Shown: piece by piece, positions 1 through 64,000 of the stretch
How positions within the stretch are numbered: the first letter of the stretch is position 1
Layout of the letters: the number at the start of each line of letters is the position of its first letter
Source: Syncephalis fuscata
Lineage: Eukaryota; Zoopagomycota; Zoopagomycetes; Zoopagales; Piptocephalidaceae
Direction of reading: 5' to 3'
Assembly: GCA_025786725.1 (NCBI GenBank)
Contig: JAHLTZ010000012.1
Coordinates: 310,001-374,000, forward strand
DNA length: 64,000 nucleotides
Made by a program: the position numbers and the translations under genes
Notes under the pieces: model-generated
Told to the model about the DNA's origin: nothing
What the model saw: the letters and a program-made list of their open reading frames with translations, nothing else
Databases searched by the model: none

Positions 1-239
1 ATTCATTATAGATCAAAAATAACATTAATACATTTGGAAAATTGTAGCAGTAATCTATTAATTTAAATAAATATGTATGGTATTTTTATTATCAATCTAT
101 AAGACAATTCAATTTGATTATTAATATGGCAATAGTTTAATGCCACATTTGTCTTCTAGAGTGCAAAGCCCATTCCGATATGCATAAATGACCATGACGT
201 AGTCAAAACAGGATAATTGTACTCACTTTACTTTGTTCT

Positions 240-2774
240 ATGATAGGCCTCGCCGCTTTTCGTCGTCAGCATCCGTTGGCTGCAGCAACCTATTTGAATA
301 GCGCGCCTTCTCGTCTGTTCTCAAGAGGCTTGGTTATACTTCCCTTACTACAACACCGCTCTAACCACTCATCTCCCACATTGATCAAGCCGTACGGTAC
401 ACCTTTCAAAATGACTGTAACTACCTGGACCTATCCCACTGTACGTCGCGATGAATCTGTGAAGGAGACGCTGCACGGCAATGAGGTGGCCGATCCTTAT
501 CGTTGGCTTGAAGAGCCGGATAGCGAGGAGACAAAGGTTAGCCGGCATAGATAGCGTGCTATTTGCTACTTACTACGCATTGATAGGCATTTGTCGACGC
601 AGAGAATGCAGTGACAACAGCCTATTTAAACCGCTGTCAAGAACGAGAGGCGTATAAGAATGCGTAAGCTAAATAAGCTATAAGTAACTTGCCACTAATA
701 ATTATAATAAATATATTAGACTCACTAAAGTATATGATTACGAAAAGATGGGCACGCCTTTTAAACATGGCGACCACTATTATGTATTTCATAACAGCGG
801 ATTACAAGCACAAAGCATTCTTTACCAACAGAAATCGGTCGATGGCGAGCGAACTGTATTCTTTGATCCAAACACATTGGAGAAAGACGGCACGGCTGCG
901 CTTAGCACTTATTCATTCTCTGAATCTGGCAAGCTATTTGGCTATGCAATCAGCCGAAGTGGTAGTGATTGGGTCACCATACATGTGCGTTGTGCTGAAG
1001 ATGGCCCACAAGGCAAAGCTGGTGAAGATTTGGTCGATGAAATTCAATGGGCCAAGTTTACTGGTGTTGTTTGGTCGCATGATGAGCTTGGTTTTTTTTA
1101 CTTGGTAAGTATTAGCGATAGCCATACAATTAATACAGCATTTATTTATCAATGCATTAGCGCTATCCCGAGCCAAACGTTGGCAAAGATAAAGCAGGCA
1201 CTGAGACGGGAAGCAATCAGAACGCCACAACTTATTATCATCGTCTTGGTACACCACAATCAGAAGATCAGATAATTACTGCATTGCCGGAATTCCCCGA
1301 TCAAATGCCGCATGCTGTTATCACCGATGATGGTCGTTGGCTATTAATGTCTATTTCAGAGAGCTGTGACCCAGTTAACAAACTCTGGTTTGCTCGTTTG
1401 GATGAAGGTGGACGAGTACCCCAACAGCTAACATTTAACAAGGTTGTTGATAACTTTGATGCTCGTTATAGCTAGTAAGTGGAATAGTAGTAATGATTAA
1501 TATTAATTGATAAATAAAATGACTGACTAATTAACTAATTTACTAGTATTACTAATGATGGAGACCGTTTCTATCTTATTACAAATGCTAATGCACCTCG
1601 TTACAAAGTTGTCACGTATGATCTTGCCGCTCCAGAACAAGGATTTGTTGACCTTATTCCTCAACACGAAAAGGATGTTTTAGAAACGGCAGAAGTTGTG
1701 GCTGGCAACCATCTTTGTCTTCATTACTTGAAGGATGTTAAGACAGCGTTGTACATTCACCGACTCGAAACTGGTGAAAAGATTTGCGATATACCCATTC
1801 CTATTGGTACAATTGTTGAGTCGGCTGGTCGCCGTAAAGATCAAGAATATTTCTTTAAATTTTTATCTTACTTGAATCCAGGTGTCATTTATCGCTACGA
1901 CTTTACGACTAATGCTCTGTCGACCTTTTACAAGACATCATTAACCGGATTTGACGGCGACGAATTTGAAACACGTGAAGTGTTTGTTAAAAGTAAAGAT
2001 GGTGTTTCATTTCCAATGTTTATTACTGTACGTAAGGGTGTCACACTAGACGGTAGCCATCCAACTCTACTGTACGGCTATGGTGGATTTTCCATTTCAA
2101 TCCAGCCCGCTTTCAGTCCATCGTGGGTAACTTTCCTTAAACATTTCAAAGGTGTTGTTGCCATTGCTAATATTCGTGGTGGTGGTGAATACGGCGAGGC
2201 GTGGCATCAGGATGGTATGCTACACAAGAAGCAAAATGTATTCGACGACTTCCAAAGTGCTGCCCAATACTTATGCACGGAAGGCTATACTAAACCAGGA
2301 CTGCTATCCATTAAGGGTGGTTCCAACGGTGGTTTACTCGTAGCAGCTTGCGTTAACCAAGCACCAGAGCTATTTGGCTGTGGTTTAGCTGCTGTAGGTG
2401 TTATGGATATGTTGCGATTCCATAAATTCACTATTGGACATGCGTGGAAATCGGATTATGGCAATCCAGATGTTAAAGAAGACTTTGAATATATACTACG
2501 CTACTCACCATTGCATAATGTTTGTTCAAACAAGACTTATCCGGCATTATTGCTAACGACAAGTGATCACGATGACCGAGTTGTGCCACTGCATTCTTAT
2601 AAGCTAATTGCCGAATTACAGCACAAACTAGCAATGAATCCAAATCCATTGATGATTCGTATTGATACAAAGGCTGGACACGGTGCAGGCAAGCCAACGG
2701 CCAAGAAGATAGATGAATGGGCCGATGAATATGCATTTATGTCAGTAGCGCTTACTTTGAAGTGGTATGCATAA
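240..2774 (+). CDS. PREP: Prolyl oligopeptidase (S9A serine peptidase)
   Basis: The product cleaves short peptides after proline. Five exons join in frame (240-536, 587-663, 720-1104, 1161-1474, 1547-2774) into about 766 residues. The N-terminal motif [15 protein letters not shown], a beta-propeller region and a C-terminal alpha/beta hydrolase are recognisable. The catalytic triad lies in GGSNGG (Ser), DHDDRV (Asp) and GHGAG (His), and the hydrolase part closely follows animal prolyl oligopeptidase. The family is usually about 710 residues and cytosolic. Here the first Met adds 57 residues that are rich in Arg, Ser and Leu and almost free of acidic residues, which looks like a mitochondrial presequence. 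A second Met at 411 matches the usual cytosolic start, so two products are possible (inference). Both start codons are in the same exon. No frame breaks are seen. Confidence 0.95.
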
Positions 2775-4690
2775 ATAAATAAATGAGCTACTTTATTAAA
2801 TCCAATAATGATAATGATATGCGTATGTGTGAGCCTATCAATCTATTAAAAGTATACATTTCTTGGTTGTTATTAAATAATGACTACTGAGTTGGCTAAC
2901 ACTAGTTGACTATGAATTTGATGATAATCAAACCAAGTAATGGATGTACATAATAATAATAAATTCAAGTAAAAATAGATTAATATGAAAGTGAAAGTGA
3001 AAACTATAAATAGACAACATACGTAGTAATAGCACAATATTGTAAAAATGTGTCAATATGCCATTGTTTACAATAAATAAATTTGTACAGGATATTAATA
3101 ATGATATGTCTAAGCTATAATTTTTTTGATGACTGGTGCCATTTACCAGCAGCACCATGTTGGATAGAACGAATGTCTAGTTTTGCCATACGAGTATCAT
3201 CAAATTTAATTATTTGACCACTAATCATACTAAATGGTTAATAGAGTATTTAATATTAATACAATGGCCTTGACATAAATAAAACAACTTACAAATCAAT
3301 GATATCGTTATTAAAATGACTAATGTGCATGTGAATATAACAAATATAGCTAGTTATAATCTATTAATAACCTAATATGATTCAAGTAATTGAATAACAC
3401 ACCAGAGCTATTGGACATTATATCGTTATTACTTTTATAATAAAGCTATCTATTCAGAAGTACGTTAAATGGTAAATAGTATAAAAAAGTGACCGTATTT
3501 ACTAATACCTATAATTAAAACAGCTATGGTACCACGTTGGGAATCGGCATTATGGTATAAATGCCGTGCTAAGTAATTAATATACATATGCATACTTATT
3601 CAACGGTACAAAAAAGCAAGAGCAATGGCAATGTTCATTAACATATACATATATAATAGCTGCTACTCGTTATAATTGCAGCGACAAAGGTAATATTCAA
3701 TTGATATGTGTGGCAATCAATGCCAATACATGTCAATAATATGCACATATTAGATGCAATATTAGCAAATATATATTTAAGCAACAAATAACAAACATTA
3801 CTAAAAGTTGTTAATAAACGTAAAATTTTCAATATTTAATTAATCAACTAGTACACTTTTTGATTAGTATTTGTGTAGGCTTGTATTATCAAAATGGTAA
3901 AAAGGGAATCATTAAGGCTTTTTCGATACTCAAGCAATTTTCACATTTTTTAATTCTACCAGTAATTTAGTTAGAAAGATGTAATATCATTTGTTATGAC
4001 CGCATGATTTTGATACATTGAAACATATAAGTTACTTTTTTTTGAAAAATCGCAGGAAGGTGCTATAAATAAAAATGGCAATATTAGCATTAGAAATATG
4101 CAGTTCTACAATGAATTATGCATGGGCTAGCACTTATACACTGAGATTACTATCTGATAATATTCTATACACTGTCATACCCATTCAAACCGGTTACATT
4201 TGGCAGAGTTGCCTTATTGCGTGCAATTTATTATTTGTACATTGCGCTTTATACAGTTTACTCAATTCAATTCATTTTAGGACTGATCACTTTATCGCAT
4301 TAACACTTGAATGCAATGCTTTATTATCGAAACTATTTATATTTGACAGTTGATAGTTAATATCAGCAATCAATTAAAAATAATGTTTGTACAGCCAACT
4401 GGTAGTGCAGTATTAAGCATATTGTCATTTCCTAGCTAAGTCGCAATACAAATCGAATGCACAGGTGAAACTAACCAGTATATTTTACAACCGAGGAGTC
4501 GAAGCTAATTTACGTACTATTGTATATATCTATAAAAAGCGTCACTTTAGTTTATTAATATTACTAATGCATCGGCGGTAAGTGCTGTTTAAGATAGATG
4601 CAGATATTATTAATTAAATTCACTAATAACAGCAACGGCAAAACTACAGCGATACATTTCTATTGCTTTTACAAAACCAGTTGAAACTTT
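2775..4690. other. Intergenic stretch, no gene recognised
   Basis: About 1.9 kb of AT-rich sequence downstream of the peptidase gene. Short open frames exist (for example one of 92 codons at 4075-4353), but their composition is not protein-like and none has a recognisable motif. No RNA gene is apparent. Towards 4.69 kb intron-like signals begin to appear that belong to the repeat array described next. Confidence 0.5.
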
Positions 4691-4791
4691 TGGACGTATG
4701 TCGTAATTGCAATGAATGTGCATCTGTGTTTACTGACTATTGCTATATCTAACTAATGGTGCTATTAGTTAGTAGGTTGCACTGTATATTA
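4691..4791 (+). repeat. Left fragment of intron-like ~83-bp repeat array, split by the LINE
   Basis: A splice-like pattern GAC|gtatgt ... ctattag|TTA|gtaggt is visible at 4693-4777. Removing the LINE and one target-site copy places this fragment directly before the array at 11820-12316. The tag at 4766-4768 then sits 84 bases before the next tag, at 11897-11899, which is the array's period. The leftmost unit is degenerate, and the array may extend further left. Confidence 0.55.
4773..4791. repeat. LINE target-site duplication, left copy
   Basis: The 19 bases TAGGTTGCACTGTATATTA are identical to the copy at 11820-11838. The bases on either side differ, which fixes the outer limits of the inserted element. 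A perfect 19-bp duplication indicates target-primed integration and a fairly recent insertion. Confidence 0.93.
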
Positions 4792-4811
4792 TTTTTATTT
4801 TTATTTTGAAG
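4792..4811 (-). repeat. LINE 3' tail of AAAAT-type repeats
   Basis: On the element's sense strand the last bases before the left target-site copy are short A-runs broken by single T's (AAAATAAAAATAAAAA). This is a simple-repeat 3' tail as left by many LINEs rather than a pure poly(A). It confirms the element's orientation. Confidence 0.8.
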
Positions 4812-4967
4812 AGCTTGTGGGCCCCCGCTGCGCATAATTAAAGAATTTGTGCTGCTTCTCAGTGTCATGCTGTTATCGCGTTAGTTATAATAAAGCTTTT
4901 AAAATATTAAACAATGTAGCATTGTTGATACCGAGTGGACCGCCACGTTTTTGCATAGAGCCGGGTC

Positions 4968-7900
4968 CTATAGACTCCACGCGGGGGCCACCATCTTTAG
5001 GTGGCGTTCGACGTCGAACGCCATTTTATTGATGTGGTCCCAGGTATAAATTTGCCTCAGGCCTCTCTGGCCTTCGGCGTTTGTTGCCGGACCTTCTTGT
5101 GGTTCTGGTTGACCTGCTATTTGTGTGTCGGTACGTACTGTTTTCCATCTTCCTATTGCTTCGTCCACTTGCTTGCATCTTGTCTTCCATATCTTTTTCC
5201 ATACAAAGTCCAATGCCGTCTTTGTTGCTGTTTTTATTAGTTCTCTTCTTTCTTCTTCGCGTACCCCCTCTCTTTTCATACTGTATAGTGTTTGTGGGCT
5301 CACCAATCCTAATAGAAATCCGGTGTTGCTGATTGGCTGATCTGGGACAATAGATTCAGCCACCTCCCCCACATTTAACAGTCTCATTGGCGGGTCTTTT
5401 CTCGATCTTCTTTCATTTATCCACTCCACCTTTCTTCTTGTCATGTCTTTAATTTTATCTCTTGCTTCTTTTTCCCTATCTAGTCCGTTTCCTTCACACT
5501 TCACTATATGTCGCCACGTCTCTACTTCTCCACTACTACATCTGCAGCACATATTAGTTCTATACCTCTCCTTACACCACTTATTTTGCCTTTCTAGAGT
5601 TGGCAGTATACCGGCTGCCATTTTTAGCGCAAACTCTCTTCTTTTCATCTCTATTTGATACTCTTCCTTACTCGTGTCTTTTTCCGGTCTCACCCCCTCT
5701 CTTATAGTTAGCTCCACTTTTGTACTGGTAAGTAGTGTTTGTGCTAACTCCGGGTGTTGTCTTCCTATTAGTTCTTTTAATGCTCTTTCTTGCCTTACCT
5801 TACTTTGTCGTTTAACTGCACTACGTGGCTCCAGTAGTGTGTTTAATTTTGACATGAGCATGTTGTGCTGATGTACTGGAGCTGGTGACGTGTTCAGCGT
5901 CCATCTTGGTACTGCTATTATTGTAGTAGCTGCCGCCTTTTTCGCTTCCTTGTCCGCCAGCTCGTTCCCTCTTGTACCTACATGTGCGCGTGTCCACTGC
6001 AACTCTGTCTTACCACTTCTCTGTCTTGTCGTTGCTGCTATCCTTTCCCATATCTTGTACGTTGGTGTGGCTCTTCTTTTGCTGTCTAGCCATGGCTCTG
6101 GCTTCAGCACGTACTGTCGCCACCACTCCTTGCACGTCATTGAGTCGGTTATCAGCTTTAAGTCACGGTCCGGTGGTGCGCAGCATAGCGCATGCGCTAT
6201 TGCCATCGCCTCCACCATGTCTGAGTGGCAATGTGGACCGACATACTTTCCTGCTGTAATTGCCAGTGGCCGTGTACCCGTACTCGCTATTGCTATTGCT
6301 GCGTATCCACCTTTACTATTCTTACCTGTTGGATCTATCACCGATCCGTCTGTCCAGATGTTTACTTCGCCACTGACGTGGCTTAGTGTCTCTGTCCAGT
6401 CGTACTCGTTTCCTTCTGCATCTACACTCCTCTCTCTTAAATTTTCCTCTGTGAAGTCTATAGGCTTTCCTCGCCTTTCCCTTATCCCCTTTGCTATCCG
6501 CACTACTTCCATAGCTTCCCTTGCGCATACCTGCCATTCCTTTTCCAGATCTTTGTACCATTTTGGTGACCCCGCCCTTGGTGCCTTCCTATATGTGATT
6601 TGGGTGTATGTCTTTAATTTTGGCGTGCCGTCTGCTGCTATTTGCATTACATCTTTCAGTCTGGTCAACTTAAAGTGTTTGACGGCTTTTCGAATATCTC
6701 TGTATGTTGTTGGTGTCACAACATCTTGTATCAATACTTCTTCTACTTCGGTCGGCAGTTGTTGTTCTCTGCCGCATACCACGCTGATTTCTCGCTCGTG
6801 TAGTCGTTGAGCTATGTGCATCGCGTATATCCGTCTTGTTTCCCTTCTTTCCACGTACTTGTTGTATGGCGATCTAGTGCTGTATGTTGTTGTCCTTACT
6901 GCTTCTTCCTGCGCTCTGGCCGTCTCCCCTAGCACTCCTGGACTATCCAGTCTACGCAGTAGATCTCCGATCTGGCTTGCGTCTATCGCGTCGCGTGTTC
7001 TGGCTACATTCATACCATCCGTTGACCATATTAGCGTGTTTGGTGCTGACTTCGCCATATGTGCTTTTCGTTTAAGTATTTTTAGCCATTTTCGATCTAG
7101 TGTCGTACACTGTGTTTCTGACATAGTACTAGCTGCTGTTTTGTGTACCACAGCCGGCACTATTACTGCATTGATAATGTAAGCTGCTGTATTACTGTCT
7201 ATTGCTTTTCGGTGCAATAGTTTACATGTGTTTTCTACTGCTTTTTCTATTACATCAAACGCTGTTTTGTTGTATCCATCTAGCGACAGCCAGCAGCCTA
7301 GTATTCTAAATGGTACATGTGGAGGCTGTACTATTCTAACTAGGCCCACTTCTCCCTCAGCCAACCGAATTGGTTGTAGCTCCGCGTTTACTGCTTTGCC
7401 AGATGATGTTTTGGCTGTGTGTATCGTCTTTCCACAGTGCACTTCTATGTCGTGTAGTTCAAAAAATGAGCGACAGATATTTGCTAGTTGTTGGAGGTTC
7501 GCTCTGTCTTCCGCCAGTAGTGTCAGGTCGTCTGCGAAGGCACCGTGGGCGATTTTTACCGGTGTGTTGTTATTTCCTATACTTCTCATTACATACCCAT
7601 GTTCTGAATCTTTCAGTTTTGTTAGTAGCGGGTCGTAGAACGTCAGCCATAATAATGGTGAGTTTACTTCTCCCTGGTCCAGTCCGCATTCCGGATGATG
7701 TACCTCTGTTTGCCCGTGTGCTGTTAGTACTGTTGCTGTTCGTTGTTCGAATATATTTGCTAGTAAGCCTATATAATGTTCTGGTATTTTTAGCCGTCTT
7801 AACGAACACTCTAAGCTATGCCATGATACTGAGTCATATGCTCGTTTCACATCTAGCAACAGTACTTCCAGTCCACGTTCATGGCAAATGGAATCATCCA

Positions 7901-10091
7901 TGACCGCTCTCAGTACCTGGACAAAGTCCGTCGTTCTATTGCCTCTTGTAAAACCGAAGTTACCCCCCTGTAACACTCCATTTCTTTCCATTACCTCTTG
8001 CAGCCGTCTCGTCACTATTATTGAGTATAGCTTGCGCATTGTCTCCAATAATGTGATTGGCCGTAGCTGCGCCATGTCTCCACACCAATTTGCCGTTTTT
8101 GGTATTGGTATTATTACCCCATGCTTCCAAGCTGTTGGTACATCCCCTTTTTGCAAACACGCTGTAATAATTCCCGCCATCACCTGCTGCAATTCCCCAC
8201 ATGCTTTCTGTAACATTTCATTTACCACTCCTGATGCCCCTGGTGCTTTGTTTTTTGGCAGACTCTTTAACACTGCTGTCATCTCTTCTATCCCCACTGG
8301 TTCCATGAGACCGTTATAGATGGCAGGGTCGATGCTCTCTATTGGTCTATAGCTACCTGACCATGTTGGGTGGTTTAGCGGGCTAGTTCCACGTCTCGCA
8401 CCCATCCACTGAGTGAAGTAGTCTCGAGTGAGTCGGCGTACCTCTTCTGGCCGGTCCTCGATAGTCAAGTCATTGGTCTGTACCACTGTTATTTGCTGTA
8501 GTGGCTTATTCTTTTCCAAAACTCTTTTCAACACCTCTTTTAAGTCAGTGTGAAACAGTAGGTTTCTTTTCATCGTCGCGCCGCGTATTTTTTCGTTTAG
8601 TTCTTTTTTCTTCTCTCTGTTGTACTGATTGCTTAGTCTCGTCTTCAGACCTTTGACCTCGTCTACCGAGGCATGCTCTTCTAGTTGTCCCGCCAGCTCC
8701 ACCAACTGCGTAACCGACGGATGACGTCTTGCTAGTCGCTTTATTCGCTCACATCTTTGTCTTGCCGATAAATCTTCTTTTTGTATTTTAGCCAGACTTT
8801 TTGTCGTCTGCAGAACCGGATGTAGACTCAGCTCATCACTGGGCCTATTCCTTCTTATCACGATATGTGGCAGCTTGTCATCAGCGCACAGCACCAGGTG
8901 ACTGACGATTGCTCCCCATAGTCGATCTAAGTATGGAATACTGTTGTGTTCAAGCTGGCCGTCTTCTTTTGTCTGCTCCACCGCATCTTTAATTGTTCTA
9001 TTCCAACCTATAGCTGTTGCTGAGGTGTAATTCATCCAATCCACTTCTGTAGCCTTTCGTCTGTTTAATATTTTGCGCGGCAGTTGTTGGCATAGCCTGT
9101 CACCTGCCCGCTGGAATATTATTGACGTGGTCAGTTCCAACACTATCGGTTGATGTGTGCTATATATTCCTTGGTTTATTTGCTGTCCCGTCGTTCCGCT
9201 CCCCTCTTCGTCTTCTATTCCTACCCCTGATACCATATCCGCTAGCGTATCTGTTGTCAGGAATAAGTCTAGCCTGGCGCGCGCTACTCCGTTCTCTCGT
9301 TGCATAGTGTTTGTGTACTTGTATATGTCTGGGTACTGTCTTCTCCAGACATCGACCATACTTCTTGTTTCCATCAGATACTCCAGCATACTTGACTCTG
9401 CTCTTGTATCTGTGTACCCTTGTCGGTCCAGCCATGGCTGTGGGACGGCGTTGAAGTCGCCTCCTATCACTACTTCTGCTCTTTTCTGGCGCGCTTGATC
9501 CACCCATTTCTTCAACTCGGTCAGCATGCGATTGGCTGCACTCGGATTGCTTCTTCCCTTGTTTGTTGGGTACAGAAGCCCGACTACCAGCAGTCCCCTT
9601 TCCCGGAATGCCAGTCGTATGCCAATCATTCTGTTGTTTACTGTGACTACTTCTTGTATGTGCTTCTCCCACTCAACCTTTATCAGTATTGCTACTCCAT
9701 AAAAGTTTGCGTGGCCTCTTTGTGTTGACCTTTCTGGCGCACCTGCCGTCTTTAGGATGTATCTACCTTTGATTCCAGTTTTGTTAGCTATTTCTTTTTC
9801 TATACTTTCCGTCCAACGCGTTTCAGTTAGTATTATAAAATCTAAGTCCAGCTTATTCAACGCTGTCCATAGTAGGTCCATCTTGCTGCCTGTTGTTGCC
9901 CCTGTGACGTTCCAGTGTATAAATCTCATTTTCTCCGGTCCTGGCCTCCGTTCTCTATAAAAGTTAGAACTTGTACCCACAAAGAGCTGGCTAGTGTCCC
10001 TGTAGTCGTTATTTGATCTATTATTGGGTCTATTATTATTAGTACTATTTACTGTATTGATATTATTTAATGTATTAATATTATTATTCAT
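4968..10091 (-). CDS. LINE ORF2: endonuclease, reverse transcriptase, RNase H
   Basis: A single open frame of 1,707 codons. The first ~54 residues are Asn-rich and low complexity. The endonuclease proper begins at Met55 (MRFIHWN) and shows ILTETRW, GGDFNAV near residue 210 and YSTHQPI near 313. The reverse transcriptase shows LDVKRAYDSVSW, GLDQGEVNSPLLW and the catalytic AFADDLTLL near 851. RNase H follows at roughly 1245-1370 with TDGSV, a conserved E, TDSMTC and RAHVGTRGNELADKEA. A CCxC...H...C zinc motif (CCRCSSGEVETWRHIVKC) lies near 1513-1530. All core catalytic motifs are present. The Asp that usually precedes the endonuclease His (SDH) is replaced by Thr (STH). The frame has no stop or shift over more than 5 kb. 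Confidence 0.96.
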   Translation of the reverse strand: MNNNINTLNNINTVNSTNNNRPNNRSNNDYRDTSQLFVGTSSNFYRERRPGPEKMRFIHWNVTGATTGSKMDLLWTALNKLDLDFIILTETRWTESIEKEIANKTGIKGRYILKTAGAPERSTQRGHANFYGVAILIKVEWEKHIQEVVTVNNRMIGIRLAFRERGLLVVGLLYPTNKGRSNPSAANRMLTELKKWVDQARQKRAEVVIGGDFNAVPQPWLDRQGYTDTRAESSMLEYLMETRSMVDVWRRQYPDIYKYTNTMQRENGVARARLDLFLTTDTLADMVSGVGIEDEEGSGTTGQQINQGIYSTHQPIVLELTTSIIFQRAGDRLCQQLPRKILNRRKATEVDWMNYTSATAIGWNRTIKDAVEQTKEDGQLEHNSIPYLDRLWGAIVSHLVLCADDKLPHIVIRRNRPSDELSLHPVLQTTKSLAKIQKEDLSARQRCERIKRLARRHPSVTQLVELAGQLEEHASVDEVKGLKTRLSNQYNREKKKELNEKIRGATMKRNLLFHTDLKEVLKRVLEKNKPLQQITVVQTNDLTIEDRPEEVRRLTRDYFTQWMGARRGTSPLNHPTWSGSYRPIESIDPAIYNGLMEPVGIEEMTAVLKSLPKNKAPGASGVVNEMLQKACGELQQVMAGIITACLQKGDVPTAWKHGVIIPIPKTANWCGDMAQLRPITLLETMRKLYSIIVTRRLQEVMERNGVLQGGNFGFTRGNRTTDFVQVLRAVMDDSICHERGLEVLLLDVKRAYDSVSWHSLECSLRRLKIPEHYIGLLANIFEQRTATVLTAHGQTEVHHPECGLDQGEVNSPLLWLTFYDPLLTKLKDSEHGYVMRSIGNNNTPVKIAHGAFADDLTLLAEDRANLQQLANICRSFFELHDIEVHCGKTIHTAKTSSGKAVNAELQPIRLAEGEVGLVRIVQPPHVPFRILGCWLSLDGYNKTAFDVIEKAVENTCKLLHRKAIDSNTAAYIINAVIVPAVVHKTAASTMSETQCTTLDRKWLKILKRKAHMAKSAPNTLIWSTDGMNVARTRDAIDASQIGDLLRRLDSPGVLGETARAQEEAVRTTTYSTRSPYNKYVERRETRRIYAMHIAQRLHEREISVVCGREQQLPTEVEEVLIQDVVTPTTYRDIRKAVKHFKLTRLKDVMQIAADGTPKLKTYTQITYRKAPRAGSPKWYKDLEKEWQVCAREAMEVVRIAKGIRERRGKPIDFTEENLRERSVDAEGNEYDWTETLSHVSGEVNIWTDGSVIDPTGKNSKGGYAAIAIASTGTRPLAITAGKYVGPHCHSDMVEAMAIAHALCCAPPDRDLKLITDSMTCKEWWRQYVLKPEPWLDSKRRATPTYKIWERIAATTRQRSGKTELQWTRAHVGTRGNELADKEAKKAAATTIIAVPRWTLNTSPAPVHQHNMLMSKLNTLLEPRSAVKRQSKVRQERALKELIGRQHPELAQTLLTSTKVELTIREGVRPEKDTSKEEYQIEMKRREFALKMAAGILPTLERQNKWCKERYRTNMCCRCSSGEVETWRHIVKCEGNGLDREKEARDKIKDMTRRKVEWINERRSRKDPPMRLLNVGEVAESIVPDQPISNTGFLLGLVSPQTLYSMKREGVREEERRELIKTATKTALDFVWKKIWKTRCKQVDEAIGRWKTVRTDTQIAGQPEPQEGPATNAEGQRGLRQIYTWDHINKMAFDVERHLKMVAPAWSL

Positions 10092-10208
10092 TTTTTATAT
10101 TTATTATTTTTTGTCTTATTATTATTTTTAAATGTTTTAAATGTTTTGTTATTCTTATCTTATTATTTTTAAATATATTAATATTTTTTGTCTTATTATT
10201 TAATCTAT

Positions 10209-10243
<35 letters not shown>

Positions 10244-10416
10244 GTATTATTATTAATTATCTTATTTTTTGATATACTATTTTTAGTTAATTTCTTTTTG
10301 TTATTTTTCTTATTATTATTCATTGTATTATTATTATTATTTATCATATTATTATTTATCATATTATTCTTGTTATTTATCTTTTTCTTTTCTTATTCTT
10401 ATTCTTTATGCTATAA
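10092..10416 (-). other. A-rich inter-ORF linker of the LINE
   Basis: About 325 bases, nearly all A and T, lie between the stop of ORF1 and the first ATG of ORF2. On the sense strand they include a run of 30 A's (10211-10240) and many AAT repeats. A 92-codon open frame made almost entirely of Asn, Lys and Ile (10084-10362) overlaps the ORF2 start in a different frame, with the arrangement AATGAATAA. It is probably a by-product of the repeats, but it could take part in re-initiation at ORF2 (inference). The run length may be unreliable. Confidence 0.7.
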
Positions 10417-11760
10417 TTAGTTCTGGCCGGGCATTTCTGCCTGACTCCACTTACTCTGCCCTGCCCCCATTGCTTGACTTGTTGGACTGTTGACTGCAAA
10501 CGTGTTTATACTCATTTGCGTTGTCTTTTTTGGCTTTAGTTGTCCCAGCTGCTTTAGTCGTTCAGCTGGTGTGTGTGTCGCATCGTCCATTTCCATGTCG
10601 TTTTCATTGCTGTAGTCTTCTTCTGTTTGGTGTTGACTTGTCATCTCTACGTCTTCTCCGTCTTCTACCTCTACCTCTCCCTCTTCTCTCTCTCCCATTG
10701 CTGGCTCATCTTCCAGCGCCATTCCTTCTTCCATGTCACACACCATTGTCTCTACTGCTCCTTCTTCCGGCTTTTTGGCTGCTGCCGCTACTATGGCTAG
10801 CTGCTTCGCTGTCTTCTCTAGCTCTTCCGTTTGGCGTCGCGTTTTCACACCCCCGCTAGCTAGATTTATTCCTGCTACTGGTCTTGTCTTTCTTTGTCTT
10901 CCCTTCTTTGCTGGTGGTGGTAACTCTTGTTCTTCTTGTTGTTCTTGTTCTTCTTCTTCTACTACTACTACTGCTACTGCTACCTCTCCTTCTTCTCTTT
11001 CTTCTTCCTCCACCATTTCATTTTCTTCGTCTTCGTTCACATCTGTTGCTTCTGGCGTTTGCTGTTCTTCTTGTTGCTTTTCGTGTTCAGCTGTCACTGT
11101 ATTGTTGGCTGGTGCTGTGTTTCTCTGCTGCCAGCTTCCCGATGTACAGTCAACTGCGATATGTCCCACCATGTGGCACCTAAAGCACGCGTCTCTTCTT
11201 CCGATCTTCAGCATCATCGCCCCCACTCTTATTCTTGTCGGTATTTTCTTCTCGTCTGCTTCGACTTTACACACTACTATTGGAGACTCTAATACGCAGT
11301 CATAGAATCTCTTTTCTAGTCTGTGTATCGCCCAGACTTTGCTGTTTGGCCCCAATTCTTCTCTTAATTTTTGTGCCACGTGCTCCAACTCTGTTGCCGC
11401 GTCCACCCCTATCACTTTCAGTGGTATTGGTGCTGGCCCTTCATAGCTTCTTACTTTGATGTGCTCTTCTCCAATATAAAAGCCTTCTCTCACCATCAAA
11501 TTTACTTGTTGTTTGGAGAATAAGCTAAACACATATTCCCCTGCTGCATTATCAATACTGTACTTGATTTTTTTTCCTTCTTTTAATTTCTTAACAATCG
11601 CCTGCGCGACTTCTGCTATTCTGTTAACATTTGTCATCTGTACCCCGATACAATGCTTCAATACTCTTTCCTTTCTTAATTTCTCCGCTTCGCTTTCCAT
11701 CGTTTTCACAATGTTGTTTGTTACTTTTTCTGAGTAAAGCTGACGCTGCTGGGTTGTCAT
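10417..11760 (-). CDS. LINE ORF1: Gag-like nucleic-acid-binding protein
   Basis: An intact 447-residue product starting at MTTQQRQLYSEK. The open frame extends upstream only through a GTG that lies inside the target-site duplication, so this ATG is the sensible start. The N-terminal half is a basic Gag-like domain ending in one CCHC zinc knuckle (CFRCHMVGHIAVDC). The C-terminal half is disordered, with long Glu runs, a basic patch (KKGRQRKTRP) and Met/Gln-rich ends. In related LINEs this protein coats the element RNA. It ends in ordinary TAA-type context before the A-rich linker. Confidence 0.9.
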   Translation of the reverse strand: MTTQQRQLYSEKVTNNIVKTMESEAEKLRKERVLKHCIGVQMTNVNRIAEVAQAIVKKLKEGKKIKYSIDNAAGEYVFSLFSKQQVNLMVREGFYIGEEHIKVRSYEGPAPIPLKVIGVDAATELEHVAQKLREELGPNSKVWAIHRLEKRFYDCVLESPIVVCKVEADEKKIPTRIRVGAMMLKIGRRDACFRCHMVGHIAVDCTSGSWQQRNTAPANNTVTAEHEKQQEEQQTPEATDVNEDEENEMVEEEEREEGEVAVAVVVVEEEEQEQQEEQELPPPAKKGRQRKTRPVAGINLASGGVKTRRQTEELEKTAKQLAIVAAAAKKPEEGAVETMVCDMEEGMALEDEPAMGEREEGEVEVEDGEDVEMTSQHQTEEDYSNENDMEMDDATHTPAERLKQLGQLKPKKTTQMSINTFAVNSPTSQAMGAGQSKWSQAEMPGQN

Positions 11761-11819
11761 TTTCTTGATGTCTTTTTCTTCTTTTTTTCCTTTGAAAAAA
11801 TATAAATGGAAAGAGTTTT

Positions 11820-11838
11820 TAGGTTGCACTGTATATTA
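11820..11838. repeat. LINE target-site duplication, right copy
   Basis: Identical over 19 bases to 4773-4791. It marks the 5' boundary of the minus-strand element, so ORF1's leader is only 59 bases long. Confidence 0.93.
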
Positions 11839-12320
11839 ATTGATTATACACTAATTATATGATATGTACTGTGTGTATCAACAACTTAACATTAATAGGA
11901 TGCAAGTGAACCCGCAAGGCAATTATTTAGGCGCTAATCAATTGTTCTGCACTGTTTTTTAGCAATAATTTAATATTAATAGGCAGTAAGTAACATCATT
12001 CGTATTAGTCGCCTGTGCATTAATTGCACTTTGCCCACCTTGTGTATCGACAACTCTAGATTAATAGTAAGTGGTTTTTTATGTTACTCGAATATAAACC
12101 AATGACATACTATGTAATGTGTGTATTAATAATCTAATACTAATACGCAGTATGTAATATTGCATATTAATTGCCTACGCATTAACTGCACGACATAAAC
12201 TGTACGCATTTAACAATATTAATAGCTGGCAAGTAGGATTACGTAATGCTAATTCATTCACTAATGATATGGCATGTTCTATTCGCTTCTAACAATTAAA
12301 CATTAACCAAGTAAATATGT
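11820..12320 (+). repeat. Intron-like ~83-bp repeat array, plus orientation
   Basis: At least five further units follow the LINE. Each has a 3'-splice-like end ((c)taat...taatag), exactly three bases, then a 5'-splice-like start: tag|GAT|gcaagt (11899), tag|GCA|gtaagt (11982), tag|TAA|gtggtt (12067), tac|GCA|gtatgt (12146), tag|CTG|gcaagt (12225), aac|CAA|gtaaat (12307). Boundary spacing is 83, 85, 79, 79 and 82 bases. The unit resembles the one at 27.9-28.8 kb read on the other strand, for example a shared tgtgta...ctaata...attaata stretch. Two donors begin with gc, an accepted alternative splice start. Whether it is transcribed is unknown. Confidence 0.7.
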
Positions 12321-12735
12321 TGATATTGTATTTTTAAACAATTTTATTTTATTACTTATAAAACGATTACTCATTTTTAACAAAATTAAACGATATGGTT
12401 TAATGAATAGTTATGTGAAGACTTGCGCTTATCCAGTACAAGCTAAACACCTAGCTTTGATTCAAAATGTAATTATTTATGATGGTTATACAGTTAAAGT
12501 AATTATAAACTATTTATGGTAGATAGTTATGTTTACCCTGATCCTTGATTAGGCTGACCAATTCAGTCGATTAGCCGTTTCCTGGCTACTCGCTCCTTGA
12601 TATAACATGCACACGCATCTTTCTTTCACTCAGTTTCGTTTTTTGTGGATGCATTCGTGCCACATAACTCCTATACACAACCATAAGCATCTGTCTTGTT
12701 GTTGTTTGAGATCAAGTCGGCAATAATAGTAATAA
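12321..12735. other. Intergenic region upstream of the amino acid transporter
   Basis: About 415 bases without a gene. The last 150 bases are less AT-rich and probably hold the promoter and 5' leader of the downstream gene. No clear TATA element or other site can be named. Confidence 0.4.
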
Positions 12736-14628
12736 ATGTCGGAGCATATTCAAGAGCAGGGCCATGACAATATGGAATTGGACAACTTGCTATCGTCCGA
12801 CGGCGGTGGTGAGGGCAATCATATAGAAATGACCGGCCTTTCTACCGGCGAAAACGGCCGGCCACGACGCCGTAGCAGTGTACGATCCTCGCCACGGTCT
12901 TCGTTTAGCTTTGACTTTGAATCGCCCTACCAGATTCCGTTGGCGCCAACGTCGCTTCGTCCCAAAGCGCTTACTCGATTCCCCGTCACACTTAATCTAA
13001 TGCACGGGCTTGGTTTAATCGTGGGCGTAATTATCGGCAGCGGGATCTTTGCCGCACCTGGTCTCGTATTACAACGGGCTGGGTCGGTAGCGGGTGCAGC
13101 GATTGTATGGACACTGTGCGGTTTTATTGCAATGTTAGGTGCAGCTTGTTACGCGGAGCTTGGATGTGCACTGCCTACATCGGGTGGGGAGGCCGTCTAT
13201 CTAGAACGTGCATTTGGTGAGCTGGCCGGATTTCTATACGAGTGGACTGCATTGGTTATTATGAAGGTGAGAGAAAATGCATTTATTTATCATTGCATTA
13301 TAGTAAGTGATTGATACTAATGAGTGAGTAGCCGGGCGGTAATGCAATCATTTTAGTCGTATTTGCCGATTATTTCTGTCGGGCAGTTATAGGAACAACA
13401 CCGGCCGATTGGGTAGAGAAAACGGTATCCGTGGCATTATTAGTGCTAGTAACAGCCATCCACTGTTGGAGTACGAAAGCTGGAGCGGCCGCCCAGTCAT
13501 TTCTTACTTTATTGAAACTGCTTGTCGTAGCTGGTGTTGGCGTGACCGGTCTGTGTGCTCTTATATTTCAAGATACCATTGTAAAGCAATCAGGCAATTT
13601 TAGCGATGTTTGGAAAGGCACATCAACCGATCCTGCCGACTGGGCCATTGCATTTTACACCGGCCTTTTTGCATACGATGGATGGTAGGTGGCAATAACT
13701 GCAAGTGATTATAGCTGCCATATTAATATAACGATAACAATAGGAATAATCTTAATTATGTGACTGGAGAACTTCATAATCCAGGACGCGATCTTCCTAT
13801 ATCAATTGGCCTTGGATTGCCGGTTGTTATGGTGTGCTATTTATTAGCAAATCTGGCCTATTGTGTTGCTTTAACTAAAGAGCAGATTGTCGCTTCAGAT
13901 ACCGTAGCTATGGTAAATAGTTGATTATAATGAATTATACAATACTGACTATTAGATTAGGACTTTGCTGTTCGGTTATTCGGCCATGTTGGTGGTCTGG
14001 TACTGGCAGCCTGTGTGGCCATGAGTACATTAGGCTCGATTAATGGCTCATTATTTACAAATGCTCGCGTTATTCATCGGGCTGCCACCCGTAAACATCT
14101 TCCAGTAATGTTTTCTCATTTACACCCCCATAGAAAAACACCCATTGCCGCATTATTACTTCAAGTAGCCATCACACTTATATGTGTCGTTGTAGGTAAC
14201 TTTGAATGGCTGGTGCGTATTTGCGGTGTAGTGGCCTTCATATTCTACGGTGGATGTGCAGCTGCTGTACTCATGCTTCGTCGTAATGAGCCTGAACTTG
14301 AACGGCCAGTACGCGCGCCGTTATTCGTCGTATGGATCTTTCTACTCTGTGCAATAGCGCTGGAAGTGATTACCATTTGGCGACAGCCCATAGAAGCACT
14401 TATTGGACTTGCTACACTATGTAGCGGCTTATTCGTATGGATAGTTGCGCTACGACGACAACAATTTATACAAAGTAAGTATTGGCACAATGAATACTAA
14501 TAGCATAACTAACTAATTGAACAATAGCTATACAACGAGCAGGTCGATTTATTGGACTAGGTAATTGGTCAATTGGACGAACTACATTCGGTTCTGGCTA
14601 TGCACGACAAACAGACGAGACATCGTAG
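12736..14628 (+). CDS. SLC7 (LAT/APC) family amino acid transporter
   Basis: Five exons (12736-13266, 13332-13684, 13744-13912, 13961-14474, 14528-14628) join in frame to about 555 residues. After a ~75-residue polar N-terminus the core begins with VGVIIGSGIFAAPG, the substrate-binding first helix of APC transporters. GAACYAELGCALPTSGG and YDGWNNLNYVTGELHNP are typical of L-type (SLC7) carriers, as is STLGSINGSLFTNARV. About 12 membrane helices are expected. The family exchanges neutral or cationic amino acids across the plasma membrane; animal members pair with a heavy chain, and none is encoded nearby. Substrate is not predictable from this sequence. No frame breaks are seen. Confidence 0.92.
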
Positions 14629-14738
14629 TTGTTATTAAATAGTTAAAGCTATTTATTTGTTTTACTTGATCTACAATTTTTTATGTATGCACGCTGAAAA
14701 TAAATGAAATATAATAGAAGATGGAAAATAAGCAATTA

Positions 14739-16029
14739 TTAAAAGCGATATAAATGCTGTAACTGTTGAATGATGCCAGCCACTGTTCGATTGCACTGTT
14801 CATCGATAAGTAATTCATAGCAAATAATACGAATTTGTTCGGGTAGTAGCAGTCCTTTTAAAGAGTTGGCAGACTTTTTGCTGTTGAGCCGCGTCTTTTT
14901 TTGTAAAGAATCGGCTATTTGTCGATCCAATTCATCTCGACCACGCATATCGAGTACGTGGCGTAGACTTTTAAGTCTGACTAGTAGCTCTTGAAGAAAT
15001 TCGGATCGCTGAGGCTGTGACGCTACAGCACAAATAGTCATTAAAATTCCTTCAGCCGCCACTAATTTTGGCAACTCTAAATCGGATTGACCAACATTAA
15101 GTAAAGTGAAATCCGAGAGTAGCGGATGTTCAAAAAAACTGTTAAGCAGAGCGTGTAGTTCAACTTCTTCTAGTCGGCCATCGGCTGCTTCTTGGCACAT
15201 TAGATGGGCTGTATTCATTAGAATGGGTAAATGTTTAGCGACATCAGAGAATTCACGGAACCGCGGTAATCGATGGTCTTCTCGTGTGCAGAGTCGAGCA
15301 GCCAGTCGACACAAATGACCAGCTAGTAGGTGAGATTGCGTACTACGGCGCATACCACTAACAACAAGGTCGACCAGCCTTTCGAATGGTTCACGGAACG
15401 TCACAATACCTTGGTCACCGAAACGAACAAGTAGTGGTCGATACGATGAACTAGGATTTTCACAAGTATTCATAAGTTGAGTGAGTAATAGGTAGTTACG
15501 TTCACGGGTGTTTAAACAAAATAATTCTATGCAATTACTGCGTACTTGTGGTGTTTCCAAAGCTACTAGCAATATTTTTAGCTGTTCGTCATCGGTAAAT
15601 CTTAGCCAAGCCGGTGCATCTGTTGTGGTAAGCAGTGAGAGCGATGATGTTGAAGAGGATGCCGACGCCGATGATGGTGGTGACGACGAGTAGGCTGAAT
15701 GGGCACCACTTCTATAAGTACTAGAATCGTTTTTATTGCGTATTGTCCATAGGGTGCATTGCTGGATGTGGCACACAAATACTTTGTGAAAAATTACGAT
15801 TCATTTGTGGTGATGGCATAAGAATCTGACTCTGTGTACGTCTTATTGATACTGGATTAGTCGATACAGTAGTCTCTTCAACCGTTAGTTCATCCACCAC
15901 TAGTAAGGTAGCTGGTTCCGTTGTCGGTTCCATTACCGTTACCGCTGTTGTTGTCGTCGTAGATGGAGAAGCAAAACGCATAGGCGTCTGCGGTAGATTT
16001 GGCAACGACGTCTTGCTAGTTAATTGCAT
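14739..16029 (-). CDS. Unrecognised helix-rich protein with disordered N-terminus
   Basis: I do not recognise the family. The main frame (14739 to about 15790) encodes a Ser-rich linker and then about 290 residues of Leu-rich, helix-like sequence (for example ILLVALETPQVRSNCIELF and LLVRLKSLRHVLDMRGRDEL) that could form an armadillo-like fold (inference). An overlapping upstream frame (to 16029 at the first ATG, open to about 16092) encodes a Thr/Ser/Pro-rich segment of coding character. It must join the main frame near 15.75-15.80 kb either through an intron that I cannot place with confidence or across a +1 frame error. The gene is divergent from the sirtuin gene. Confidence 0.6.
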
Positions 16030-16170
16030 GCTATGGTTATACGTAGAATTTAATGTGGACACGACAAGAATAAACGAGCAAAAACTTAATATCTAAGCAA
16101 AGAAAATATCAATGAATCAATGGTTGCTAACGAAAGAAAAACACGGCTGTCTGTGGTTGCTCTCCCTTAC

Positions 16171-16191
16171 TGTCTGTCTGTCTGTCTATAT
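16171..16191. repeat. CTGT microsatellite
   Basis: Short tandem CTGT units in the region upstream of the helix-rich gene. Confidence 0.6.
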
Positions 16192-16266
16192 CTGACTAGC
16201 TGTATATTTGAATGTATATCGCTCTGTGTCTCCACTTTTTCAAAAATAATACGCTCCTTATAACCG

Positions 16267-16422
16267 TTACCTTTCAATGTACATTCCCCTGATAGTCATC
16301 TGTTTCCCCTTAATATAATCAACAGCCATTGGATATTGGCCAGGAACAGGATCAAGGAGAGCGTATTCGCCTTGACCATGACCATCAATTCTATATGGTA
16401 AGCTTTCCATTCGTTCATTCAT
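16267..16422 (-). CDS. Possible small protein, 51 residues
   Basis: An uninterrupted frame reads MNERMESLPYRIDGHGQGEY and continues through LLDPVPGQYPMAVDY to a TAA stop. Composition and the preference for T in third positions resemble real genes here and not random AT-rich frames. I recognise no family, and there is no signal peptide or membrane segment. The opposite strand also has an open stretch flanked by splice-like bases (acceptor before 16326, donor gtaagc at 16398), so a 5' exon of the sirtuin transcript is an alternative. Moderate to low certainty. Confidence 0.35.
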   Translation of the reverse strand: MNERMESLPYRIDGHGQGEYALLDPVPGQYPMAVDYIKGKQMTIRGMYIER

Positions 16423-16946
16423 TTAGTCATTCCGGTCTCTTCAAACTTGCTACCATGCATGTCGGTCATCTTGTTGTTTGATCCATCTAAACGCCGATCC
16501 CTGCAACCCGTGTAAAGCAATGCAATAGCACTGATTATAATGGCAAATATACTGTTAATAATTATCTAATACTGATTTATTAAACTGGTTCATTTAAACA
16601 CAATAACAGTCATGGTGCTATTAACTTGCTCTATTATTGTTATTAATAACTAATCAATTAACTATTGATTATAATGTGTAGTACAGAATGATGCTTTAGA
16701 GTTTATTAAACAGGCAGTCCAACTAATTGCAGCCAATAAGCAACTGAACATCTTGATGTTTGATTGGCTATTAATGATCATTTTCAGAATGGATTGCAAA
16801 CACACACACATATTTCTGCTTTAGCCTGTCTGTATTCACTTCTCTACTCTTTGGTGCTGTCTTGCACATTGTGAAAATAGTTTGTATTTTTGTCGATTGT
16901 GGTTTATAATGTCAAGTTCTACTAAAGGTATTGTAGCAAGTGTGAG
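16423..16946. promoter_or_regulatory. Region between divergent genes, sirtuin upstream region
   Basis: About 520 bases with no convincing protein frame apart from the 51-codon ORF next to it. It should contain the sirtuin promoter, but no specific element can be identified. Confidence 0.3.
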
Positions 16947-18781
<1,835 letters not shown>

Positions 18782-18997
18782 GAATAGCCAGCGATTTAGC
18801 TAGTAGTTAATATAGCTGGCCACTTTAGTTTATCGCAATATTTACAGTGTATGATGAAGATGTAATAAACTTTATGCAATAATATGCATTGATTTACATA
18901 GACGCTGCCGTATAACGGAACATACATGAGTGGGTACAAATTGTGAAGTGGTAGCTAAAATAAAATTGGATAACCATAATAGTATATTGAATAGTAG

Positions 18998-21081
18998 TTA
19001 GACATGATCGATATGTTTAGCTGTATTGGTGTTAAATGGTATTGAATGCTGATCAGTTGCTACTGTTACCGATGTATTCGTTGGATCAGTGCAAGGCTCA
19101 ATGTCATTATTCGGTGGGGGTGGTTCTACCGGATACGGTGTATTTTCTGGTGTTTGTGTAGTTGTTTCTGAGCTAGTATCTTCAATAAATGACTGTGCAG
19201 TAATGGTGGATACTGAAGAGGGTAGTAAATCATCATCGAAGTGATATCCAGAACTCTCCCAGGTGGTACTACGTGAGGACCAATTACGGCTTCGTGGCTC
19301 CAATGATTCTAATGAGTTATCGTCTGCATAGTAGATATATTTCTTTGGGGGCATAGAGGCATATTTCATTGATCCCGTACCTAATGGCGATACAATGACG
19401 GATGGTAAACGATGGGCTACTGCCTTTACATCAATTTCTTGCACCTTTGCTATAATTCACAATAGCGTTAATATCAATATAAGTGCAAAATGTGTAAATT
19501 GTAATAGCTACCTTGAGGAATTGTATCATTATTGATTATAATGGTATTTGGTTGATGTTGTTGTGATTGGTGGTTGTAATTTTGCTGTTTCTGTTGTGAC
19601 TGTTGTTGCGATAATGATTGATGGTGATGGTGATTATGATACATTGACTGAATACCCGAATCAATAGTAAAATCATAATCTGCATCAACTGCGTAAACTC
19701 CCGAATAAGTGTATAGATCAGATGTACTACTTAATCGGCTTATCGATGCTGGAGGTGGAAATCGATAAAGATTCGATGACTCTAACTCGCAAGCTGTAAA
19801 TGGATCCTGAGAAGCCATTAGTTTTTGGTAGGGCGGCATACTAATAAACGCGTTATTTTTTCTACTTAATAGTGTTGTTATATTATTCACAGTAGTGCGT
19901 TGTGACAGTGACGCTACTGACGCTGGTGAGGAGGAGGAGGAGGAGGATTCGAGTCCTGGCTGTTCAGTAACTGTATCTAGTCGTGTATCTTGATAATCAC
20001 CTATGGGTGGGTGAACGGTGTAGCCACCACCAGTGGAAGAGAATTTTTGTTGATTGCCGAGTCGATTAAATGGTTTATTGTTATGTGTTGATGCGGCACG
20101 AGCTACACCACCTGAAGATTGAAAAGCAGCTGCTGTCTGTTGTGACTGCGATGGATGTGGTGGTGGTGAGGATGATGATCCTGATGGTAACGCAGATGGT
20201 GGCGGTGGCGGTGGCGGCCGTGTTGGATAGTGGCAGTGTTCAAAATTACTTGTATTGCTTAATTGTTGATGATTAGAAATGTTCTATAAAGCACATCAGC
20301 ATTATTAAATTGTTTAAATAACGAATACTTTGTTACTTACACTATGAAATCCAGATCTTGATGATATAGATTTACGTTGACATTCAATTTTACCCGATGA
20401 GTAATATTCATCACTACTGCGTGCTATTGTTTGATTGTTAATAGCGACGGTGCTATTTGTACTAGCTACACCCCATAGATCGGCGTTGAAGCGTTCCTCT
20501 ACCTTCTTGCGTCGGTGGCGACGATAAGTGATGATAGCACCAATTACTAGCATGGCAAATACCAACCCACCAATAATAGCGCCACTTACAGCGCCGCTGG
20601 ATATATTGGATGTACCATTACTGCTGCTGTTACTATCGGCAGCAGCCGCAATAGCGGTATGTGTATCGTCGTGACTGGATCTATCGCCATATGACGCACT
20701 GGGTCGAGGATGTCGAGTAAATGAGCCGGCACTACGTGTCACATGCATGGTTTTCTCGGCCATAGGCATATGTGCCATGGAGGTCATGGTGGCCGGTGTG
20801 GTCATAGTTGAATGGGCAGTTGGTGTGGTAGATGGTGGCACCGACGAAGATGATGACCATCGACGAGCGTGTCGTTTAGGTTGAATGTACTGGGCGGCAG
20901 AAAGTAAATCAGCTATATTTATACCTTTAACCATCAGCGGTGACGGTATCGCCGCATGCTGTTGTTGTCGTGGCGGTGGTGGTTGTAAATTGGTTCTAGT
21001 TTGAGCCATAACCACGAATAGCGCATCAATTAGCCAAAGTTGTAATAAAGATAATATAAATAGAAATATACGACATATCAT
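18998..21081 (-). CDS. Single-pass membrane protein with Ser/Thr/Pro-rich tails
   Basis: Three exons (20341-21081, 19512-20283, 18998-19449) give about 654 residues. A hydrophobic signal sequence (RIFLFILSLLQLWLIDALF) is followed by about 150 polar residues rich in Ser, Thr and Met with NGT and NIS glycosylation sites. One membrane helix (IIGGLVFAMLVIGAIITY) comes next, then a basic stop-transfer (RRHRRKK) and a long disordered cytoplasmic tail with poly-Pro, poly-Ser, poly-His and Gln-rich stretches. No enzymatic domain is seen. The shape resembles cell-surface sensors or mucin-like receptors (Wsc/Mid2 type in fungi), but there is no diagnostic Cys-rich domain, so this is only a structural analogy. 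Confidence 0.75.
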
Positions 21082-22123
21082 TGGTAAAGTCGTTTACAAT
21101 ATATGTATATATATTGAACACAGATTGTATATCTAACTATGTTTGCAACAACAACAACAACAACAACAACGGTATAATAATATAATATAATACGCTAATG
21201 ATGTTTATAATGATCGCTTTGTCTACTTTGTTGTATACGCGTGGCTAGTGTTAATGCAGCGAAAATAAAAACAGTAATAGCAGTGGCAGAATAAGATAGT
21301 GTTTTAGTTCCACTAGTTCTATACTAGTCCATAAAAGACGTTGGAAATTAAAGTGCCGGACGTAATGCTGGTCAATTCAACAAGGAATAGGGATAGTCGC
21401 GGTAGCATCCCTTCAATAAACCATACAGGTGTACACGTCATGAGTACTATTAGATTACGCCGATGAATGTTAACACGTCCAAAAAGGAGATAGCATCATT
21501 TCAAATACTGCTTTATTAAGGGGAAGCGATAAGCGATTATTTAGCCGATCCAGTAAGCTGGATAAAAGAAAAGGGACCTTGTTACGACCCTTATTATTAA
21601 TATTTGCTAATAAACGCTCCCTTGAAGTACGGCATAGGCCGTGCATAGGTGTAAATAAACATAAGATATAAGATATAAGGCTTGTGTGACAATAAATAAA
21701 CACGTAGTTTGAATGATTCATAACAATTAAAAACATTTAGTAATCATTACAAAGTTAACAAAGTTAATTAGTTAGCTAATAATTATATAATACACCTTAT
21801 ACACCCAATAAATATCAACCCAGCCCCCATTTAAACAAATATGAAATATGAAATATGAAATAAACAAATGCAGGAGCACATAGACTCAGGAGCACATTGG
21901 GTCTTAGGAATTCGTGCCCCTAAAATGCAAGGAAAGCATTATGAATAGCCGTGCCAATGCAACATTAAACATTAAACATTAAGCAATAACACACGTGTAA
22001 TAACATCAGTAATTGAAACTCTGCTATTAGTATTATTATAGATGCACGGAACAATCAGGTAAACGTGGGTAAAATTAGCTGATAATAATGCTTATCAACT
22101 AAGCACACAAATGGCACCGATAT
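21082..22123. other. Intergenic stretch, no gene recognised
   Basis: About 1 kb of AT-rich sequence with a (CAA)n microsatellite near 21147-21170 and short AAATATG repeats near 21840-21862. No convincing coding sequence is present. It holds the upstream region of the membrane-protein gene and the 3' flank of the signal peptide peptidase gene. Confidence 0.5.
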
Positions 22124-23430
22124 TTACTTGCGATTGCGGCGGCTGCGGCGAACTGGCTTTGAGTTATCGTCATCGTCGTCGCCCTCTTCATCGTCGCTAT
22201 CGTTCTCCGACTTGAGTACCTTGGTCTCGCTGTCCTTGGCCGACGATGATTTACCGTCTTCTGAATCCTTCTTCTTGTCATCAGCAGGTGGATCGGAAGT
22301 ATAGGCAAATAGCTGTGTCATCTCTCCACGCATCGCCGCAACAATAACGGCAGAAAGTGAGCATGCAGGAGATAGATAGAGTAGTGCCGGTTGTGCTGCC
22401 TTAAACGTATGCATAACTGTAAAGGTGGTGGTCAAACCAAGTACATACGCAATAAGTGCACCAGTAAAATAAGGCTTAGCAAAAGCAAATGGCTTATCGT
22501 GAGTGGGTGGTGTAGAGCTAAGACGAGCCAAATGCTGGTCATAACGTAGACACAAAGCAACGAATATACCCGGGATAACAATGTCACCAAGACCAAGCAT
22601 GGTCAATTGCAATTTCTCTCCAGCTGCAACAAACAATGTCTTGGGGAATACAACCTTAATGGGTGCATCGAAATTCTTAGCCACTGACACCATAACTTCT
22701 GTGCCAAATACCCAGAAGATGTCATAGAAAAATAGACCACCAAGAAGAATCATACCCGTCTTGAATGAATCCAATGCAATCAATTGCACAGCAGAAAGTG
22801 CAAATGCAACACCGAAAATATTGGATAGGATCCAATTCTTGGTGTATGCATAATAGACTGTGGCCACTAGCGATATTACCGCCGATACAATGTGTAGACG
22901 TGTAAAACGGACATCAAAGAATTCTACATAATAGCAATTAGCTTCATTTATTCCCACCATATCTATCGCGATTAATTACCTTTACCAGCCTTGTTCAAAC
23001 GTAAATGGAAGTTACGCTCTTTCAAACCAGTAACATTTTTGATAACCAATGCACCAGTTTTTGTAAGAGCGGCAACACCAATAATAGCAAAATAACCAGT
23101 TACCAAGTAGTTAACATACTCTCTATTCAAAAAACGGAATACCAAGTACAGTGAGAAGAGTACAACGGAACCAATCAATGGAAACATGTAGGCATCTTCG
23201 GTAGATAGCGATTCGGTCTCTTCTTCGGCTTCATCATCTGATGAATCGTCTGCATCAGCTCCATTTTTATCTTCCACGGGTTTCTATTAATACAGAATAA
23301 ATGCACCGTACTATATCGTTAAATGCCGGCCTACCTTTATCTTTTTTAATGAAAAATAAGAGCCGTAGTAAATGGGAATAGCGGCCATGGTAGAAAGGGC
23401 CAAATAGGCCGTTAACAAACCGGCATCCAT
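22124..23430 (-). CDS. Signal peptide peptidase (intramembrane aspartyl protease)
   Basis: Three exons (23335-23430, 22980-23283, 22124-22923) give about 399 residues, close to the ~380 of human HM13. The N-terminus MDAGLLTAYLALSTMAAIPI is the first helix, followed by an acidic loop and further helices. The catalytic pair lies in GGLFFYDIFWVFG and MLGLGDIVIPGIF, and the QPALLYLSPA (PAL) motif follows. The enzyme cuts leftover signal peptides within the ER membrane. The last intron is best read as 56 bases with acceptor ttatgtag, which rejoins the family sequence at KEFFDVRF. A 17-23-base alternative is unlikely. The C-terminus has a charged, disordered tail ending in a basic cluster. Confidence 0.93.
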
Positions 23431-23708
23431 AGTTAAGCAAAGGTGTAGTTATATACGATGCTTTAGATGACAAACGATGAGCTGGCTGGAAGATAGAAGA
23501 AGAAAGAGTGGAGTAATAGCGTGGCAGGTTGGATGGGAGCATATACTTAAGCTTCTACACCGGCGTGTGCGTGAGTTTGGACGTTAGCGGCCATTGAAGT
23601 TGATCTCACGCTGTGTGTCGCTTGATGATTGGCTGACGTTATCCAATCATGTATGGCTCTATGACAGCCATTGAAGAATTATGGTGATTTCATATTTGTT
23701 TACTTACG
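23431..23708. promoter_or_regulatory. Short shared upstream region of divergent gene pair
   Basis: Only 278 bases separate the start codons of the signal peptide peptidase (-) and DDX59-like (+) genes, so promoter elements must be shared or interleaved. No individual site could be identified. Confidence 0.5.
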
Positions 23709-25945
23709 ATGGACACGCTTCTAGTACCGCGTTCGGTAGTATTGTCAAGTAAAGGCGTAGATCTCGGTGTTGGACCACGACATGGACCACGGATCAAGAA
23801 GGCGAATATAGCGTCGACAGTACAGAGCGATGGATTCAAGCGGAAACGATCGCCATCCATAGAACCAACTGTATCCAAACGCACTCGAAATACGAGCCAT
23901 TTACCTTTTAATAACACTAATGATTCTAATGACAAATCCCTTGACTCTATAACAGATCAAATAAGCAGCAATATTAGTAGTGGTAGCAACACTGCCGGTC
24001 ATGATCTTACTATTGATCACGATCAACAGTTTACAGCGTTGGCTTTAAATACCAACGCTGACGCTGAACTGGATACCGATGACGATGAGCCTATCAAGGA
24101 ATTTGCTTACTATCAACGACCAGCATTACCTGATGAACCTGTATGCGTGATATGTGGTCGATATGGCGAATATGTTAACGATGCTACAGATCGTGATGTG
24201 TGCAGGTAAGTACATGGGTATTTGGCAGACATACATTAAACTATATAGTCTTGAATGCAAGGCAAAGGATATTGAATCAATTAAAACAGCTCCATCGATG
24301 GATATTATTGCTGAAATACCGCCTAATGTTATAGCACCACCTATCTATCGGCCTATTGAACGATTCCATGCGCATTTAGTTGCATATCAAACACATGCTT
24401 CTATGGCCCAGTTCTCGGCAGAAGAAATAGATGCATTACGCGTATCTAGACAGATTAAGGCGCGGGGACGGCATATACCGCCTATTCTAGCGGATTTAGA
24501 CCATTTAGTTCTTCCAGAACAGTTAAAAACGAACCTTAAAGAAGCAGGCTACGATGCACCAACACCTATTCAAATGCAAGTTATTCCAGCTGCATTGGCT
24601 GCACGAGATATTGTAGCAGCAGCGCCTACCGGTAGTGGGAAGACATTGTCATTTCTATTACCATGTATTATGCATGCTTACGCGCTTAATAATGCATTTC
24701 ATGGCGAAGGACGACCTTATGTGTTTGTTATTGCACCGACACACGATTTATGTGCACAATTAGAAGTAAAAGCACAGGCACTTTGCCACCAATTGCCAGA
24801 TATGCGCACAGCATTGCTTACAGGTGAATATCCAATTCCACCTCAATGGCATCGACTTCGTTGTGGTGTAGCACTTGTATTTGCCACACCTGGTCGATTA
24901 GATAGAATACTCGATGAATGGCCGTCTAGTATGGCACGTCCACGTGCAGATGTTATTGTACTGATGAGGTCGATCGATTACTCGATACTAACGATAAAGA
25001 AATGCAAATTAAGCAATTACTTGATCGATTAACAACAACAGATATGCCATTATTCGATGGCAGCGGTCATCCACACCAACTGATGGTATTTTCAGCCACA
25101 CGGGCCTGGCGCACACGTCGCATTCTTAAACCGTGGCTACATGATCCAATTCGCGTTGGTATTGGTGAATTGGATATGATTACACCTGATGTACGCCAAA
25201 CCTTTTTATGGGTTGAAAATGCATCTAAAAGAAGCGACTATTTTTACTATTAAGCGATCCATTACGTTATCCATTGCCGGCTATTGTGTTTGTTGAGTCG
25301 CGTTTAGGTGCAGAACTACTTGCTAAAGCAATTATTAAACGATGTCCAGGTGTACGGGCCCGTCATGTACACGGTGATATGCCGGCTACGGAACGTGAAT
25401 CGATTATCCAGGCTACCCGCAAAGAAGCATCGTCTATTGATGTTATTGTTGCAACAAGTGGATTATGGGCACGCGGCATTGATATTCCACAAGTGCGTTT
25501 AGTTATTAATTTTGATATGCCACGCCATCTCGACGAGTATATTCATCAAGTGGGCCGTGCAGGACGTGCAGGGGAAATAGGTAGAGCTGTAACGTTTATC
25601 AATGATGTAAGTAATAGTATAGCATTACTAACTATAATAATAAAGTGCTAATACTTGTAAATATAGGATAATAAATCATTGTTTCGTGAGTTATTAGAAA
25701 TGCTACGTAGTCTACCATCATCCAAGATTGATACGCTACCAATTGAGTTACGACGTTATGCATCACATCGACATCCATTGGCATCAACCATTCTAGACAA
25801 TCCAAACTCGCGTATTAATCAACCAAAATCGGCGTTTAAGTTTATTCAACCGCCTTCACCGTCGACTGGTGTTAAATTAAAGAAGATAATACGAAAAAAG
25901 TGTAAATCAAAGAAATTACCATTTGTAAAACGGTCCAAAACTTAA
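23709..25945 (+). CDS. DDX59: DDX59-like zinc-finger HIT DEAD-box RNA helicase
   Basis: Three exons (23709-24205, 24249-25606, 25677 region: 25667-25945) encode about 711 residues once two frame breaks are allowed for. A disordered N-terminus leads to a HIT-type zinc finger ([10 protein letters not shown]...DVCSLECKAK) that is diagnostic of DDX59. The helicase shows the Q motif ([10 protein letters not shown]), motif [27 protein letters not shown] and [10 protein letters not shown]. Motif Ia reads PTHDLC where PTRELA is usual, and motif II is DEVD. Two single-base gaps break the frame: at 24961-24962, directly before DEVD, and in AAAA at 25227-25230 (the family expects WVE..KKK here). Both look like missing bases in the assembly. 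The basic C-terminus resembles a nuclear signal. Vertebrate DDX59 acts in RNA processing and development. Confidence 0.88.
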
Positions 25946-26012
25946 TTATAATTAAATCAAAATAAATATACGTAATTACTTTTAAATCAATATTTTTATT
26001 TATAAGAATAAA

Positions 26013-27190
26013 CTATCGTCGTGGTCTTGATTTAACCACTAAAGGATTTTTACGATGTCGTGTCGTACCGCCCTTCGCAATTGTCCCCATGGCGATGTTG
26101 GCTGTCGGCCACCCTTACTTTTACCACGACCGCCACCATTAGGATGGTCTACCTTGTTCATAGCTGTACCACGCACTGTGGGACGCCATCCTTTCCACCG
26201 GCGAACACCGGCCTTACCATCTATACGGTGCTGATGATTAGCATTACTTGTCGTGCCAATAGTTGCACATGCATCAACAGGAATGCGGCGCACTTCACCC
26301 GAGGATAGTTTAAGCTGTGCGTAGCCTCGAGTACCTGTTTGTAGCACTTGAGCATAAGTGCCAGCTGCACGAGCCAATTGAGCTGGTCCACCTTTACGTA
26401 GACCAACACAATGAACAAGTGTACCAACTGGTACCATACTGAGTGGCATACAGTTGCCTGGTGCAATGCTAAGCGCTGGCGTCATGCCTGTATTTACCTC
26501 CGTGCTATTATCCGTAGCGGCAGTGGTGGTTGGCGCAGTTGCTTTTCTCATATAAGAAATCAACCGATCGCCTGGTACTACTTTATCAGGTGCAACGATA
26601 TAGGTAAGTTCTTCTGTGGCTTCGCATTTTAATAAAGCAATATGCGCGGTACGGCCTGGATCGTATTCGAGGCGAATGACTTCGTGAATGCCTGGTGTAT
26701 GGCGACGCCAATCAAGCAAGCGAATACGGCGTCGATGACCGCCACCCCGATGCCGTACAGTAATGCGACCCGTGTTGTTACGACCACCTTTATTACGCTT
26801 AGCCACAGTCAGTTCACGTATGGGCCGGCCTTTCCACAAGTGATCACGAAGTGGTAATCGACGAAATCGAATACCAGGCGTGCGCGGTTTAAACGTTTTA
26901 AATTGTCCGTCAATACGAACTAGTGGTGTTTTAGGCCGTGAAGCAATCGCTTTGGCTGAAGCGTGACGTACTTGCTGCCATAGCGGTGACAGCGACGAAG
27001 AAGGCAATGACAACGACGACGAAGAAGGTAATAATACACCGTTGCTTTTTATACGTTCGTCGCGTGTGATCTGAAAATGTGCTACATTCGAGGCTGTATA
27101 TGAACGCAATAATATGCCAGTGGGGAGGTTTGCCACTGGCTTATTGCCGCGTACCGACCGCGCCAACGCGGTACGCAGCACAGATAGCAT
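26013..27190 (-). CDS. Mitochondrial ribosomal protein uL2m
   Basis: A single-exon gene for the mitochondrial form of ribosomal protein L2, a core large-subunit protein at the peptidyl-transferase centre. An Arg/Ser-rich N-terminus (MLSVLRTALARSVRG) looks like a mitochondrial presequence. The body shows GRITVRHRGGGHRRRIR, IEYDP-type IRLEYDPGRTAHIALL, and the C-terminal GTAMNKVDHPNGGG loop whose His is conserved in L2. After SPWG the frame breaks at CCCC (26085-26088). With one more G the typical basic ending follows (TTRHRK then VVKSRPRR) up to a stop at 26013. A premature stop at 26039 applies otherwise. I take the break as an assembly error. Confidence 0.92.
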
Positions 27191-27925
27191 GATCAAGCGT
27201 GTGTTGTTTATACGTACGTGTTAATGATTAAAGGATTCGGAACAAAAAGTATAAACAAGTAAATTTATTCATTTATATGAGCTACTAAGTCATCACCATC
27301 TTTTTAATTGGTTGTTGTTGATATCTAAGTAGGATTTTACTTTGAATCCCACAGTTTGAGTTCCAAAGCAAAATTCGTTTTAATTGAAGTCATGCTATTA
27401 TGCACAACATGGTTATACTGCTTCCTATTAAAATGTAGCTAATAAATTGATTTAAACTATGGAGTTCTAGAAAACAAAAATGCATAATAATGGAATATTG
27501 TAAGGTATTGTTTGCTGTCAGCTTTAATATTAAAAACAACAATTTTTAGAATCTAACATCACCGCTAAGTTCCGTTTTACGATCTTATCCCGAATTAAAT
27601 CTAAATAGGATGAAACTATATTTATTACTACAAGTTTACATAGATAAATGAATTTAGATGCTAGCTTGTTGGTAATAAAATGGTGCCATTGATCAAAAGC
27701 TGAATAAACCAGAATATTGATTGAAACTTGATATATAAATGCACTAAACGACAGTTGTCGAATAGTCTTGCTTGTTTGCCGAATATATTTTTAAAATATC
27801 TTGAGCTAGCAGTTTAATTGCACCACTAATCTCAATACTTTGAAAATATTGGTCATTCTATGATTATAAATAGATATAGCACATAGTGTGGAATTAATGC
27901 ATAGGTCGATATTATAGAGTGCTAA
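27191..27925. other. Intergenic stretch, no gene recognised
   Basis: About 735 bases of AT-rich sequence with no coding character. Splice-like signals near its right end (gattag at about 27830 on the minus strand) could be a further, degenerate part of the adjacent array. Confidence 0.4.
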
Positions 27926-28800
27926 TTACCCCTTATTAATACAAATGATTAAATACGCACGTTATGTGTCATATGTTTAGAATAAAATTAGTTAGTATGC
28001 AGTACTACTTACATTCTATTAATATAGATTATTAGACATACACACAGAGTATAGCATGTAATTAACATATATTTGTTGCTATATATATTGTCATTTACCA
28101 GGTATTAATATAAATTGTTCAACATACACAATATAATGCATGTAACTATTATATAGCTTGTTGATGTATAATTCCATCCACCAGCTATGCATACAAATTA
28201 TTAGACATGCACAATGAATGAAATGCGATTAGTGTATGACTTTTTGGTACATAATGTCATTTACCAGCTATCGGTATAAATTATTAAATACGCATGATAC
28301 ATTACATGTAATTAATATATAATTGATTGATATATACTTCCACTTACCAGCTATTAACACAAATCATTAGACACGCACATTAAATGAAATATAATTATTA
28401 TATAATTAGTCAATATGCAATACCACCTACCACCTATCGATATGAGTTATTAAGTACATATGGTGCATCGCATGTAATTAGTATATGACTAATTAGTATA
28501 CAACGCTATTTACCAACTATTAATATAAATTATTAACCACACGTGTTGTATAACATATGTTTAGCATACAACTTTTTAACATAAACTCTCACTTACCTCC
28601 TATTAACACAATTATTAGGCACATATAGTACATGTCATACAATTAATATGTAATTAGGCAATACACAATGCTACTTACCAGCTATTAATACGAGTTATTA
28701 GACACATATACGAGGAATAACGTATAAGCAATGTATGAGTAATTAACATGAAATTACTTACGATCTAATAGTATCAGTTTGATAATACAATAGTATTTAA
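27926..28800 (-). repeat. Regular 83-bp array of intron-like units, minus orientation
   Basis: Eleven successive boundaries lie at 27929, 28012, 28098, 28181, 28264, 28347, 28430, 28513, 28596, 28678 and 28761, a spacing of 83 bases in nearly every case. On the minus strand each boundary reads like a 3' splice site (ctaat...attaatag), then exactly three bases, then a 5' splice site (gtaa/gtag/gtgg). Most acceptors keep tag; one is tac and one taa. In transcription order the three-base inserts are ATC, CTG, GAG, TTG, GTG, CTG, CTG, CTG, CTG, AAT, GGG. The splice-like edges are better conserved than the interior. A related array in the opposite orientation lies at 11.8-12.3 kb. This is either a minisatellite with intron-like units or a train of single-codon micro-exons. 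Confidence 0.85.
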
Positions 28801-28859
28801 TTAGTTAAATAGCTAACTATTGTAATTGCAATGTATTAAGTCTAATTGAAATTCTTTTC

Positions 28860-29640
28860 ACATCACAGAAAAAGCATGCGGTGGTAGGACGAATATCCTA
28901 TGCCCTGATGGTGTGAAAAATATTAAAAAATGCTATAGAAGTTACTAACAGAAACATATCCATTGTTCTATCCAATAAACACACTAAGCAAAAGGAATTA
29001 GCATGCATCTTCATCCCAAACATTTTACAATACAACCTCACCGGTCAAAGCGCAACACTCCCAGATTACCTTGATGTACTTCACAGTCACTACAAAGGCA
29101 AAGCCGTTTCGGCACGCTGTTTGACGAATGACATAATCTAGCTAGGCTTTAAACCAAGCAAAAATCTTACAAATTTTATATGAATTGACTTCAAGTACTA
29201 ATCAGAAAAATATCAGTATTCCGCGTCTGCATCTGCAACAAACATATCGTATGCATTACGGTAACTGAACTGGCCGTTTCAGGTTAAGAAATCTTTGCAA
29301 AAGCACTACGTAACCAATTCAGCCAATACGGCAAGATCGCCGACATTAGATGCCACTATTACCACAAACCAGCTGGATATATTTGTTTGCTGCAGGATAT
29401 CTGGATATTTCAGAAAATACGAAGGCCATCCATAATTTGACCGCACCCTCAAAGGCAAACTCTGAAAAAATGATTGGCCAACAACCAATACAATCACCAG
29501 CGTATGAAGCACAAGAGCCAGGTAACACAGCGCTTACTCTCCTAACAAAAACCAAGCTTAAGGTTTTTATGCTGGATAGCAAGAAAAATATAAAAGCACC
29601 ATTAAAGGCTGGCGGAAACATATGCAAAATATTATAGAAA
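28860..29640 (+). pseudogene. Decayed coding relic, probably of a transposon
   Basis: Plus-strand frames with protein-like composition run for 40-80 codons between stops. One reads IFIPNILQYNLTGQSATLPD, another ALRNQFSQYGKIADIRCHYY followed by HKPAGYICLL. The second has the look of an RRM-like fold as found in some retrotransposon ORF1 proteins, but the match is weak. Stops and frame changes are too many for homopolymer errors alone, and no start, introns or flanking repeats were found. Function is not assignable. Confidence 0.35.
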
Positions 29641-29837
29641 AAGCATCAGGCAAGCAATCAAAAGGCTAGTTAGACTAGCTTTTGTAAAAACATAACGGCC
29701 AGGCCCGACTCGAATGGAATATAATGGTCCATTTATGTTGGAAAGGCATTGCCAACATTTTCAAAAGATAAGTATGGCAAGGCAGTGATCATTCGAATTT
29801 TTTAAAATAGAAAATAAACAATGTAATTTCAACGTAC

Positions 29838-29931
29838 CACGACGGATTAGAGCTGATTTGGCATCCACCATGGCTGTACTGCCCACAAAAGCCACGACGA
29901 AGATGCAGACGATGACAATAGAAAGTTTCAT
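29838..29931 (-). CDS. Signal-peptide exon of a small secreted protein (partial)
   Basis: ATG opens a frame for a classic secretory signal: MKLSIVIVCIFVVAFVGSTA, then MVDAKSALIRR. It ends at a phase-1 donor gtacgt. Read through without splicing, it would give 56 residues with a stop at 29761. The architecture is shared with the exon at 57595-57694 (Met-Lys start, IFV-A core, VDA at the expected cleavage site, phase-1 gtacgt donor), which suggests a family. Downstream on the same strand lies the 83-bp array at 27.9-28.8 kb, with the decayed relic in between. What the mature protein is remains unknown. Confidence 0.5.
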
Positions 29932-30774
29932 AGTGATGTTGATTTGTTGAAATAAACAAGTAGAATGGACAATCGAGTGTTTAGTACAAAGTAGATAGTA
30001 GTAAGTATTTACCAGAAAGTAGAATATGGCGATAATACCGCTAGTTATTTGTGTGTATGTTGTGCAAGCTATTTAAGTCTATGTTATGCTGAAATACCAA
30101 CATGTTTTGTTGTATAAAATGTTCATTGTTATGCGATATAAACCAATAGCAATACGTCCATATGGTGGCTCAAAGCATACGTATACCAATGTATCCGTGG
30201 TGTGATAGTATGTAGTCTAGTTCTTTGTTATAACCTGCTTTGTATCTACACATATGGTATGACATATTATCCAGTACATATGTAGTAGGAATTCATATAA
30301 TAAGCTAATTTTTTGTTACATTATTCAATTACATGGGCCAATTCAAACATATTGTTTATTGCCTTTTAACCATATGCATTGCCAATAATAGAACACTGTA
30401 TCCGGCCTTGACATTGTCTATTACTTGGTCGTAAAATGGCGTAGACTGAATAAATAATATATAACTCTAGGTAGAAATAATGCGCTATGCCTGTCAGGCT
30501 ACTTTGATTGGATACGTTCAAAGCTGAATTTATAGCAACAGTCTATGGCATACCAGTTAGTAAAGATCTTGTTATACAAATGATTTATATGATATAAATC
30601 GATTTAATTTAATTTAATAGTGTTAACACAAATAAGGCAATTAAATAAAGCACTTGTATTATTAAAATGGATAGTGTGGCAATCAACAACTATAATAATT
30701 ATAATAATTATAACAACTGAAATGACAACATTTTTATTACTGCTATTACTACTATTATTGTTACTAAAATCATT
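29932..30774. other. Intergenic region between the signal-peptide exon and COG1
   Basis: About 840 bases, AT-rich, with AAT/ATT runs near 30680-30715. A TATA-like cttaaatag on the minus strand (about 30065-30075) lies roughly 135 bases upstream of the signal-peptide start. No further gene was recognised; open frames overlapping the COG1 start are not protein-like. Confidence 0.4.
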
Positions 30775-33700
30775 ATGCCTACAAGTAGTCCATTATTACC
30801 GGCAGTGGGCTCTCCAACGCCAACTACACCTCGTTCTCCACCGCATTCCAGCTCTAGTTGGACGGTGGAACAAGCGCGTGAAGCAAGTATTGATGGCATA
30901 TTTCGTAAATATGATATATCGCGAGTACATATTCTTGAAAGACGTACGCGGTAGGTTGAGCTGTTTCGTGGTAGTATAGCATAGTCTTTTGACAATGAAC
31001 ATAGGAATGATGCTTTAAAAACACAACGAGAGCTACGAACACTGATTCGGTAGGTTTATTTACAGTAAATATTAGTGCATGGCTTATTAGTAGTATAGCG
31101 AGCGATATAATGATATTATCTCAACTACATCGACTTTACAAGATATGGAACAGTCAGCCCAGCGTTTACTTGGTCATACGCGTGTATTGCAAGAACATTG
31201 CCGTAGTACTGATAATAATGCAACTCAAGAACCTATAATGTCGCCAACGCCATCAATGTCCACCAAGTAAGAATATGGCCCCTTAATATCATTGATTAAC
31301 CATATTGTAGAAACTTAATAGATAAGGGTGTTGCAGCAACTATTATGTCGTCACTTATACCTGAACTTGTAAATATTGATATATACAGTATTATACGCCT
31401 ATCTATGTTCTAACATTAATTCTGTAGGTGTGGCAATCTTTAAATGCACATAATTTACTACAAGCTGCCATGTTAATTATTCTAATTGAAGATATACAAT
31501 CTACTTCTCATGAAAAAGTAATATAAGATGATGTGCCATTAACCACAACTAACAATGAATACAATGAATATGTAATTAATGATATAGAAAATAACTCGAC
31601 ACATTTCTCGATTACGCACTATCACTATTTTACGAATGAAGGAACAATTAGCCTGTACAGATTTAAATGCCAATGTACGTATTTATAAATTAATCATTTG
31701 AGTAATTAACAACTATATAGGAGCTGGCACGCATTTCTTATGTAGCACGGCTTCTTGGCGTATATGATGATTGGAATACGGCTATGATTGCCTATTTAGA
31801 CGCACGACAACAAGCACTAGATGTAGTACTTGTTTCCAATTCAGAGACAGGCAACACTAGCCAATCTATTATTGATGTACTAACCATTGTACGAAATACA
31901 TGGTCACATATAACAAGTGTGGTTAGCTATACAGATGGCGATGATAAAAAGTCTAGCCAACCATTAATTACCAAGCCAGATACAGCAGAGTATATAACAC
32001 AATTAGCCCAAACAATACGCCAACGATTAGATACAACCGTCTACTGTGAGCCTAGACAAATAGACTCAATGATAAACGTTGTTGAGATAAACTGGCTATT
32101 ACCAAAGCAATGGACAGCATCACGATTTGTACTAAATGCCATGCCAAAAACAGCACTACAACAACAATTAGACAGTTGGAATGATCGGGTACAAGAGCGA
32201 TTAACAGAATTGATTCCACGTGTGTTGACACGTACCGACGATGCTATTGAGTTGGTGCAAGCACGAATCGATATTCTAAAATGGCTAGATCAGCCAGCAT
32301 CATTCGTTTCATGGGATCAGGTAAAATACATGCTAACCTATAAATAAGATTACATATCTAATAATAGACAATTGATTAGATACGCGCTTATTTGCCCTCT
32401 AAAACACTATCATTATGGGATGATATTTGTCGAAATAGTTTTAAAACACGATTTGAAGCAATTGCCCAACAAGCACTTGAGCAAATATCATCACAACCAG
32501 ACATCTTTGTACGTCCACTCATTGAACAATTGGATCAAGAGCAATATACAGGTGAGTAGTTAATTATCCCACTTTTAAATAGAATTGTAATTAGTATTAG
32601 ATTTATTGTCAAGTTATTGGAGACCACTTTCACTTTTAAGTGGTGCTGAATCCATTCGTAAAACGTGTATTCTATCTGCTCTAGGTTGGACTACCGATCT
32701 GCTAGAGACTGTGCATGAATTAGCATCGGCACTATCTAGTCTACATGAGGCATACGAACCAGCCATTCGACCAATGGATACTGTTACTACAAATGTAATT
32801 ACAGGAAGAAATCTACGATTACTTGCTTGGTAAATAAAGTACACTATAGAAATAACTAATACTTATAAGTGACAAAAGGGAACAAGAAGATCTAGGCCAT
32901 TTCTTGGATGATCAACAAGAGAAAGCGCTTTTACGCTATGTAGCAGGATTAGAACAATTAGTTAAACAACAAATAAAGCAGCTAAATAGTTTGACTAAAA
33001 TAGATAATGAAGCATTAACAGCAAGTAGGTAAAACAGTATTAATAATAGTATATCTAGTAACATTATTGTAGGCTCTGAACAATTAGTTGCATTACGCTT
33101 TATTGGCCAATTAGCCTATGCATTGTCACAAAAACATTGGTTATTAGAAAAGAAATTTACAACAATTACAGAAAATGACGATACTGAAACCACGACACTA
33201 TCTAACACTACTTTATTTAGTCAAAAGTTATTAACAGTCTATCACCAAGCACATGATACATGGATCCAACTGCAAATAGACCAACTTGGCAATACAATTG
33301 AGCATTATTTAAATAAATTATTCAATGCAATAACATTGAGCCAATGGAGGGCTGGGTGATGATTAAAGATGTAAAAATACCCGGTCAAGTATCACTAGCA
33401 CTCATTAATCCAACCTTTACCTTTATACGACAATTACAATATATGGGTATTAATGCAATGGAACCAGTAGGTTATTAAACCATTTTATCTATTTCTATTT
33501 AACTTTAGTATATAATACTAGATATTGACTAAACTCTCATCGATGGCCATTACATGTATTTTGGACAAGTTGGAGCATTGGATAGATAATTGGGCCAAAA
33601 AGTCATCACCAGCTAATACGGCAGAAGACCAGGCTCAACGTACTTTAACTGTTTATACACAATATCAGCTTGTATTTGATACTGTATTTTTGATTGAACG

Positions 33701-34121
33701 CATATTAACTGCGGGTATGCCACTTCAAGAGACACAACATTAAAAGAACGACTTGAACAGCAATTAATACGCTGTACCACCGCAGTAAGCAACATTAGTC
33801 ATATTGTTACTATTTATGCTAATAACTAGTACAGCTCTATGATGATCAAACCAAATCCATATTAAATATGATTAATAGTAGTCTAGATCGATATATTGCT
33901 AAAACAGTAGCATTTTATTATCCATATCCTATTAGTACTGCGTCCAAGGAAACGACAAATGATAGGTAATTATATCAATAATAATAATATAATTTATTAA
34001 TTACTGTTAATAGATTGCACAAGCACGCTCTATCCCACCACGCGAACCTTGTCATCGATTTAAACTATTATCGTATCCACACGTAACTGAGTCACCACTA
34101 TTTGCCATTGCTAGTTACTAA
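30775..34121 (+). CDS. COG1: Conserved oligomeric Golgi complex subunit 1
   Basis: COG1 is a subunit of the tethering complex for retrograde vesicles at the Golgi. The N-terminal segment is diagnostic: IFRKYDISRVHILERRTR, LKTQRELRTLIRERYNDII and QDMEQSAQRLLGHTRVLQ. Exons are 30775-30950, 31005-31049, 31099-31266, 31311-31368, 31428-31517, 31588-31674, 31721-32320, 32380-32551, 32601-32829, 32870-33024, 33073-33466, 33522 to about 33720, 33835-33965 and 34014-34121. The middle reads ELARISYVARLLGVYDDW and LWDDICRNSF. The protein ends TESPLFAIASY. Frame breaks appear at GG 33346-33347, near 33715-33745 (or a 32-base intron) and at the last junction. They look like missing bases. The stop lies 36 bases from the target-site copy of a Mutator-like element. 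Confidence 0.88.
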
Positions 34122-34156
34122 TGTTGTTAAATAAATATTAAACTATAACCAAATAA

Positions 34157-34165
34157 ATTGCTATT
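34157..34165. repeat. MULE target-site duplication, left
   Basis: ATTGCTATT, identical to 36331-36339. A 9-bp duplication is the standard length for Mutator-like elements. Confidence 0.8.
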
Positions 34166-34185
34166 GAGGATTTTAAAAAATACAC
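34166..34185 (+). repeat. MULE terminal inverted repeat, left
   Basis: GAGGATTTTAAAAAATACAC; matches the reverse complement of the right end at 17 of 20 positions. Confidence 0.75.
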
Positions 34186-34273
34186 AATTTTAAATTTATT
34201 AAATTTATTTATTAATATAATCATTCTTTATTTACCCCGCACTTCGTTTTCTTGTAATGGCGTTCACCACAAA

Positions 34274-36159
34274 TTAACATTCTTTAATAACACGTTTTCT
34301 TTTCTTGGTAGCCGTTTCATTAGTAGTTTGTATTTGTTCTTCAATAAAGCTGCTTGTTTCAACATTATTAGTGCTAGTGTTTACAGAGCATGTTCTTGTA
34401 TTGTGTCCTTTTAAGTTACAATTGCGACAAGCATATTGTTGAGAGGCTTCCAAAGCTTCACCACAAGATCCAGTTATTTTAACTCTTGGTCTACCGACTT
34501 TCTTCATTATTGTCGGTGGTAAACACGAGGTGTCTGCAATAATTGACTCCATTTCAACCGGACAAATTTCTGAAGCATATACTTTTTTTAGATAATTAAG
34601 GTGTAAGATTTATCAATAAAATCATCTAATAAAAGCCCACGATTCTCCAAAATTATTGCCACATGACTACAAACAAACTTCATCTCTTCCCAGTATCCAC
34701 ACGTGCAGGTTTTTGCAGTTAAATCTACTGTTCTGACAATACCAGACTTGGTATCTTTAACTTGAAATTTGGTATCAGAATAATCGTCAACTATATAATT
34801 ATTGGCGTCAGTTAATGTTGATTCATACAACAATTGGGTATTATTAGATAATAATCCTTGAGTTTGTGAATACTTGGTTCTACGTTTATACAACAAAGTT
34901 CCAACTTTGGCGACAAATCCAGTAAAAAAGTGATAATGGGATTTGTTCCAAAGATTGTTCATCCATGAGTCTAATGACTCTGATGAATTTGAATTAACGC
35001 AACCAAATCTTGGCCATTTAAAAGATGATCTAGCCCAGTTTTTGCTGAGTCTATTAGCTTGTTATAAGCTGGCTCATTTAATGACCGTATCACTTTCATT
35101 GAATCTAGAAAATAAATTAGTACTTTGAATGTAATTTAAATAAATATAAATACCATCAAACTCTTTACTAGTTAAAGCTTTTGCAGCTTTCCATATTAAT
35201 CCATCAAACTTTGTTTTAAATTCAGCGTTGATATTTTTTCGATATGAGCAACACATGCAGAGTGGTGTGCCAAGGGAAATACAGTCCTTATCGAAGACTC
35301 TATTTCTTTACTCTGCCGCTAATGATGACTTGATCTTTTTCTTTTAATTCAGGTATTGAATCTGCTAAATGTTTAAGAAAATAGACCCAGTTGTTTTCAT
35401 TTTCATGAGATACTATAGCAACAGCCAAAGGGAAAATATTGTTATCTCCATCTTGAACAACTGCAGCAAGAGCAACACCGCCATAAGAAGATCTTAGATG
35501 GCAGACATCAATTAGCAGTACTTTACGAGTATACTGGTAAGCTTTAATAGTGATGAAGGACATAAAAATGCCCTTTCAAAGTTACCAGACTGGTTCTGCG
35601 AGAAGTGCTGAACAGAGCCAGGATTAAAATGTTCGAATTTGATAAGGTAATCTTTAATAATGAAAAAGAATTGATATCGCCATTAATATCATTCTTTTTC
35701 ATCGAATTAAGAGCGGACCAAGCTTTATAATAAGAAATATCAACACCTGTTGAGCTATTACAGTTGTTAATGTATATTAAATAATCAAATATGTACCTAC
35801 TTTGATACTTTTCTTTGTACATCTTTTGGTTTTACATTTGAGAATGTAGCAACATCTTTTGCAATATATTTAGCAATGGACTTAATAGTACCAGTACCAG
35901 AATTATATGGACAGTCATCAAAATGTTCAAGATTGCATTGAACAATCTTTACTAAGCCAGTTTTCTGCTTTCTGGCAGTCAAAACAAATTGACATTTATT
36001 GCTGAAACGGTCTTCATGAGGACAAATAAGCTGTAATCTTGTTGAATCGCTACTTTTCCTTTTAAAATTGCAATTTTTAACAAGCTTAAACTCATCAACA
36101 GCGGCCCTCAGTTCTTCAATACTGTTAAATATTGCTTTTTTAAATAGTTTGGTAGACAT
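34274..36159 (-). CDS. MULE transposase with SWIM and CCHC zinc motifs (frame broken)
   Basis: It starts MSTKLFKKAIFNSIEELRAA, followed by a FAR1/WRKY-like DNA-binding segment (LICPHEDRFSNKCQFVL). An intron runs from gtaggt to ctgtaatag (about 35755-35803). The catalytic core reads LLIDVCHLRSSYGGVALAAV and VQDGDNNIFPLAVAIV, with EFKTKFDGLIWKAAKALT further on. A second host-like intron ends ttttctag near 35106. The SWIM finger is CTCGYWEEMKFVCSHVAI and the last domain has CRNCNLKGHNTRTC. About six single-base breaks interrupt the frame, nearly all in runs of A or T. Since each is repaired by one more base in the run, the gene may be intact in the real genome (inference). Confidence 0.82.
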
Positions 36160-36309
36160 TGCGATATATTTTCAAAACGGTATATTTTGATAAATAAAAT
36201 CAAAAGCGGTTTATTTTTATTTATTAAATTTATTATACTAAACTTAAAAAGAAAAACTATTATAATGACATTTAAAAACTGTGTATCTTTTTAAATAAAA
36301 GTAAAAACA

Positions 36310-36329
36310 GTGTATTTTTCAAAAGTCTC
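36310..36329 (-). repeat. MULE terminal inverted repeat, right
   Basis: Reverse complement reads GAGACTTTTGAAAAATACAC. One extra T separates it from the right target-site copy. Confidence 0.75.
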
Positions 36330-36330
36330 T

Positions 36331-36339
36331 ATTGCTATT
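36331..36339. repeat. MULE target-site duplication, right
   Basis: ATTGCTATT, identical to 34157-34165. Confidence 0.8.
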
Positions 36340-37018
36340 TCATATGCCACCTGTAAGAACTTGATTGGCTCGAGACAGTTAACAAGGATTAGAGGGCAGT
36401 GAACAAACTGGCCACCCTCTTTCCATTTTTATTTTGAATTAATTAACAAGTGGATAGAAAAGGGGGTACAGTCAAAACCATCATCCAATGTGGTCATCTT
36501 TATCCAAATGGTGCCCACTCAAATTCACATACACTCACACACGCCACTCACACACGCACACTACCACGACGACCACACCCGAACACGGCCACCCTTAGCG
36601 CAATATAGGAACAACAATACTCCCATACGTAGGCTTGCTTTAAGCAAGATCGTACCATCTAGCCACCAATCGCTACGGGCTGATTGTACAAACGACGAAT
36701 CACTCTTTAGTATAGTTGGTATATACGGGTCGCCGGCAGACTGAACAAGCAATTGGGTCTTCTAAAGTACGCCATCCGCATACACGCCCCAACACACACA
36801 CACACAACACTCGGTCAATCATTCGTACTGATTAATAGCATTTCTCATCTTTTGCACACCCACTCACCCACACATATTCTTCATACACCCACCTACCACT
36901 ACCACTGCACTTTGACTCGATTGCCACGTAACAGCAACAGCAAAGCCATTTGTGCGGCGGCCGCTGTTGATACTCGTCATCTGCGATTGTTGCCGCGACA
37001 GTAATCGGCATAGCCGTG
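36340..37018. promoter_or_regulatory. CA-rich upstream region of Enhancer of polycomb
   Basis: About 680 bases with marked CACA/ACAC tracts (near 36527-36565, 36780-36810 and 36855-36900), unlike the AT-rich spacers elsewhere. It probably carries the promoter and leader of the following gene. No open frame here has convincing protein character. Confidence 0.45.
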
Positions 37019-39866
37019 ATGAACAACAAGGCAAAATCATTTCGTTCACGCAAGGTGGACGCTAAGCGACCCCTTCCCGTCTATCGTGCCTCTGAGATCC
37101 CAGACCTTGATGAAAATCTCAGTGCTCAACGGTCTGTTCCGCTCATTGACACTGGCGTTGAGAAGGAAGAGGAAACGGTAAGTAGCATTGAGTGTGGACG
37201 TTGATTGGCTGGCACTGCATGCCATGCTGTAGTGTGATTGGGTGTCATTATTGCTGACTAATTACTAATTATACAACTATTGACGACAATATCCATATTA
37301 CACACACACATATATATATATGAATAGGAGCACCATTTGCAAGCGGCCATTTCTGCCGCCAATGCTCATAGTGAAGCAGCCAAGCCAATTTATATTCCGA
37401 CACCTGATGCTAGTCGACTCGTTGCAGATTATGACGGGATAGCGAGAGCACTGTTCCACCGACCCCATACTTATATTCGGTTTTCATCGACAGTTGAAGA
37501 ATGTGGCGGTCTGGGCTATGTCATGTCAGAGGCCGATAAACAATGGCTAACAAATTGGCAATTGGAACAGCACAAGCCACTACTGCTACTGCTACTGCTA
37601 CAAATGATAGTGCAGCAATAGCCGCATCTACAGGCAAACCAATTGTAGATGATGATTTATTTGAAGATATTATGGATACCCTTGAAGATTTGGCAGATCG
37701 TCAAGTAAGTTTATCTATCATTAATAATAATAATAATAATAATAACATTGCATTAATATGATATAATAGCCCAATGTAATAGATAAGGAATACGCTGAAG
37801 TTGAATCAGCAATAAAAGAAACGGCAATGCGTCAAAATATCCAACATGTAATGTAGTTACTGCATTGTCAGAAATAACATCGGCAGTAGAAGCTATATTT
37901 AATTACTGGCAAACAAGACGACGTGCCCATAATGGACTATCCATTATGCCTCAACTTAAAGTAAGTTATCCACTCTATTATAATATCTACTCTATAAATA
38001 ACAACCGCATTTATTATTGTATGTATAGACGGATGAACAATCACAAAAAGAAAGCGATCCATATTTATGTTTCCGTCGGCGTGAAGTCAAACCAATGCGT
38101 AAAACACGTCGAAGTGATGCCCAATCACTCGATAAACTGCGACAACTTCGCTCAGAACTACACCAAGCATGCCATCTACTAGAAATGGTAGATCGCCGTG
38201 AAAAGATGCGCCAAGAATCACTAGCACTTGAACAGTTGTGCTTTGATCAAAAGATGATTATGCGCGAACTACGTCAAAAGTACAACTTTAAAGACGAATC
38301 TGACGGACTTTACCACGTCAAGGTAAATACATTAATATTAATATTACCAATATTGTTTATAATCTAACGATGGAATAGAAAAAGCTCAAAAAGGTCGAAA
38401 CAAGACACTTACTCAGTGGTCTATCCAAACAACAACGATCGGCTCATGGACATGCCAATAACAATGGTCTATCTATCCTCCCTAACGAAGGAGAGGATGG
38501 CTATGGTCGTGGTACAACAACGGCATCAGCCCACGATGAACTATTTGCTAAGCGTATCGAAGAAGAATTACAACAACGCAGATTACGTGACGTTGGATGG
38601 TACGATATCACCGAAGTAAGCACGCCATTGTAGTAATACTATTGATAACTAACATTTTATCTTTTTCTAGGATCCATATCAACCATTTCCAATACCTGTT
38701 GCTGAACAGCGCTTTAAAACTATTAATCAACACTCGGGTATACAGTATCGACGCCGTACTGGACGTGGGGCCGTATATTCTTGGATCGTCGATTGACTCG
38801 TCCTCCTCCCTCTTCTACTACTTCTACTACTACTACTACTACTACAACCACAGCACCTATGCCACTCTATCGCGATACCAGTGAATTACCACTATCACGG
38901 TCATCTCCCTTTAATAAACGGACTCGATTCGATAACGACAATGAATATGACGACACCGATTGGTTAGATAACACCGCCAAAATAGCCCTAAATGAATGGA
39001 ATACCAGGTAAATAGCAATATTATTATTACTAGTTTATATTAATATATATGTATTATGATAGCCTACTTAATTATCGAGCTGGTTTATTAACTGAATCAG
39101 ATTTACAGCAAGCTAAAACTAAACCATGGTTAATGACGCAATCACATTATGCTCATTTATCAGCATCATCAACCACATCTTCACCGTATGTTACAGCATT
39201 TGGTACTGATAATTACTATACACATAGTGGCTCTTCTTTTCTATCCACACCGCTACATCGTAAAATGGCCGATCTATCCGGCACTATGACCGACGATACT
39301 AAATCACCACTCAAGTCATCCATTCATCGATATGACGATGAACTAGCAAGTCCCTCTCCTATTCATCATCGGGCCACGCCATCTGACCACGATATACGTA
39401 TATTGACCACGCATGGTACGACAAAGCATAAACATACGGTATCGGGCCCCCCATTGTCACCATCATCACCGCTATCTGAATCGAGTCCTCCGAGTAGTCT
39501 ACATAGCTTCTCATCAGCTAATTTAAATAGCGTGACGGCTATTGCGTTGTCTAAACCACCACCGACTGCTTCATTGCCCTCGCCTAGTGCGGTCGTTAAT
39601 GCTAATCGCAGTATGGGTGCACTAATGCTGACTACAGGCGATGCACTGGCCCGTTCCATTCCTAATGTGCATAGTAATCCGGGTACACCTCAATTAACTA
39701 CACGACAAGATACAGTGTCACCGATCAATTCCCCTCATGTTAGTGCTAATAAATCGGCCACTTCTCCTCTAGTAAGTAGTAAACGTTATATTATTATTAT
39801 ATTAATAGGATACTGATTAATATTGATTGGTAATAGATACAGCGTTTACCAGTACCGCCTCATTAA
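37019..39866 (+). CDS. EPC/EPL1: Enhancer of polycomb (NuA4 acetyltransferase subunit)
   Basis: This is a scaffold subunit of NuA4/TIP60 histone acetyltransferase. The N-terminus FRSRKVDAKRPLPVYRASEI, then KEEETEHHLQAAIS, is the classic EPcA domain. ADKQWL, DLFEDIMDTLEDL, YWQTRRRAHNG and DPYLCFRRREVKPMRKTRR follow, then a coiled coil (LLEMVDRREKMRQESL). Exons: 37019-37177, 37328-37704, 37770-37960, 38029-38322, 38379-38615, 38671-39007, 39063-39771, 39837-39866. The C-terminal third is Ser/Thr/Pro-rich and disordered. Frame breaks in homopolymers occur at 37549-37554 (expected WLNKL), 37850-37851 and GGGG 38767-38770 (expected RTGRGGRIF). The first in-frame ATG was chosen over a GTG three bases earlier. 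Confidence 0.92.
37727..37745. repeat. (AAT)n microsatellite in an intron
   Basis: Six AAT units within the second EPC intron. Confidence 0.8.
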
Positions 39867-40220
39867 TAACAAAAGATACAAAGATAGATATGTCTGTGTG
39901 TATCTATTGATTATCAGTAACTACAATGACATGGATTAAGAATCCTTATTATTTGCTATTTTAACTCCTCTAGTCGATGCTAGTTATTGTTTTCTTTAGT
40001 TGTTTATTGTTTCTTTCTTTTTGTTATGCGTGTTTCTAGTCCATTCTATAATTCTTCAGTGTATTCTATCATCTCACACACACACCTTCACTCTTTCATA
40101 CTATATTTGTATGTTGCATATCATTTTTGCATTCTATTATAAATTATCGTTTTATTAATGTAATATATAATAGAAATAATCCTATGTTTATTTTAATACA
40201 ATACCAATCCTATATTTATT
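39867..40220. other. Spacer between convergent genes
   Basis: About 350 AT-rich bases between the stop codons of EPC (+) and GCN2 (-), presumably both 3' UTRs. Nothing else is seen. Confidence 0.5.
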
Positions 40221-43200
40221 TTATTTCTGTATAGGTGTGTAACTGGTGGTGGTCTGTAATGATGAATTAGTAGGACCGGTTGAGGATTCAAATCTATAAA
40301 GCAGACTGTAATCATCACGAAATGAATATAACCAAACCATTTTACGCTTTTGTTGTTGGTGGATTTCCAGCATTGTTTTGCGTATATGATGTACATAATC
40401 ACGTTGAGCAGGTGATGCTAATTTGACAATATCCTTGAATTGATCCGTATCAAGTAGATTACATTGACCAATACGCTTCAGTAGTATTTCATTTAGATCA
40501 AGAGCCAGTATAGGTACATCACCATGAGCAATATCCTTCATTACTTGTGCCACATTTTGCATAGCTATTTAATCAAAAATTAGTCTATTAATCCTCCATT
40601 CATTTTTTTAATTGACTACTTGCCTTTATCAATATACAATTGTTTTTGTCGATGTTGTTGTCGTGGTGGTTTGCCTCTCGTTGGTTGCATAAGCGGTGGT
40701 GGCAATACAGTGACATTCATTTGTGGTGGGCAAGACCACCACGATCACTATCTGATTTTTCTTTTAAATTACTATTATCCGATACTGACCCTATATATAA
40801 TATATACGTATATATTAGATATAGCTATTTAAATACTAGATATTAAATACTGACCTGTGAGACTGTTGTAGTGGAGGGTTAATCCACTTGAATCATGTCG
40901 GCGAGATTTGGCACCAGATAACAAGTGTTCAACGCGTGTTTGTTCAGCCAATTCAGCCGACAAATAAGCACACAATTCACTGCGTAACACTATAATAATC
41001 GTAATAATCGTAATAAGTATTCTATTCTCATTACTAATAACAATAGTCATCCTACCTTCAATCTCCACCTTTTTTAATACACTTTTGACTTTAATGACAT
41101 CACGTGTATTGGTGGTACCTCTACTCTCTTGTACTCTATGATGTCTTACAAGAACAATCCAACTGATACCTTGATGACGACACTCTTGTAGAATATAGTC
41201 AATACCACCATTGGCTATACTATCTTCATATTGAACATCAGCGGCAATGTAATTAGACCACAATTCACGGGCCACCGCTAATCGCTCATTAAGCAAACCT
41301 TTACCAAAACTAGCTACGTAAACATCACACTGAACACGAATAGTATTCATTAGATATGGCTGTGATGAAGGCGGCTACTTACCCGTTTAGCAGCCCATGA
41401 CCCAAATTGTCGTTCTGATTCTGGTCGTTTGGTAAATACTTTGTCAAATCGTTCCATTTGATATTGCAACATCGCCGTAACAAATTTTTGAATAGCAAAG
41501 TTAACACCAACCGCATGGGTTCGTTTCGCGCCTATCATAGCTGGATGACGGAACTTTTTTACTAAAGCATCATAGCTATAAAAAGAGTAGAATAAATAAC
41601 CTAGTATGGCTCCTTATATCATTCAATACTAACCGACCACCAGCGGCAATAATACCGCCAGATTTACGCTCCATAACTGCATTAAATATCATACCATGAA
41701 TATAATAGTCATAATTCAATCTAAATAGTAATTACTAATAATGAATATATATAACGGCATCAGCATGGTACTTACGCTAATAGTGGTGCAAATAATAGAC
41801 GGCGTTGCACACCCATTTGCTTTGCACGTTGCATTAGTTGTTTCACTTGTGACACGGCATCATCAAATCTTTGTATTAAAGTGGGTTCATTTAACATGCC
41901 ACGTAATTTAGTGGTAATAGGCCCTAATTCACCTAAATATAACTATGAATACCATTAGTAGCAAACCATAGAATGGCTCATTACCTTGGATGTGGAATAG
42001 TGCTAGTTCGTCGAGAGCACTGCGCGGTAATCGATACTGTTCAGTTAGTTGTGTTCGTGCTTGTATTAGAGATGTTGAACGACCGGGTAGACCCAATACA
42101 GCAGCAATATCTCGACGGGCCTCAACTGGAATACGACAATAATCAAATATAATATCCGTCACATCTGTATGATTCAGTAGAAATAGACAACGACCCCCTT
42201 GAAATGGTGGAAATTCATCCAATACTTCATCAACCACACGTATCACTTCAGCATCTGGTGCATAATCAGCCATACGCGGTGTAACAATATCAAAATCCAC
42301 TTCTCGTATCATACGGGGCTGTCCACCAACAATGTTATTCCTATCCAGTATCAACCATGAATACAAATCATCTAGTATGTATCAATCTCTAATTACCGAT
42401 AAACTTGTCCAAATACAAATCGTTTAATATTGGTTATATTATTACGACAGATATATCGCGCAAATGGCACCGTTAAATCATAGGGTAGCTAATTCAATAT
42501 AATTAGTTATACTGTTCATTATTATAATAGCCAGTTAATTACCTGAACAAGTCCTCCACTATTATCCATTAGATCCATTACTTTCTTATCTTTGAAATTA
42601 TCAGTCTTTGGTATTAATAGCGGTGTACTCAATTCAATGGCACCATGTCGTCTAAATACATCAGTAACACAATCACGAATATGGGCAAAAGTGAGGGAGT
42701 CTAGTGGATCGAGTGCCGTATTTCCCTTTAAATAGTAACATATTAAATATACTTTATATCAAATAAATAACTACCATTACATACCGAATTGACATCAAAT
42801 GTATATTCTGTCATACGATCTGCATGTTGTGCAAATAACACGGTCATTAATCGTTCATAGTAAGGTGTATCAGGACGGGCTATTAACAAATATCAACACA
42901 TATATATATATATATTAGTCATGAATTTATTTAATCTATCTATTATCATGTTATTACCTATACTGCGAATACACTCTTGTAAATAAGCATCTTCCTATAA
43001 TGATATACTATTAATGTTATTAATAACTATAACATTATTCTACTTACCAACTTTGGAGGAAGCGCTTTATCTTGTAATAATTGAATACTTGATGGTCTAT
43101 CTCGTGCCGAGTGATCCAATAAACGACGAATAATATCATATTGATTTGCTTTATTAACCTTTGGAAAGTCGATAGGAAAGTCAATACTCGGTAGACGAAG

Positions 43201-45848
43201 ATTACGAATAACCTATAGTATATATATATATTATATATTATATTAATATATGTACAGTATAAAATGGTATACTTATTACCGTTATACGCTCCATAGCTGT
43301 ACTAAATCGATAACATAATTCAAAGAATATAATACCTAATAGATAAATAGTAAATATACAACTATACTATACTATCTATTGCTATACACTTATTACCTAA
43401 AGAATACATATCAACTAAATAATAGTTAGATATAACTACTTTAAATTAACTAATCATTATATAATAAATACCTTTATGATTATACCGTGTACCAGTATCT
43501 TGACCACTAGCCACTTCTGGTGATACATATAATGCAGTACCCACACCTATAAATACATATATATATATATATATTAACATCTATCTATTTATTTATTTAT
43601 TTATCTATCTATCTAATATAATTACCAGAAGTGAGTGAATTGGCATCATTGGGTTCATAGCTCGTTTGGTGTCCACTCATATCAAACCCAGACTGACTTA
43701 ATACAGCTAATCCAAAATCACCTATTTTAACATCGCCATTGGCATCGAGAAAGATGTTACTGGGCTTCAAGTCACGATGGATCATGCCTTCGTTATGAAT
43801 ATACGCCAATCCTTCTAGTATTTGGCGGAATAGACGCCATGCTTCAGAATCATCAACACCCTCCTCAATGGCATCTCTAAGCGTCTTGTTCTCACAGTAC
43901 TCCATTTGAATATACAGTACTCTATATTGCTTATCGTGAGATCTACCCGATAGATCTCTATTCACCACACCATCATCATCATCATCATCTCCTTCTTCAC
44001 TCTCCTCCTCTCCTGCTTCATGAAGACTATTTCCAGATCGTTGACTATCTGTATCAAATACAAATACATTTGTGGGTTCATTGTGTTGTGTGAACCATCT
44101 TGAGAGGATGACCGCTTAAATGAAAAGGACATCGATGAAGATGTAGATGATTGACGATGTTTTGCATCGTATCTATACTTTATACCAGAATAACTACGTG
44201 TACTTGATGAATCATTCATAATATCACACGTCTTTGCTTTAATGGATCCTAATCCACTAAACGAATGGTCTGATGTTGTATCTTCATCTTCTTCATCGGA
44301 ATTGGCATCACTAAAACTGCCATCACTACTATCGGTATCCCATTGAACACCTTTATCATCTATAATCAATGATCTTGTTATTAATATAAATAGCAAATAC
44401 TTATATATATATATATATATATTAACCTTCTATCCAACTTGTATAATAGCGTACTACATGTTGATGATGAAGTCTATTAAATCAATCAATCAATCAATCA
44501 ATTAATTAATTAACTAGTCAACATAATGACATATCATGTTATTACCGAGATAATGTCGTGATTTCTCGACGAATACTTCTATTCTCCTCAATATCCATTG
44601 GATCCAATCGTACTTTTTTAATCTAAATAATTAAATAATTAAATAATTAAGTAATTAAATAATAATTATAATAACTATAATAACTATAATAAATACATAC
44701 AGCATAAAATCTATTCATTGTTATTAGTTAAATTACTTTAAATAAATAAATATATATATAGACAACTTACCGTCCATCTAATTTATTTCTTGATTTAACA
44801 ACTTCTCCAAATCCACCTGATTATATTACGTTATATTAATGTTGATTAATAACATTATATTGAATATACCTTTTCCCAAAAATTCAATTTCTTCAAAGTC
44901 TGCCTCATAACGTGATATAGTAGACATACTAGATACTGGTGCATCTAGCGGTGATGTTCCATATAACATGCCCACTGGATGATGATAATTGACATCTAAT
45001 TTTGTACTTGGATGTGATCGACTATCTGATGAACCTATAAATTATCAATATTAGTATTTATATAATAACTAATAAACTACAGTTTATTAATTACCAAATA
45101 GTAATTGCATAGGCAATGTTGTATCTTGTGCATATTTAAATACTGGATCATTTAATACTTCCATCACTGATGGTCGTTGTTTTGGATCTCTATAACAACA
45201 TAGATGTCAATATAATATCAATATAATATTAATATTGATATTTATTATGTATGTAAATACTTACATTTGGAATAGACGCTTCAATAGTTGTATGACATTA
45301 TTAGGTACTTGTAATGCTATTATAATAATTAATCATCTATCTAGAGCAACACACTAACTACTTACTATTAGATAATAGATCCATTGGTGTATTATGGTTT
45401 GTAGTAGCTTCAAGTCCCCATAGCATTTCCACTAGAAATACACCAAAATCCCAGATATCACTTTTTCTATTTACCAGTTATTATTAGTCATCTATATAAT
45501 TATAAATGACTATTTAATTACCTATTATACAGTTCGGATTGATCCTTTAATTCAGGTGGTATCCTAATTCATCTATTCGTTATCTACTATAATATCTACA
45601 GTATAATAAATCATACCATAATCGCTTCTTTTCTGGGGCATAACTTTTAGATAGTGGAAATGAACGATGCATATCTAGTTGATAGACGAGTTAGTATTAC
45701 AAATACACCTATTTTTAGTATAGACTACCTAGTAAACGACGCATAAAACTGACACTGCCCACTTTAACTATCGTATCTTGTGATGGACCATCATGTACAA
45801 ATATGTGGTGTGCTCTTAAATCTATATATTATATTAATACAACTAATT

Positions 45849-45883
<35 letters not shown>

Positions 45884-47510
45884 TACCTTTATGTATAAAA
45901 TTACAGGCATGTAAATGACCCAATGCTTGTAATACTTGTTGTGCATAGTTAATGGCCAGTGGTATATGAAGTGTGCCACATCGTCTTAATAGATCTCTAA
46001 TAGAACCACCTGGCTCATGTGACATTAATACTTGTAATCGCCATCCACCATCAATACGGGCCAATTTGGATTCATAAATGGCAATTAAATGATTATGTCG
46101 ACATGATTTGAATCGACCCAATTCCTTTTCCATTAATTGAAGCTGTATTAATATATATTATAGTCATTAATATAATAATCCTCATAAATATAATCCTTAT
46201 AAATATAATCTATAAATTACCTGAAGTTTCCCTTCAGATGATAAATAGTGTTCATTTTCTATTTGTATTTCTTTCATAGCCAACAATAACGGTGATGCAT
46301 TCATTGTATTACTATGCTGTTATTGTCAGTGTCGGTGTCAGTATTTGAAAATGCAGCCACTATTGGTTGAACAGCCCATGTTTTGCCTATCATGCCTATT
46401 ATAGTAGATTAGCTACATAGTATATTAATTACATATTGTATTAATCTACCTTCACCAATACAATGTCCAATAGTCACTGATCTAAATACTAATTCCTATT
46501 GCAAATCATTATCATTATAATTAATACACTGTACTATTAATACATTATAGTTAATTACTTGATCTAGCTGTTCTAATGTTATAGTGGCATCAAATGTAAC
46601 TGTTTTGGTGGGTATATTTGCTGTAGTTAGAATCAATGGATCAATAGGCAGTGTATGTTTTGTATTCTCCATTTGTTGTGTTCTTTGTGAGCGTAATTGT
46701 TCTTTACGGGCCAATTCCTCTTCAATTTTACGTGCTAATGCTTGATTCTCTGAATGTTCTGCCCGATTGGCCACTCGTTGTAACTTATTTGTTCTTGCTC
46801 TCTCCTCCTGTTCTTCTCTCTATTAACACTTGTTAGTATTTAGTAACTATGAATAATAACAACATACTTTGTGGGTCTCTTCAATACGATTCACCATTTG
46901 ATCGTAGAATGATACTGATTTAGACCAAATTCCGTACTTGTATCCTCTAATGTAATTCTTTCTTGTACAAATGTGACCAGTTCATATATCATTTCATTAC
47001 CACATAATGTGTGGGCTTTCTTTTGTACTTCTTGTTGTATTTGTTGTACAAGAGCATCTGATATACCGCGTGGATTCTCCAGCTTATTTCAGGTGCTACA
47101 TTAGGATAAGTTTTGAAAAATCTATTAACAAGTAGATGGTTAGTGGTGCTCTTCACATTTCCATTTCTTTATCTATTAATAGCCAGTATTTACTTATACT
47201 TACTTTACATGGAAGTTTAAAGATACAAATGCCTTTAAATGATCAGACATTGGCGTCAAATGAATTCTGAATTCTGGTAATGACGGTGCGTTCTAGTATA
47301 GTTATCGTATATATGTGTTGATTCAATGAATTCACTGGTTATAGTAGATAACTTACTTTCCAAGCAGTTTTGGCTACAATTCGACTAAAGTCCTCCATGA
47401 AAATAGCTATATCCATAGTAAATAGGTCATTACCATAGTTTATATACAAATAGTCTACCTTCAAGTGCTTCCAGTTCATTGTTTTGTAATTCTTGTAGTT
47501 CATCGTTCAT
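40221..47510 (-). CDS. GCN2 (EIF2AK4): GCN2-type eIF2-alpha kinase
   Basis: Many short exons encode all five GCN2 domains in order. The RWD domain starts at Met 47510 ([24 protein letters not shown], then [16 protein letters not shown]). A charged coiled coil follows near 46.5-46.8 kb ([18 protein letters not shown]). The pseudokinase is near 45.4-46.2 kb ([13 protein letters not shown]). The kinase shows [26 protein letters not shown] and KIGDFGLAV near 43.6-43.95 kb, with a long acidic insert as is typical. A HisRS-like domain lies at 41.3-43 kb ([20 protein letters not shown]). The C-terminal region has [20 protein letters not shown]. Uncharged tRNA activates GCN2 during amino-acid starvation, and it phosphorylates eIF2-alpha. 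At least one frame break (about 44.08-44.09 kb) lies in the acidic insert. Exon borders were not all resolved. Confidence 0.92.
45858..45882. repeat. (AAT)n microsatellite in a GCN2 intron
   Basis: About eight AAT units in an intron next to the pseudokinase exon. Confidence 0.8.
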
Positions 47511-47671
47511 CGTGGTAATAGACAACACAGTATAGAATATGAGTATAGTGTAGTGTGAGAGAGTGGAGTGAAAGTGAAGGTGAAAGTGTAAAATAGGACC
47601 TTTTAAAACTCCACGTCTAGTCTATTGTTACTATTGTTGTTGTTGTTATTGTTCTTTCTACTTGTTCATCA
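47511..47671. promoter_or_regulatory. Shared upstream region of GCN2 and MED16
   Basis: Only 161 bases lie between the divergent start codons. The stretch has purine-rich GTGAAAGTGAAGG-like repeats and a GTT/TTG-rich part, but no site can be named. Confidence 0.45.

Positions 47672-64000: not shown

Follow-up and report, generated by a model that had tools for sequence, protein, structure and literature searches.

What is a tandem array in which every unit resembles an intron and successive units are set apart by just three bases? The question is raised by positions 27926–28800, minus strand, of the 64,000-nt stretch of the Syncephalis fuscata genome analysed here (hereafter the window). The initial annotation described eleven boundaries there, each reading tag-NNN-gta or tag-NNN-gtg at 83-base spacing. 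Re-reading the minus strand returned the same eleven triplets (Table 1), and nine of the eleven boundaries conform to AG-NNN-GTR. The ninth (CTG, 28101) and eleventh (GGG, 27932) are preceded by TAATAC and TAATAA, which lack AG, and their acceptors are therefore broken. Unit lengths along the minus strand are 83, 82, 83, 83, 83, 83, 83, 83, 86 and 83, so that the 83-base spacing stands for eight of ten units, with one of 82 and one of 86. The reverse complement of the edge, YAC-NNN-CTATTRR, occurs 13 times in the whole window against 1.83 expected, a count reached by none of 100 shuffles; five of the 13 matches lie inside the array.

The array forms the central part of a gene on the minus strand, which runs from 29931 to ~27593, lies mostly beyond the limits first drawn and belongs to a large S. 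fuscata family. It very probably encodes the mature part of a secreted peptide, split at one codon's worth per exon. The evidence is the DNA sequence of one genome, in which the anatomy, the exact 3-nt exons, the reading frame, the constraint on splice edges and some matches to intronless paralogs can be read; production of RNA from the arrays and its splicing are predicted.

Table 1 Features of the window gene copy (positions in the window)
Feature	Position	Strand	Remarks
TATA-like element	30068..30079	-	GACTTAAATAGC; conserved in family, upstream of exon 1
Exon 1, 94 nt	29838..29931	-	MKLSIVIVCIFVVAFVGSTAMVDAKSALIRR + one base G (phase 1); donor GTACGT
Intron 1, ~1.07 kb	28765..29837	-	contains insertion
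Insertion of ~1 kb in intron 1	about 28831-29822		single copy in genome search
Array as first delimited	27926..28800	-	tandem introns
Micro-exon 1	28762..28764	-	ATC
Micro-exon 2	28679..28681	-	CTG
Micro-exon 3	28597..28599	-	GAG
Micro-exon 4	28514..28516	-	TTG
Micro-exon 5	28431..28433	-	GTG
Micro-exon 6	28348..28350	-	CTG
Micro-exon 7	28265..28267	-	CTG
Micro-exon 8	28182..28184	-	CTG; weak donor GTGGAT
Would-be micro-exon 9	28099..28101	-	CTG; acceptor AC, broken
Micro-exon 10	28013..28015	-	AAT
Would-be micro-exon 11	27930..27932	-	GGG; acceptor AA, broken
Last exon	27593..27857	-	AA, TGA stop, conserved 3′UTR
AATAAA	27621-27626	-	in 3′UTR of last exon

The first intron of the window copy is far longer than that of its relatives, where it mostly measures 67–74 nt. 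A genome search for the insertion that it contains found no second copy, and clear terminal repeats, looked for at the insertion, were not found. With all triplets spliced, the copy would encode RR-DPGVGAAAAEWE; without the two triplets lacking AG it would encode RR-DPGVGAAAE, and both versions stop in or at the last exon. The window copy looks damaged and may be decaying.

To characterize the exon size, we searched the 28.95-Mb genome with exact acceptor and donor cores. TTAATAG-N3-GTAAGT occurs 1,992 times, whereas the reversed-pattern control occurs once. The same cores are found 16 times with gaps of 0–2 (control, 19) and 45 times with gaps of 4–12 (control, 32), giving 2,053 occurrences over gaps 0–12. 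A weight-matrix scan from acceptor to next donor yielded 409 exons of 3 nt among 411, and dynamic programming that left exon length free yielded 406 of 414. A third parse, which allowed GC donors (9 of 704) and forced ends and included damaged copies, assigned 3 nt to 610 of 673 exons in 31 chains, a count that takes in misparsed stretches from damaged copies. Nineteen of these chains are not flagged intact, partly through real damage and partly through stretch-end effects or misparses; two of the 12 chains flagged intact, L010 and L014, are nevertheless damaged at the start. Since both exact cores flank 245 of the 610 parsed 3-nt exons, the 1,992 exact matches extrapolate to a genome that may hold ~5,000 such exons.

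The splice edges are strongly conserved. An alignment of 503 units, taken from 28 arrays, gives 2.00, 1.87, 1.79, 1.73, 1.69 and 1.63 bits for the successive donor positions G, T, A, A, G and T and 2.00 bits for each of the final intron bases A and G, compared with 0.19 at the third position of the triplet; the end-column values are inflated, because local alignment trims mismatching ends, and 357 of the 503 rows reach the last column. Pairwise substitution rates are free of this fault. Pooled over six close pairs (L021/L027 left out), donors changed at 14/924 sites (0.015 changes per site) and the last three intron bases at 5/461 (0.011), compared with 425/7430 (0.057) in intron interiors (p = 1e-9 and 8e-7). 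The edges therefore change 4–5 times more slowly than the interiors. The initial annotation had likewise seen constant edges around drifting interiors, and the genome-wide pattern searches extend its observation. The branch region (183/3216) is no better protected than the interiors. The exons changed at 83/540 sites, a rate partly due to an alignment effect in L017/L018; without this pair, exons still changed faster than interiors (45/394 versus 353/5251, p = 0.001), and in L028/L036 alone triplets changed at 23/60 sites versus 181/995 (p = 0.0005). Faster triplet change would fit diversifying selection on the peptide, but unit gain and loss also contribute. The closest pairs, L021/L022 and L024/L031, show few changes and their rates are uninformative.

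We read 28 arrays in the fetched loci, two of them in the window. A recognizable exon 1 resembling MKLSIAVVCTIVVAFVATTAMVDAKPALARR plus one base G lies beside 26 of the 28, a few of these exons being damaged. The two arrays without exon 1 are L029 and the one at window positions 11811–12297 (plus strand), a degenerate relic of intron units with four nhmmer hits, located beside retroelement-like frames; L029 resembles this relic. Upstream of exon 1 is a conserved TATA-like element, and its donor is GTATGT-like in most copies. Exon 1 encodes a signal peptide, as judged by eye, and a short propeptide, and exits in phase 1, in which each codon takes its first base from the end of one triplet and its other two from the start of the following one. 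In 19 of the 26 copies, exon 1 ends in RR; several long-type copies have KR split by a splice join, and L046 and L061 have it uninterrupted. Downstream, 12 of 17 aligned flanks, read by eye, show AG, two free bases and then TAA or TGA, while L012–L014 have TAG at the stop position; a conserved 3′UTR with AATAAA follows the stop in the family. The last exon thereby requires phase 1, matching the exit phase of exon 1.

A genome search with exon 1 found an open frame of at most 43 residues in 83 of the best 150 of 338 candidates, as would be expected if a donor directly follows exon 1. The conserved first exon as query matched five S. fuscata proteins and a profile search matched 16, all from S. 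fuscata; at the sensitivity of that search the family was not found elsewhere. The five members tested gave no Pfam match at E up to 1. Four of the 16 deposited protein models lie whole in the intronless loci fetched and are identical to their translations; P0004, P0006 and P0009 match fetched loci in part, and the other nine are outside them. The two models of array genes open to comparison, P0004 (L009) and P0009 (L042), are without the 3-nt exons predicted here; gene finders may overlook such exons, yet these two models give no support. P0009, an incomplete model located on the same contig as L042, has APEDDTDVVYMRPGK after exon 1, matching the decoded 9-nt and 33-nt exons, and diverges from the predicted L042 reading beyond that point.

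Several loci show further irregularities. L042 has mixed exon sizes, 9 and 33 nt followed by 3 nt, and is possibly a partly intron-free intermediate. L018, a close relative of the intact L017, contains two 2-nt exons; it is probably a pseudogene, because such single-base losses would shift the frame. In L037, L044 and L015, TTTTATTTT followed by GAGCTT or AAGCTT interrupts the array near the first or inner micro-exons; these look-alike stretches are perhaps a mobile element. Very similar triplet strings occur in two array pairs of the genome (G000), each tens of kilobases apart: C1:476294-478075 and C1:531562-533323, inverted, and C2:226057-228480 and C2:245449-247887, direct. Owing to these similar pairs, the family seems to have spread by segmental duplication.

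In the scheme that we propose, exon 1 would supply the signal peptide and a short propeptide mostly ending in RR, leaving in phase 1. The 3-nt exons would follow, set between spliceosomal introns of ~80 nt, each a tandem copy of its neighbours, and the last exon would add two bases and the stop. Removal of all introns would join the triplets in order into a peptide of about 10–50 residues, cysteine-rich in part of the family, to be released after a dibasic cut. A signal peptide followed by a dibasic site before the mature part is present in the sequence, and such dibasic sites point to processing by a protease of the Kex2 type. In fungi, an intron of ~80 nt that has a strong donor is probably recognized individually. 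As simultaneous binding at two sites separated by 3 nt seems hardly feasible, the introns would be removed one by one along the RNA, the donor three bases past an acceptor becoming usable once the preceding intron is gone. In recursive splicing, adjoining 3′ and 5′ splice sites, termed ratchet points, are likewise used in succession; nothing is left between those sites, whereas three coding bases would be left in S. fuscata.

The family also contains members whose mature part is uninterrupted. Among 20 short loci chosen for long open frames, 15 are intronless, four show the first intron and L047 is ambiguous; L040 and L041 are further intronless members. These share the signal exon and, past the stop, have related 3′ flanks; their mature part is often cysteine-rich. 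Spliced L017, with 48 internal exons and a predicted 84 residues, gives CGTCGTGCCGTCGCGCCATTGGCTAAAAGAG, which aligns base by base near the array start to CGTCGTGCTGTCGAGCCATTGGCTAAGAGAG of intronless L061 through exon 1, micro-exons CCG and TCG, a 15-nt exon and the following triplet, and again around the stop; between this start block and the stop the alignment is poor. L035 decodes to GLEECWACMDECTTIYTTAECRKNNYCAKQCRK and terminates at the expected stop; the related intronless L054 closes with CRKFSCAKDCRE. The decoded L042 product contains CKCQDEDGNCTSC, where intronless L053 has CKCRDDDGYCTSC; one residue from a GC-donor micro-exon equalizes the two lengths.

We compared such matches with those obtained after shuffling exon order. 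In a first test with uncorrected parses (16 genes, 16 intronless peptides, 300 shuffles), shuffles did as well 0 times for L042 and L017, six times for L038 and L015, nine times for L035 and 31 times for L010; the remaining ten genes stood at 38 or more, so that just five of 16 genes were at 9/300 or better. A corrected test compared ten genes with 17 intronless peptides, using 1,000 shuffles each. L042, L038 and L035 scored 74, 61 and 58, above the best of their shuffles (48, 56 and 50; 0/1000 as good in each case), L042 and L038 having been hand-curated beforehand. Wrong phases scored at most 25 in these three comparisons. L017 gave 8/1000, L039 a weak 35/1000 and L010 a non-significant 89/1000, and L036, L021, L024 and L028 showed no similarity to the 17 peptides.

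The intronless members probably arose from spliced RNA via reverse transcription. A tree of exon 1 and 3′UTR from 17 micro-exon and 17 intronless members needs seven state changes, at least three of them forced by well supported branches, and L040 and L041, two intronless copies with upstream sequence, also have the promoter of the other members. Replacement of introns by cDNA would explain the tree changes and the kept promoter in one step each. In plants, APC11 copies lacking introns have been attributed to loss mediated by reverse transcriptase (PMC8831610). The window itself holds one frame with reverse transcriptase, endonuclease and RNase H domains (4968–10094, minus strand); upstream of it, a second frame (10417–11835, minus strand) is ORF1-like by eye, the two resembling a LINE-like element. 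The opposite history, in which the intronless genes came first and each codon was later invaded, at the same phase, by a mobile intron (introner), draws on the sequence relatedness of all array introns and on the occurrence of introners in fungi (PMC4457414). It would, however, require dozens of separate same-phase insertions in each of several lineages, and the forced state changes, the promoter retained in L040 and L041 and the reverse transcriptase gene in the same window speak against it; we regard it as unlikely. Under a reverse-transcription origin, the intronless genes would be natural copies of the spliced product, and because such twins exist the predicted product is exact to the base for some members.

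The order of the exons bears on how they are joined. Adjacent 3-nt exons read in phase 1 produced no stop in 444 joins, whereas 9.75 were expected after shuffling exon order within runs, and none of 4,000 order shuffles was as low; the joins come from 21 of the 31 chains, picked to limit near copies, and are not fully independent because some chains are relatives. An earlier parse gave one stop in 293 joins against 6.28 expected (P = 0.002). The intact subset, 11 genes with 298 of 307 exons of 3 nt (L014 dropped by hand, L010 retained despite its frameshifted exon 1), had been selected by frame and so gives no independent proof of it. The predicted train of single-codon micro-exons that keep the frame is supported by the phase-1 exit of exon 1, the phase-1 stop after the last acceptor, the absence of stops at adjacent joins and the intronless paralogs with matching peptides. 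Each exon does hold one codon's worth, but in phase 1 no triplet is itself a codon. Reading the triplets as codons, in phase 0, conflicts with exon 1 and the last exon, gives a mostly hydrophobic product and matches no intronless gene except in L020 (score 39, versus 24 in phase 1, in the first test); stops alone do not exclude it (0 in 334 triplets in the earlier parse, one TGA in 489 in the later one). Phase 2 gives 38 stops in 444. A noncoding transcript, first suggested by single-base indels in the 3′ flank, was dropped because these indels proved to lie after the stop.

With nearly all exons multiples of three, skips would keep the frame, and alternative splicing could pick micro-exons combinatorially, one gene yielding a peptide library. 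Yet joins skipping one exon show no depletion of stops (13/406, shuffled mean 9.1), a weak test given that just ~3% of skips make a stop. Joins skipping two and three exons gave 10/380 (8.5) and 6/355 (7.8). Full inclusion is thus what selection has seen, and the cysteine framework would break on skipping; we consider combinatorial use improbable. Alternatively, exon 1 might be spliced directly to the last exon, the array being a long decoy intron or relic and the product a signal peptide with a few residues. That join also keeps the frame, from phase 1 to NN-stop, and many copies are damaged, but selection on adjacent triplet joins, conservation of the internal sites and the resemblance of decoded cysteine peptides to intronless ones make this highly improbable. 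A plain minisatellite or satellite carrying splice-like motifs by chance would be tandem, ~83-nt, dispersed and variable in copy number, as the arrays are, but should spare no position, as the initial annotation had argued, and keep no frame, and it is practically untenable in the face of edges conserved 4–5 times more than interiors, a gap of exactly three at 1,992 places, stop avoidance dependent on exon order, fixed flanking exons and coding matches to intronless paralogs.

The architecture predicted here, a secreted-peptide gene with its mature part split into 3-nt exons, recalls the micro-exon genes (MEGs) of schistosomes, of which it appears to be an extreme new variant. In MEGs, a long 5′ exon is described as carrying the signal peptide for the most part, followed by middle exons below 36 bp, of which 26 of 33 in one set are divisible by three, and a long 3′ exon (PMC4671649); exon lengths of 3–81 bp are also given (PMC10526429). 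In both systems, secreted proteins of a parasite are encoded with small symmetric internal exons: the S. fuscata signal peptide, judged by eye, lies mainly in the longer 5′ exon, and central exons are below 36 bp and mostly divisible by three. In contrast to MEGs, the S. fuscata internal exons are nearly all exactly 3 nt, the introns are ~80-nt tandem copies (most of them 70–84 nt, varying largely within 63–94 nt) rather than up to 5 kb, and intronless paralogs are present. The organisms are unrelated, and the likeness is drawn at the level of architecture. Aphid bicycle genes likewise form a family of highly divergent putative effectors whose many small internal exons are nearly all in one phase, but average about 17 exons that are small yet above a single codon (PMC9168663); they are not known to have intronless twins or tandem introns. 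A 1-nt exon of APC11 and a 3-nt exon of homothorax indicate that the spliceosome can include exons of 1–3 nt (PMC4674806, PMC7392893), and a very small exon is also described in a fungus (PMC12940212); such cases are reported as one per gene, as opposed to dozens in a row. Introner-like elements also form families of near-identical introns in fungi (PMC4457414, PMC9860276), but are described as inserting in many genes genome-wide (PMC9860276), whereas the S. fuscata introns lie head to tail and, in 26 of the 28 arrays read, beside exon 1 of one family. Among the matches listed in the open-access literature, none describes a comparable run of dozens of 3-nt exons, and none reports micro-exons or introns in Syncephalis. 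If spliced as predicted, these genes would be more finely divided than any other protein-coding genes known to us.

Syncephalis belongs to the Zoopagomycotina and lives as a mycoparasite (PMC10386755). From this lifestyle and the size and variability of the family, and solely from these, we infer a role of the peptides against host fungi. Because the introns are alike, unequal exchange between them would add or remove whole codons without a frameshift, and could speed peptide change. The fuller picture combines ~5,000 one-codon exons (by extrapolation), stepwise splicing, introns acting as a recombination track by which single residues are gained, lost or exchanged in frame, diversifying peptides used against host fungi, and intronless copies that record the products; it is plausible but tentative, and we place it slightly short of even. 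Such genes may be hidden elsewhere, as gene finders and read aligners struggle with 3-nt exons. If correct, our reading would set a lower limit on how finely proteins divide into exons and provide a natural test of the spliceosome with acceptor and donor three bases apart, dozens of times per RNA. It would also bear on the multiplication and loss of introns and on the diversification of parasite effectors.
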